Assembly: GCA_036273515.1 (NCBI GenBank)
Contig: DASUHM010000068.1
Coordinates: 1-37,026, forward strand
Source: Gaiellales bacterium
GTDB taxonomy: Bacteria > Actinomycetota > Thermoleophilia > Gaiellales > JAICJC01
Direction of reading: 5' to 3'
Length of the DNA: 37,026 bases
How positions within the stretch are numbered: the first letter of the stretch is position 1; every line of letters begins with the position of its first letter. The notes under the pieces were generated by a model that saw nothing but the letters and a program-made list of their open reading frames with translations, was not told the origin of the DNA and searched no databases. Shown here piece after piece: positions 1-37,026 of the stretch. Made by a program: the position numbers and the translations under genes.

Positions 1-1
1 C

Positions 2-1984
2 CTCGTCGACAGCTACACCACCGCTGCCGACGCGACGAGCGGGGCCGGCACGTACGCGATCAACGCTCATGTCGCCGCCGGCCCCGGCGCCGACCTCGGC
101 AACTACAACGTCGAGCTCGTCGACGGCACCCTGACCGTGACCAAGGCGCCGCTCACCGTCAAAGCCGACGACCAGACCAGAATCTACGGCGACGCCAACC
201 CGACCCTGACCGGCACCGTGTCGGGCGCGAAGAACGGGGACGACCTGGTCGACTCGTACGACACACCCGCCACCCTGGCCAGCGGCGTCGGCGGCTACAC
301 CATCGCGGCGCACATCGTCGCGGGCCCTGGAGCGGATCTCGGGAACTACGACGTCACCCTCGTCGACGGCACCCTCACCGTGACCAGGGCGCCGCTCACG
401 GTCACGGCCGACGACCAGACCAAGACCTACGGCGACCCCAACCCGGCCCTGACCGGCACCATCACCGGAGCGAAGAACGGCGACGACCTCGTCGACACCT
501 ACACCACCGGCGCGGATGCCGCGAGCGGCGTCGGCAACTACCCGATCGACGCCCATGTCACAGCCGGCCCCGGAGCCGACCTCGGCAACTACGACATCAA
601 GCTGGTCGACGGCAGCCTCACCGTCACCAAGGCACCCTTGACGGTCACGGCCGACGACCAGACCAGAATCTACGGCGACACCAACCCCGCCTTCACCGGC
701 ACCATCACCGGCACCAAGAACGGCGACAGCCTCGTCGACACCTACACCACCGGCGCAGATGCCGCGAGCGGCGTCGGCAACTACCCGATCGACGCCCATG
801 TCACAGCTGGCCCCGGCGCCGACCTCGCCAACTACGACATCAAGCTGGTCGACGGCAGCCTCACCGTGACCAAGGCACCCTTGACGGTCACGGCCGACGA
901 CAAGACCAAGACCTACGGCGACCCCAACCCGGCCTTCACCGGCACCATCACCGGCACCAAGAACGGCGACAGCCTCGTCGACAGCTACACCACCGCTGCC
1001 GACGCGACGAGCGGGACCGGCACGTACGCGATCAACGCTCATGTCGCCGCCGGCCCAGGCGCCAACCTCGCCAACTACGACATCAAGCACGTCGACGGCA
1101 CGCTCACCGTGACCAAGGCACCGTTGACGGTCACGGCCGACGACAAGACCAAGACCTACGGCGACGCCAATCCGACGCTGACGGGGACTGTCACCGGCAC
1201 GAAGAACGGCGACACCCTCATGGACAGCTACACCACCGGCGCAGACAAGACCAGCGGCGTCGGCAACTACCCCATCGCGGCACACATCGCTGCCGGCCCG
1301 GGTGCCAGCCTGGACAACTACTCGGTCACCCTCCTGAACGGGTCTCTGACCGTGACCAAAGCGCCGCTGACGATCACGGCGGACGACAAGGCGAAGACGC
1401 TGAACGCCGTCAACCCGGCACTGACCGGCAGCATCGCCGGCGTGAAGAACGGCGATGCGATCGCTGCCGCGTACAGCACCTCGGCGACGGCCGGCAGCCC
1501 GGTCGGCACCTACACGATCGTCCCTGCGGCGGTCGACTCGAGCCCGTCCAAGCTCGGCAACTACAACGTGACGCTGGTGAACGGGACGCTCACCGTCACC
1601 TACGCCACCGGCAATTGCGCCGGGTCCGCCGGCCGAACCGTGCTGCAGCCGGTGAATGCCGACGGGTCAAGCGTCTTCAAGAAGGGCAGCACCGTGCCCG
1701 TGAAGTTCCGGGTGTGCGATGCGAACGGCGCGTCGATCGGCTCGGCGGGTGTCGTCACCGGGAGCGCGGCAGCCCCCGTGCTCCTGTCCAAGTCGACCGG
1801 CGCCGGCGGCGTCGACGAGAGCGTCTACTCCACCACGCCGGACACGTCGTTCCGGTGGGATCCGAGCGCGCAGCAGTGGATCTACAACCAGGCCACGAGC
1901 AACCTGACGTCCGGTGTCGTCTACACCTACAAGATCCCGCTGAACGACGGTACCTGGATCACCTACAGGTTCAGCATCAGGTAG
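2..1984 (+). CDS. MBG-repeat secreted protein with C-terminal PxKF domain (5' partial)
   Basis: The reading frame is open from the window edge, so the N-terminus and any signal peptide are missing; 660 residues are visible. Six 81-residue repeats, each starting near APLTVTADD and containing YGDxNP, KNGD and LxNY motifs, begin at 146, 389, 632, 875, 1118 and 1361, after a partial unit at 2-145. These resemble the MBG family of bacterial surface repeats. The last unit is the most divergent. The final ~125 residues carry a STVPVKF motif and two cysteines (GNCAG, FRVCDA) and look like the PxKF domain often found at the C-terminus of actinobacterial extracellular proteins. No membrane anchor or LPXTG motif is visible, so the protein is probably secreted or bound non-covalently to the envelope. 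A role in adhesion or as a structural stalk is inferred from the family only. Confidence 0.85.
   Translation, partial: LVDSYTTAADATSGAGTYAINAHVAAGPGADLGNYNVELVDGTLTVTKAPLTVKADDQTRIYGDANPTLTGTVSGAKNGDDLVDSYDTPATLASGVGGYTIAAHIVAGPGADLGNYDVTLVDGTLTVTRAPLTVTADDQTKTYGDPNPALTGTITGAKNGDDLVDTYTTGADAASGVGNYPIDAHVTAGPGADLGNYDIKLVDGSLTVTKAPLTVTADDQTRIYGDTNPAFTGTITGTKNGDSLVDTYTTGADAASGVGNYPIDAHVTAGPGADLANYDIKLVDGSLTVTKAPLTVTADDKTKTYGDPNPAFTGTITGTKNGDSLVDSYTTAADATSGTGTYAINAHVAAGPGANLANYDIKHVDGTLTVTKAPLTVTADDKTKTYGDANPTLTGTVTGTKNGDTLMDSYTTGADKTSGVGNYPIAAHIAAGPGASLDNYSVTLLNGSLTVTKAPLTITADDKAKTLNAVNPALTGSIAGVKNGDAIAAAYSTSATAGSPVGTYTIVPAAVDSSPSKLGNYNVTLVNGTLTVTYATGNCAGSAGRTVLQPVNADGSSVFKKGSTVPVKFRVCDANGASIGSAGVVTGSAAAPVLLSKSTGAGGVDESVYSTTPDTSFRWDPSAQQWIYNQATSNLTSGVVYTYKIPLNDGTWITYRFSIR
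146..1597 (+). repeat. six tandem 243-bp MBG repeat units
   Basis: Unit starts at 146, 389, 632, 875, 1118 and 1361 are exactly 243 bp apart. Units 2 and 3 are nearly identical in DNA, including silent positions. The partial unit at the left edge resembles the unit exactly four periods downstream (position 1 aligns with 973) more than it resembles its neighbour. This points to recombination or gene conversion between units. The last unit is the most diverged. Confidence 0.9.
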
Positions 1985-1993
1985 GCCGGATGA

Positions 1994-2022
1994 CGGTCTG
2001 GCCGGCTCGTCCGGCCAGACCG
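1994..2022 (+). terminator. 12-bp perfect hairpin after the MBG gene
   Basis: The arms CGGTCTGGCCGG (1994-2005) and CCGGCCAGACCG (2011-2022) pair perfectly around a five-base loop, ten bases after the MBG stop codon. There is no T-run, which is common for terminators in high-GC actinobacteria. The hairpin covers the place where the -35 element of the next promoter would lie. Confidence 0.6.
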
Positions 2023-2025
2023 GCC

Positions 2026-2031
2026 TATACT
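2026..2031 (+). promoter_or_regulatory. -10 box TATACT for the amino acid dehydrogenase gene
   Basis: TATACT lies eight bases before the GTG start at 2040. Transcription would start at or next to the start codon, giving a leaderless message. No Shine-Dalgarno-like sequence lies between. The same arrangement is seen before 6896(-), 12114(-), 12162, 30818 and 32287. Confidence 0.6.
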
Positions 2032-2039
2032 CGCCGCTC

Positions 2040-3110
2040 GTGCAGCTCTTCTCAGAGCACGAGCAGGTGGTCGTGTGCCACGAGCCCGAGGCGGGCCTTC
2101 GGGCCATCATCGCCGTCCATGACACCACGCTCGGCCCGGCCCTCGGCGGCATCCGCATGTGGCGGTACGACTCGGACGAGGCCGCCCTCACCGACGTCCT
2201 GCGGCTCTCGCGCGGGATGACGTATAAGAACGCGGTCGCCGGCCTCGACCTGGGCGGCGGCAAGACGGTCGTCCTGGGCGACCCGCGCACCGACAAGACG
2301 CCGCTCCTGTTCCGCGCGCTCGGCCGCTTCGTCGACTCGCTGGGCGGCCGCTACCTGGCCGCCGAGGACGTCGGCACGAGCACCGACGACGCGGAGCTGG
2401 TCGCGCTCGAGACCGACCACATCACCGGCCTCCCCATTGCCCGGGGCGGCTCCGGCGACCCGTCGCCCTTGACGGCCTGGGGCGTCTTCTGCGGGATGCG
2501 CGCGGCCGCCGCCGAGGCGGGACTGGGCGACGAGATGCGCGGGATCCGCGTCGCCGTCCAGGGCGCCGGGCACGTCGGCGCGGGCCTCGTCCGCCACCTG
2601 CTCGACGCCGGGGCGGTCGTCACGGTCTCCGACATCTACTCCGAGCGGGTCGAGGAGCTCGTCGCCCTGGGCGCGTCCGCCTGCCCGCCCGAAGAGGTGC
2701 ACCGCCAGGACTGCGACATCTTCGCTCCGTGCGCGCTCGGCGCCGTCATCCGGCCCGAGACGGTGGGCGAGCTGCGCTGCCGCGTCGTCGCCGGCGCGGC
2801 CAACAACCAGCTGCTGGACGGGTCGATGGGCGACGAGCTCCACCGCCGGAGCATCGTCTACGCGCCCGACTTCGTCATCAACGCCGGCGGGGTCATCAAC
2901 ATCTCGGAAGAGCTCGGCCACCCGTACGACGCCGAGCGGGCAAAGGCCAGCGTCGAGCGGATCGCCGGCACGCTGACCTCGGTCTTCGAGCGCTCGCGCC
3001 GGGACGGCATCGCCACGCATGTCGCCGCGGACCGGCTGGCCGAGGAGCGCATCGCCGCCGCCAGGGCATCGCGACCGGATGCGGTCGCCGCCCTGCACCG
3101 GCCGGGATGA
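2040..3110 (+). CDS. Leucine dehydrogenase-type Glu/Leu/Phe/Val dehydrogenase
   Basis: This is an NAD-dependent oxidative deaminase of branched-chain or aromatic amino acids, giving the 2-oxo acid and ammonium. The 356 residues match the usual length of leucine, valine and phenylalanine dehydrogenases. Residues ~20-45 hold the family block HDTTLGPALGG followed by RMW. The active-site lysine segment GMTYKNAVAG and the LGGGKTVVLGDP block follow at ~60-80. The Rossmann dinucleotide motif VQGAGHVGAGLV is near residue 175, and AGAANNQL and INAGGVINI lie in the C-terminal half. The GTG start was chosen because the family N-terminus begins there and a TATACT box sits eight bases upstream. The stop overlaps the rhomboid start (ATGA). 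Leucine is the most likely substrate, but valine or phenylalanine cannot be excluded. Confidence 0.9.
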   Translation: MQLFSEHEQVVVCHEPEAGLRAIIAVHDTTLGPALGGIRMWRYDSDEAALTDVLRLSRGMTYKNAVAGLDLGGGKTVVLGDPRTDKTPLLFRALGRFVDSLGGRYLAAEDVGTSTDDAELVALETDHITGLPIARGGSGDPSPLTAWGVFCGMRAAAAEAGLGDEMRGIRVAVQGAGHVGAGLVRHLLDAGAVVTVSDIYSERVEELVALGASACPPEEVHRQDCDIFAPCALGAVIRPETVGELRCRVVAGAANNQLLDGSMGDELHRRSIVYAPDFVINAGGVINISEELGHPYDAERAKASVERIAGTLTSVFERSRRDGIATHVAADRLAEERIAAARASRPDAVAALHRPG

Positions 3111-3895
3111 TCCCGCTCAAGGACAACATCCCCACCAGGCGCCTGCCGATCCTGACCCTGGCGCTGATCGTCGCCAACCTGGCCATCTTCATCTGGGCGG
3201 AGCACGCGCCGGCCGATCGGCTGCCGACCAACCTCGGCGTGCCGCTGTCGGTGCCCGGCTTCACGGCGGTGACCGCCGAGTTCGGGTTCGTCCCCTGCGA
3301 GGTGCGAAACACCTGCCCGCACGGCGACGACTCGGTGCTGCTCGGCTACGAGAACAACCGGCCGGTGTACGCCCGCGTCCACCACGTGCCGGTGCTCGCC
3401 AGTGTGCTGACGGCGATGTTCATGCACGGGAGCTGGGAGCACGTGCTCGGCAACATGCTGTTCCTGTGGATCTTCGGGAACAACATCGAAGACCGGGTCG
3501 GCCGGCGCCGCTTCCTCATCTTCTACCTGCTGGGCGGCCTGGCGGCGGCCGGGCTCCAGTTCGCCACCGGCCCGAACTCCGACGTCCCCAACATCGGCGC
3601 CTCCGGCGCGATCGCCGCGGTGCTCGGCGGCTACCTCGTGCTCTATCCGCGGGCGGCCGTGATCACCTACATCCCGCCGATCTTCTTCTTCCCGCTGCCC
3701 GCGGTGCTCTTCCTGGTCGGCTGGATCGTGCTCCAGATCTACTCCGCGAGCGCGGTGCAGGTCGGCAGCGCCGGCGGCGGCGTCGCCTACTACGCGCACA
3801 TCGGTGGATTCGTGTTCGGCCTGCTCACCATCCGCTGGTGGGTGGCGATGAACGAGCGCCGCGCGCCCCCTTCCGCATGGCCGGCCGATCTGTAA
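3107..3895 (+). CDS. Rhomboid family intramembrane serine protease
   Basis: This 262-residue multi-pass membrane protein has the rhomboid core. HGSWEHVLGNMLFLW carries the conserved His and Asn of the second core helix. GASGAIAAVLGGY holds the nucleophile serine (GxSG) and AHIGGFVFG holds the catalytic histidine. A hydrophobic segment near residues 12-30 is the first transmembrane helix. It is followed by an extracytoplasmic loop of about 60 residues with two cysteines (PCEVRNTC). The protease cleaves membrane proteins within or near their transmembrane segments; the substrate here is unknown. The start ATG overlaps the TGA of the amino acid dehydrogenase by ATGA, so the two are translationally coupled although no shared pathway is evident. 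Confidence 0.9.
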   Translation: MIPLKDNIPTRRLPILTLALIVANLAIFIWAEHAPADRLPTNLGVPLSVPGFTAVTAEFGFVPCEVRNTCPHGDDSVLLGYENNRPVYARVHHVPVLASVLTAMFMHGSWEHVLGNMLFLWIFGNNIEDRVGRRRFLIFYLLGGLAAAGLQFATGPNSDVPNIGASGAIAAVLGGYLVLYPRAAVITYIPPIFFFPLPAVLFLVGWIVLQIYSASAVQVGSAGGGVAYYAHIGGFVFGLLTIRWWVAMNERRAPPSAWPADL

Positions 3896-3904
3896 GGTGC
3901 GGGC

Positions 3905-4228
3905 ATGCTCAACGTGCGCTACGACCCCGAGTCGCGGTCCGGCTTCGTGCGCCTGCGCGAGGGCCGCACGGCCCGCACCCGGCAGCTCTCGCCCCAGGCG
4001 ACGGCCGAGTACGGCCGCCGCGGCGAGCTGCTCGCGATCACGTTGACCGACGTCGACTCGACGGCGGCCGAGTTCCTGCGCACGGCCGACGAGGATGCGC
4101 TCCTGGCCGTGATCCGCGCCCAGACCGGCAAGGCCGTCTGGACGACCCCGCAGGGCGGCTCGGCACGGCCGAAGCCGGCCGCGGCGAGGTCGGGCTCGGG
4201 CGGTTCGAAGCGAAAGCGGCGGCGCTAG
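3905..4228 (+). CDS. Small DUF2283-like protein with basic tail
   Basis: This 107-residue protein has an N-terminal ~60 residues with the pattern of DUF2283 proteins: VRYDPES, a VRL strand, then GELLAITLTDV. The C-terminal 30 residues are rich in Arg, Lys, Ser and Gly and end in KRKRRR, which could bind nucleic acid or a membrane surface; this is inference. A TAAGGT box (3893-3898) lies six bases before the ATG, so it may be transcribed on its own without a leader even though it starts only nine bases after the rhomboid stop. Its TAG shares the four bases CTAG with the stop of the convergent gene. The function is unknown. Confidence 0.7.
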   Translation: MLNVRYDPESRSGFVRLREGRTARTRQLSPQATAEYGRRGELLAITLTDVDSTAAEFLRTADEDALLAVIRAQTGKAVWTTPQGGSARPKPAAARSGSGGSKRKRRR

Positions 4229-5193
4229 CGGCCTGACGCGGCGCTCTGGCCGACGCCGTAGGCCTGCATCGCGAGCACGATCCGGTCGGCCCGCAGCACG
4301 CCGTTGGGCTCCAGCTGGGCGGCGGGGAGCTCACGCGGATCGTCGCCGCGGCGCGTCTCCTCGACGGTCACCGAGCGCTCGAGCAGGTCGAGCCGAACGA
4401 CGTACTCGTACCAGGAGATGTCCCACATGATCGTGATCTTCACCGGCCGCGGCAGCTCGAGGCCGTCGCAGTGGACGTTCACGATCGGGTCGCCCAGGCT
4501 GCGCGAGATGGCGACGACGCGCTCGACGTGCTCGGAGCGGTTGAACGCCTCGAGCGCGAGCCGGCGCACGTGGCGGGCGTCGGACTCCTTTCGGCGGGCC
4601 TCGGCCAGCTCGGCGTAGCGGGCGCGGCCGGCCTCGAGCTCCTGCTCGAGCTGGCCCTGCACCTGCGCGAAGCGGGCCATCTCGGCCGCCCGCTCGTCGA
4701 GCGCCGCGGCCGCGGCGTGGTGGCGGGCGATCTCGGACTTGTGGGCCGCCTCCGCCTGGGCGGCGCGCTCCTCGGCGCGGCGCTTCTCGTCCTGGAGCGA
4801 GCGCACCTCGCGCTCGTGCTTTCGCACCTCGCCCTGGAGATCCTTCAGCTCACGCTTGATGCCGCGCAGCTCGGCGGCCTGCTGTTCGGCCTTCGCCAGC
4901 GCCGAGCGCACCCGGTCGAGGTCGAACTCGACCGACTGGAGCTGGCCGCGGAGCCGGTCGATGAGCGACTCGCGCTCGCGCAGCAGGTGGTCGGACGGCG
5001 GGTTGGCGTGGACGGCCACGATCGGCCGGCCCTCGGCCCGCCAGCCGCGCCGGTCGGCGCGCTCGTAGCAGAGCGGGCACACCTTCGCGAAGCGCTTGGA
5101 CTGGGGATCCTGATACAGGCGCGCCGGCTCGCCCACCAGTAGATGGCGGCGGCATAGCGCGCAGCTCGCGGTGTCCTCGACCGTGCTCGGCAT
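4225..5193 (-). CDS. Zinc-knuckle and coiled-coil protein, function unknown
   Basis: The product is 322 residues long. Near residues 11-42 it has two paired cysteines (CALC and CPLC) about 25 residues apart, typical of a small zinc-binding domain. Residues ~70-215 are a long charged coiled coil rich in Glu, Arg, Lys, Ala and Gln. The last ~100 residues form a compact domain with EHVERVVAISRSLGDP and ITIMWDISWYEYVV. I do not recognise a named family. The ATG at 5193 is preferred over a TTG at 5214 because GAGGACGG lies just before it. The architecture suggests a scaffold or DNA-associated protein, but that is a guess. The gene is convergent with the DUF2283-like gene and shares CTAG at the stops. 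Confidence 0.75.
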   Translation of the reverse strand: MPSTVEDTASCALCRRHLLVGEPARLYQDPQSKRFAKVCPLCYERADRRGWRAEGRPIVAVHANPPSDHLLRERESLIDRLRGQLQSVEFDLDRVRSALAKAEQQAAELRGIKRELKDLQGEVRKHEREVRSLQDEKRRAEERAAQAEAAHKSEIARHHAAAAALDERAAEMARFAQVQGQLEQELEAGRARYAELAEARRKESDARHVRRLALEAFNRSEHVERVVAISRSLGDPIVNVHCDGLELPRPVKITIMWDISWYEYVVRLDLLERSVTVEETRRGDDPRELPAAQLEPNGVLRADRIVLAMQAYGVGQSAASGR

Positions 5194-5252
5194 TCCGTCC
5201 TCGACGCGGGCCAACTAGTCTATCGCGTCGGCGCACCCGGGGGAAGCCGGCT

Positions 5253-6896
5253 CTAGCACTTCGGGCGGCTGCTGGTCATCGCGTCGGCGACGGTGTCGAG
5301 CGACGGCGCCAGGCTCAGGTTGACGACGCCCGGATAGGCCGTGGTGACGTCGGTCATTCCGTCCGGGCCGCGGGCCACGCAGGCGTCCGGCGCGTGCGGC
5401 TGCCAGTACGGGCTGTAGCGCACGCGCACGAGGTAGCGGCCGGGATCCGGCGCCAGGAAGCTGATGCCCTCGTGGCCGAGCCGGATGAGCATCGCCGGCC
5501 GCTCGCCCGGCGGCGCCGAGACGATCGGCGCCGCGTACGGCAGCTTGTAGATCTGCAGGTGGGCTGAGCTCCACACCAGCTCGAGGCCCGAGTTGCCCGA
5601 TCGCAGCAGCCGCGCCTCGGCCGCCGAGCTGTAGTCGAGGGTCGTGTCAGGCAGGACGACATAGCGGACGCCGAGCACGCGCAGCCAGTGGTCGTACTTC
5701 GCGGCCGTCAGGTGGTCGTCGTACAGCACCCGGTTCTCGGGGAAGTCGTCCTGCCGGAACCACCCGCGCGCGAGCGGGAATCCGGCCCGGGCCAGGTAGT
5801 AGGCCTCCCAGTGGCCCCAGGTGGCGACGGCCTCGACGCGGTGCTGGTCGTCGTTCTGCGCGCGCAGGTAGTCGACGGCGGGGCGCCAGTAGCCGGCCGA
5901 CGCGGCCGGGTTGCCCCAGGCCGAGTAGGCGTCGCGGATCCACGGCCCCACCTGGAGCGCGGCGGTCGCGGCCAGGAGCGGGAGCACGATCACCTGCGAG
6001 CGCTGGCGGCTGACGTTCGCGGCCAGCCACAGGAGCGGCGCGCCGGCGACGGCGAAGAGGCGGGTCGCGTTCGAGCCGACCGGGCTCTTGAACAGGAACG
6101 CGCACAGGTTCAGGATCAGGTACGCGACGAAGAGCATCCGCAGCGAGCGGGCGCGCGGGCTCTTGCCGGTCACGTAGAGGCCGGCAAGCGAGAACAGCAC
6201 GACCACGAGCGCGTCGGTGACGTTGTACGGGTAGATGCCGCCGCTCGGGAAGGCGCGCTGCAGGAGCACGCCGGCGAACAGGGCGAGCACGACGATCCCG
6301 AACGCGACCCAGTGGCGGCGGGCGGCGTCGATCGGCTGGGGATGCCCCAGCAAGAGGCCGGCGAGCATGGCGAGCAGCACCGCGAACGCGAGCGGCGAGA
6401 AGCCGAGCGTCGCCACGACGGCGCCGCAGAAGAGCAGCCGGCGGCGGCGCTGGAGCGCCAGCAGCGCGGCCACCGCGCAGGCCGCGCCGGCGGTGAACGG
6501 GTACGAGCCGGACACGATCAGGACGAAGGTCGTCGTGCAGGCGAACGCGACGGCGGGGCCGCGGGCCGCCCGTCCCCACTCGTGCCGCGAGAGCGCGGCG
6601 AACGACGCGGCCAGCGTCGCCGCCGCGGCCACGAGCACGGGCAGCTCGCCGGTCTGCGCCGCGAGCGGGTAGTAGAGGACGCTGTAGCTCACGAACTCGT
6701 ACCGGCCGGCGTACCACAGGTTGTTCCAGAGCTGGAACCCGCCGTGACGGTAGAGCCAGGTCTGGAACAGGTGCGACGGCGCGTCGCCCGAGGGCGGCAC
6801 GAGGGTCAGGAGCGCGACGACCAGCACGGCCGCGAGCGCGCCGCACGCGATCGGCAGAACCGCCTCTCGCCGGAAACGTCCGAGGACGGCAGGCAC
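5253..6896 (-). CDS. Large multi-pass membrane protein, GT-C/YfhO-like
   Basis: The product has 547 residues, with about ten hydrophobic segments in the first ~370 and a soluble C-terminal part. After the first membrane helix comes a GDAPSHLFQTW loop, the place where GT-C glycosyltransferases keep their catalytic acidic residue. The C-terminal half contains LRVLGVRYVVLPD, a phrase typical of YfhO-like and 6-pyruvoyl-tetrahydropterin-synthase-related membrane proteins. A role in lipid-linked sugar transfer to the envelope is inferred. The GTG at 6896 is preferred because TATACT lies eight bases upstream; an ATG at 6962 would add 22 residues without hydrophobic character and is the alternative. 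The gene is divergent from tRNA-Ala. Confidence 0.75.
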   Translation of the reverse strand: MPAVLGRFRREAVLPIACGALAAVLVVALLTLVPPSGDAPSHLFQTWLYRHGGFQLWNNLWYAGRYEFVSYSVLYYPLAAQTGELPVLVAAAATLAASFAALSRHEWGRAARGPAVAFACTTTFVLIVSGSYPFTAGAACAVAALLALQRRRRLLFCGAVVATLGFSPLAFAVLLAMLAGLLLGHPQPIDAARRHWVAFGIVVLALFAGVLLQRAFPSGGIYPYNVTDALVVVLFSLAGLYVTGKSPRARSLRMLFVAYLILNLCAFLFKSPVGSNATRLFAVAGAPLLWLAANVSRQRSQVIVLPLLAATAALQVGPWIRDAYSAWGNPAASAGYWRPAVDYLRAQNDDQHRVEAVATWGHWEAYYLARAGFPLARGWFRQDDFPENRVLYDDHLTAAKYDHWLRVLGVRYVVLPDTTLDYSSAAEARLLRSGNSGLELVWSSAHLQIYKLPYAAPIVSAPPGERPAMLIRLGHEGISFLAPDPGRYLVRVRYSPYWQPHAPDACVARGPDGMTDVTTAYPGVVNLSLAPSLDTVADAMTSSRPKC

Positions 6897-6904
6897 GGAG
6901 GCCG

Positions 6905-6910
6905 AGTATA
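6905..6910 (-). promoter_or_regulatory. -10 box TATACT for the membrane protein gene
   Basis: On the minus strand TATACT is followed by eight bases and then the GTG at 6896, the same spacing as before the gene at 2040. This is the main reason for choosing that start. No convincing -35 element is visible. Confidence 0.45.
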
Positions 6911-6992
6911 TGGAGTGGCGCGGGCGCAATGAGGAGGCAGCATCTGCCACGTCCCCGCTCATTCCCGCCGCCCGTCCCGGCCATGCGCCGGG

Positions 6993-6998
6993 TATCCT
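6993..6998 (+). promoter_or_regulatory. -10 box TATCCT for tRNA-Ala
   Basis: TATCCT lies ten bases before the first base of the tRNA, the usual distance for a tRNA promoter with a very short 5' extension. The -35 region is not recognisable by eye. Confidence 0.45.
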
Positions 6999-7008
6999 TC
7001 CGGCTCCC

Positions 7009-7081
7009 GGGGCGTTAGCTCAGCTGGGAGAGCACCAGCTTTGCAAGCTGGGGGTCACCGGTTCGATCCCGGTACGCTCCA
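7009..7081 (+). tRNA. tRNA-Ala (anticodon TGC)
   Basis: The 73 bases fold into a complete cloverleaf. The acceptor stem is GGGGCGT (7009-7015) with ACGCTCC (7074-7080), including the G3-U70 wobble pair that identifies alanine tRNAs. The anticodon arm is CCAGC-TTTGCAA-GCTGG with anticodon TGC. The T arm has GGTTCGATCCC, and the discriminator base is A at 7081. CCA is not encoded. Its 3' 32 bases are repeated exactly at 10595-10626, so this gene is the inferred integration site of the segment that follows. Confidence 0.97.
7049..7080 (+). repeat. attL-like repeat: 3' end of tRNA-Ala
   Basis: These 32 bases run from the 3' strand of the anticodon stem to the end of the acceptor stem and are identical to 10595-10626. 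Exact duplication of a tRNA 3' end at the two borders of a foreign segment is the classic trace of tyrosine-integrase insertion. The copy here keeps the tRNA functional. Confidence 0.85.
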
Positions 7082-7104
7082 CTCGCAGGCTCCCGCCAGC
7101 ACGG

Positions 7105-7125
7105 CCTGACGGCGCTTCGGTCAGG
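7105..7125 (+). terminator. Short hairpin downstream of tRNA-Ala
   Basis: CCTGAC (7105-7110) pairs with GTCAGG (7120-7125) around a nine-base loop. It could end transcription of the tRNA or, read the other way, of the ANTAR gene that stops at 7218. There is no T-run. Confidence 0.35.
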
Positions 7126-7217
7126 GTGTGAGTGCTGTCGGACGGCTCGCCAGGCTCCGCACGACTCCGCGACGACTCGCGCGGATAGGGGTCGCACGCG
7201 ACCGCCGGCGTTCAGAG

Positions 7218-7595
7218 TCAGTCGGGGTGTGCGTGGGACGAATGCTGGAGGTGTCCGAGTCGGAGAACCACGTCGCGCGCGACGTCCCGCAGCTTCCGAT
7301 TTCGATCCTGCGACGTCTGGCGGAGAAGGCGAAACGCGTCCCCGCGACTGACCCCGTAACACTGGCAGATCGCCGTCTTCGCCCGCTCGATCTCTGGATC
7401 CCGGCCGACCTTGGCGCACTCGTGGATGATGAACGGCTCGACCTGCGCCCAGGGCACGATCCCGTCGTCGCAGGCAGCCGTGAGCCGATCCAAACGGCGC
7501 AGGTGGGTCGTGGCGAGCTCGTCGACGAGGTCGACGGACGAGGCGTGTACACACCCACCGCCACCGACAATGATCGCGCGCTCGTTCACGCCCAT
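7218..7595 (-). CDS. Stand-alone ANTAR domain protein
   Basis: This 125-residue protein has its C-terminal ~55 residues matching an ANTAR domain: IERAKTAICQCYGVSRGDA, FRLLRQTSQD, then NRKLRDVARDVV. ANTAR domains bind RNA as dimers at paired hairpins with six-base loops and control termination or translation. The N-terminal ~70 residues show no recognisable sensor domain, so it may be controlled by abundance, by a partner, or by the GAF-ANTAR protein nearby. The ATG is preceded by GAGGTGGG. It lies 75 bases downstream of a STAS gene on the same strand and is probably co-transcribed with it. Confidence 0.8.
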   Translation of the reverse strand: MGVNERAIIVGGGGCVHASSVDLVDELATTHLRRLDRLTAACDDGIVPWAQVEPFIIHECAKVGRDPEIERAKTAICQCYGVSRGDAFRLLRQTSQDRNRKLRDVARDVVLRLGHLQHSSHAHPD

Positions 7596-7670
7596 AGCGT
7601 ACCCACCTCACCAACACCAACCCCCGTAGCCCGAGCGTCTGGGAGGGGCACCACCACGGGTCGAGCGCGT

Positions 7671-8036
7671 TTATGCGGGCTGTCCGCCTCGTTCTCGTGC
7701 CGTAGCGGCGCGCAACGCGTCGTCACGGTTCTCGAACAGCTCCAGGACCTTGAACGCTTCGACGAGGTCGAGGGTGCGTCGGGGTTGACCGTAGTGAGGG
7801 GCGACGATGAGGAGCTGCTCGCGGAGCTGCGCGTGGCGGATCGCGGTGGTGATGATGCTGGAGTCGATGAAGGTCGCCGCCGTCAAGTCGAGTATGACGA
7901 TCGTGCCGCCTTCCTCGATCCGGGTGAGTGCTTGGTCGAGTTGTGGGGCGGTGGCGAGGTCGTGCTCGCCGCTGGCGGAGACGACCGTGATCGAGTCGCC
8001 GAGGTCGTGGACCTCGACCGCGCTTTCTGGAGACAA
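7671..8036 (-). CDS. STAS domain anti-sigma factor antagonist-like protein
   Basis: The 121 residues form one STAS domain. GEHDLATAPQL opens it, and LDLTAATFIDSSII contains the DSS segment where SpoIIAA/RsbV proteins carry the phosphorylated serine. Such proteins release a sigma factor by binding its anti-sigma kinase when unphosphorylated. The TTG start at 8036 was chosen because AAGGGGGG lies seven bases upstream and STAS homology begins seven residues later. Upstream in-frame starts would add a low-complexity extension. The ribosome-binding site can pair with an upstream arm, and a hairpin with loop AACGGC lies further up. No kinase gene is nearby. Confidence 0.8.
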   Translation of the reverse strand: MSPESAVEVHDLGDSITVVSASGEHDLATAPQLDQALTRIEEGGTIVILDLTAATFIDSSIITTAIRHAQLREQLLIVAPHYGQPRRTLDLVEAFKVLELFENRDDALRAATARERGGQPA

Positions 8037-8039
8037 CGC

Positions 8040-8080
8040 GAAGCCCCCCTTCGTGATGTTCCGAGGGGCCGCCGGGCTTC
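8040..8080 (-). promoter_or_regulatory. Leader structure that can hide the STAS ribosome-binding site
   Basis: On the minus strand GAAGCCC (8080-8074) can pair with GGGCTTC (8046-8040), and CCCT (8067-8064) with AGGG (8050-8047). Together they close around a 13-base loop. The AAGGGGGG ribosome-binding site of the gene starting at 8036 lies inside the 3' arm, so the folded form should block translation. This was seen by eye; no folding energy was computed. Confidence 0.5.
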
Positions 8081-8118
8081 GCGCGCGAACGCCGCCGGGA
8101 TCCGCCTCGGAAGCGTGG

Positions 8119-8140
8119 CTGGCTCCGCCGTTGGAGCCAG
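8119..8140 (-). promoter_or_regulatory. Candidate ANTAR-target hairpin with hexaloop AACGGC
   Basis: On the minus strand CTGGCTCC pairs perfectly with GGAGCCAG (eight base pairs) around the six-base loop AACGGC. A at loop position 1 and G at position 4 are the conserved bases of ANTAR-bound hairpins. It lies about 80 bases before the STAS start at 8036, in an operon that also encodes an ANTAR protein. Known targets have two such hairpins; I could not find a convincing second one, so this is only a candidate. Confidence 0.45.
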
Positions 8141-8198
8141 GTGAAGAATATCTGCCACGGCGAACCGACCGCAACCAACTCCAGCTCCGCACGTTCCG

Positions 8199-8489
8199 CT
8201 ATGGCGGCTCGGGTGTGGTCTGCGCGCGGGCGTACCGTCTGGTCGAGGGTGAGGGGTTGGGGTCGGGGCGGTGCGCGCCTGCGGCCGCGGGGGGAATCGA
8301 GGGGGAGGAGGGGCTTCGGACTGCTGGGCGGCTCGATCGGGGTCGTGTGGGCGGCGCCCGCCCCCGGGTGGACGGGCTACCGGACGCGGTCGCCGGCCCT
8401 CTGTCGGCGAGGATCGTGATGACGGCGACGTAGATCGTCACGCCGAGGGTAACGACACCAACCGCGATCCCGACCGTCTCCGCGTCCAC
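8199..8489 (-). CDS. Small membrane protein with proline/serine-rich tail
   Basis: The 96-residue product starts with MDAETVG and one hydrophobic helix of about 20 residues (VGIAVGVVTLGVTIYVAVI), followed by a low-complexity tail rich in Pro, Ser, Arg and Thr. The GTG start is supported by AGGAGG seven bases upstream. No family is recognised. The N-terminal helix and good ribosome-binding site argue that at least the first 30 residues are real; the tail could be read through non-conserved DNA. It lies upstream of the STAS and ANTAR genes on the same strand and could be the membrane component of that group, which is speculation. Confidence 0.45.
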   Translation of the reverse strand: MDAETVGIAVGVVTLGVTIYVAVITILADRGPATASGSPSTRGRAPPTRPRSSRPAVRSPSSPSIPPAAAGAHRPDPNPSPSTRRYARAQTTPEPP

Positions 8490-8610
8490 GATCCCGCCTC
8501 CTGCCCGGAGTCGAAGGGCTGCTTCCTCGCGCCGATACTGATCGGTGGACGCGGGTGGTACGATGGTGGGCGTCAGGTTGAGATGCCAGCCGGTCGGGGG
8601 GTGAGGTCAA

Positions 8611-8657
8611 TCCGTCCGAGGCTTGCAGAAAGCCTGGCAGCCGCAGACAACGACGGA
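8611..8657 (+). promoter_or_regulatory. Nested stem in the leader of the second STAS gene
   Basis: TCCGTC (8611-8616) can pair with GACGGA (8652-8657), enclosing a perfect inner hairpin AGGCTT (8619-8624) / AAGCCT (8630-8635) with the five-base loop GCAGA. With the stem at 8675-8709 it makes a leader of about 100 structured bases before the STAS gene at 8711. A regulatory role is inferred. Confidence 0.35.
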
Positions 8658-8674
8658 CTCCGGGTTTCGGCGCG

Positions 8675-8709
8675 GCCTCTCCCCAACGTCGTGAGTGACG
8701 GGGAGAGGC
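8675..8709 (+). promoter_or_regulatory. 10-bp hairpin that sequesters the ribosome-binding site of the STAS gene
   Basis: GCCTCTCCCC (8675-8684) is perfectly complementary to GGGGAGAGGC (8700-8709). The 3' arm contains the GGGGAGAGG ribosome-binding site of the ATG at 8711. The 15-base loop can form an extra GTC/GAC stem with the hexaloop GTGAGT. As drawn, translation should be off unless something opens the stem. The hexaloop does not have the A1/G4 bases of known ANTAR sites. Confidence 0.6.
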
Positions 8710-8710
8710 A

Positions 8711-9109
8711 ATGGCCGGAGGAGAGTTCCACGCTCAGGATCTGGGTGAGCACCGCTGGGTGCTCTCGGCGCAGGGAGAGGTCGACCTTTCAACCACCCCG
8801 TCGCCGCGCGCCGTGATCGAGGCGGTGATGGACACGGGGACGCGGGTGGTCGTCGACGTGTCGGCGGCCGAGTTCATCGACTCCACGACGGTCAACGCTC
8901 TGGTGTACGGCCATCAGCGAGCGGCGGAGGACGCGTGCCATGCCTTCGTGATCGTGGCCGCGCCGGGATCCGCCGCACGCCGGCTCCTCGACCTGCTGAG
9001 CATCGTCGAGGTGATCCCCCTGTACGACAGCCTGGCGGAGGGCGAGCGGGCCGCGTTTAACGGCACGGCTCAGAGGACGCCGTCGGGGTCGATCGACCCG
9101 CTCCGCTGA
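8711..9109 (+). CDS. STAS domain anti-sigma factor antagonist-like protein
   Basis: This 132-residue protein is essentially one STAS domain: GEVDLSTTPSPRA near residue 22, then VDVSAAEFIDSTTVNALV. The DST segment contains the serine expected to be phosphorylated by an anti-sigma kinase. A short tail (TPSGSIDPLR) follows the domain. The ATG start has a strong GGGGAGAGG site, but this lies in the 3' arm of a perfect 10-bp hairpin. The last 40 bases overlap the convergent GAF-ANTAR gene. No kinase or sigma factor lies in the segment, so it would have to act on a host partner. Confidence 0.85.
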   Translation: MAGGEFHAQDLGEHRWVLSAQGEVDLSTTPSPRAVIEAVMDTGTRVVVDVSAAEFIDSTTVNALVYGHQRAAEDACHAFVIVAAPGSAARRLLDLLSIVEVIPLYDSLAEGERAAFNGTAQRTPSGSIDPLR

Positions 9110-9813
9110 GCCGCCGCGACGAGTCGCGCCGCGACCTCCGCGAGCCGTACATTCTTGTTCTGGGACGCCTTGCGGAGAATGTCGAAGGCGTCGTCGGCGG
9201 TGCAGCGGCGTTCCCGCATCAGCATTCCCTTGGCCTGGTCGATCACCGCGCGGCTTCGGAGCGCGTTTGCCAGCTCGTGCGCGAGTCGTGCCGTGGCGCG
9301 GTGGAGCTCGGCTGTGGAGATCGCCGTACCCAGCTGCGCTGCGAGGAGCTGGCCGGAGCGGATCTGCTCCTCGGCGAAGTGGCGCTGCTCACGCGAGTAG
9401 AAGTTCAACGAGGCGCCCAGTGCCTGGTCGTGGTCGATGCTGACCCCGACCGACAGGCTGCTGTGGATCCCCAGCTGGGTGGCCAGGTCGGCGACGTGCT
9501 GCCAGCGCTCGTCCTCGCTGAAGTCGTCCACGACGATCGGCTCGTCGTTCTGCAACAGCGCCTGGATGCACGGCCCGTCCTTGGCCTCGTACTGGGCCTC
9601 GTCGATATGCACGAGCCGCGAGTCGCTCGTCTTCACCGTCGAGTAGATCTCGCGCTCGCCGATCGTCAGCGTCGCCCCGTCCGCGCCCAGCGCATCGACG
9701 GCGAAGTCGATGATCATCTGGATCAGCCGCTGCAGCCGCGCCTCGGTGCCATCCACCTCATCCGGAGGCCCCACCTTCGGCACACCACCGTCAGGCACGG
9801 TCCACCGTCCCAT
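9070..9813 (-). CDS. GAF-ANTAR sensor/RNA-binding regulator
   Basis: The product has 247 residues. Residues ~25-165 form a GAF domain (VDALGADGATLTI, KDGPCIQALLQ, then PIVVDDFSEDERW and GIHSSLSVGVSI), a small-molecule or redox sensor fold. Residues ~185-240 are an ANTAR domain (AVIDQAKGMLMRERRCTADD, FDILRKASQNKN, RLAEVAARLV), which binds RNA hairpins. The protein is therefore predicted to switch termination or translation of target messages in response to a signal. Ligand and targets are unknown; the hairpins in this same segment are the nearest candidates. The ATG has GGAG nine bases upstream. Its 3' end overlaps the convergent STAS gene by 40 bases. Confidence 0.85.
   Translation of the reverse strand: MGRWTVPDGGVPKVGPPDEVDGTEARLQRLIQMIIDFAVDALGADGATLTIGEREIYSTVKTSDSRLVHIDEAQYEAKDGPCIQALLQNDEPIVVDDFSEDERWQHVADLATQLGIHSSLSVGVSIDHDQALGASLNFYSREQRHFAEEQIRSGQLLAAQLGTAISTAELHRATARLAHELANALRSRAVIDQAKGMLMRERRCTADDAFDILRKASQNKNVRLAEVAARLVAAAQRSGSIDPDGVL
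9086..9099. repeat. 14-bp perfect palindrome in overlapping gene ends
   Basis: GGGTCGATCGACCC is identical on both strands. It sits in the 40-base overlap of the convergent STAS and GAF-ANTAR genes and encodes GSIDP in both proteins. It may be a protein-binding site, a processing signal, or a chance result of both frames using the same codons. Confidence 0.6.
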
Positions 9814-9926
9814 CTACGAGGGCTCCGAAGCCAGGAGTGCGAGTCGAAGCGGTCACAAACGCGATGTCGTGCGAGGTGTGCACAGGGATGGTACCAGCCG
9901 CCCACTGGTCGGTCGCCCGCCCCACC

Positions 9927-9952
9927 CCCAGCCCCGCCGACGGGTGGCTGGG
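9927..9952 (+). promoter_or_regulatory. Hairpin in the region between the GAF-ANTAR and third STAS genes
   Basis: CCCAGCC (9927-9933) pairs with GGCTGGG (9946-9952), with a further CCG/CGG inside. The 257 bases between the two divergent starts hold a second possible stem, CGTGGC (9972-9977) with GCCACG (9994-9999). No clear promoter is visible. A leader or terminator role is possible. Confidence 0.3.
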
Positions 9953-10070
9953 AGACGAGTGCTACCGTGAACGTGGCTTCTGACTTCGTGCAGGCCACGC
10001 TTCCCGCTTGTTCGCAGCCGGTCGCTTCACGCGAGCATACGACGGGGAGCAGATCGGAGTCCCGACCAAG

Positions 10071-10424
10071 ATGCACGGAACCACTCGTGCAGAGCAGCGC
10101 GACGGCGCGTGGCTGATCGAACTGCGCGGCGAGCACGACCTCGCAACCGCACCCACTGTCGCCGAACACCTCGAGCACGCGCGTTCCCTCGCCCTGCCCG
10201 TGGTCATCGATCTCACCGCCGTCGAGTTCATCGACTCCTCGATCGTCGCCGCCGTTGCGCGGACACTGGCCGCTCGCGACGGACAGCCGTCCGTGGCCGT
10301 TGTCGCCCCGACCGGCCAGCCACGCGGCCGGCTACTCCTACTTGGCCTGGACGGACACCTGCCCGTCTACGACAACCGACGCGCCGCCCTCGTCGCACTC
10401 GGCCTGACCAGGCCGATGGTCTGA
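10071..10424 (+). CDS. STAS domain anti-sigma factor antagonist-like protein
   Basis: The 117 residues form one STAS domain, with RGEHDLATAPTVAEHLE, then IDLTAVEFIDSSIVAAV holding the DSS phosphoacceptor segment. It is clearly related to the product of 7671-8036: both share EHDLATAP and a FIDSSI block. This suggests duplication within the segment or repeated recruitment. The ATG at 10071 has a GGAG eleven bases upstream; a TTG at 10008 would add 21 residues. It is the last intact gene before the right border repeat. Confidence 0.8.
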   Translation: MHGTTRAEQRDGAWLIELRGEHDLATAPTVAEHLEHARSLALPVVIDLTAVEFIDSSIVAAVARTLAARDGQPSVAVVAPTGQPRGRLLLLGLDGHLPVYDNRRAALVALGLTRPMV

Positions 10425-10469
10425 CGCGCGCTGGCTTGGCGAGACCTGCAAGCGTCGGGCACCTTCCCA

Positions 10470-10594
10470 GTGGGCGCTCTCGTGGACAGCCGAGTCCACA
10501 CCTCCGGGTACTACGTGCAGGTGCGCTACCCCAACGGGCGGCGCTGGGTCACCGTGGCCGTTTCGGACAGTCGCTCGGTCGCAACGCGAAACGG
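10470..10594 (+). pseudogene. Possible gene remnant at the right island border
   Basis: An open frame from GTG at 10470 gives SGYYVQVRYPNGRRWVTVAV followed by SDSRSVATR, a plausible protein-like stretch, and then runs into the tRNA copy, where the sequence stops looking like protein. It could be a gene cut by the integration or recombination event, or chance coding. I do not recognise a family. Confidence 0.25.
10558..10594. repeat. 8-bp inverted repeat touching the right border repeat
   Basis: CCGTTTCG (10558-10565) and CGAAACGG (10587-10594) are perfect inverted copies 21 bases apart. The right arm ends exactly where the 32-bp tRNA copy begins at 10595. Inverted arms next to a crossover core are what an integrase or excisionase might bind, but a hairpin of other origin is equally possible. 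Confidence 0.45.
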
Positions 10595-10626
10595 TGGGGG
10601 TCACCGGTTCGATCCCGGTACGCTCC
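10595..10626 (+). repeat. attR-like repeat: second copy of the tRNA-Ala 3' end
   Basis: These 32 bases are identical to 7049-7080 and end after the acceptor-stem CTCC. The next base is G instead of the discriminator A. The sequence upstream does not fold into the rest of a tRNA, so this is a border copy and not a second gene. The immunity-like gene starts ten bases further on. Confidence 0.85.
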
Positions 10627-10635
10627 GTGGTTCTG

Positions 10636-11211
10636 ATGCCAGATCCGGTCTTGCGTGGGTCTCCCCAGACGCTGAGTGAAGCCGACCGGCGAGTCGTCGC
10701 AGCATGGGCGGCTGACTGCGCACAGCGGGTGCTGGAGGTGTTCGAGGACCAGGCTCCGGGCGACAGCCGCCCGCGAGAGGCCATCGCTCGGGCCCGCGCC
10801 TTCGCCCGCGGCGAGTCCACCGTCGCGGAAGAGATCCGCCGCCGTTTCACGAACGGCGGCGCGGCTCGGGCGGTGCGCGTGCCGGCCGCGGCGGCCTCCG
10901 CTCGGGCGGCCGGGCAGGCGGCGGCCGTCCCCCACTCGGGCGCGCACGCCCTCGGCGCCGCTGCCTATGCCGCCAACGCGGCGGGCCTGGCCGCCCCGGA
11001 TCGGCCGGCGGCCCTCAAGGAGGAGGTGTGCTGGCAGCTGCGCCATCTGTCTCCCGGCGTCAGGAAGGCTCTGCGAAAGCTGCCGCCCGTGGGCGAGAAT
11101 CTGTCTGGACCGCTCGGGCCGGGGTTGCTCGCCTCGGGCGTGCTGGGATCGATCATCGGCGATCTCCAGGCCGGCCTGGCGCATTCCGACGAGGAGGACG
11201 CATGGCGGTGA
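10636..11211 (+). CDS. Immunity-protein-like alpha-helical protein (Imm-5-like)
   Basis: The product is 191 residues and strongly alanine/arginine-rich. The block REAIARARAFARGE, followed later by ARAAGQAAAVPHSGAHALGA and AAYAANAA, matches the style of proteins annotated as putative immunity proteins (Imm-5-like) in actinobacteria. The true biochemical role of that family is not known to me, and no cognate toxin is seen here. The ATG at 10636 begins ten bases after the island border. An earlier GTG in the same frame lies inside the tRNA copy and is unlikely. The stop overlaps the next start by ten bases, so the VOC gene is coupled to it. Confidence 0.6.
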   Translation: MPDPVLRGSPQTLSEADRRVVAAWAADCAQRVLEVFEDQAPGDSRPREAIARARAFARGESTVAEEIRRRFTNGGAARAVRVPAAAASARAAGQAAAVPHSGAHALGAAAYAANAAGLAAPDRPAALKEEVCWQLRHLSPGVRKALRKLPPVGENLSGPLGPGLLASGVLGSIIGDLQAGLAHSDEEDAWR

Positions 11212-11642
11212 CACGGATGGCCAACATGGGGATCGTGGTCGCCGACCTGCCGGCGACCATCGCCTTCTTTCGCGAGCTCGGTCTCGAGCTCGAAGGCCAG
11301 GGCACAATCGAGGGAGAATGGGCAGGGCGCGTCACGGGGCTCGGCGACCAGCACGTCGAGGTCGCCATGATGCGCACGCCGGACGGCCACGGACGGCTCG
11401 AGCTCTCGCGATTCGTCGACCCGCCGGTGGTCGCCGATCACCGCAACGCACCCGTGAACGCGCTCGGCTATCTGCGCGTCATGTTCGCCGTCGACGATCT
11501 CGACGACACGCTCGACAGGCTCCGCAAGCGTGGTGCGGAGCTCGTGAGCAGCGAGGTCGTCCAGTACGAGGACGTGTACCGGCTCTGCTACATCCGGGGC
11601 CCGGAAGGACTCCTCATCGGCCTCGCCGAGGAGCTTGGCTGA
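11202..11642 (+). CDS. VOC family protein (glyoxalase/bleomycin resistance fold)
   Basis: The 146 residues have the vicinal-oxygen-chelate layout: MGIVVADLPATIAFFRELGL at the N-terminus, HVEVAMMRTPDG in the first half, and LRVMFAVDDLDDTLDRL then YIRGPEGLLIGLAE in the second half. Glu in the final strand and His/Glu in the first half are placed as metal ligands usually are. The substrate cannot be told from sequence. The ATG has GAGGAGG five bases upstream and lies inside the end of the immunity-like gene. The 3' end overlaps the convergent cupin gene by 29 bases. Confidence 0.85.
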   Translation: MAVTRMANMGIVVADLPATIAFFRELGLELEGQGTIEGEWAGRVTGLGDQHVEVAMMRTPDGHGRLELSRFVDPPVVADHRNAPVNALGYLRVMFAVDDLDDTLDRLRKRGAELVSSEVVQYEDVYRLCYIRGPEGLLIGLAEELG

Positions 11643-12114
11643 GCGGATTCGGGACCGGCACGTCCGGGCCTTCCGCACGCCAGTCGGCGTAGGCCTCCAT
11701 CGGATCGTCGGTCTCCTGCGACACCGACGCGTCGTACCTCGCGGCTGTCTCGTTGACGGCGTAGTGGCATGCGTCCTCGCGCCGTGAGCCGATCATGAGC
11801 ACGGCGCAGGGCCCGTCTCCGGCGCCGACGAAGACGTGCTCGGTCCCAGCAGGGCAATGGAGGAAGTCCCACTGGCGCAGCACACGCTCCTCGTCTTCGA
11901 CGATCGCGATGCACTCGCCGTAGAGGACGAGGAAGTCCTCCTGCACCGGCTCGGAGTGGTAGCGGCCGTTCGGCTCTCCCGGCTGCATGACCTGGACGTT
12001 CACGCCGGTGTCGGGCCAGGTCACGCCCTCCGGCTCGAGCTTGACGAAGGTGGCCCCGCGCGCAGCGCCGATCGCGGGCGCGTCGGCGAGATTCACGACG
12101 AACGGCTCGTCCAT
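11614..12114 (-). CDS. Cupin domain protein
   Basis: The 166-residue protein has one beta-barrel cupin domain. The first motif, GRYHSEPVQEDFLVLYGE, keeps one histidine and the glutamates; the second is PAGTEHVFVGAGDGP. Because part of the usual HxH is missing, metal binding may be weaker than in typical dioxygenase cupins. The last ~55 residues (CHYAVNETAARYDAS and after) lie beyond the barrel. The substrate is unknown. A TATCGT box (12121-12126) stands six bases before the ATG, predicting a leaderless message. The gene is divergent from 12162 with only 47 bases between. Confidence 0.8.
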   Translation of the reverse strand: MDEPFVVNLADAPAIGAARGATFVKLEPEGVTWPDTGVNVQVMQPGEPNGRYHSEPVQEDFLVLYGECIAIVEDEERVLRQWDFLHCPAGTEHVFVGAGDGPCAVLMIGSRREDACHYAVNETAARYDASVSQETDDPMEAYADWRAEGPDVPVPNPLSQAPRRGR

Positions 12115-12161
12115 CGCCCCACGATACTGGCGGGCCGGCGCAGCCCCGATAAGCTGCCACC
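12115..12161. promoter_or_regulatory. Back-to-back divergent leaderless promoters
   Basis: In 47 bases there is TATCGT (12121-12126, minus) six bases before the cupin ATG, and TAAGCT (12150-12155, plus) six bases before the ATG at 12162. The -35 region of each promoter must overlap the other, so the two genes cannot easily be fired at once. One regulator could control both. Confidence 0.5.
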
Positions 12162-12623
12162 ATGTCTTACGTCGTGGATTTCAACGAGGTCTCGACCGTC
12201 GGCCTGGAGTCGTCTCCCGTCGCGGATGCGCTCGCCGGCCTGCGCGCGAACGAGGCCCGCTACTTCAAGAACAAATACGACCACGTCTTCACGGTCGAGC
12301 CGGCCGACGAGGCGAAGGGAACGGTCGACTGGGTGCACCGGATCCTCGAGGAGGAGCGCGACATCGTCATCGCGGCGCGCCCGCTCGAGGCGACCGCGTT
12401 CCAGGTCGAGAACATCCGCATGGCCTACGTCTTCTACGAGAGCGGCCTGTCGATCAACGTCATGTACACGGTCGACGACGGCGGCAAGCGCGCCGTCGGG
12501 TTCAAGCTGTCCGACGGGATGGACGTCCCCGAGGAGCTCTCAGGGTTCAAGTTCGCGCGCCAGAAGTCGCGGCTGGCGGGAACCATTCGCGGTTCCTACT
12601 TCGTGATCAAGTCCGAGTACTGA
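12162..12623 (+). CDS. Protein of unknown function, 153 residues
   Basis: I do not recognise a family. The sequence is acidic and contains aromatic-rich strands (RYFKNKYDHVFTVE, MAYVFYESGLSINVMYTVDD), ending with AGTIRGSYFVIKSEY. There is no signal peptide, membrane segment or cysteine cluster, so it is probably cytoplasmic and mixed alpha/beta. The start is well supported: TAAGCT lies six bases before the ATG and no upstream in-frame start fits. It shares a 47-base divergent promoter region with the cupin gene, which suggests linked regulation. Confidence 0.75.
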   Translation: MSYVVDFNEVSTVGLESSPVADALAGLRANEARYFKNKYDHVFTVEPADEAKGTVDWVHRILEEERDIVIAARPLEATAFQVENIRMAYVFYESGLSINVMYTVDDGGKRAVGFKLSDGMDVPEELSGFKFARQKSRLAGTIRGSYFVIKSEY

Positions 12624-12687
12624 GCCGGCCGCAGCGCCTTCGAGATGCACACGGGGGCGCAGCGGGGCTGCCCGGAGGGCTCTGGAC

Positions 12688-13245
12688 ATGACGAGATCCC
12701 GCACCGGTCGCGGGAGGCAGCCCGCCCGGGAGATGACGCAAGCCGATGTCGCCGGACTCCTCCACCAGTTCGAGTCGGCAGGCGTCGGCGTATGGATCGA
12801 CGGCGGCTGGGGCGTCGATGCGCTCATCGGCGATCAGCTGAGGGCGCACGACGACCTCGACATCGTCGTCGGCATCGAGGACGTCCCCACCGTCCAGGAG
12901 ATCCTCCGGCGCGCTGGCTACACCCTTCGCGATCGCGAAGCGCCACTCAGCTTCATGATGGCCGACGCCCACGGACGCCAGGTGGACGTCCACCCGGTGA
13001 CGTTCGATGAGCAGGGCAACGGGCTGTACCAGATGGACGACGGCGACACGTGGACGTACCCGGCCACCGGCCTCCTCGGCACCGGATCGATCGGCGGCAC
13101 GCAGGTGCGCTGCCTGACGCCCGAGCTGCAGATGCGTGTCCATGCTGGCTATGAGCTGGAGGCGAAGGATCACGAGGAGATCCGGATCCTTCACGAGCGG
13201 TTCGGCGTCGCGACGCCGCCGGGCTACGAGCCGCCGGAAGCGTAG
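12688..13245 (+). CDS. LinA/ANT(2'')-like nucleotidyltransferase
   Basis: The product has 185 residues. WIDGGWGVDALIGDQLRAHD followed by DLDIVV matches the active site of the small lincosamide nucleotidyltransferases and aminoglycoside 2''-adenylyltransferases: a GGWGVDAL block, then Arg/His and the metal-binding aspartates DLD. VDVHPVTFDEQGNG and CLTPELQMRVHAGY follow, as in that family. Such enzymes transfer AMP from ATP to a drug hydroxyl. In environmental actinobacteria many homologues have unknown substrates, so resistance is not shown. GGAGGG lies eight bases before the ATG. The 3' end overlaps the convergent broken LLM gene by 22 bases. Confidence 0.8.
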   Translation: MTRSRTGRGRQPAREMTQADVAGLLHQFESAGVGVWIDGGWGVDALIGDQLRAHDDLDIVVGIEDVPTVQEILRRAGYTLRDREAPLSFMMADAHGRQVDVHPVTFDEQGNGLYQMDDGDTWTYPATGLLGTGSIGGTQVRCLTPELQMRVHAGYELEAKDHEEIRILHERFGVATPPGYEPPEA

Positions 13246-13613
13246 GCCGTGGCGAGCAGGGGCGCGACACGCTCCTGAAACAGGTGCAACTGCCGCACCT
13301 CGTCATGGATCGGGCAGAGCAGGACGCGTTCGACGCCCGCACGCGCGAACGCCGCGAGCCGCTCGGCGCAGGTCTCCGGCGAGCCGATCGGCAGTGAGAG
13401 CCCGCGCAACCCCTCCCTCGATCGGTGCAGCATCGGCGAGAGCACCCACCCGTCGCCATGCCGGACGGCGCGGCGGAGCCCCGCCGGCGATCCCCAGACG
13501 CATCGATCACCGCGGCGAGCGCGTCCAAGCGACGCTGCGGCCTCCGCGTAGACCCTGAGGTCTCGGAGCCGTACTCCACGGTTCACACCGCGTGATCGTA
13601 ACGAGCGCCTCAC
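13224..13613 (-). pseudogene. Truncated LLM-class flavin-dependent oxidoreductase
   Basis: Only the C-terminal third of a luciferase-like (F420 or FMN-dependent) monooxygenase is present: VWGSPAGLRRAVRHGDGWVL, then IGSPETCAERLAAFARAGVE and RVLLCPIHDE, ending in ERVAPLLATAY. These enzymes are normally about 300 residues and need the N-terminal barrel half for flavin binding, which is absent. Upstream the frame runs into unrelated arginine-rich sequence. It is therefore most likely a decayed gene. Confidence 0.65.
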
Positions 13614-13640
13614 ACCCCGAGCCTGAGCCGACGTCTGATC

Positions 13641-13669
13641 GGGCGGGCATCGCCGGGCGATGCCCGCCC
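13641..13669 (-). terminator. 12-bp hairpin after the lipoprotein gene
   Basis: GGGCGGGCATCG (13641-13652) pairs perfectly with CGATGCCCGCCC (13658-13669) around a five-base loop, eight bases beyond the stop of the minus-strand lipoprotein gene. It probably ends that operon. No T-run is present. Confidence 0.6.
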
Positions 13670-13676
13670 AGCGCGA

Positions 13677-14165
13677 TCACGCCTTGTGCGCGCTCCAGCT
13701 GCCGCCGCCCGCCGAGGTCGAGTAGCTGCCCGACATCGAGTCGCCCGACACCGATCCCGTGTAGTGGACCGCGGTGCCGCCGACCGTGCCGAACTTGATC
13801 GAGCTGCCGTTCACCGTCCCGTTCACGTCGGTGGTGCCGGCGGTCGAGAGCTTGATGGTGCCGCTGAGCGACGATCCGGACTGGGTCCAGTTGAGGACGA
13901 ACGTGCCGTTGAAGGTGCCGCTGTAGGTGCCCGTCCACTTCCCGGAGAGGCCGGTGTCTGAGGTCGTCGTCTGGGTGGTGGTCGTCCCGGTCGACTGCGT
14001 GGTCGTCGGGGTCGACACGGCTGCGGATACCGAGCTCGCCGGCGGGGACGACGATCCACCGCCGCCGCTGCCTCCGCAGGCGGCCGCCGTCAGCGTCATC
14101 GCGACGCCGAGCCCGGCGACCAGCGCGACCGCCCTGCGCGTCGACATCCCTTTGCGTTCCCTCAT
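13677..14165 (-). CDS. Secreted lipoprotein with Thr/Ser linker and beta-rich domain
   Basis: The 162-residue product has an N-terminal signal peptide (STRRAVALVAGLGVAMTL) ending in a lipobox TAAAC, so Cys would be lipidated and the protein anchored outside the membrane. A linker of ~45 residues rich in Gly, Ser and Thr follows. The rest (LSGKWTGTYSGTFNGTF through SMSGSYSTSAGGGSW) is a small beta-rich domain with repeating G-x-W/Y/F strands, like lipocalin-type or META-type secreted barrels. The function is unknown. The ATG has AGGAGG six bases upstream and overlaps the stop of the preceding gene (ATGA), so both are one operon. Confidence 0.8.
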   Translation of the reverse strand: MRERKGMSTRRAVALVAGLGVAMTLTAAACGGSGGGGSSSPPASSVSAAVSTPTTTQSTGTTTTQTTTSDTGLSGKWTGTYSGTFNGTFVLNWTQSGSSLSGTIKLSTAGTTDVNGTVNGSSIKFGTVGGTAVHYTGSVSGDSMSGSYSTSAGGGSWSAHKA

Positions 14166-14449
14166 CGCTGCCTCCTATCGGGTTCGGTGGGCCATGGCGA
14201 GCACGCCGCCTCGAGGAGCCGGTCGCACGGGATCCGGGCGGCCTCGACCACCCGGCGCACGTCGTCCTCGGCGCCGCGGAAGAGGCACAGCACCACCTCG
14301 TCCTGCCGCATCAGCAGCGAGCCCAGGTAGCGGACGGACGCGCGCTCGGACTCCTCGCCCGCGCGCGCGTCGAGCGCCCGCAGATCGCCCTCGTGAACGT
14401 CGGGCCACAGGCACTCGGCGACGAACTCGGTTGCGACCTCCCTTGCCAT
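14162..14449 (-). CDS. Small DUF4242-like protein
   Basis: This 95-residue protein resembles the DUF4242/nickel-binding-like group: EFVAECLWPDVHEGDLR, then YLGSLLMRQDEVVLCLFRGA and VVEAARIPCDRLLEA, the usual ending of that fold. The role is unknown. The ATG at 14449 was chosen because TACGGT (14457-14462, minus strand) lies seven bases upstream; a start at 14473 would place coding sequence across that box and the hairpin. Its stop overlaps the lipoprotein start by ATGA. Confidence 0.6.
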   Translation of the reverse strand: MAREVATEFVAECLWPDVHEGDLRALDARAGEESERASVRYLGSLLMRQDEVVLCLFRGAEDDVRRVVEAARIPCDRLLEAACSPWPTEPDRRQR

Positions 14450-14474
14450 GCCGCCCACCGTAGGCGGCGGCAAC

Positions 14475-14491
14475 CCCCGCCGAAAGCGGGG
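14475..14491 (-). terminator. Hairpin after the LAL regulator gene
   Basis: CCCCGC (14475-14480) pairs with GCGGGG (14486-14491) around five bases, directly beyond the stop at 14497 of the minus-strand regulator. It separates that gene from the promoter of the DUF4242-like gene. Confidence 0.5.
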
Positions 14492-14496
14492 AAACC

Positions 14497-17253
14497 CTAC
14501 GCCGGAGGGCTCTCCCCCCGGGCCTCGCGCAGCGCGTTTGCGAGCCCGACCCGCGACCGCACGCCGAGCTTGCGGTAGACCCGGGTCAGGTTCGCCTCGA
14601 CCGTCTTCACCGATACGAACGCGCGCGCGGCCACCTCGTGGTTCGTGAGCCCCGAGGCCGCGAGCTCGGCCAGCCGCCGCTCCGTCTCGGTGAGCGTGTC
14701 GCCCCCGCCGCCCGGCCGCCCGAGCCGCGCCAGGCCGTCACGCGCCCTGTCCGCCCAGGCCGGCGCGCCCGCCGCCTCGAACGCCACGAGAGCCGCCTCG
14801 AACATGTTCCGCGCCCGGCCCCGCTGCTTGAAGCGGCGGAAGGCCTCGCCCGCGAGCAGCTGGGTGCGTGCCCGCTCGAGCGGCATCTCGACCGTGTCAT
14901 GGGCCGCCAGCGCGCGCTCGAACGCCGCGGCGGATTCGTCCTGCGCACCGCGGGCCGCCTCGAGCGCGCCCCGGCAGCGCCCGGCCGCAGCGATCGCCCA
15001 GGCCCGGTCGAGCCCGGCCGCCGAGCGCTCGAACGGCTCGAGGTACTCGGCCGCGAGGTCGAGCTCGCCGAGCGCGACGAGCGCCTCGACCTCGTCGGGC
15101 ACGAACATGCGCAGCACGGGGTCGGTCGGGCCCATGCGGACGACCTGCTCGGCCAGCGGCCCCAGCAGGCCGTGCACGCCGGCCGGGTTCCCCTCGGCGA
15201 GGTCCGCCAGCCCGAGCGCCCACAGCGGCCAGATCACCCCCGACCGCCATCCCAGGCGCTCGAAGTGGGCCAGCGCCTCGCCCGCCTCGCGACGCGCGAG
15301 CGGCGCATGGCCGTCGTGCGCATGCACGAGCGCGCTCGCGCTCAACGCGATCGCCGACACGGCGGGGTCGTCCAGCAGCTCCGCCGCCTCGACCGCCGCG
15401 GCAGCGGCCTGCGACGCGGGCCCGAGCTCGCCGCCCCAGACCTGCGCCCACACCAGGTACTGGGCGAGCATCGGCGCCGCGCCCTCCTGTCCGCGGGCGA
15501 CGAGATCGGCGTGCATCTCCTCGAGCGTGCGCCGGGCCTCGCCGAGCTCGCCCGTCCACAGCTGCAACATCCCCTGGATCACGCGCGGGCGCATCATGAA
15601 CGCCCGGGCCATCGCCGGGTCCTCGATCTCGAGCGCCCGCTCGAGGCGCCCGCGGTCGAGCCCGCGACCGCCCAGGAACTCGGCCATCGTCAGCACCGCG
15701 AGCGCGTCCGCCAGCATGCCGTCGTGCCCGACAGCCCCGGCGTCGTCGAGGGCCGCGCGGGCATACGGCTCGGCGCCGGGGAGGTTGCCCGCGCTCACCG
15801 CGCAGTAGACGAGGTGCAGCTCGACCGCGGCGCGCAGCTCGCGGTCGTCCCCGCTGTGGTCGAGCGCGGCCGCGGCGAGCCCGCCGGCCTCGGCGAAGTC
15901 GCTGCGCCGGGCGGCGATGTCAGAGCGGAGCCAGAGCGCCCGGGCCTGCAGCGAACCGGAGGGATCAGCCCCGAGCAGCTGGCGGGCGAGCTCGTCGGCG
16001 CGGTCGAGGTCGCCGGCGTCGAAGTGGAACCGGGCTGCCGCCAGCAGCCGCCGGCCCGCATCGGCGACGTCGCCGGCCGGGGTGAGCCGCGACGCCAGCT
16101 CCGCCAGGTCGGCCGCCGCCTCGAATGCGCCGCGCGCCGCGGCGGACGCCGCGCCTTCGTCGAGCTGGCCGGCCACCGCGGGATCCGCGCCGACCGAGGC
16201 CAGTGCGAGCTGGCGGGCGCGCTCCTCCGGCTCCGCGACCAGATCGGCCGCGCGCCGGTGCAGCTCCCGCCTGCGGGCCGCCGGCACCGACTCGTAGGCA
16301 GCGGCCGCGAAGAGCGGATGGGCGAACGCGATCCGCCCCGCCGCATCGACGGTCACGATCCCGGCCTCCTCGGCCGGCGCGAGCGCATCGACGTCGATGC
16401 TCCCGCGATCGGGGCCCGAGACCACCGCCGCGAGCAGCACCGCGTCGCGGGTGGCGGGCGGCAACCGGCGGACGCGGCCTGCCGTGAGCTTGCGGAGGTC
16501 GTCCGGCACCGGGACGCGGGGCACGCCCGCCGGTCGCTCGGGGCCCTGCTCCGCCGTGAGCCGGGCGATCTCGAGCGCGTAGAACGGGTTGCCGCCGCTG
16601 GCCTCGGCGATCCGGACGAGCGCGGGCCGCGGCAGCGGCCGGCCCAGGTCGGCGGAGACGATCCGCCCGAGTGCCGCCAGCGACAACGGGCCGACCGCGA
16701 CCCGCATGACCCGATCGTCGGCCGGCCATCCCGGCGAGGGCGGCCGGATCGAGCACACGACCCCGACCGGCTCGTCCTCGAGCCGCCGGGCCGCGAACTC
16801 GAAGACGCGCCGCGACGGCGGGTCGAGCCACTGCCAGTCGTCGACCGCCAGGATCACGTGCCCCTCAGCCGCGAGGCGGCGGATCAGGGTGAGGAAGGCC
16901 GCGGCGACCGCGCGGCTGTCGGGCCCCTTGCCCGCCGGGCGGCGGCGCAGGAGCGCGACCTCGAGGGCATCGCGCTGCGGGTCGGGAAGGGCGGCAAACG
17001 CGTCGCCCTCGACCCGCGCGAGCAGGTCGGCGACCGCCGCGAACGAGAGCTTCGCCTCGGCCGCGGACGGCCGGCTCGAGAGCACCAGCGCGCCTCGCTC
17101 CCCGGCGCGGCTGCGCGCCTCGCGCCAGAGCGTCGTCTTGCCGATCCCGGCGTCGCCCTCCAGCACGAGGACGGCGAATCCCGCAGCCGACGCGTCCAGG
17201 AACCTCTCGACCTCGAGCAGCTGCGCTTCGCGGCCAACGATTCCCGGTGGCAT
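14497..17253 (-). CDS. LAL-type LuxR family transcriptional regulator with AAA ATPase
   Basis: The product is 918 residues, the normal size for large ATP-binding LuxR regulators. GDAGIGKTTLWREA near residue 33 is the Walker A motif. VILAVDDWQWLD near 135 is the Walker B motif, and CSIRPPSPGW follows as in STAND/AAA ATPases. The middle ~450 residues are alanine-rich TPR-like helices. Residues ~855-915 form the LuxR DNA-binding domain: LTETERRLAELAASGLTNHE, then VSVKTVEANLTRVYRKLGV. Such proteins activate target operons after a ligand or partner triggers ATP-dependent assembly. The ATG is preceded at ten bases by TACAGT, so the leader is very short. Targets are not evident. Confidence 0.9.
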   Translation of the reverse strand: MPPGIVGREAQLLEVERFLDASAAGFAVLVLEGDAGIGKTTLWREARSRAGERGALVLSSRPSAAEAKLSFAAVADLLARVEGDAFAALPDPQRDALEVALLRRRPAGKGPDSRAVAAAFLTLIRRLAAEGHVILAVDDWQWLDPPSRRVFEFAARRLEDEPVGVVCSIRPPSPGWPADDRVMRVAVGPLSLAALGRIVSADLGRPLPRPALVRIAEASGGNPFYALEIARLTAEQGPERPAGVPRVPVPDDLRKLTAGRVRRLPPATRDAVLLAAVVSGPDRGSIDVDALAPAEEAGIVTVDAAGRIAFAHPLFAAAAYESVPAARRRELHRRAADLVAEPEERARQLALASVGADPAVAGQLDEGAASAAARGAFEAAADLAELASRLTPAGDVADAGRRLLAAARFHFDAGDLDRADELARQLLGADPSGSLQARALWLRSDIAARRSDFAEAGGLAAAALDHSGDDRELRAAVELHLVYCAVSAGNLPGAEPYARAALDDAGAVGHDGMLADALAVLTMAEFLGGRGLDRGRLERALEIEDPAMARAFMMRPRVIQGMLQLWTGELGEARRTLEEMHADLVARGQEGAAPMLAQYLVWAQVWGGELGPASQAAAAAVEAAELLDDPAVSAIALSASALVHAHDGHAPLARREAGEALAHFERLGWRSGVIWPLWALGLADLAEGNPAGVHGLLGPLAEQVVRMGPTDPVLRMFVPDEVEALVALGELDLAAEYLEPFERSAAGLDRAWAIAAAGRCRGALEAARGAQDESAAAFERALAAHDTVEMPLERARTQLLAGEAFRRFKQRGRARNMFEAALVAFEAAGAPAWADRARDGLARLGRPGGGGDTLTETERRLAELAASGLTNHEVAARAFVSVKTVEANLTRVYRKLGVRSRVGLANALREARGESPPA

Positions 17254-17287
17254 GGAGGAGGCAACTGTACCCGCGGGCCGTGATCAG

Positions 17288-17307
17288 AAAGGGGTCTGAC
17301 CCCGTTT
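17288..17307. repeat. REP-like palindrome around GGGGTCTGACCCC
   Basis: AAA, GGGGTC, T, GACCCC, G, TTT forms a near-perfect 20-base palindrome between the two minus-strand genes. Palindromes of this form recur in many environmental genomes, in some cases with REP-associated Y1 transposases; that link is from memory. Only one copy is present in this window and no transposase is near. Confidence 0.45.
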
Positions 17308-17602
17308 ATTCACCCGCGGCCCAGCGGCGGGCCTCGATGCCGGGCGGCGGCGGGCTCGCGCGGAGCTCCTCGAGCGTCAGCTCGCTGAAGCCGCCGCCCG
17401 CGCTCGCCGACGGCATCCAGCCGCCGGCTGGATCGCGCTCGCACAGGTTCGCCTCGAGGTAGAAGCCGGGCGGCTGCGCTTCGATTGCGAGCAGGACGTA
17501 GGCCCCATCTCCGCCCGCGTTGTACCTCGTCTCGACCACGTGGGTGATGCCGCGCGGCATCGACTCCATCGCAGCGTCCTCGGGCGTGGGCCAGCCGTCC
17601 AT
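17306..17602 (-). CDS. Small hypothetical protein, 98 residues
   Basis: No family is recognised. The sequence (TPEDAAMESMPRGITHVVET, then GAYVLLAIEAQPPGFYLEAN) reads as a soluble alpha/beta protein ending in FSELTLEELRASPPPP. The codon pattern is that of a real gene. The ATG at 17602 is followed by a second possible start 11 codons on. The stop codon lies inside the REP-like palindrome. It is divergent from the TetR gene, whose promoter lies about 20 bases upstream, so the two may share control. Confidence 0.55.
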   Translation of the reverse strand: MDGWPTPEDAAMESMPRGITHVVETRYNAGGDGAYVLLAIEAQPPGFYLEANLCERDPAGGWMPSASAGGGFSELTLEELRASPPPPGIEARRWAAGE

Positions 17603-17618
17603 GCCCGGATCATCGCGC

Positions 17619-17648
17619 TTGACACCCGACGGACGTGTTCGGTAGCTT
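17619..17648 (+). promoter_or_regulatory. Promoter of the TetR-ABC-allantoin operon
   Basis: TTGACA (17619-17624) and TAGCTT (17643-17648) are separated by 18 bases, close to the vegetative actinobacterial promoter. Transcription would start near 17655, about ten bases before the ATG at 17665. It is the only clear -35/-10 pair near the operon, so it probably drives all nine genes to 27347. Confidence 0.6.
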
Positions 17649-17650
17649 CG

Positions 17651-17665
17651 TCATAACAGTTGTCA
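17651..17665. promoter_or_regulatory. Candidate operator for TetR autoregulation
   Basis: TCATAACAGTTGTCA is an imperfect dyad centred on 17658 with the core AACAGTT. It overlaps the expected transcription start and the start codon of the TetR gene, where a repressor would block the whole operon. It is also more AT-rich than its surroundings. Confidence 0.4.
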
Positions 17666-18348
17666 TGTCCCGTCCGCAGCCCCCGATGAGGAGTGTCGGC
17701 TCCCGCCGCGAGGAGGTGCTCATGCACGCGCGGCGCGTCATCATGCGCGACGGCCTCGAGGCGACGTCCCTGCGCCGCATCGCGCGCGAGGGCGGGTTCA
17801 CGACCGGCGTCCTCACCCACTACTTCGCCGACAAGTCGGAGCTGATCTCGGCCTGCTTCGAGTGGACGATGCGCACCTGGCTCGACCGGGTCGAGCGCGA
17901 GATCCGGGATGCGCCGACCGCGGAGGACAGCGTCTGCCGGTTCGTCGCGGTCGCCATCCCCCACGCCCCCGAGCGGCACGGCGAGTGGCGGCTGTGGCTG
18001 AACTTCGTCGGCACCGGTGCCGGCGACAAGGAGATGGCCAACCTGCTCGTCGACACGGATCAGCGCTGGGAGGCGCTCGTCACGGAGACCCTGACGCGCT
18101 GGCACGAGGCCGGCCTCGTCTCGCCCCGCCTCCCCGACGAGCTGGAGGCGCTGATCCTGGCCCGGCTCGGCGACGGGCTCGGCTTGCGCGCGCTCATGAC
18201 CGGCGACTGGGACGACGCCCGTCGCACGCTCGTGGCGGCGCTCGGCGCGATCGGCCTGCCCGACGACCTCGCCCGGCGCGCGCTCGACCCGGTTGCGGCT
18301 GAGGCTAATGCTCAAGTTGAGGTTGATGCGGAAGCGGAAGCCGGCTGA
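17665..18348 (+). CDS. TetR family transcriptional regulator
   Basis: The product has 227 residues. Residues ~12-60 are the TetR helix-turn-helix (RREEVLMHARRVIMRDGLEA, then TSLRRIAREGGFTTGVLTHY, FADKSELI). The C-terminal ~150 residues form the ligand and dimer domain, similar to BetI-like members (HGEWRLWLNFVGTGAGDKEM). The last ~17 residues (AEANAQVEVDAEAEAG) use A/T-ending codons unlike the rest. The ATG at 17665 follows a good promoter; an earlier GTG at 17635 lies within the promoter. The stop overlaps the first ABC gene (TGATG). It is the likely repressor of this operon, released by a substrate or breakdown product. Confidence 0.85.
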   Translation: MSRPQPPMRSVGSRREEVLMHARRVIMRDGLEATSLRRIAREGGFTTGVLTHYFADKSELISACFEWTMRTWLDRVEREIRDAPTAEDSVCRFVAVAIPHAPERHGEWRLWLNFVGTGAGDKEMANLLVDTDQRWEALVTETLTRWHEAGLVSPRLPDELEALILARLGDGLGLRALMTGDWDDARRTLVAALGAIGLPDDLARRALDPVAAEANAQVEVDAEAEAG

Positions 18349-19376
18349 TGGCACTGCTCGAAGTCGAGAACCTGGCCGTCCGCTTCCGCACCCGGACGGG
18401 GGTCGTCCCGGCGGTGAACGGCGTCAGCTTCGCGGTCGACGCCGGCGAGACCGTCGGCCTCGTGGGCGAGTCCGGATCGGGCAAGAGCGTGACCAGCCTC
18501 GCGCTCATGGGTCTCGTCCCCGGCCGCCGCACCGAGGTGACCGCCGCCCGGCTCGCGCTCGACGGCGTCGAACTGCTGTCGCTGAGCGAGGCGGAATGGC
18601 GCCACCGCCGCGGCCGCGACGTCGCGATCGTCTTCCAGAACCCGACGTCGAGCCTGAACCCGGTCGTGCGCATCTCGAAGCAGATCACGGAGGCGCTCCA
18701 GGCCCACGAGAAGCTCACCCGCGCCGCCGCCCGCAGCCGCGCCGCCGAGTTGCTCGCGGACGTCGGCATCCCCGACCCCGCGCGCGTGCTCGAGAGCTAC
18801 CCGCACCGCCTGAGCGGCGGCATGTGCCAGCGGGTGATGATCGCGATCGCCCTCGCGCTCAAACCGAAGCTCCTGATCGCGGACGAGCCGACGACGGCGC
18901 TCGACGTGACCATCCAGGCGCAGGTGCTCGACGTGATGCGAACGCTTACCCGCGAGTCCGGCACCGCGCTGATCCTGATCACCCACGACCTGGGCGTCGT
19001 TGCCGCGACCGCCCAGCACGTGAACGTGATGTACGCCGGCCGGATCGTCGAGTCCGGGCCGGTGGCAGACATCTTCGCCCGGCCACGGCATCCCTACACC
19101 GTGGGCCTCCTGCGCTCGATCGCCCGTCCCGACCGCGACGCCGCCGGCACGTTTGCGGCCATCCCGGGCCAGCCGCCCGACCCGACAGCGCTCCCGGCCG
19201 GCTGCCCGTTCACGCCCCGCTGCGCGTGGCGGCTCGACCGCTGTTCGGCAGACGACCCGGAGCTCACGGCGGACGAAGGCCGGCCCGACCAGCGCTTCGC
19301 CTGCCACAACCCGGTCACACCCGCAGAGGCCGAGGCGGGGCGGCCGCTGCGCGCGGCGGCGGGGGCGGGCGCATGA
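18348..19376 (+). CDS. Oligopeptide/dipeptide-type ABC transporter ATP-binding protein (DppD-like)
   Basis: This 342-residue ATPase has [12 protein letters not shown] (Walker A), [12 protein letters not shown] (Q-loop, typical of the peptide/nickel group), [15 protein letters not shown] (signature), [16 protein letters not shown] (Walker B and D-loop) and ITHDLGVVA (switch His). The C-terminal extension with [15 protein letters not shown], in which cysteines are conserved, is the OppD/DppD C-terminal domain that often holds an iron-sulfur cluster. It energises import together with the next four genes. It overlaps the TetR gene at its start and the second ATPase at its end (ATGA). Confidence 0.92.
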
Positions 19377-20398
19377 GCGCGACCGCGCCGCTGCTCTCGG
19401 TGCGCGACCTGCGCGTCCACTATGCGCGCCGGCACGCGAACGTGCGCGCCGTCGACGGCGTCGACCTCGAGATCGTCCGTGGAGGCACACTCGGGCTCGT
19501 CGGCGAGTCGGGGTGCGGCAAGAGCACGCTCGGCAAGGCGGTGGTCCGCCTGCTGAAGCCGACCAGCGGCGCGATCGAGTTCGACGGCTGTGACCTGGCG
19601 CCCCTGGACGAGCGCGGCCTGCGGCCGTGGCGGCGCCGCATCGGGATGATCTTCCAGGATCCCTACTCCAGCCTGAACCCGCGGATCGACGTGCACGCCT
19701 GGATCGAGGAGCCGCTGCGGATCCACGGCCGCGGGACGCGCCCGGAGCGCACGGCGCGGGTGCGCGACCTGCTCGACCGGGTCGGCCTCCCCCAGGTCAC
19801 CGAGCACCGCTACCCGTCGCAGCTGTCCGGCGGACAGTGTCAGCGCGTCGGCATCGCCCGCGCGCTCGCGCTCGACCCCGACCTGCTGGTCGCCGATGAG
19901 CCGACGAGCGCGCTCGACGTGTCGATCCAGGCGCAGGTGCTCGAGCTGCTCGCCGAGATCCAGCGCGACCTCGAGCTGACCTCGCTCTTCATCAGCCACG
20001 ACCTCGGCGCCGTGCGCCAGATCGCGGACGAGATCGCGGTGATGTATCTGGGCCGGATGTGTGAGATCGGCCCGGCCCGGCGCGTGCTCGACCATCCCGC
20101 CCATCCCTACACGGTCGCCCTGCTCTCCGCCGCCCCCGTCCCCGACCCGGCCGTCGAGGCCGCCCGCGAGCGGATCGTCCTGCGCGGCGACCCGCCCAGC
20201 CCGGCCGCGCCGCCGTCCGGCTGCCGCTTCCACACCCGCTGCTGGCTGCGGGAGAGCATCGACGACCCCGAGATCTGCGTCACGACCGACCCGCCACCGG
20301 TTCCGGCAGCCGGCGGCGGCACCGTCCGCTGCCACTTCCACGACCGCGTCGCCGGCGCGCCCCCCGCCCAGCCGCAATCTCCAGGAGGACACGCGTGA
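19373..20398 (+). CDS. Oligopeptide/dipeptide-type ABC transporter ATP-binding protein (DppF-like)
   Basis: This 341-residue ATPase is the second one of the importer. GESGCGKSTLGKAVV is Walker A, IFQDPYSSLNPR the Q-loop, LSGGQCQRVGIARAL the signature, and LLVADEPTSALDVSIQ Walker B with D-loop; ISHDLGAVRQIAD follows. The C-terminal GCRFHTRCWL is the oligopeptide-transporter extension. Paired, non-identical ATPases are normal in peptide-type importers and form a heterodimer under the two permeases. ATGA overlap with the gene before and GTGA overlap with the binding protein after show tight coupling. Confidence 0.92.
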   Translation: MSATAPLLSVRDLRVHYARRHANVRAVDGVDLEIVRGGTLGLVGESGCGKSTLGKAVVRLLKPTSGAIEFDGCDLAPLDERGLRPWRRRIGMIFQDPYSSLNPRIDVHAWIEEPLRIHGRGTRPERTARVRDLLDRVGLPQVTEHRYPSQLSGGQCQRVGIARALALDPDLLVADEPTSALDVSIQAQVLELLAEIQRDLELTSLFISHDLGAVRQIADEIAVMYLGRMCEIGPARRVLDHPAHPYTVALLSAAPVPDPAVEAARERIVLRGDPPSPAAPPSGCRFHTRCWLRESIDDPEICVTTDPPPVPAAGGGTVRCHFHDRVAGAPPAQPQSPGGHA

Positions 20399-22074
20399 AC
20401 CACCCACGCCAACACCCCCCCGCCCCGGACCGGGGCAGCCTCATCGACGACCTGCTGCGCCGGCCGATGAGCAGGCGCAACGCGCTCGCCCGGGCCGGCG
20501 CCGCCGGCCTCTCGATCTCCGGCATCTCCGCCATCGCCGCGGCCTGCGGCGGCACGAACGCGAACGCCGGCGCCAGCTCGGGCCAGACCGCCGCCAAGGT
20601 GCTCACGATGACCTCGGGCGCGACTCCCGTGACGCTCGATCCGGGCGTCTCGCTCGACGGCCAGTCGCCGCTCCTCTGGCGATGCGTCTACGAGCCGCTG
20701 CTCCAGTTCAAGGGCTCGACCATCGACGTCGAGCCGCGCCTGGCCCAGGCGTACGAGCTCGACAACGCCAAGAACACGCTCGTGTTCCACCTGCGCCCCG
20801 ACGTCAGCTTCACGGACGGCACCGCCCTCGACGCTGCCGCGGTCAAGCTCAACATCGAGCGCCAGATCGCCGTGAAGCAGGGCATCGCCTACGCCCTCTC
20901 GACCGTGAAGAGCGTCGAGGCGCCCGACGACCACACCGTCGTCATCAACCTGTCCGGGTTCTCGGACGGCCTGCTGTACGGCTTCGCGAGCCTCTACGGC
21001 CTCTACCTCATCTCGGCCAAGGCGCTCACCGACCACAAGGGCAACGACTGGGCCCAGTCCTGGCTGCGCTCGAACATGGTCGGCACGGGCCCCTACACGC
21101 TCCAGAACTACCAGCTGAACGAGCAGGCGTCGTTCTCGCGGAACCAGAAGTACTGGGCCGGCTGGAAGGGCGCCCACTTCGAGCGTGTCCTCGTGCAGTA
21201 CGTGTCCGACCCGTCCAGCGGCCGACTCGAGCTCGAGCGCGGCCAGAGCCAGATCGCGCTCTACCTGCCCGATGACGTCGTCTACTCGATGCGCTCCGAG
21301 AAGAGCGTGACGGTGACCGACGACCCGAGCTTCAACGTCTACTACCTGGGCCTGCCGTGCCGCACCGGCCCGACCGCGAACAAGGCCGTCCGCCAGGCGA
21401 TCTCGTACGGCTTCGACTACGACACGTGGACGAAGAACGTCCTGAACGGCACCGCCACGCAGGCCCGCGGCCCGCTGCCGAAGATCTTTCCCGGCTGGGA
21501 CGGGACGCTCCCGCAGTACAGCTACGACCCCGACAAGGCCCGCAAGATGCTCACCGCCGCCGGGTTCGACGGCGGCGGGTTCTCGCTGAAGTTCATCTAC
21601 GAGACGGGCTACTACTGGAAGCGGCCGCTCGGCGAGCAGTTCCAGGCCAACATGAAGGATCTGGGGATCACGGTCTCGATCCAGGAGCTGTCGCCGTCGA
21701 CGTGGGTCGGCACGCTCTCGAACAAGGCCACGGCGAACGAGGCCTACGGGGTGGTCTGGTGGCCGTCTCTGGCAACGCCGTTCGACTTCCTGTGGACGCT
21801 CTTCGCCACGTCGGCGCAGGGATCGGCCGGATACAACTTCACCTACTACTCGAACCCGCAGTTCGACACCGTTCTGAACAAGGCCTCGGCCGAGCCGGAC
21901 AAGGCGAAGCGCATGCAGCTTTACGCGCAGGCGCAACGGATCGTCGTCGAGGATGCCCCGTACATCTTCCTGAGCGACGTGAACTACCTGCTGCCGATGA
22001 GCCCCGACCTGAAGGGCTTCGAGTTCAACGGCATGTACATCAACTCCGTCGATCCCTACAGGCTGAGCGCCTGA
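20395..22074 (+). CDS. Family 5 solute-binding lipoprotein of the ABC importer
   Basis: The product has 559 residues and is exported. Near residues 26-31 is SRRNAL, a twin-arginine signal, followed by a hydrophobic stretch and a lipobox IAAAC. It is therefore probably Tat-exported and lipid-anchored outside. The mature part matches SBP_bac_5 (peptide/nickel type): VYEPLLQF, LRPDVSFTDGTALDA, MVGTGPYTLQNY, then AVRQAISYGFDY, and YDPDKARKMLTAAGF. It decides what the importer takes up; given the downstream enzymes, allantoin, a hydantoin or a ureido compound is inferred instead of a peptide. The GTG start overlaps the previous stop and has AGGAGG upstream. Confidence 0.92.
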   Translation: MNHPRQHPPAPDRGSLIDDLLRRPMSRRNALARAGAAGLSISGISAIAAACGGTNANAGASSGQTAAKVLTMTSGATPVTLDPGVSLDGQSPLLWRCVYEPLLQFKGSTIDVEPRLAQAYELDNAKNTLVFHLRPDVSFTDGTALDAAAVKLNIERQIAVKQGIAYALSTVKSVEAPDDHTVVINLSGFSDGLLYGFASLYGLYLISAKALTDHKGNDWAQSWLRSNMVGTGPYTLQNYQLNEQASFSRNQKYWAGWKGAHFERVLVQYVSDPSSGRLELERGQSQIALYLPDDVVYSMRSEKSVTVTDDPSFNVYYLGLPCRTGPTANKAVRQAISYGFDYDTWTKNVLNGTATQARGPLPKIFPGWDGTLPQYSYDPDKARKMLTAAGFDGGGFSLKFIYETGYYWKRPLGEQFQANMKDLGITVSIQELSPSTWVGTLSNKATANEAYGVVWWPSLATPFDFLWTLFATSAQGSAGYNFTYYSNPQFDTVLNKASAEPDKAKRMQLYAQAQRIVVEDAPYIFLSDVNYLLPMSPDLKGFEFNGMYINSVDPYRLSA

Positions 22075-22080
22075 GCAACC

Positions 22081-23103
22081 GTGGGCCGGCTGTTCCTCCG
22101 ACGCCTGATCTCGCTGCCGATCGTGCTGCTCGGCATGAGCGTGGTCACGTTCGCGGTGACGCATATCGTGCCCGGAGATCCGGCACGGCTGCAGGCCGGG
22201 CCGCACGCGACGGAGCAGCAGGTGGAGGTGCTCCGGCACAGGTACGGCTACGACCAGCCCCTGGTGCAGCAGTACGTCACCTACATGGGCGACCTGCTGC
22301 ACGGCAACCTGGGCAACTCGATCACCACCCGCCGGCCGGTGTCGGAGGACCTGCGCCAGTTCTTCCCCGCGACCATCGAGCTGACGGTCGCCGCAATGTT
22401 CATCGTGGTCGTCGCGGGGTTGCCGCTGGGGCTGCTCGGCGGGATGCGGCGGGGGCGGCTGCCCGACCACGCCAGCCGCCTGCTCTCCATCGCGGCGGTC
22501 TCGATGCCGGTCTTCTGGCTCGGGATCGTCCTCCAGATCATCTTCTACCAGCGCCTGAACATCCTTCCGGTGGGCGGGCGCATCGACCCGGCCCTGCTTC
22601 CCCCGACACACGCCACCGGCCTCTACGTCGTCGACGCGATCTGGAGCGGCGACACGGTGGCGTTGCGCTCCTCCCTCAGTCACCTCATCCTCCCGGCCGT
22701 GACGCTGGCGGCCGGGAGCATGGCTGTCATCACCCGTATGACCCGGGCGTCGGTCATCGAGGTGGGGTCGAGCGACCACGTCCGGGCGAGCGTCGCCAAG
22801 GGCATCTCGCGCTCGCTGGTCGTGCGCCGGCACATCATGCCGAACGCGATCATCCCGGTTACGACCGTGTTCGGGCTCCAGGTGGGGACGCTGCTCGCGG
22901 GCAGCATCCTGGTCGAGGTCGTGTTCTCGTGGCCCGGGATCGGTCTGTATGCCGTGAACGCCATCTCGAACCTCGACTTCGCGGCGATCATGGGCGTGAC
23001 GCTCCTGATCTCGGTCACCTACGTGATCGTGAACCTGCTCGTCGACGTCGCCTACCTCCTGCTCGACCCGCGCATCGCCGACGCGCAGGAGGCGGGCGCA
23101 TGA
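22081..23103 (+). CDS. ABC transporter permease (DppB-like)
   Basis: The 340-residue membrane protein has about six helices. The N-terminal FLRRLISLPIVLLGMSVVTF and HIVPGDPAR blocks are typical for DppB/OppB proteins. The coupling loop that contacts the ATPases is DHVRASVAKGISRSLVVRRH followed by IMPNAIIPVTTV. The GTG start lies six bases after the binding-protein stop. The end overlaps the second permease by ATGA. With the DppC-like partner it forms the membrane channel. Confidence 0.92.
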   Translation: MGRLFLRRLISLPIVLLGMSVVTFAVTHIVPGDPARLQAGPHATEQQVEVLRHRYGYDQPLVQQYVTYMGDLLHGNLGNSITTRRPVSEDLRQFFPATIELTVAAMFIVVVAGLPLGLLGGMRRGRLPDHASRLLSIAAVSMPVFWLGIVLQIIFYQRLNILPVGGRIDPALLPPTHATGLYVVDAIWSGDTVALRSSLSHLILPAVTLAAGSMAVITRMTRASVIEVGSSDHVRASVAKGISRSLVVRRHIMPNAIIPVTTVFGLQVGTLLAGSILVEVVFSWPGIGLYAVNAISNLDFAAIMGVTLLISVTYVIVNLLVDVAYLLLDPRIADAQEAGA

Positions 23104-24014
23104 GTCTCGTCCCGCCCGCCGAGATGACGCCGGTGCCCGATGTGCCCGGCCCTGCCGATGACGTTCGCCGGCGGCTGCGCGGCTCGACGGCGATCCTGGG
23201 CCGACTTCTGCGAAATCCGCTCAGCGCGCTCGGCCTCGCGCTGCTGGCGATCCTCGTGTTCGGCGCCGTCTTCGCCCCGCTGATCGCCCCGTACAACCCC
23301 GACGGGTTCGACGCGGCGGCAAAGTTCCTGCCGCCCAGCTCGCACCACCTGTTCGGCACCGACGACGTCGGCCGCGACCTCTTCAGCCGTGTCCTCTATG
23401 GCGCCCGCTACAGCCTCACCGCCGGCGTCGCGATCCTCGCCATCGCGGCCAGCGTGGGCACGGTCGTCGGCCTGATCGCCGGCTACGCCGGCGGGATGCT
23501 GGACGAGGTGCTGATGCGGGTCACCGACATGTTCCTCGCCTTCCCGGCGCTGATCCTGGCGATGTGCGTGGCCGCCGCACTCGGCCCGAGCCTCGTGAAC
23601 GCGACCCTCGCGACGGCGATCGTGTGGTGGCCGTGGTACGCGCGGCTCGTGCGGGGACAGGTGCTGCAGCTGCGCAACGAGACGTTCATCTCGGCCGCCC
23701 GGCTGGCGGGGGCGAGCCGGGCGCGCATCGTCTTCCGCCACATCCTGCCGAACTGCACCACGCCGATCATCGTGCAGATGAGCCTCGATCTCGGCTACGC
23801 GATCCTCACCCTCGCGGCGCTCTCGTTCATCGGCCTCGGCGCGCAGGCGCCCACGCCGGAGTGGGGCTCCATGATCGCCGTCGGGCGCGACTACTACCTG
23901 ACGCAGTGGTGGTACGTCACGTTCCCAGGCCTCGCGATCTTCGTCGCGGTGCTCGCGGCAAACCTCGTCGGCGACGGCCTCCAGGAGGTCCTCTCGCCGC
24001 ACCTCGACCAATGA
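23100..24014 (+). CDS. ABC transporter permease (DppC-like)
   Basis: This 304-residue protein is the second permease. After a cytoplasmic N-terminus it has LLRNPLSALGLALLAILVFG as first helix, then HLFGTDDVGRDLFSRVLYGA, the standard DppC/OppC signature. The coupling loop is FISAARLAGASRARIVFRHI with LPNCTTPIIVQ. It ends with NLVGDGLQEVLSPHLDQ, as usual for the family. GCAGGAGG lies before the ATG, which overlaps the preceding stop. Confidence 0.92.
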   Translation: MSLVPPAEMTPVPDVPGPADDVRRRLRGSTAILGRLLRNPLSALGLALLAILVFGAVFAPLIAPYNPDGFDAAAKFLPPSSHHLFGTDDVGRDLFSRVLYGARYSLTAGVAILAIAASVGTVVGLIAGYAGGMLDEVLMRVTDMFLAFPALILAMCVAAALGPSLVNATLATAIVWWPWYARLVRGQVLQLRNETFISAARLAGASRARIVFRHILPNCTTPIIVQMSLDLGYAILTLAALSFIGLGAQAPTPEWGSMIAVGRDYYLTQWWYVTFPGLAIFVAVLAANLVGDGLQEVLSPHLDQ

Positions 24015-24031
24015 CGACGACGGAGGGGCAC

Positions 24032-25450
24032 ATGGCAGGCGGCGAGTCCAGGATCATCGTTCACGGAGGTCAGGTCGTGACCGCGGCCGGGATCGGCCCG
24101 ATGGACGTCGTCATCGCCGACGGCGTCGTGGTCGAGCTGGCTGCGCCCGGCGCCGCCGGGCGGACGGGCGCCGAGCTGATCGACGCAAACGGCCTCGTGG
24201 TCCTCCCGGGCGTGGTCGATGCGCACACGCACTTCATCCAGGACGACCCCGACCTGTTCGACCCCGACCCCGACGAGCACGAGGGCTTCGAGGCGGGAGG
24301 ACGCGGCGCCGCCGCGGGCGGCGTCACCACCGTCGTCGAGATGCCGCAGGCCCGGCCACCGACGGTCGACGGCGCCGCCTTCGAACGCAAGCGGTCGCTG
24401 GCCGAGCCCGACGCCGTGGTCGACTTCGCCCTCTGGGGCGGCGTCGTCCAGGCCACCACCGCCGAGCAGATCGACGAGCAGATCGCCGCCGGCGCGGCCG
24501 GCCTCAAGGCGTTCATGTGCAACTCCGACCCGAGCTTCCCCGGCGTCGACGACGACCGCCTGCTGGCCGCGCTCACGCACCTCGCCCCGACCGGGCTGAT
24601 GCTCGGCGTGCACGCGGAGAGCGACACGCTGCTCGAGGCCGGCCTCGCGCGGATGGAGGCCGAGGGCCGCAAGGAGCCCCTGGCCCACCACGACTCCCGC
24701 CCGCCCATCGTCGAGGTCGAGGCGGTCAGCCGCGCCATCGTGCTGGCAGAAGCTGCAAACGCGTGGGTACACATCGTCCATCTGAGCGCGGGCGCCGCGG
24801 CGGACGCGGTGGCACGGGCGAAGGCGCGCGGAGTTCGGGTGACCTGCGAGACGTGCCCGCAGTACCTCGCGCTCGACCACAACGACCTCGCCCGGCTCGG
24901 GCCGTTCGCGCGCTGCGCGCCGCCGATCCGCTCCCGGACCGACGTCGAGCACCTGTGGGAGCGGCTCGCCGACGGCACGATCGATTGCATCACGACAGAC
25001 CACTGCGCCTTCACCTACGAGAGCCGCACCCGCGGTGTGGACGACATCTTCGCCGCGCCCAACGGCCTACCCGGCATCGAGACGTTCGTGCCGGTCGTGG
25101 TCAGCGAGGCCCGCGCGCGCGGGTTCGGGTGGGAAGACGTCGCCCGGTGGACGGCGACGACGCCGGCCGCGCTGTGGCAGGTGGCCCCGCGCAAGGGTGC
25201 GATCGCGATCGGCGCCGACGCCGACCTCGCGCTCCTCGACCCGGCGACGACGTGGACGGTGCACGGCGCCGACCTCCACCACACCCACAAATGGACGCCG
25301 TTCGAGGGCCGGGAGGTGACCGGGCGGGTCGTGCGCACGCTCGTGCGCGGCACCACCGTCTTCCAGGACGGGGCCGGCGAGACGGTCGCGCCCGGCTTCG
25401 GCCGGTTCGTCCCCGCCCAGCGGCGGCTGCTCGAGGCGGCGACGGCATGA
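24032..25450 (+). CDS. allB: Allantoinase-like cyclic amidohydrolase
   Basis: The 472-residue enzyme opens a hydantoin ring; allantoin to allantoate is the best guess. Metal ligands are all present: DAHTHF (HxH), GLKAFMC (the lysine that becomes carboxylated), HAESD, VHIVHLS and TTDHCAF. GGVTTVVEMPQARPPT, VTCETCPQYLALD and the end VTGRVVRTLVRG resemble AllB more than dihydropyrimidinase. The ATG at 24032 is preferred because GGAGGGG lies seven bases upstream; an ATG at 24011 overlaps the permease stop but lacks such a site. It is cytoplasmic and directly follows the importer. A broader hydantoinase activity remains possible. Confidence 0.82.
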   Translation: MAGGESRIIVHGGQVVTAAGIGPMDVVIADGVVVELAAPGAAGRTGAELIDANGLVVLPGVVDAHTHFIQDDPDLFDPDPDEHEGFEAGGRGAAAGGVTTVVEMPQARPPTVDGAAFERKRSLAEPDAVVDFALWGGVVQATTAEQIDEQIAAGAAGLKAFMCNSDPSFPGVDDDRLLAALTHLAPTGLMLGVHAESDTLLEAGLARMEAEGRKEPLAHHDSRPPIVEVEAVSRAIVLAEAANAWVHIVHLSAGAAADAVARAKARGVRVTCETCPQYLALDHNDLARLGPFARCAPPIRSRTDVEHLWERLADGTIDCITTDHCAFTYESRTRGVDDIFAAPNGLPGIETFVPVVVSEARARGFGWEDVARWTATTPAALWQVAPRKGAIAIGADADLALLDPATTWTVHGADLHHTHKWTPFEGREVTGRVVRTLVRGTTVFQDGAGETVAPGFGRFVPAQRRLLEAATA

Positions 25451-26151
25451 GCGCACGCATCCTGATCATCAATCCCAACACGACTGTGTCGATGACGGAG
25501 GGGATGGCGGACGCCGCCCGCGCCGCCGCACGGTCCGGCACCGAGATCGAGGCGGCCACCGTCGACAGCAGCGTGCCGTTCATCGATGGCTGGTACGACG
25601 AGACGATCGCCGCTGCGGCCGTCGCCCGGCTCGTGTCGGAGCGGGCCGGGACGTTCGATGCGGCCATCGTCGCCTGCTTCGGCGACCCCGGGTTGTACGC
25701 CGCCCGCGAGCTGACGGACGCGCCAATCGTCGGCATCGCCGAGGCCAGCTTCCTGCTCGCGATGTCTCTCGGGCATCGGTTCGGGATCGTCTCGACGGTC
25801 GACCGGGCCACCCCGGCGACGTGGGACCTGCTGCGCCACTACGGGATCGAGGCTCGCTGCGCCGCCGTCGAGCCGAGCGAGGCCGAGGTACTCGAGCTCG
25901 ACGACGACCCGGTCGGCGCCGTCGACCGGATGGAGGCGGCGGGCGCGCGGGCCATCGCCGCCGGGGCCGAGGTGCTATGCATGGGCTGCGGCGCGATGGT
26001 CTCGATCCGGGCCGAGCTCGAGCGCCGACTGCATGTCCCGGTCGTCGAGGCGGTGCCGGCCGCGGTCGCGCACACGGAGTCGCTGCTCTCGCTGGGGCTG
26101 CGCACGTCGAAGGTGCGCTCGTTCGCGCCGCCGGCGACGATCCTGCGGTGA
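25447..26151 (+). CDS. Asp/Glu/hydantoin racemase family protein, probable allantoin racemase
   Basis: The product has 234 residues. ILIINPNTTVSMTEGM is the family N-terminus. The two catalytic cysteines expected for hydantoin and allantoin racemases are in AIVACFGDPGLYAARE and VLCMGCGAMVS. The enzyme interconverts the enantiomers of a 5-substituted hydantoin so that the stereospecific ring-opening enzyme can use all of it. Its place between the allantoinase and the M20 hydrolase, with ATGA and GTGA overlaps on both sides, supports allantoin or a hydantoin as substrate over glutamate or aspartate. Confidence 0.85.
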   Translation: MSARILIINPNTTVSMTEGMADAARAAARSGTEIEAATVDSSVPFIDGWYDETIAAAAVARLVSERAGTFDAAIVACFGDPGLYAARELTDAPIVGIAEASFLLAMSLGHRFGIVSTVDRATPATWDLLRHYGIEARCAAVEPSEAEVLELDDDPVGAVDRMEAAGARAIAAGAEVLCMGCGAMVSIRAELERRLHVPVVEAVPAAVAHTESLLSLGLRTSKVRSFAPPATILR

Positions 26152-27347
26152 CGGCGAGCCGGGTCGAGGAGCGGCTGGACGCGCTCTATGCGATCGGGGG
26201 CGGCGAGGGCGCGAACCGGCCGGCGCTCTCCGTCCACGAGGATGCCGCGCACGCCCTCGCCGAGGGATGGATGCGCGAGGCGGGCCTCGAGACGGGCACC
26301 GACGCGATCGGAAACCTGTACGGGCGCCTTCCCGGCCGCGAGCCGGGGCTGGCCGAGATCTGGTGCGGCTCGCACCTCGACTCCGTGCCGCGCGGCGGCC
26401 GCTTCGACGGCGCGCTCGGCGTGGTGGGGGCGCTCGAGGCGGTCTCGCGGCTCGAGCCGGGGGCGCGCACCCTGAGCGTCGTTGCGTTCCGCGACGAGGA
26501 GGGCTGGCGCTTCGGCGACGGGTTCCTCGGCAGCCGCGCGGTCAGCGGCCAGCTTGATGTCGCCGGCCTCGAGAATGCCGACCGCGACGGGGTCACCGTG
26601 CGCGAGGCTCTGGCGACAGGCGGCCACCCGTTCATGCCCGGCCAAGGCTGGCTCGTCCCGGCCCCGGCCGCCTTCGTCGAGGCGCACATCGAGCAGGGGC
26701 CGGTGCTGGCCGGGAAGGACGCGCCGCTCGGCATCGTCACCTCGATCGTGGGGATGCTCGAGCTGCAGGTCGTCTTCGCCGGCGCAGCCGGGCACGCCGG
26801 CACGACACCGATGGGGACCCGGCGCGACGCCGCCCTGTGCGCGGCGGCGTTCCAGGTCGGCGCGGCCGCCGCGGCGCGCGAGATCCCCGACGCGGTCGTG
26901 ACGGTCGGCTCGGCCATCGCGGTCGAGCCGGGAGCGGCGAACGTCATCGCGCGGCGCACGACCGTGCGCGTCGACGCCCGTGCGCCCGACGCCGAGCGGC
27001 TCGCCGCGCTGGAGCGGACGATCTCGAAGGTCGCCGAGGAGGCCGCCCAGGCGCACGGCTGCGAGGCCCAGGTGAACGTCACCATGCGCATCGATCCGGT
27101 CGCCTGCGATCCAGAGCTGCGAGACGTGCTGGGGCGGGCGGCTGCGGGGGCGCCGTCGCTCCCCTCCGGCGCGGGCCACGACGCGCAGGTGCTGGCCCGG
27201 GCAGGCGTACCCGTCGCGATGCTCTTCGTCCGCAGCCTGAACGGCGGCATCAGCCACTCCCCTGCAGAGTCGAGCTCGCCCGAGGACGTCGCCGCCTGCG
27301 TGGACGCGCTCGCGGCGGCGCTGCACGAGCTCGCCGACGGCCTCTAG
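26148..27347 (+). CDS. M20 family allantoate amidohydrolase / N-carbamoyl-L-amino acid hydrolase
   Basis: This 399-residue dinuclear metal hydrolase has the ligands CGSHLDSVPRGGRFDGALG (His and Asp), FRDEEGWRF (Glu-Glu), EAHIEQGPVL (His) and GGISHSPAE (His). The dimer-domain block is AGHAGTTPMGTRRDA. These are typical of allantoate amidohydrolases and N-carbamoyl amino acid hydrolases, which remove the carbamoyl nitrogen as NH3 and CO2. Following an allantoinase and a racemase it completes a route from ring compound to ammonium. The GTG start overlaps the racemase stop (GTGA). Which of the two activities applies cannot be decided by sequence reading alone. Confidence 0.87.
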   Translation: MTASRVEERLDALYAIGGGEGANRPALSVHEDAAHALAEGWMREAGLETGTDAIGNLYGRLPGREPGLAEIWCGSHLDSVPRGGRFDGALGVVGALEAVSRLEPGARTLSVVAFRDEEGWRFGDGFLGSRAVSGQLDVAGLENADRDGVTVREALATGGHPFMPGQGWLVPAPAAFVEAHIEQGPVLAGKDAPLGIVTSIVGMLELQVVFAGAAGHAGTTPMGTRRDAALCAAAFQVGAAAAAREIPDAVVTVGSAIAVEPGAANVIARRTTVRVDARAPDAERLAALERTISKVAEEAAQAHGCEAQVNVTMRIDPVACDPELRDVLGRAAAGAPSLPSGAGHDAQVLARAGVPVAMLFVRSLNGGISHSPAESSSPEDVAACVDALAAALHELADGL

Positions 27348-27351
27348 GCGA

Positions 27352-28251
27352 TCAGCGCCGCCGCCGCGCCAGCATCACGCCGAGCAGGCACAGGCCGCCG
27401 CCGGCGAAGGCCAGCCACGGCGGCCGCTCGCTCAGCACCGCCCAGCCGAGCAGGATCGCCACCACCGGCGCCAGGTAGGTGAGCGACCCCATCCGCCCCG
27501 CGCTCGTGCGCCCGAGCGCGAACGACCACGTGGCGAAGCCGAGCGCGGTCGGCACGAGGCCGAGGTAGATCGTCCACGCGATCGGGCCGGGGCCGGAGCT
27601 CGCGGCCTGCGAGACGAGGCCCGGCGCGAACGGCAGGCAGGCGATCATCCCCGCGGCGCACCCGAGCCAGGTGACCTGGAACGGCGAGACCCGCGCGAGC
27701 ACCGGCTTCTGCACGACCACCGCGGACGCGTAGGCGAACGCCGCGACGATGCAGAGCAGGATGCCGAACTCGGCCGCCGAGGTCGACTCCGCCGTCGCGT
27801 ACCCGATGGTCACGCAGCCGGCGAACGCGACCGTACACCCGGCGAACAGGCCCGGCGGGAAGCCCTCGCGCAGGAAGATCCCGGCCATGATCGCGATCAG
27901 GATGGGGCCGGTGTTCACGAGCATCGCGGCCGTCCCCGCATCGACCCGCCGCTCGGCGGCGTTCAGGGCGACGCTGTAGAGGCCGAGCCAGAGGACGCCG
28001 TACGCGGCGATCTGCCACAGGTCGCGGCGGGCCGGCAGCGGCTCGCGCCGGATGGCCGCCACCGTGCCGAGCGCGGCGCAGCTCACCAGCAGCCGCCCGA
28101 GCGCGATCGAGCCCGGCGAGAGCGCGTGGCCGGCGGCGCGGATGCCGACGAACGCCGAGCCCCAGGCCGTGACCGTGACCAGGCCGGCGGCGAGCGCGGG
28201 CAGGTCGCGACGGACGGGGACGGCAACCGCAGCCTCGTCGAGGACGCTCAT
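27352..28251 (-). CDS. EamA/DMT family transporter
   Basis: The 299-residue protein has ten predicted membrane helices in two related halves, the usual EamA (RhaT/YdcZ) layout. Recognisable blocks are TAWGSAFVGIRAAGHALSPG and ALGRLLVSCAAL in the first half, and YLGLVPTALGFATWSFALGR in the second. DMT exporters move amino acids, purines or other metabolites; here the substrate is not evident. The gene is convergent with the allantoin operon and stops four bases from it, so any functional link is only positional. It is divergent from the CDF gene. Confidence 0.87.
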   Translation of the reverse strand: MSVLDEAAVAVPVRRDLPALAAGLVTVTAWGSAFVGIRAAGHALSPGSIALGRLLVSCAALGTVAAIRREPLPARRDLWQIAAYGVLWLGLYSVALNAAERRVDAGTAAMLVNTGPILIAIMAGIFLREGFPPGLFAGCTVAFAGCVTIGYATAESTSAAEFGILLCIVAAFAYASAVVVQKPVLARVSPFQVTWLGCAAGMIACLPFAPGLVSQAASSGPGPIAWTIYLGLVPTALGFATWSFALGRTSAGRMGSLTYLAPVVAILLGWAVLSERPPWLAFAGGGLCLLGVMLARRRR

Positions 28252-28300
28252 CGACCGAACAACGCCGCCGCGCGCCGGTTCGTGAGATGGGACGGCCGGA

Positions 28301-28306
28301 TATCCT
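28301..28306 (+). promoter_or_regulatory. -10 box TATCCT for the CDF exporter
   Basis: TATCCT lies 16 bases before the chosen ATG, predicting a leader of about nine bases. No -35 element is clear. Confidence 0.35.
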
Positions 28307-28322
28307 CACGGGGCTCGATCCG

Positions 28323-29273
28323 ATGAGCCACGGCCACGACCATCATCACGGCCACGGCGGCCATTCCCACGCCGTCTCCGCCGACGCCGACCGGCGCAAG
28401 CTCGCGATCGCGCTCGGCCTGATCCTGGGGCTCATGATGCTGGAGATCGTGGTCGGCCTGATCGCCGACTCGCTGGCGCTGGTCTCGGACGCGGCCCACA
28501 TGCTGACCGACGCGGTCGCGATCGGCCTGTCGCTGTGGGCGGCGTCGCTCGCCACCCGCCCGGCCCGGGGCGCGATGACGTACGGATACCGCCGCGCCGA
28601 GATCCTGGCCGCCCAGTTCAACGGCGCGACGCTCCTCACCCTCGCCGTCCTGATCGTGATCGAGGCGGTGCGCCGCCTGATCACGCCGCCGACGGTGGAG
28701 GCGAAGCTGATCCTGGCCGTCGCCGTCGTCGGCGTCATCGTCAACCTGGTCGCCACCTGGGTGCTGGCCAGGGCCAACCGCCAGAGCCTGAACGTGGAGG
28801 GCAGCTTCCAGCACATCGTCACCGACCTCTACGCGTTCATCGGCACGGGCATCGCCGCGATCGCGATCCTCGTGACCGGCTTTCAGCGGGCCGACCCGAT
28901 CGCCTCGCTGTTCGTCGCGGCGCTCATGCTGCGCGCATCGTACGGCCTGCTCAAGGCCAGCGGCCGGATCTTCCTCGAGGCCGCGCCGGAGGGGATGGAC
29001 GTCGAGGAGATCGGGACGGCGCTCGCCGGCCATCCGGGCGTCGTCGAGGTGCACGACCTGCACGTGTGGGAGGTGACGTCAGGCTTCCCGTCGCTGTCCG
29101 CCCACGTCCTGGTCGAATCCGACGCCGACTGCCACGGCATCCGCGAGCAGCTCGAGGGGGTGATCGACGAGCGCTTCGGCATCCACCACACGACGCTCCA
29201 GGTCGAGCACTCGAAGCCCCGGCTCGTGCAGATGTCGGCACCGCGGGCCCGGCGCCAGGCGGGTGAACCCTGA
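28323..29273 (+). CDS. CDF family divalent metal (zinc-type) exporter
   Basis: The 316-residue product begins with a histidine-rich cytoplasmic tail (SHGHDHHHGHGGHSH) that binds metal. Six helices follow. The transport-site residues are seen as SDAAHMLTDA in helix 2 and FQHIVTDLYAF in helix 5, matching the HxxxD pattern of CzcD/ZitB proteins. A C-terminal ~90-residue domain (HPGVVEVHDLHVWEVTSG) is the usual cytoplasmic metal sensor. The ATG at 28323 directly before the His-rich tail is chosen; a TATCCT box lies 16 bases upstream. Zn(II) is the most likely substrate, with Co or Cd possible. Confidence 0.9.
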   Translation: MSHGHDHHHGHGGHSHAVSADADRRKLAIALGLILGLMMLEIVVGLIADSLALVSDAAHMLTDAVAIGLSLWAASLATRPARGAMTYGYRRAEILAAQFNGATLLTLAVLIVIEAVRRLITPPTVEAKLILAVAVVGVIVNLVATWVLARANRQSLNVEGSFQHIVTDLYAFIGTGIAAIAILVTGFQRADPIASLFVAALMLRASYGLLKASGRIFLEAAPEGMDVEEIGTALAGHPGVVEVHDLHVWEVTSGFPSLSAHVLVESDADCHGIREQLEGVIDERFGIHHTTLQVEHSKPRLVQMSAPRARRQAGEP

Positions 29274-29281
29274 GACAACAC

Positions 29282-29313
29282 CGCCGGCCGGGAGGCGAGC
29301 CCCCCGGCCGGCG
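29282..29313. terminator. 11-bp hairpin between convergent CDF and GH16 genes
   Basis: CGCCGGCCGGG (29282-29292) and CCCGGCCGGCG (29303-29313) pair perfectly around a ten-base loop. The stem lies between the two stop codons and can serve both strands. Confidence 0.6.
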
Positions 29314-29337
29314 ACGTGGACCCCTCGGTAGAGCTCG

Positions 29338-30105
29338 TTACTTGTACTTGTAGATGGCCACGTAGTCGACCTGGAGCGCCACCTTGGGCGGCGTGGTCGA
29401 GTCGGGCAGGACGCCGGTGAACCCGTTCGTGCCGGTGTTCGTCTGCATGACGAGGTGCATCGGCGTGGTCGGGATGTGGCTCGTGTAGTTCGCCCACAGG
29501 TGGCCGTCGAGGCGGACCGTGATCTGCCCCGGCACCCATGCGAGCGTCATCGTGTGCCACTTCCAGAAGTCGGCGGTCACGTGGGCGTGGACGCGCGTGC
29601 TGCCGTAGTGGAGCGTGGCCGTCTCGACCCGGCGGGCGGCGCCCTTGTCGGACGACTCCTCGATCCAGTCGACGACGGTGCCGCCGCCGTTCGGGCGCAG
29701 GGCGACGTCCATGCCGACGCCCTTGCCGCGGTTCATCCGGAACCGGACGACCCAGCGGCCGTACGTCTGGCTGACGAGGCGCGCCATCGAGGTGCCGCCG
29801 GAGACCCACTTCCCGCCGTAGTTGGCATCCCTGTAGGTCTGGATCCGCAGCGCGCCGGCCTTCGACACGACGTGCGAGGGCGCCCAGATCGACTGCGGGC
29901 AGCACCCGGGGACGCCGTCGTAGAGCGTCCAGGTGTGCGGCGCGAGCGGCAGCCGGAACTGGCGGTAGAAAATCATCTTGGGGAACCGCGAGGAGACCGG
30001 CGGCGGGGTTGCGGCCGTGGCCTGGGCGGCGAGGGGACCTACGCCCAGCACGAGGACCGCGAGACACATGAAGAGCTTCCTGGATCGTTGCATGCGGCGG
30101 ATCAT
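29338..30105 (-). CDS. Secreted GH16-fold protein with altered catalytic motif
   Basis: The 255-residue product has a signal peptide (RSRKLFMCLAVLVLGVG up to AAQATAA). The rest follows the family 16 glycoside hydrolase fold: TWTLYDG, ALRIQTYRD, YGRWVVRFRMNRGKGVGMDV, DFWKWHTMTLAWVPGQITVR and a final VDYVAIYKY. GH16 enzymes need the motif E-x-D-x-x-E. Here the matching stretch is VVDWIEE (29656-29676 on the minus strand), so the nucleophile glutamate is valine while the Asp and the acid/base Glu remain. It may be a glycan-binding protein or use another mechanism. The start at 30105 is one of three nearby ATGs. Confidence 0.8.
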   Translation of the reverse strand: MIRRMQRSRKLFMCLAVLVLGVGPLAAQATAATPPPVSSRFPKMIFYRQFRLPLAPHTWTLYDGVPGCCPQSIWAPSHVVSKAGALRIQTYRDANYGGKWVSGGTSMARLVSQTYGRWVVRFRMNRGKGVGMDVALRPNGGGTVVDWIEESSDKGAARRVETATLHYGSTRVHAHVTADFWKWHTMTLAWVPGQITVRLDGHLWANYTSHIPTTPMHLVMQTNTGTNGFTGVLPDSTTPPKVALQVDYVAIYKYK

Positions 30106-30160
30106 CGGCAATCCGGCGCCGCTTCCACATGCTTCCAAGAGATTCTCACAACACGCTCAA

Positions 30161-30190
30161 TTACCGTTTACAACCCCGGCGCGTTACCGT
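30161..30190 (+). repeat. Direct repeat TTACCGT x2 in an AT-richer patch
   Basis: TTACCGT occurs at 30161-30167 and 30184-30190, 23 bases apart, about two helical turns. The surrounding 30128-30175 is visibly richer in A and T and lies between the divergent GH16 gene and the broken lipoprotein gene. It may be the control region of either. Confidence 0.35.
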
Positions 30191-30699
30191 CTCGGGCCGA
30201 CGCGCGCATCGCCTGCGCCCCGCTCCTCGCCCTCGTGGCTGCGCTCGCCGTGCCGGGCTGCGGGGGCTCGGGATCGTCCGGCTCGACGTCACGCCGGTCT
30301 CCGGCCAGACCACCGCCGCCGGCGCCCAGAACCTGGTCGTCACGAACGCGATCCGAAGCCAGCTGCTCGCGGCCGGCGCCGCGCTCCACACGCTGCCGGT
30401 CGCGGACTACTCGACCCGGCCACCGGCGACCGATGGGCCGGCGCCGCGCTGATCCCGAGCAAGGACGCGCAGAAGGCCAGATCGGAAACCAGGACGACGG
30501 CGCCTATCTGGTATTCCGGCGGACGGGCTCGGGCCCGTGGAAGGCGTGGGACGCGGGCATCCCCGGCAACGGCAACTTCACGTGCGCCGTCACGCCGCCG
30601 GCCGGAGTGCTGAGCGTCTGGAGCCGGGCACCGGGCACCTGCCACCACTCGAGATGGTTGATCGGCAAGTCCGCGCGCGCCCGGACGCACAACGGTTGA
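30190..30699 (+). pseudogene. Lipoprotein gene broken by three frameshifts
   Basis: Protein-like sequence jumps between frames. First comes a lipoprotein signal (PLLALVAALAVPGCGGSG) to about 30280. Then VTPVSGQTTAAGAQNLVV and LLAAGAALHTLPVADYS in a second frame run to about 30410. A third frame follows with LLDPATGDRWAGAALIPSK to about 30475, and the first frame returns with QIGNQDDGAYLVFRRTGSG, then FTCAVTPPAGVLSVWS. Joined, they give a plausible ~150-residue secreted lipoprotein. No clear start codon remains. Neighbouring genes are intact, so decay is more likely than local sequencing error. Confidence 0.65.
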
Positions 30700-30805
30700 T
30701 GGCTCGGCCGAGCGCGGGTGGGGCTGCGGCTGCACGGGACGTACCGATCAACCAGCTAGCGACTGACGCCGCCGGGAGGCGCACGCGGTCGCAGGAGGCG
30801 GCGGG

Positions 30806-30811
30806 TACAGT
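30806..30811 (+). promoter_or_regulatory. -10 box TACAGT for the DUF2277 gene
   Basis: TACAGT lies exactly six bases before the ATG at 30818, predicting a leaderless message for the DUF2277-FrnE pair. The 106 bases between the pseudogene and this box show nothing else. Confidence 0.5.
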
Positions 30812-30817
30812 GCGGAC

Positions 30818-31099
30818 ATGTGCCGAAACATCCGCCCACTCCATAACTACGACCCCCCGACGACCGAGCAGGACGTCCGGGACGCGTCGCTCCAGTACGT
30901 GCGCAAGATCAGCGGGATGACGAAGCCGTCGAAGGCGAACGAAGAGGCCTTCGTGCGGGCCGTCGAGGCCGTCACCGCCGCGTCCGCGCAGCTGCTCTCA
31001 GAGCTCGTGACGAGCGCTCCGCCGCGCAACCGCGAGGTCGAGATCGCCCGCGCCCGCGAGCGCGCCGCCGCCCGCTACGGCGAGCGCGGCGCCGCCTGA
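30818..31099 (+). CDS. DUF2277 family protein
   Basis: The 93-residue protein begins with MCRNIRPLHNYDPP, the hallmark of DUF2277. LQYVRKISGMTKPSKANEEA and the helical block FVRAVEAVTAASAQLLSEL follow, then the basic PPRNREVEIARARERAAARY. Members are widespread, small and cytoplasmic, without known biochemical function. The ATG has a TACAGT box six bases upstream. The DsbA-like gene begins seven bases after the stop, so the two are an operon. Confidence 0.88.
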   Translation: MCRNIRPLHNYDPPTTEQDVRDASLQYVRKISGMTKPSKANEEAFVRAVEAVTAASAQLLSELVTSAPPRNREVEIARARERAAARYGERGAA

Positions 31100-31106
31100 T
31101 CCGGCC

Positions 31107-31778
31107 GTGGCCGAGCGCATGCTGGTCGAGATCTGGTCGGATCTCGTCTGCCCCTGGTGCTACCTGGGAAAGCGCCGGCTCGAGCGCGCGCTCGAGGGGT
31201 TCGAGCACGCCGACCGGGTCGACGTCGTCTGGCGCAGTTTCGAGCTCGAGCCGGATGCGCCGAAGGTCGCCGAGAGCCGCCGCACCATGCTCCTGTCCCG
31301 CTACGGCATGACGGCCGAGCAGGCGGCCGAGCGCGACGCGCAGATGACCGCGCTCGCGGAGGCCGAGGGCCTCGAGTACCGCCCCGACCTGGCCCAGCTC
31401 GGGAACACCTTCGACGCCCACCGGGTGCTGCACGCCGCCCGCGCCGCGGGCGTGCAGGGCCAGGCCAAGGAGCGGCTCCTGCGCGGCTACTTCACCGAGG
31501 GCCGGAAGCTGACCGACGCGGACACGCTGGTCGAACTCGCCGCCGATGCCGGCCTCGATCCCGATGCCGCCCGCGCGGCGCTCGCCGACGACGGCCTCGC
31601 GGACGAGGTGCGCGGCGACGAGCGCGAGGCGGCCGCCATCGGGATCACCGGCGTCCCCTTCTTCGTGCTCAACCGCCGGTACGCCGTCTCCGGCGCGCAG
31701 CCGAGCGACATCCTGCTGCAGGCGCTCGAGCGCACGTGGGCCGCGACGATCGACGGCGCAGCGCCGCCTGCATCGTGA
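31107..31778 (+). CDS. FrnE-like DsbA family oxidoreductase
   Basis: The 223-residue thioredoxin-fold protein has WSDLVCPWCYLGKRRLERAL at its start, with the redox pair CPWC, followed by the helical insertion of the DsbA/FrnE family (LGNTFDAHRVLHAARAAG). The cis-proline loop is GITGVPFFVLNRRYAVSGAQ. No signal peptide is present, so it acts in the cytoplasm, as FrnE proteins do, in disulfide handling or in 2-hydroxychromene isomerase-like chemistry. A GTG start is used; an ATG four codons later is an alternative. Confidence 0.9.
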   Translation: MAERMLVEIWSDLVCPWCYLGKRRLERALEGFEHADRVDVVWRSFELEPDAPKVAESRRTMLLSRYGMTAEQAAERDAQMTALAEAEGLEYRPDLAQLGNTFDAHRVLHAARAAGVQGQAKERLLRGYFTEGRKLTDADTLVELAADAGLDPDAARAALADDGLADEVRGDEREAAAIGITGVPFFVLNRRYAVSGAQPSDILLQALERTWAATIDGAAPPAS

Positions 31779-31826
31779 TCTGACTGATTTGGGTTACCGC
31801 TGGTGCCGTTGGGTACCTATGCAGGC

Positions 31827-31985
31827 ATGTGGCTACTCATACTTCTCATCCTTGCCCTGATCCTCTTCGGGGTCTGGGGCGCGATCAAGCTCGCTTTCTG
31901 GGTGCTCTTGATCGCACTCGCTGTGGCGCTCGTCGTCGGGTTCCTCGGCCGCGGCCTCTTCGGGAGCCGCAGGGGCGCCATCTAG
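31827..31985 (+). CDS. Very small membrane protein, 52 residues
   Basis: The predicted product is almost wholly hydrophobic: MWLLILLILALILFGVWG, then AIKLAFWVLLIALAVALVVG, ending FLGRGLFGSRRGAI. This gives two membrane helices with a positively charged C-terminus, probably inside. The ATG at 31827 is preferred over a GTG at 31803 because TACCTAT ends six bases before it. Proteins of this shape are common in actinobacteria and not functionally assigned. A very strong hairpin follows the stop. Confidence 0.65.
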   Translation: MWLLILLILALILFGVWGAIKLAFWVLLIALAVALVVGFLGRGLFGSRRGAI

Positions 31986-32001
31986 CCATCGCGGCGCGCG
32001 A

Positions 32002-32039
32002 ACGGGCCGGCGGCGCGCAGTCGTGCGCCGCCGGCCCGT
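32002..32039 (+). terminator. Perfect 15-bp hairpin between two tiny membrane protein genes
   Basis: ACGGGCCGGCGGCGC (32002-32016) pairs with GCGCCGCCGGCCCGT (32025-32039) around an eight-base loop. It is the strongest stem seen in the window. It begins 17 bases after the stop of the 52-residue gene and ends 33 bases before the next ATG. It is probably a T-run-less terminator. Confidence 0.7.
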
Positions 32040-32072
32040 GGCACCTCTTGACGCCGCCGAGAGGAGGCATCG

Positions 32073-32249
32073 ATGTTCGGCTTCATCCGCAGCATCTTCG
32101 TGATCGCGTTTCTCGTCGTGGGCGTGCTCGTCGCCCACTCGCACCACTACCTGCGCCACCTGCACGCCGTCCGCCCCATCGCCTCGGCCGTGCTGGCCGT
32201 CGTGCTCTGGCCGATCGTGCTCCTGGGCGCGAACCTGCACCTCCACTGA
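32073..32249 (+). CDS. Very small membrane protein with His-rich middle, 58 residues
   Basis: The start is strongly supported by GAGAGGAGG six bases before the ATG. The product has a first helix ([19 protein letters not shown]), a histidine-rich loop ([15 protein letters not shown]) and a second helix ([18 protein letters not shown]), ending in NLHLH. Seven histidines in so short a protein could bind metal or haem, which is inference. No family is recognised. It lies 24 bases before the promoter of the phosphoesterase gene. Confidence 0.65.
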
Positions 32250-32272
32250 CGACGCCGGCTCGCCGCGCCCGG

Positions 32273-32278
32273 TAGCGT
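32273..32278 (+). promoter_or_regulatory. -10 box TAGCGT for the phosphoesterase gene
   Basis: TAGCGT lies eight bases before the GTG at 32287, again fitting a leaderless start, and supports that start codon for a protein whose signal anchor begins directly after it. Confidence 0.5.
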
Positions 32279-32286
32279 CCCCCGGC

Positions 32287-33609
32287 GTGCACCGGATCGC
32301 CTGGAGGGCCCTGGCGGCGGCGGCGCTCGTCGCCGTCCTGATCGTCGGCCGCAGCTCGGTCGAGCCCGGCCTCGTCGTCGCCACGGTCGGCAAGCCGCCC
32401 GACCGCAAGCCCCTGGTCATCCACGGCGCGCGCACGCCGATCCGCCACATCGTCTTCATCGTCAAGGAGAACCGCTCCTATGACAGCATGTTCGGGCTCT
32501 TCCCCGGCGGCGACGGCACGCGCACCGGGCGCACCGCCGACGGCGGGGTCGTGAAGCTGCGCCGGCTGGAGGACGTGCAGACCGACCTCCAGCACAACCA
32601 CCACGCCGCGGTGACCGACATCGCCGGCGGGGAGATGAACGGCTTCTCGGAGATGCCGGACAAGGACGGGAAGAAGACGATGCTCGCCTATTCGACGGCG
32701 TTCCCGGGACAGCTGCCGGACTACTGGGGCTGGGCCAAGCGCTACGCGCTGCTCGACCACACCTTCTCGTCCGGCGACACGTCCAGCTTCCCCAACCATC
32801 TCTACACCGTCGCGGCGAACGCGGCCGGCGCGGTGGACGGCCCCAACTTCGGGGTCGAGAACTGGGGCTGCGACGGCCCGGTCAACCTGACCGTGCCGGT
32901 GATCCGCCGCGGCGAGCTCGTCCACGTGCGGCCGTGTTTCCCCGTCGACTCGATCGGCGCACAGCTCGACCGCCGCGGCATCCCATGGACCCAGTACGGC
33001 CCGCCCGAGAACGGCCACGGCTACGGCTGGGTCGCCTACGACGCGGTGAAGCCGATCCGGGAGAGCCCGAGCTACGCCCGCCACGTCCTGCCGCTCGGGT
33101 GGCTGCCCAGCGACCTCGACCAGGACTACCTCGGCGCCGTCACCTGGATCGTGCCGCCGTACAACCGCAGCGACCACCCCGGCGGCGCGTCCCTGTGCGA
33201 GGGCGAGAGCTGGACCGCCGACCTGATCAACCGGATCATGCGCCTGCCGGACTGGCGCCACACCGCGATCGTGCTCACGTGGGACGAGTGGGGCGGGTTC
33301 TACGACCACGTCGCGCCGCCGCAGCCGGACCGCTTCGGCCTCGGCGTGCGCGTCCCGATGCTGATCATCTCGCCGTGGGCGAAGCGGGGTGTCATCCACA
33401 CGACCTACGACTTCACCTCCGTGCTCAAGTTCATCGACGAGGACTTCGGCATGCCCATCCTCAGCCGCCGCGAGCAGCAGTCGAACTCGATCCGAAACGC
33501 GTTCCAGTTCTCCCACCCGCTGCCGCGCTGGCAGGCGCCGCTGCGCAACTGCCCGCCGGTCTCGGCCGCCGAGCTGGCGGCGACCGGCAGGAACATTGAC
33601 CCCAGCTGA
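32287..33609 (+). CDS. Secreted phosphoesterase (phospholipase C / acid phosphatase family)
   Basis: The product is 440 residues with an N-terminal signal or anchor ([19 protein letters not shown]). [17 protein letters not shown] is the characteristic first motif of the phospholipase C/AcpA-type phosphoesterases and contains the catalytic-site Glu-Asn. [19 protein letters not shown] and the metal-site block [20 protein letters not shown] follow, then [14 protein letters not shown]. Such enzymes cleave phosphate esters of lipids or other substrates outside the cell. Four cysteines in the mature part may form disulfides. Its end overlaps the sulfotransferase start by 14 bases. Confidence 0.88.
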
Positions 33610-34525
33610 GCGGCCGATCCTCGTCACCGGCGCGCACCGGTCGGGGACGACCTGGGTGGGCCGGGTGCTGGCCGCGTCGACGAACCCGCCGCTCGGGTAC
33701 CTGTGGGAGCCGTTCAACCCCCGCCACCGGCCGGGCACGTTCCCGGTCCGCTTCCCCCGCTACTTCGAGTACCTCTGCGCCGAGAACGGCCCGCCGTACG
33801 TCGAGCCGATGGGCGCGGCGCTTGCGTTCCGCTACCGGCCGGGGGCCGAGCTGCGCAGCCTGCGCAGCCCCAAGGACGCCGCCCGGATGGGGCGCGACTG
33901 GGCCCGGTTCGACCGCGACCGGCGGCGCGTCTCGGCCGCGCTCATGAAGGACCCGATCGCGCTCTTCTCCTCGGAATGGCTGGCGGCGACGTTCGGCATG
34001 CGCGTGGTCGTCATGATCCGCCACCCGGCCGCGTTCGCGGTCAGCATCCGCCGCCGCAACTGGCGCCACCGCTTCGCCGACTTCCTCGACCAGCCGCTGC
34101 TCATGCGTGACTTCCTGGGCCCGCACGAGACGGAGCTGCGCGCCGCCGCCCAGCGCCGGCCGGCGATCCTGGACGAGGCGATCCTGCTCTGGAACGTGCT
34201 CTACGGCGCCGTCGCCAGGCTCCAGGAGCGCCACCCGGACTGGATCTTCGTCCGCCACGAGGACGTCGCGGCGGCCCCGGTCGAGCGCTTTCGCGAGCTC
34301 TACGCCGGCCTCGGCCTGGAGTGGACGCCGCCGGTCGAGCGGCTCGTGCGGGAGACCTCGTCGGCGGAGAACCCCGGCGAGGTCGGGCGGGCCGACTCGA
34401 TCCGGCGCGCGAGCGCCTCACAGGTGCGGGCATGGACGGCGCAGCTCTCGGCGGAGGAGACCGAGCGGGTGCGCAGCGGCACCGAGCCGCTCTGGCGGCG
34501 CTCCTACGCCGACGGCGACTGGTAG
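33596..34525 (+). CDS. Sulfotransferase family protein
   Basis: The 309-residue protein has the PAPS-binding 5' phosphosulfate loop at its N-terminus: [19 protein letters not shown]. The 3' phosphate site is the strand-helix [20 protein letters not shown], and [20 protein letters not shown] is the usual third block. The enzyme would transfer sulfate from PAPS to a hydroxyl of a glycan, lipid or small molecule; the acceptor is unknown. The TTG start, with AGGA five bases upstream, lies inside the end of the phosphoesterase gene, leaving no space for a separate promoter, so the two are coupled. The 3' end overlaps the convergent small gene by 22 bases. Confidence 0.85.
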
Positions 34526-34764
34526 CCGCCCGAGCCGAGCTGGTCGCGGATCGCGCCCGAGGCGCGGTTGCGGGCGGCGCGCCCGTGCTCGGCCTGGATC
34601 TGCCGCAGCGCCGGCACGAACACCCGGCGCAGGGCGTCGTCGCGCCCGTAGAGCTCGAGCGCCGCGACGATGGCGCCGTGGAGGCGCACAGGGTCCGACT
34701 CCGTGGTCCCGCGAACGATCCGGTCGACCAGGGCCGGCCGCCGGAAGTCCGGGTCGACGGGCAT
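34504..34764 (-). CDS. Small helical protein, 86 residues, unknown
   Basis: After PVDPDFRRPALVDRIVRGTT the sequence VRLHGAIVAALELYGRDDAL and RRVFVPALRQIQAEHGRAAR looks like an all-helical domain, reminiscent of the helical part found beside B12-binding domains, but too short to assign. No signal or membrane segment is seen. The ATG at 34764 is chosen since residues before it (from 34848) are low-complexity. It is convergent with, and overlaps, the sulfotransferase gene. Confidence 0.5.
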   Translation of the reverse strand: MPVDPDFRRPALVDRIVRGTTESDPVRLHGAIVAALELYGRDDALRRVFVPALRQIQAEHGRAARNRASGAIRDQLGSGGYQSPSA

Positions 34765-34877
34765 CGGAGCAGATGTTCCACCACGTCGGGTGACGCCACC
34801 ATCCCCGCAGCGGCCAGATGCCCGCCCAGAATTTGGTAGTCGGCCCACGCACGCGGCGGTTCGGCCAGAATCCCCCG

Positions 34878-35567
34878 ATGCGCACCGCCATCGCCGTCGT
34901 CGGGGATCGAGACCCGAGCTACCTCACCCACCGCGAGCTGGATGCCGCGCTCGCGCTCATGCCCGCGGGCGTCGAGGCGCGCTGGGTAGCGACCGACGGG
35001 CCCGAGGCCGCCCGGCTCGACCGCTACGACGCACTCTGGGTCGTGCCGGGGACGCCCTACCGCGACGAGCGGCCCGTCTTCGCCGGCATCGAGCGCGCCC
35101 GCACTCAAGCGGTTCCCATCCTGGGCACGTGCGGCGGGTTCCAGCACATGGTGGTCGAATTCGCCCGAAACGCCGCGGGCATCGCGGATGCAGCCCACGC
35201 CGAGACGGCGCCGGACGCCGGCGTCCACGCCGTGTCGCCGCTCGCGTGCAGCCTCGTGGGCGAGGTGCGGCAGGTCACGACCGTGCCCGGGACGCGCGTC
35301 GCCGAGCTGTGCGGGCCGGGCCCGTTCGCCGGTTTCCACTGGTGCAACTACGGCCTCGAGGCGGCGGTGCTCGACCGTCTCGTCGCGGCCGGCCTGGTCG
35401 TCTCGGCGACCGCTCCCGACGCCGGCGTCGAGGCCGTCGAGCTGCCGGATCACCCGTTCTACGTGGCAACGCTCTTCCAGCCGCAGGTGGGGTCATCGGA
35501 GACCGGAGCCCTGCATCCGTTGATCGCCGCGCTCGTCGAGGCCGCCGCGACCGTCAGATCCGCCTGA
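34878..35567 (+). CDS. CTP synthase C-terminal-like glutamine amidotransferase
   Basis: The 229-residue protein is a stand-alone class I glutamine amidotransferase domain related to the C-terminal part of CTP synthase. AIAVVGDRDPSYLTHRELDA is the N-terminus, and ILGTCGGFQHMVVEFARN contains the nucleophile cysteine elbow. The site where normal members have His-x-Glu (FHPE) reads TLFQPQVGSSE, so both the catalytic histidine and glutamate are replaced by glutamine. It may bind, but not hydrolyse, glutamine. The cysteine is encoded by TGC, not by a selenocysteine codon. The ATG at 34878 has CAGAAT six bases upstream; upstream in-frame residues look non-native. Confidence 0.8.
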   Translation: MRTAIAVVGDRDPSYLTHRELDAALALMPAGVEARWVATDGPEAARLDRYDALWVVPGTPYRDERPVFAGIERARTQAVPILGTCGGFQHMVVEFARNAAGIADAAHAETAPDAGVHAVSPLACSLVGEVRQVTTVPGTRVAELCGPGPFAGFHWCNYGLEAAVLDRLVAAGLVVSATAPDAGVEAVELPDHPFYVATLFQPQVGSSETGALHPLIAALVEAAATVRSA

Positions 35568-35590
35568 GAACCACCCTTCGCGGGCTTAAC

Positions 35591-35611
35591 AATCGGCGCT
35601 CGCAGCCGATT
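35591..35611 (+). terminator. Hairpin with T-run between amidotransferase and HD-GYP genes
   Basis: AATCGGC (35591-35597) pairs with GCCGATT (35605-35611) around a seven-base loop and is followed by more T and C residues. It lies 24 bases after the amidotransferase stop and directly before the HD-GYP start region. Confidence 0.5.
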
Positions 35612-35616
35612 TCCCG

Positions 35617-36948
35617 GTGGCGATGCGCGACGCCTCCCGCACCCCTGCCGCCATGACCTCGAAAGACGAGGAGCTCTACGCGAGCCAGCGCTCGCGCGTC
35701 GCCATGCCGCTCGACGCCGACGAGCGCCTGCTCTCGGCGCTGCTCGGCGGCGCATTCCTGATCGTCGCGATCGTGCTCGCGCTCACGGCCGGCGCCGGCC
35801 GCGCGCCCGGCCCGATCGACGTCGGCGTGCTCGTGCTCGCCTTCGCCGCCCTGGCCAACGTCGAGTTCGAGATCGGCACCGGCGCGGCCATCCCCACCCA
35901 GCTCGTTTTCGTCCCGATGCTCTTCCTGCTCCCGCTCGGCTGGGTGCCGCTCGCCGTCGCCGCCGCCTCCTGGATGTCGCTGAACGCCGACGTCGTCCGC
36001 GGCCGCCGCCACCGCGAGCGCGTGCTCGTCCTCCTGTGCTCCTGCTGGTACGTGGTCGGCCCGGTGCTCGTGCTGCTCGCCTTCGGCGACGGCCCGCCGC
36101 GGTGGGGCCTCTGGCCGGTCTACATCCTCGCCCTCGCCGCGCAGTTCGGCGCCGACCTCGCCAGCACCGCCCTGCGCGAGTGGCGGGCGGTGGCCAGCTG
36201 GCCGCGGCGCCTGCTCACCGCCGCCGGGATCGCCTACGGCGTCGACGCGGCGCTCACCCCGCTCGGCCTGCTCGCCGCCTTCGCGTCGGTGCGCATGCAC
36301 TACGCCTTCCTGCTCGTCCTGCCGGTCGCGATCGTCCTCACCGTCTTCGCCGGCGAGCGCGGCCGCCGCATCACCGAGGAGATCAAGCTGTGGCGGACGC
36401 TCAAGGGCACCGTCGAGCTGCTCGGCGACATCATCGAGGCCGACGACGCCTACACCGGCACGCACAGCCAGGGGGTCGTGGAGCTCGTCCTCGCCGTCTC
36501 CGACGTCCTTGACCTGAGCCCCGAGGAGCGCACCCAGGCGGAGTTCGCGGCGCTGCTCCACGACGTCGGCAAGATCCGCATCCCCGCCGCGATCATCAAC
36601 AAGGCCGGTCCGCTCGATCCCGAGGAGCGCGCGGTGATCGAGACGCACACGATCGAGGGCGAGGCGATGCTGACGAAGGTCGGCGGCCTGCTCGGTGAGA
36701 TCGGGACGGTCGTCCGTTCTTGCCATGAGCGCTGGGACGGCAAGGGCTATCCCGACCGACTCTCGGGCGAGGCGATTCCGCTGATCGCCCGCATCGTCTG
36801 CTGCACGGACGCGTTCAGCGCGATGACGACGAACCGGCCGTACCGCAAGGCGCGCTCCTCGGCCGAGGCGCTCGCCGAGCTCCGCCGCTGCGCCGGAACG
36901 CACTTCGACCCGGCCGTGGTCGAGGCGGTCGCGGCCGTCGTCGGCTAG
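35617..36948 (+). CDS. Membrane-bound HD-GYP domain phosphohydrolase
   Basis: The product is up to 443 residues; start codons at 35617 (GTG), 35623 and 35653 (ATG) are all possible. Residues ~40-250 contain about six or seven membrane helices of a sensor-like region. The C-terminal ~190 residues are an HD-GYP domain: DAYTGTHSQGVVEL, FAALLHDVGKIRIP, VIETHTIEGEAML, then SCHERWDGKGYPDRLSGEAI and DAFSAMTTNRPYR. HD-GYP enzymes hydrolyse cyclic di-GMP or related dinucleotides. The first His of the usual HHE motif is Cys here, so metal binding may differ. The stop shares CTAG with the convergent gene at the window edge. Confidence 0.88.
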   Translation: MAMRDASRTPAAMTSKDEELYASQRSRVAMPLDADERLLSALLGGAFLIVAIVLALTAGAGRAPGPIDVGVLVLAFAALANVEFEIGTGAAIPTQLVFVPMLFLLPLGWVPLAVAAASWMSLNADVVRGRRHRERVLVLLCSCWYVVGPVLVLLAFGDGPPRWGLWPVYILALAAQFGADLASTALREWRAVASWPRRLLTAAGIAYGVDAALTPLGLLAAFASVRMHYAFLLVLPVAIVLTVFAGERGRRITEEIKLWRTLKGTVELLGDIIEADDAYTGTHSQGVVELVLAVSDVLDLSPEERTQAEFAALLHDVGKIRIPAAIINKAGPLDPEERAVIETHTIEGEAMLTKVGGLLGEIGTVVRSCHERWDGKGYPDRLSGEAIPLIARIVCCTDAFSAMTTNRPYRKARSSAEALAELRRCAGTHFDPAVVEAVAAVVG

Positions 36949-37026
36949 GACGGTCCGAGCGCTTCCAGGTAGCGCTCGAAGGCCTGCTGGCGCCCGCTGC
37001 TCGACGCGATCTCCTCCTGCAGCCTG
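36945..37026 (-). CDS. 3' end of a gene running off the window
   Basis: On the minus strand an open frame from the window edge ends in RLQEEIASSSGRQQAFERY followed by LEALGPS and TAG. Its stop shares the bases CTAG with the HD-GYP stop. The 26 residues look helical and charged; no family can be assigned from so little. Confidence 0.5.
   Translation of the reverse strand, partial: RLQEEIASSSGRQQAFERYLEALGPS

Follow-up and report, generated by a model that had tools for sequence, protein, structure and literature searches.

The 3.5-kb segment at 7081-10626 of the window (by which we mean the whole 37,026-nucleotide stretch of DNA that was analysed) is probably an immobile, integrase-less, att-flanked remnant of an integrative element at tRNA-Ala(UGC), resembling a cis-mobilizable element (CIME). 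According to this model, an integrative element would have recombined site-specifically into the genome's one tRNA-Ala(UGC) gene, at its 3' end, and the insertion would have pushed a copy of the tRNA's tail out to the distal end of the element. After the later loss of its integrase and transfer genes, the element would have been reduced to three STAS and two ANTAR genes, which probably stem from the lineage of the host itself.

The 3' end of tRNA-Ala(UGC) is repeated once in the genome

ARAGORN and Rfam both identified an intact tRNA-Ala(UGC) gene at 7009-7082 on the forward strand, on the attL side of the segment. As originally predicted, the 3' end of this gene is copied exactly 3' of it: tRNA positions 41-72 (the left repeat, 7049-7080, +) match the bases at 10595-10626 (+) with 32/32 identity, and the edges of the match are sharp on both sides, so that the right copy is attR-like. 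A genome-wide search for the repeat had been proposed along with the prediction, and it returned these two places only, with no third copy at up to 3 mismatches in the host assembly, a metagenome-assembled genome (MAG) of 4.07 Mb in 98 contigs that is 96.6% complete. The 21-bp tRNA tail gave zero matches in shuffled windows. The repeat is thus specific, and two candidate explanations were rejected on these grounds: a dispersed fragment, since there are only two copies genome-wide, and a chance repeat, for the same reason and because of the lack of matches in shuffles.

A partial tRNA copy that lies downstream and in the same orientation could also be what is left of a decayed tandem tRNA duplication, with no mobile element involved. 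We give this reading almost no credence and rejected it because the 5' half of the tRNA is wholly absent before the right copy. The 40 bases that precede this copy are identical to the tRNA 5' part at just 14 positions, while the 32 bases of the 3' end are perfect; moreover, the edges of the repeat fall where the cores used by tRNA integrases fall.

The two copies differ in the base that follows. Position 73 of alanine tRNA is the conserved discriminator base, and it is A in the 7009-7082 gene and in 12/12 relatives inspected, whereas the base after the right copy (which ends at 10626) is G. A73 would be expected after a tail displaced from the host's tRNA, and the G counts against the remnant model. 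When ARAGORN was run over all Rfam tRNA matches, the assembly's tRNA-Ala set consisted of one UGC gene, that at 7009-7082, and one GGC gene. No RNA elements other than the tRNA were found in the segment.

Regulatory genes between the repeats and a truncated gene at the right end

Pfam supported most of the gene list that had been predicted between the repeats. A stand-alone ANTAR protein of 125 aa (7218-7595, -; PF03861, E=4e-14) is followed by the first STAS protein, of the anti-anti-sigma type (7671-8192, -; PF01740, E=2e-10), whose domain begins at about residue 66 and for which the start codon of the frame is uncertain. The second STAS protein, of 132 aa (8711-9109, +; PF01740/PF13466), is convergent with the gene for a 247-aa GAF-ANTAR protein (9070-9813, -; PF03861, E=7e-21; GAF_2, E=9e-14), the two overlapping by 40 bp, and the third is a 138-aa protein at 10008-10424 (+; Pfam STAS). 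All three STAS proteins lie above the Pfam cut-off. The part of the list that did not stand is a small membrane protein at 8199-8489. This 96-aa frame matched no family, and a simple coding-score caller passed it over; the gene is doubtful, with the open frame as its sole support. Searches of the segment for defence or phage cargo with PADLOC and PHROGs came back empty, and those for mobility families yielded none by NCBIfam and only STAS, ANTAR and GAF by Pfam.

The last feature before the right repeat is a truncated piece of a small gene (10500-10594, +), which ends at the repeat and has 53% identity over 36 aa to a 121-aa C19 gene. This gene family is almost confined to the host's bacterial family: it has paralogues in four genomes there (G000, G001, G002 and G004), and one further genome of the order gave a weak match. 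A right end that cuts off such a lineage-specific gene looks like the product of rearrangement or decay and not like a clean element end. An Imm5-like, immunity-type gene (10636-11211, +; PF21805, E=8e-33) starts 10 bp past the right repeat and so lies outside the repeat pair.

The STAS and ANTAR genes are absent from the same site in a congener

The congener G002 is the only relative that keeps both flanks. It aligns to window positions 242-7081 at 85% identity, ending at the last base of the tRNA, and its synteny with the window resumes at about 11157-11191, at the downstream glyoxalase gene. In G002 these flanks are only 444 bp apart, a gap that holds an unrelated cupin-like gene, and none of the STAS/ANTAR genes is found at the matching place. 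The comparison with an empty site that had been proposed therefore bore out the absence of the genes and an exact left edge at 7081, but with respect to this one relative the right edge lies at about 11157-11191, not at 10626. The difference between the window and G002 runs about 560 bp beyond the right repeat and takes in the Imm5-like gene, for which the rest of G002 has only a weak 47% partial match. That the right border of the difference is off the repeat also counts against the remnant model. A single informative relative does not distinguish gain in the window from loss in G002; we infer that the genes were gained, and the site has probably changed more than once.

In the tree, which covered the GAF-ANTAR protein, the window sequence shares a clade with its counterparts from G002 and G003, two genomes of the host's family (f1), at support of 100/99 and identities of 39-45%. 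There is thus no sign of a distant donor for the GAF-ANTAR gene, and a foreign, distant source of the cargo is unsupported by the tree as far as this gene is concerned. No GAF-ANTAR protein above 45% identity was found elsewhere. Viral contigs gave one 35% match, and phage records gave two of 33-35%, both in unannotated faecal contigs and uninformative.

This grouping with the family's own copies fits with a second history, in which the STAS/ANTAR genes are old residents, the tail copy comes from a different, lost element, and the difference from G002 arose by loss in the congener or by turnover of the hotspot through homologous recombination in the flanks. The lineage-specific gene piece inside the right end could be explained in the same way, as could the reach of the G002 difference past the repeat and the G+C content of the segment, which at 67-70% is close to the 68-69% of the right flank. 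Against this history, the segment begins exactly at the tRNA end and has an exact tRNA tail at its far end. None of its genes is at this place in G002, and elsewhere in the family GAF-ANTAR and STAS genes sit at unrelated loci. We therefore consider the resident history unlikely, and prefer the remnant model.

tRNA-Ala(UGC) is an integration hotspot across the order

Other genomes of the order carry integrase-bearing elements at the same tRNA. In G033, a 401-aa tyrosine integrase abuts tRNA-Ala(UGC) and a 44-bp copy of the tRNA tail lies 6 kb downstream. A related integrase abuts tRNA-Ala(UGC) in the complete genome G009, where two tail copies on the same strand are found 72 and 78 kb downstream. 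Copies of the tRNA-Ala tail were also seen in G006, G018 and G056, the one in G006 being at the end of a serine-recombinase-like frame that we identified by eye. tRNA-Ala(UGC) is an integration hotspot across this order, and because integrase-bearing elements are present at the same tRNA, integrase-mediated insertion is the natural source of the repeat in the window.

The segment is probably not mobile at present

The predicted lack of an integrase between the repeats held up: Pfam found none within 7009-10626, and a search of the window for remnants with a tRNA-Ala integrase as the query matched only the tRNA itself, apart from one hit to the repeat that was weak and not significant. The segment retains no trace of integrase or transfer genes by which an ICE or IME parent might be identified; the missing integrase relic is a further point against the remnant model, which supposes that an integrase was once present. 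An integrase acting in trans had also been suggested, and no helper for the segment was found in the assembly, where the PF00589 matches comprised just two proteins of Xer type together with two C-terminal integrase fragments (91 and 125 aa), both truncated, and PF00239, the serine recombinase/resolvase family, matched nothing. With 96.6% completeness and 98 contigs, an integrase could be missing from the MAG.

The original prediction was of a mobile package of regulators. The specific repeat, the hotspot tRNA and the absence of the genes from the congener agree with this, while working mobility is weakly supported. The claim of a working mobile element is unsupported on three counts: the assembly has no intact site-specific integrase, a normal tRNA can no longer be rebuilt from the repeats, and a gene of the host's lineage is cut short at the right end. 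Judging from the sequence, exact excision at the repeats would rebuild tRNA-Ala(UGC) with G73 in place of A73. Because this tRNA-Ala(UGC) is the sole copy in the genome, such an excision would put an essential tRNA at risk. We conclude that the segment is probably not mobile at present.

It is improbable that the segment is a still-mobile, integrase-less element which is moved in trans and brings a regulatory package into the host's partner-switch network. Its att-like repeats are intact, integrases for tRNA-Ala(UGC) do exist in the order, and the host has kinases for the STAS proteins to partner with. Against this stand the lack of an intact non-Xer integrase in the host assembly and the G73 that exact excision would create, as well as the absence of a second copy of the segment by DNA in 60 relatives, of closer GAF-ANTAR proteins elsewhere and of any match to the attachment core in viral contigs. 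Slightly less probable still is the idea of a minimal, still transferable element, with a payload of partner-switch antagonists and ANTAR regulators only, that is mobilised by other tRNA-Ala(UGC) integrases and rewires the stress response of its recipients.

Predicted function of the STAS and ANTAR proteins

SpoIIAA/RsbV-type antagonists are phosphorylated at a D-S motif, and a similar motif is present in all three STAS proteins (IDSS, IDST and IDSS, respectively). The host genome has seven matches to HATPase_c_2, the RsbW-type kinase family, with E below 1e-8, and such kinases lie at C75, C55 and C97. The third STAS protein is 44% identical to a chromosomal STAS protein of the same genome, on contig C97, that adjoins a HATPase_c_2 kinase, and its nearest solved structures are 4qtp, an anti-sigma factor antagonist, and RsfB (8ih8). 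Based on these families, the STAS proteins likely act as extra anti-anti-sigma antagonists that would compete for the host's RsbW-type kinases. The suggestion that the segment plugs into the host's partner-switch network is consistent with the genome sequence to the extent that kinases are present which the STAS proteins could bind.

ANTAR proteins are described as transcription antiterminators (PMC3369936). By family membership, the GAF-ANTAR and ANTAR proteins of the segment are likely to be signal-gated, RNA-binding antiterminators, and the GAF-ANTAR protein in particular might couple a small-molecule signal to RNA binding.

Similar regulators cluster on other actinobacterial replicons

A mobile element with a payload made up of regulators only had been put forward as new, but the gene set proved less unusual than that suggests: many actinobacterial chromosomes have clusters of GAF-ANTAR, ANTAR and STAS genes, and plasmids too carry GAF-ANTAR genes. 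A STAS domain lies no more than 2 kb from the GAF-ANTAR gene in 24/79 public loci. The density of STAS genes falls from 7-11 per 100 kb at distances of up to 2 kb from GAF-ANTAR genes to about 1.5 per 100 kb at 3-6 kb; additional ANTAR genes show the same kind of clustering. All these counts are rough, since they were made with a home-made profile. Of 72,556 plasmid records, 59 contain GAF-ANTAR genes. Examples include a 25-kb Mycobacterium plasmid with a GAF-ANTAR and an ANTAR gene, a second Mycobacterium plasmid on which a STAS/SEC14 gene lies 0.6 kb away from the GAF-ANTAR gene, and a Streptomyces plasmid in which the GAF-ANTAR gene adjoins one for a SpoIIE phosphatase. The phrases "ANTAR domain" and "STAS domain" occur together in no paper of the open literature that we searched.

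Discussion

If the segment is indeed a remnant, it provides a further case of STAS/ANTAR regulators that have been reshuffled through tRNA hotspots, and it records repeated integration at tRNA-Ala(UGC) in an uncultured order of Thermoleophilia. The understanding of such elements is unchanged by this remnant.

CIMEs are integrative elements that lack integration and transfer genes and have kept attL and attR (PMC5704250). The segment is like them in its direct repeats at a tRNA 3' end, in the intact tRNA on one side and in a cargo with neither integrase nor transfer genes. It is unlike them in that neither a helper element nor accretion was observed, and its repeats would not rebuild the A73 tRNA.

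The 6-kb element of G033 and the large island of G009 share with the segment their target tRNA, the part of the tRNA that is copied and its orientation. In contrast to the segment, both carry a tyrosine integrase that abuts the tRNA, their tail copies are 44-45 bp in length compared to 32 bp, and the genes of the G033 element are not those of the segment.

In gene content, the segment resembles chromosomal clusters of GAF-ANTAR, ANTAR and STAS genes in Micromonospora, Actinoplanes and Amycolatopsis, where, as in the window, STAS genes lie close to at least one GAF-ANTAR gene. Those loci were found by way of the GAF-ANTAR gene; the cluster in the window is bordered by tRNA-tail repeats and includes a stand-alone ANTAR gene. 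The actinobacterial plasmids resemble the window in having ANTAR regulators on mobile-type DNA; there, however, each regulator is one gene in a much larger set, whereas in the window they make up the whole content of the segment.

tRNA-Ala loci in other genomes

In genome G033, tRNA-Ala(UGC) is the site of a compact 6-kb integrative element (L032, contig C160; locus positions 4712-10823), whose tyrosine integrase frame runs antisense into the tRNA and which also carries a Dam-like methyltransferase and a possible replication-type protein, with a 44-bp tRNA copy at its far end. The complete genome G009 has two copies of the tRNA-Ala tail on the same strand, 5.9 kb apart and 72-78 kb downstream of tRNA-Ala and the integrase abutting that tRNA, and we consider this region (L034/L042, 584-662 kb) likely to be a large island with tandem attachment sites. 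At locus L033 of G006 (contig C8), a 52-bp tRNA-Ala fragment forms the exact end of a serine-recombinase-like frame at 4246-6015, and because the frame ends in this fragment, tRNA-Ala may be the target of a large serine integrase as well.

Neighbouring genes and dispersed features

Within the window, an orphan Imm5-like immunity-type gene (10636-11211) starts 10 bp past the tRNA tail copy. No adjoining toxin gene was recognised, and the Imm5-like gene does not occur at the corresponding place in the congener, G002. Further along the right flank, 12688-13245 encodes an aminoglycoside-2''-adenylyltransferase family protein of putative function (Pfam, E=7e-35).

A small unnamed protein family, found at 6526-6891 of locus L063 with paralogues in L079-L085, shares the motif [FY]YVQVRYP..RW..VAV; it is dispersed, multi-copy and near-exclusive to the window's bacterial family. 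In G000, a member of that bacterial family, three tRNA genes stand closely packed in a tandem array in the order Glu(CTC)-Pro(TGG)-Asp(GTC) (L234, contig C82, 38813-39039), with an additional tRNA-His 2.5 kb away. The array tRNAs duplicate others present elsewhere in the genome, and the array may be of phage or plasmid origin.

Follow-up and report, generated by a model that had tools for sequence, protein, structure and literature searches.

Whether a STAS-domain gene is held shut at the ribosome, and what might then open it, is the question raised by the leader of the gene beginning at ATG 8711. STAS anti-sigma antagonists are usually regarded as controlled by phosphorylation; strongly locking the translation of such genes would bring in a further layer, with protein dose gated at the ribosome. 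In the window, by which we mean the whole 37,026-nucleotide stretch analysed here (72% GC), a sequence-only reading had singled out a perfect 10-bp hairpin in which the Shine-Dalgarno (SD) sequence of this gene is buried. It had proposed a translational switch, with an ANTAR protein, a small RNA, a ribosome translating a leader frame, or temperature as candidate openers.

A predicted lock over the ribosome binding site of a STAS gene

The claimed pairing is borne out by the sequence. The two arms are fully paired, the 3' arm is the SD of ATG 8711 with a spacing of five bases from GGAG to the start codon, and the inner GTC/GAC stem with its GTGAGT loop is present as described (Table 1). The fold is also favoured in context, with a mean pairing probability of 0.98 for the arms. 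Four contexts were folded (8570-8760, 8560-8730, 8490-8800 and 8665-8740), and in all of them the SD bases 8700-8709 are paired with a probability of 1.0. The predicted folds place AUG 8711 in an internal loop between the outer stem and the lock stem. The hairpin segment is more stable than its shuffles (z -3.71), and the predicted cost of opening the SD is about 17.8 kcal/mol. The pairing, position and predicted stability of the lock are direct results of sequence and computation. A terminator role for the hairpin was rejected, there being no T-rich tail 3' of it.

The N-termini of several homologues fall at about residues 2-5 of the STAS protein, which argues for ATG 8711 as a better start than GTG 8759, the choice of our own gene caller alone, which falls inside the STAS domain. 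The strong third-position GC pattern of coding composition sets in near 8700. At its other end, the STAS gene overlaps the convergent GAF-ANTAR gene tail to tail by 40 bases (9070-9109).

Table 1. Features of the two STAS leaders and adjoining genes (positions are those of the window).
Feature	Position	Strand	Basis or remark
-10-like hexamer TACGAT	8559-8564	+	only TANNNT in 8490-8711 on this strand
Structured 5' domain of leader	8572-8638	+	outer pairs, P 0.99
Outer stem, 5' side (partner 8714-8720)	8665-8671	+	MFE folds; P 0.9-1.0 for 8714-8718
Lock 5' arm (anti-SD), GCCTCTCCCC	8675-8684	+	perfect complementarity to 3' arm
Inner GTC/GAC stem (8688-8690/8697-8699) with hexaloop GTGAGT (8691-8696)	8688-8699	+	sequence and fold
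Lock 3' arm, GGGGAGAGGC, including SD GGAG (8702-8705)	8700-8709	+	sequence and fold
STAS-domain protein, 132 aa, ATG start	8711-9109	+	PF01740, 36.9 bits; PF13466, 32.1 bits
GAF-ANTAR protein	9070-9813	-	PF03861, 74.2 bits; GAF_2, 52.3 bits; convergent with STAS 3' end
-10-like TATTCT of divergent STAS gene	8150-8145	-	AACGGC hairpin near predicted transcript start
ANTAR-type hairpin CTGGCTCC-AACGGC-GGAGCCAG, 8 bp, loop with A1 and G4	8140-8119	-	about 83 nt upstream of TTG 8036
Second start-locking hairpin, arms CGCGAAGCCC (8083-8074) and GGGCTTCGCG (8046-8037)	8037-8083	-	abuts TTG 8036
Divergent STAS gene, TTG start 8036	7671-8036	-	PF01740, 40.7 bits over ORF 7671-8192
ANTAR-domain protein (ANTAR positions 12-54)	7218-7595	-	PF03861, 52.6 bits; downstream of STAS 7671-8036

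The leader upstream of the hairpin

From the -10-like TACGAT, transcription is predicted to start at about 8571. A general promoter scan of 8000-9200 found no promoter, and leaderless transcription from ATG 8711 was rejected, TANNNT being absent just upstream. The leader opens with a structured domain: segment 8571-8640 has a z of -3.57, with none of 300 shuffles as stable. Taken as a whole (8571-8730), the leader stands out less, with a z of -2.64, which counts against the lock. A nested stem said to precede the hairpin at 8611-8657 was not recovered (pairing probability 0.0; z -1.33 for segment 8605-8660), the domain at 8572-8638 being favoured in its place.

A second SD-like word, GGGGTGAGGTC (8598-8608), offers the lock's 5' arm another possible partner and would be a partial antisequestrator. 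This pairing comes to -15.8 kcal/mol versus -23.5 kcal/mol for the SD duplex of the lock, and competitors in 79 of 500 shuffled leaders equal it. A stronger competitor for the 5' arm, CAGGGAGAGGTC, starts at 8771 within the coding region (-17.9 kcal/mol). None of the alternative folds checked convincingly frees the SD, including the one formed by 8598-8608, the best upstream competitor.

How unusual the lock is

The window has nine perfect inverted repeats that reach at least 10 bp and enclose loops of up to 25 bases, versus 4.45 expected from 40 shuffles, so a hairpin per se is not rare here. Elsewhere in the window, a 15-bp perfect inverted repeat with an 8-base loop (32002-32039), longer than any in 40 shuffles, falls between predicted genes 31827-31985 and 32287-33609. 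A 10-bp repeat as such is common in this DNA; its placement over an SD is rare. When the 96 upstream bases were shuffled and the last 14 kept, 6 of 2000 shuffled sequences had the 8711 SD covered by a repeat that reached 10 bp or more.

To place this start among others, the window was joined with 400 kb of the same genome (437 kb in all, about 10% of the genome), in which our own simple gene caller predicted 444 genes. An SD-like word marks 316 of the 996 candidate starts examined. Positions -12 to -4 are covered by stems of at least 10 bp at four of the 996 and at two of the 316, the latter being ATG 8711 and the divergent STAS gene's TTG 8036. Opening costs of at least 17.8 kcal/mol, with 8711 itself counted, are found at five candidate starts, three of them SD-bearing. 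The other two SD-bearing starts are operon-coupled, and 8711 has the highest opening cost of the 166 SD-bearing candidate starts that are not coupled, that is, without a same-strand gene closely preceding. Counted against the lock are the median opening cost of 6.75 kcal/mol among SD-bearing starts and the 134 of 996 candidate starts that fold overall at least as stably as 8711; strong start structure is thus common in the sample, in a 72% GC genome.

Nineteen STAS domains in the genome score over the cut-off, 18 of them with an assessable start. In just two of these 18 genes, 8711 and 8036, does the likely start carry a 10-bp hairpin. A further own-genome STAS gene (L221) has an 11-bp hairpin, but at an upstream GTG. 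Across 40 other STAS loci, with 67 candidate starts, three stems of at least 10 bp were found, which speaks against locus specificity. On inspection, the 13-bp stem at L033 (loop 56), over an upstream GTG, lies upstream of the likely ATG. Locus L048, the same place as L010, has two stems, of 10 and 12 bp; the stem at L010 was found by inspection to lie upstream of AAGGAG.

Search for relatives

No orthologue of the 8711 STAS protein was found in 60 relatives, where the best matches are paralogues at 40-46%, nor in 399 genomes of the class, 197 of the phylum, or genome_contigs; the plasmids searched gave one weak match and no orthologue. The divergent STAS protein likewise has no orthologue in the four relatives searched (best match 43%). 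The leader DNA has no homologue in the 399 class genomes. Weak matches at two loci (L068 and L069) align inside apparent protein-coding genes and were taken as chance. A covariance model of the single sequence, run against 149 class genomes, returned only itself and a 23-bit match in G157, whose surroundings read as coding and which was also dismissed as chance; across 51 other STAS/ANTAR loci, no score exceeded 15.6 bits. The hairpin-arm pattern ahead of an ATG occurs in at least 119 stretches of genome_contigs. Among the matches listed, 118 of 119 come with a phylum name, which in no case is Actinomycetota, and 57 ORFs of at least 40 aa from the listed starts include no STAS relative. An Rfam 15 scan of the window at gathering score found only a tRNA (7009-7081), and 20 other STAS loci gave tRNAs only.

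The divergent STAS leader

The adjacent, divergently oriented STAS gene, whose TTG start was chosen from N-terminal length and gene call, has a start hairpin of its own. This hairpin is also a perfect 10-bp one, a length reached in 10 of 2000 shuffles, and its opening cost is 12.3 kcal/mol. Read along the minus strand, the order is TATTCT, a hairpin with loop AACGGC, the 10-bp lock hairpin, and TTG 8036. The AACGGC hairpin has the A1 and G4 loop bases of ANTAR targets, and such hairpins with at least eight Watson-Crick pairs number four on both strands of the 437-kb sample, that at 8119-8140 included. It was noticed after the fact, and its probability is to be judged accordingly. Since the second ANTAR stem of this leader is weak (TTC-CGAGGC-GGA) and without A1, the 8036 leader is not a full ANTAR-target motif. 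Even so, ANTAR control is better placed at this leader than at 8711, and the AACGGC hairpin is a concrete candidate binding partner.

Two further observations belong here. A short minus-strand ORF (8199-8489) has a GTG start with AGGAGG seven bases ahead and a hydrophobic N-terminal stretch, and has no Pfam match. Elsewhere in the genome (C18), an 11-bp hairpin with the A1/G4 hexaloop AGCGCA (positions 749-776 of locus L225) precedes another STAS gene by about 0.7 kb.

Proposed mechanism and alternatives

The SD lock at 8711 is predicted to be unusually strong and is probably functional. We tentatively favour a cis-acting lock on translation that is OFF by default and would be opened by a trans-acting factor. 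The transcript probably begins near 8571; the lock's 5' arm, made ahead of the SD, would trap the SD as it emerges, and the outer stem would enclose the AUG further. Ribosomes would be blocked at ATG 8711 unless the factor acts. The opener might be a protein, a small RNA or a ligand, acting either by breaking up the hairpin or by drawing its 5' arm away. The protein held low would be a STAS-domain protein of the anti-sigma-antagonist type, whose dose could set the release of a sigma factor. Counted in favour are the independent 10-bp hairpin at the neighbouring start 8036, the homologue N-termini and coding composition that back ATG 8711, and the z of the 5' domain; counted against it, the genomes searched yielded no orthologue of the gene or its leader, hence no covariation or conservation. 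Of the translational switch originally proposed, the lock is well backed by prediction, with the top opening cost of its class of starts, and the switching is putative, no homologous leader having turned up in the genomes searched. As to a small RNA, a BLAST search of the genome itself with 281 bases gave no long antisense match to the lock hairpin.

The competing account that survives best, though we judge it unlikely, is that the hairpin arose by chance, or with slight benefit, from 72% GC DNA, and damps translation constitutively with no regulated opening. The excess of inverted repeats in the window would fit this, as would comparable opening costs at about 1% of SD-bearing starts (3/316), the lack of conservation in the genomes searched and the want of a plausible alternative fold. 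Against chance stand the top rank of 8711 among the non-coupled SD-bearing starts and the presence of a hairpin at both adjacent divergent STAS starts, each at 0.3-0.5% by shuffling.

Considerably less probable is a ligand riboswitch of the dauA type, with 8572-8638 as sensor and the SD hairpin as expression platform. The dauA motif (PMC11109978), as far as the available part of that article describes it, shares both the STAS family and SD occlusion, and the leader does offer a stable separate 5' domain and a partial antisequestrator at 8598-8608. Yet that competitor is no better than many shuffled ones, the predicted fold is a simple hairpin plus a separate domain and not a three-stem junction including the SD, and an Rfam scan of 8400-8800 at E up to 10 gave only two sub-threshold, eukaryote-type matches. 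The leader was also found in no other genome searched, which is unusual for a riboswitch.

Equally improbable, in our estimate, is a wider version of the lock, a translationally gated partner-switching module in which both STAS leaders would combine a 5' hairpin with a 10-bp start lock and an ANTAR protein encoded at the locus would read at least one of them, that of 8036, through its AACGGC hairpin. If true, it would tie RNA-binding ANTAR signalling directly to anti-sigma control.

That a nearby-encoded ANTAR protein (7218-7595 or 9070-9813) binds the 8711 leader itself and controls access to the SD, the first of the openers proposed, is very unlikely. Two ANTAR genes do flank the locus, an A1/G4 hexaloop hairpin is present in the divergent leader, and, according to the portion of PMC8164766 consulted, 611 ANTAR RNAs were predicted in actinobacteria, about 37% of them overlapping the ribosome binding site or start codon. 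But region 8490-8800 has no A1/G4 hexaloop on a stem of at least three pairs. Among the four hexaloop hairpins of 8571-8713, G4 is found in one and A1 in another, never together, and the remaining two, GTGAGT included, lack both bases, in agreement with the misfit of this loop already remarked upon.

Least likely of all is opening by a leader-frame ribosome or by heat: a frame from ATG 8583 crosses the hairpin to 8816 and the TGA stops of the other two frames fall in the hairpin loop, but codon scores are negative (-18.8 over 42 codons for 8583-8710 and -6.2 over 21 codons for 8629-8691, where predicted genes average 17.5 over 42 codons and have their 5th percentile at 6.2, in a test that does not reach very short peptides), and temperature is contradicted by the predicted unpaired fraction of the SD, which goes from 0.0001 at 37 C to 0.004 at 80 C.

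Comparison with known systems

Hairpins that bury the SD in a stem directly ahead of the start codon are familiar from RNA thermometers and translation-attenuation leaders, among others. The 8711 leader differs from the former in that its lock is predicted to be too stable for thermal opening, and from the latter in having no convincing leader peptide, with codon scores that are non-coding.

ANTAR-target RNAs are dual stem-loops with hexanucleotide loops conserved at A1 and G4, 2-25 nt apart, by the description in the part of PMC8164766 covered; they are bound by phosphorylated ANTAR proteins, and their hairpins over the ribosome binding site or start codon control translation. On that description, the 8711 leader resembles them in having a hairpin so placed, with ANTAR genes adjoining the locus, but has no dual stem-loops, its hexaloops being overlapping or weak only; in the 8036 leader, the first hairpin is canonical and the second weak.

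The closest precedent is the dauA motif (SRC-36-1), a candidate riboswitch with 57 unique representatives in Streptomyces, described in the available part of PMC11109978 as a three-stem junction that includes the SD, lies before STAS genes and is a proposed OFF switch. In the literature searched, the motif appears in that article only. Among titles and the opening lines of abstracts, with most subscription journals outside this coverage, no other SD lock on a STAS gene was found. Set against the published description, the 8711 leader is likewise structured and includes the SD of a STAS-domain gene (PF01740/PF13466), but is predicted to fold into a simple 10-bp hairpin over the SD, apart from its 5' domain. 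No relevant Rfam match was found at E up to 10, in a release, Rfam 15, that may not include dauA. The two probably differ in host as well, dauA being known from Streptomyces in the part of the article covered. Two genomes of the same phylum and a different class contain DNA similar to Streptomyces plasmids at 60-90% identity, so the 8711 leader probably belongs to an actinobacterium outside the Streptomyces class. By analogy, the 8711 leader, at most a candidate member of the motif, would work like the dauA leaders. It belongs to an already known kind, the SD-occluding leaders, and because the dauA leaders of this kind were proposed independently, as the available description in PMC11109978 has it, RNA-level control of STAS genes becomes a testable general idea.
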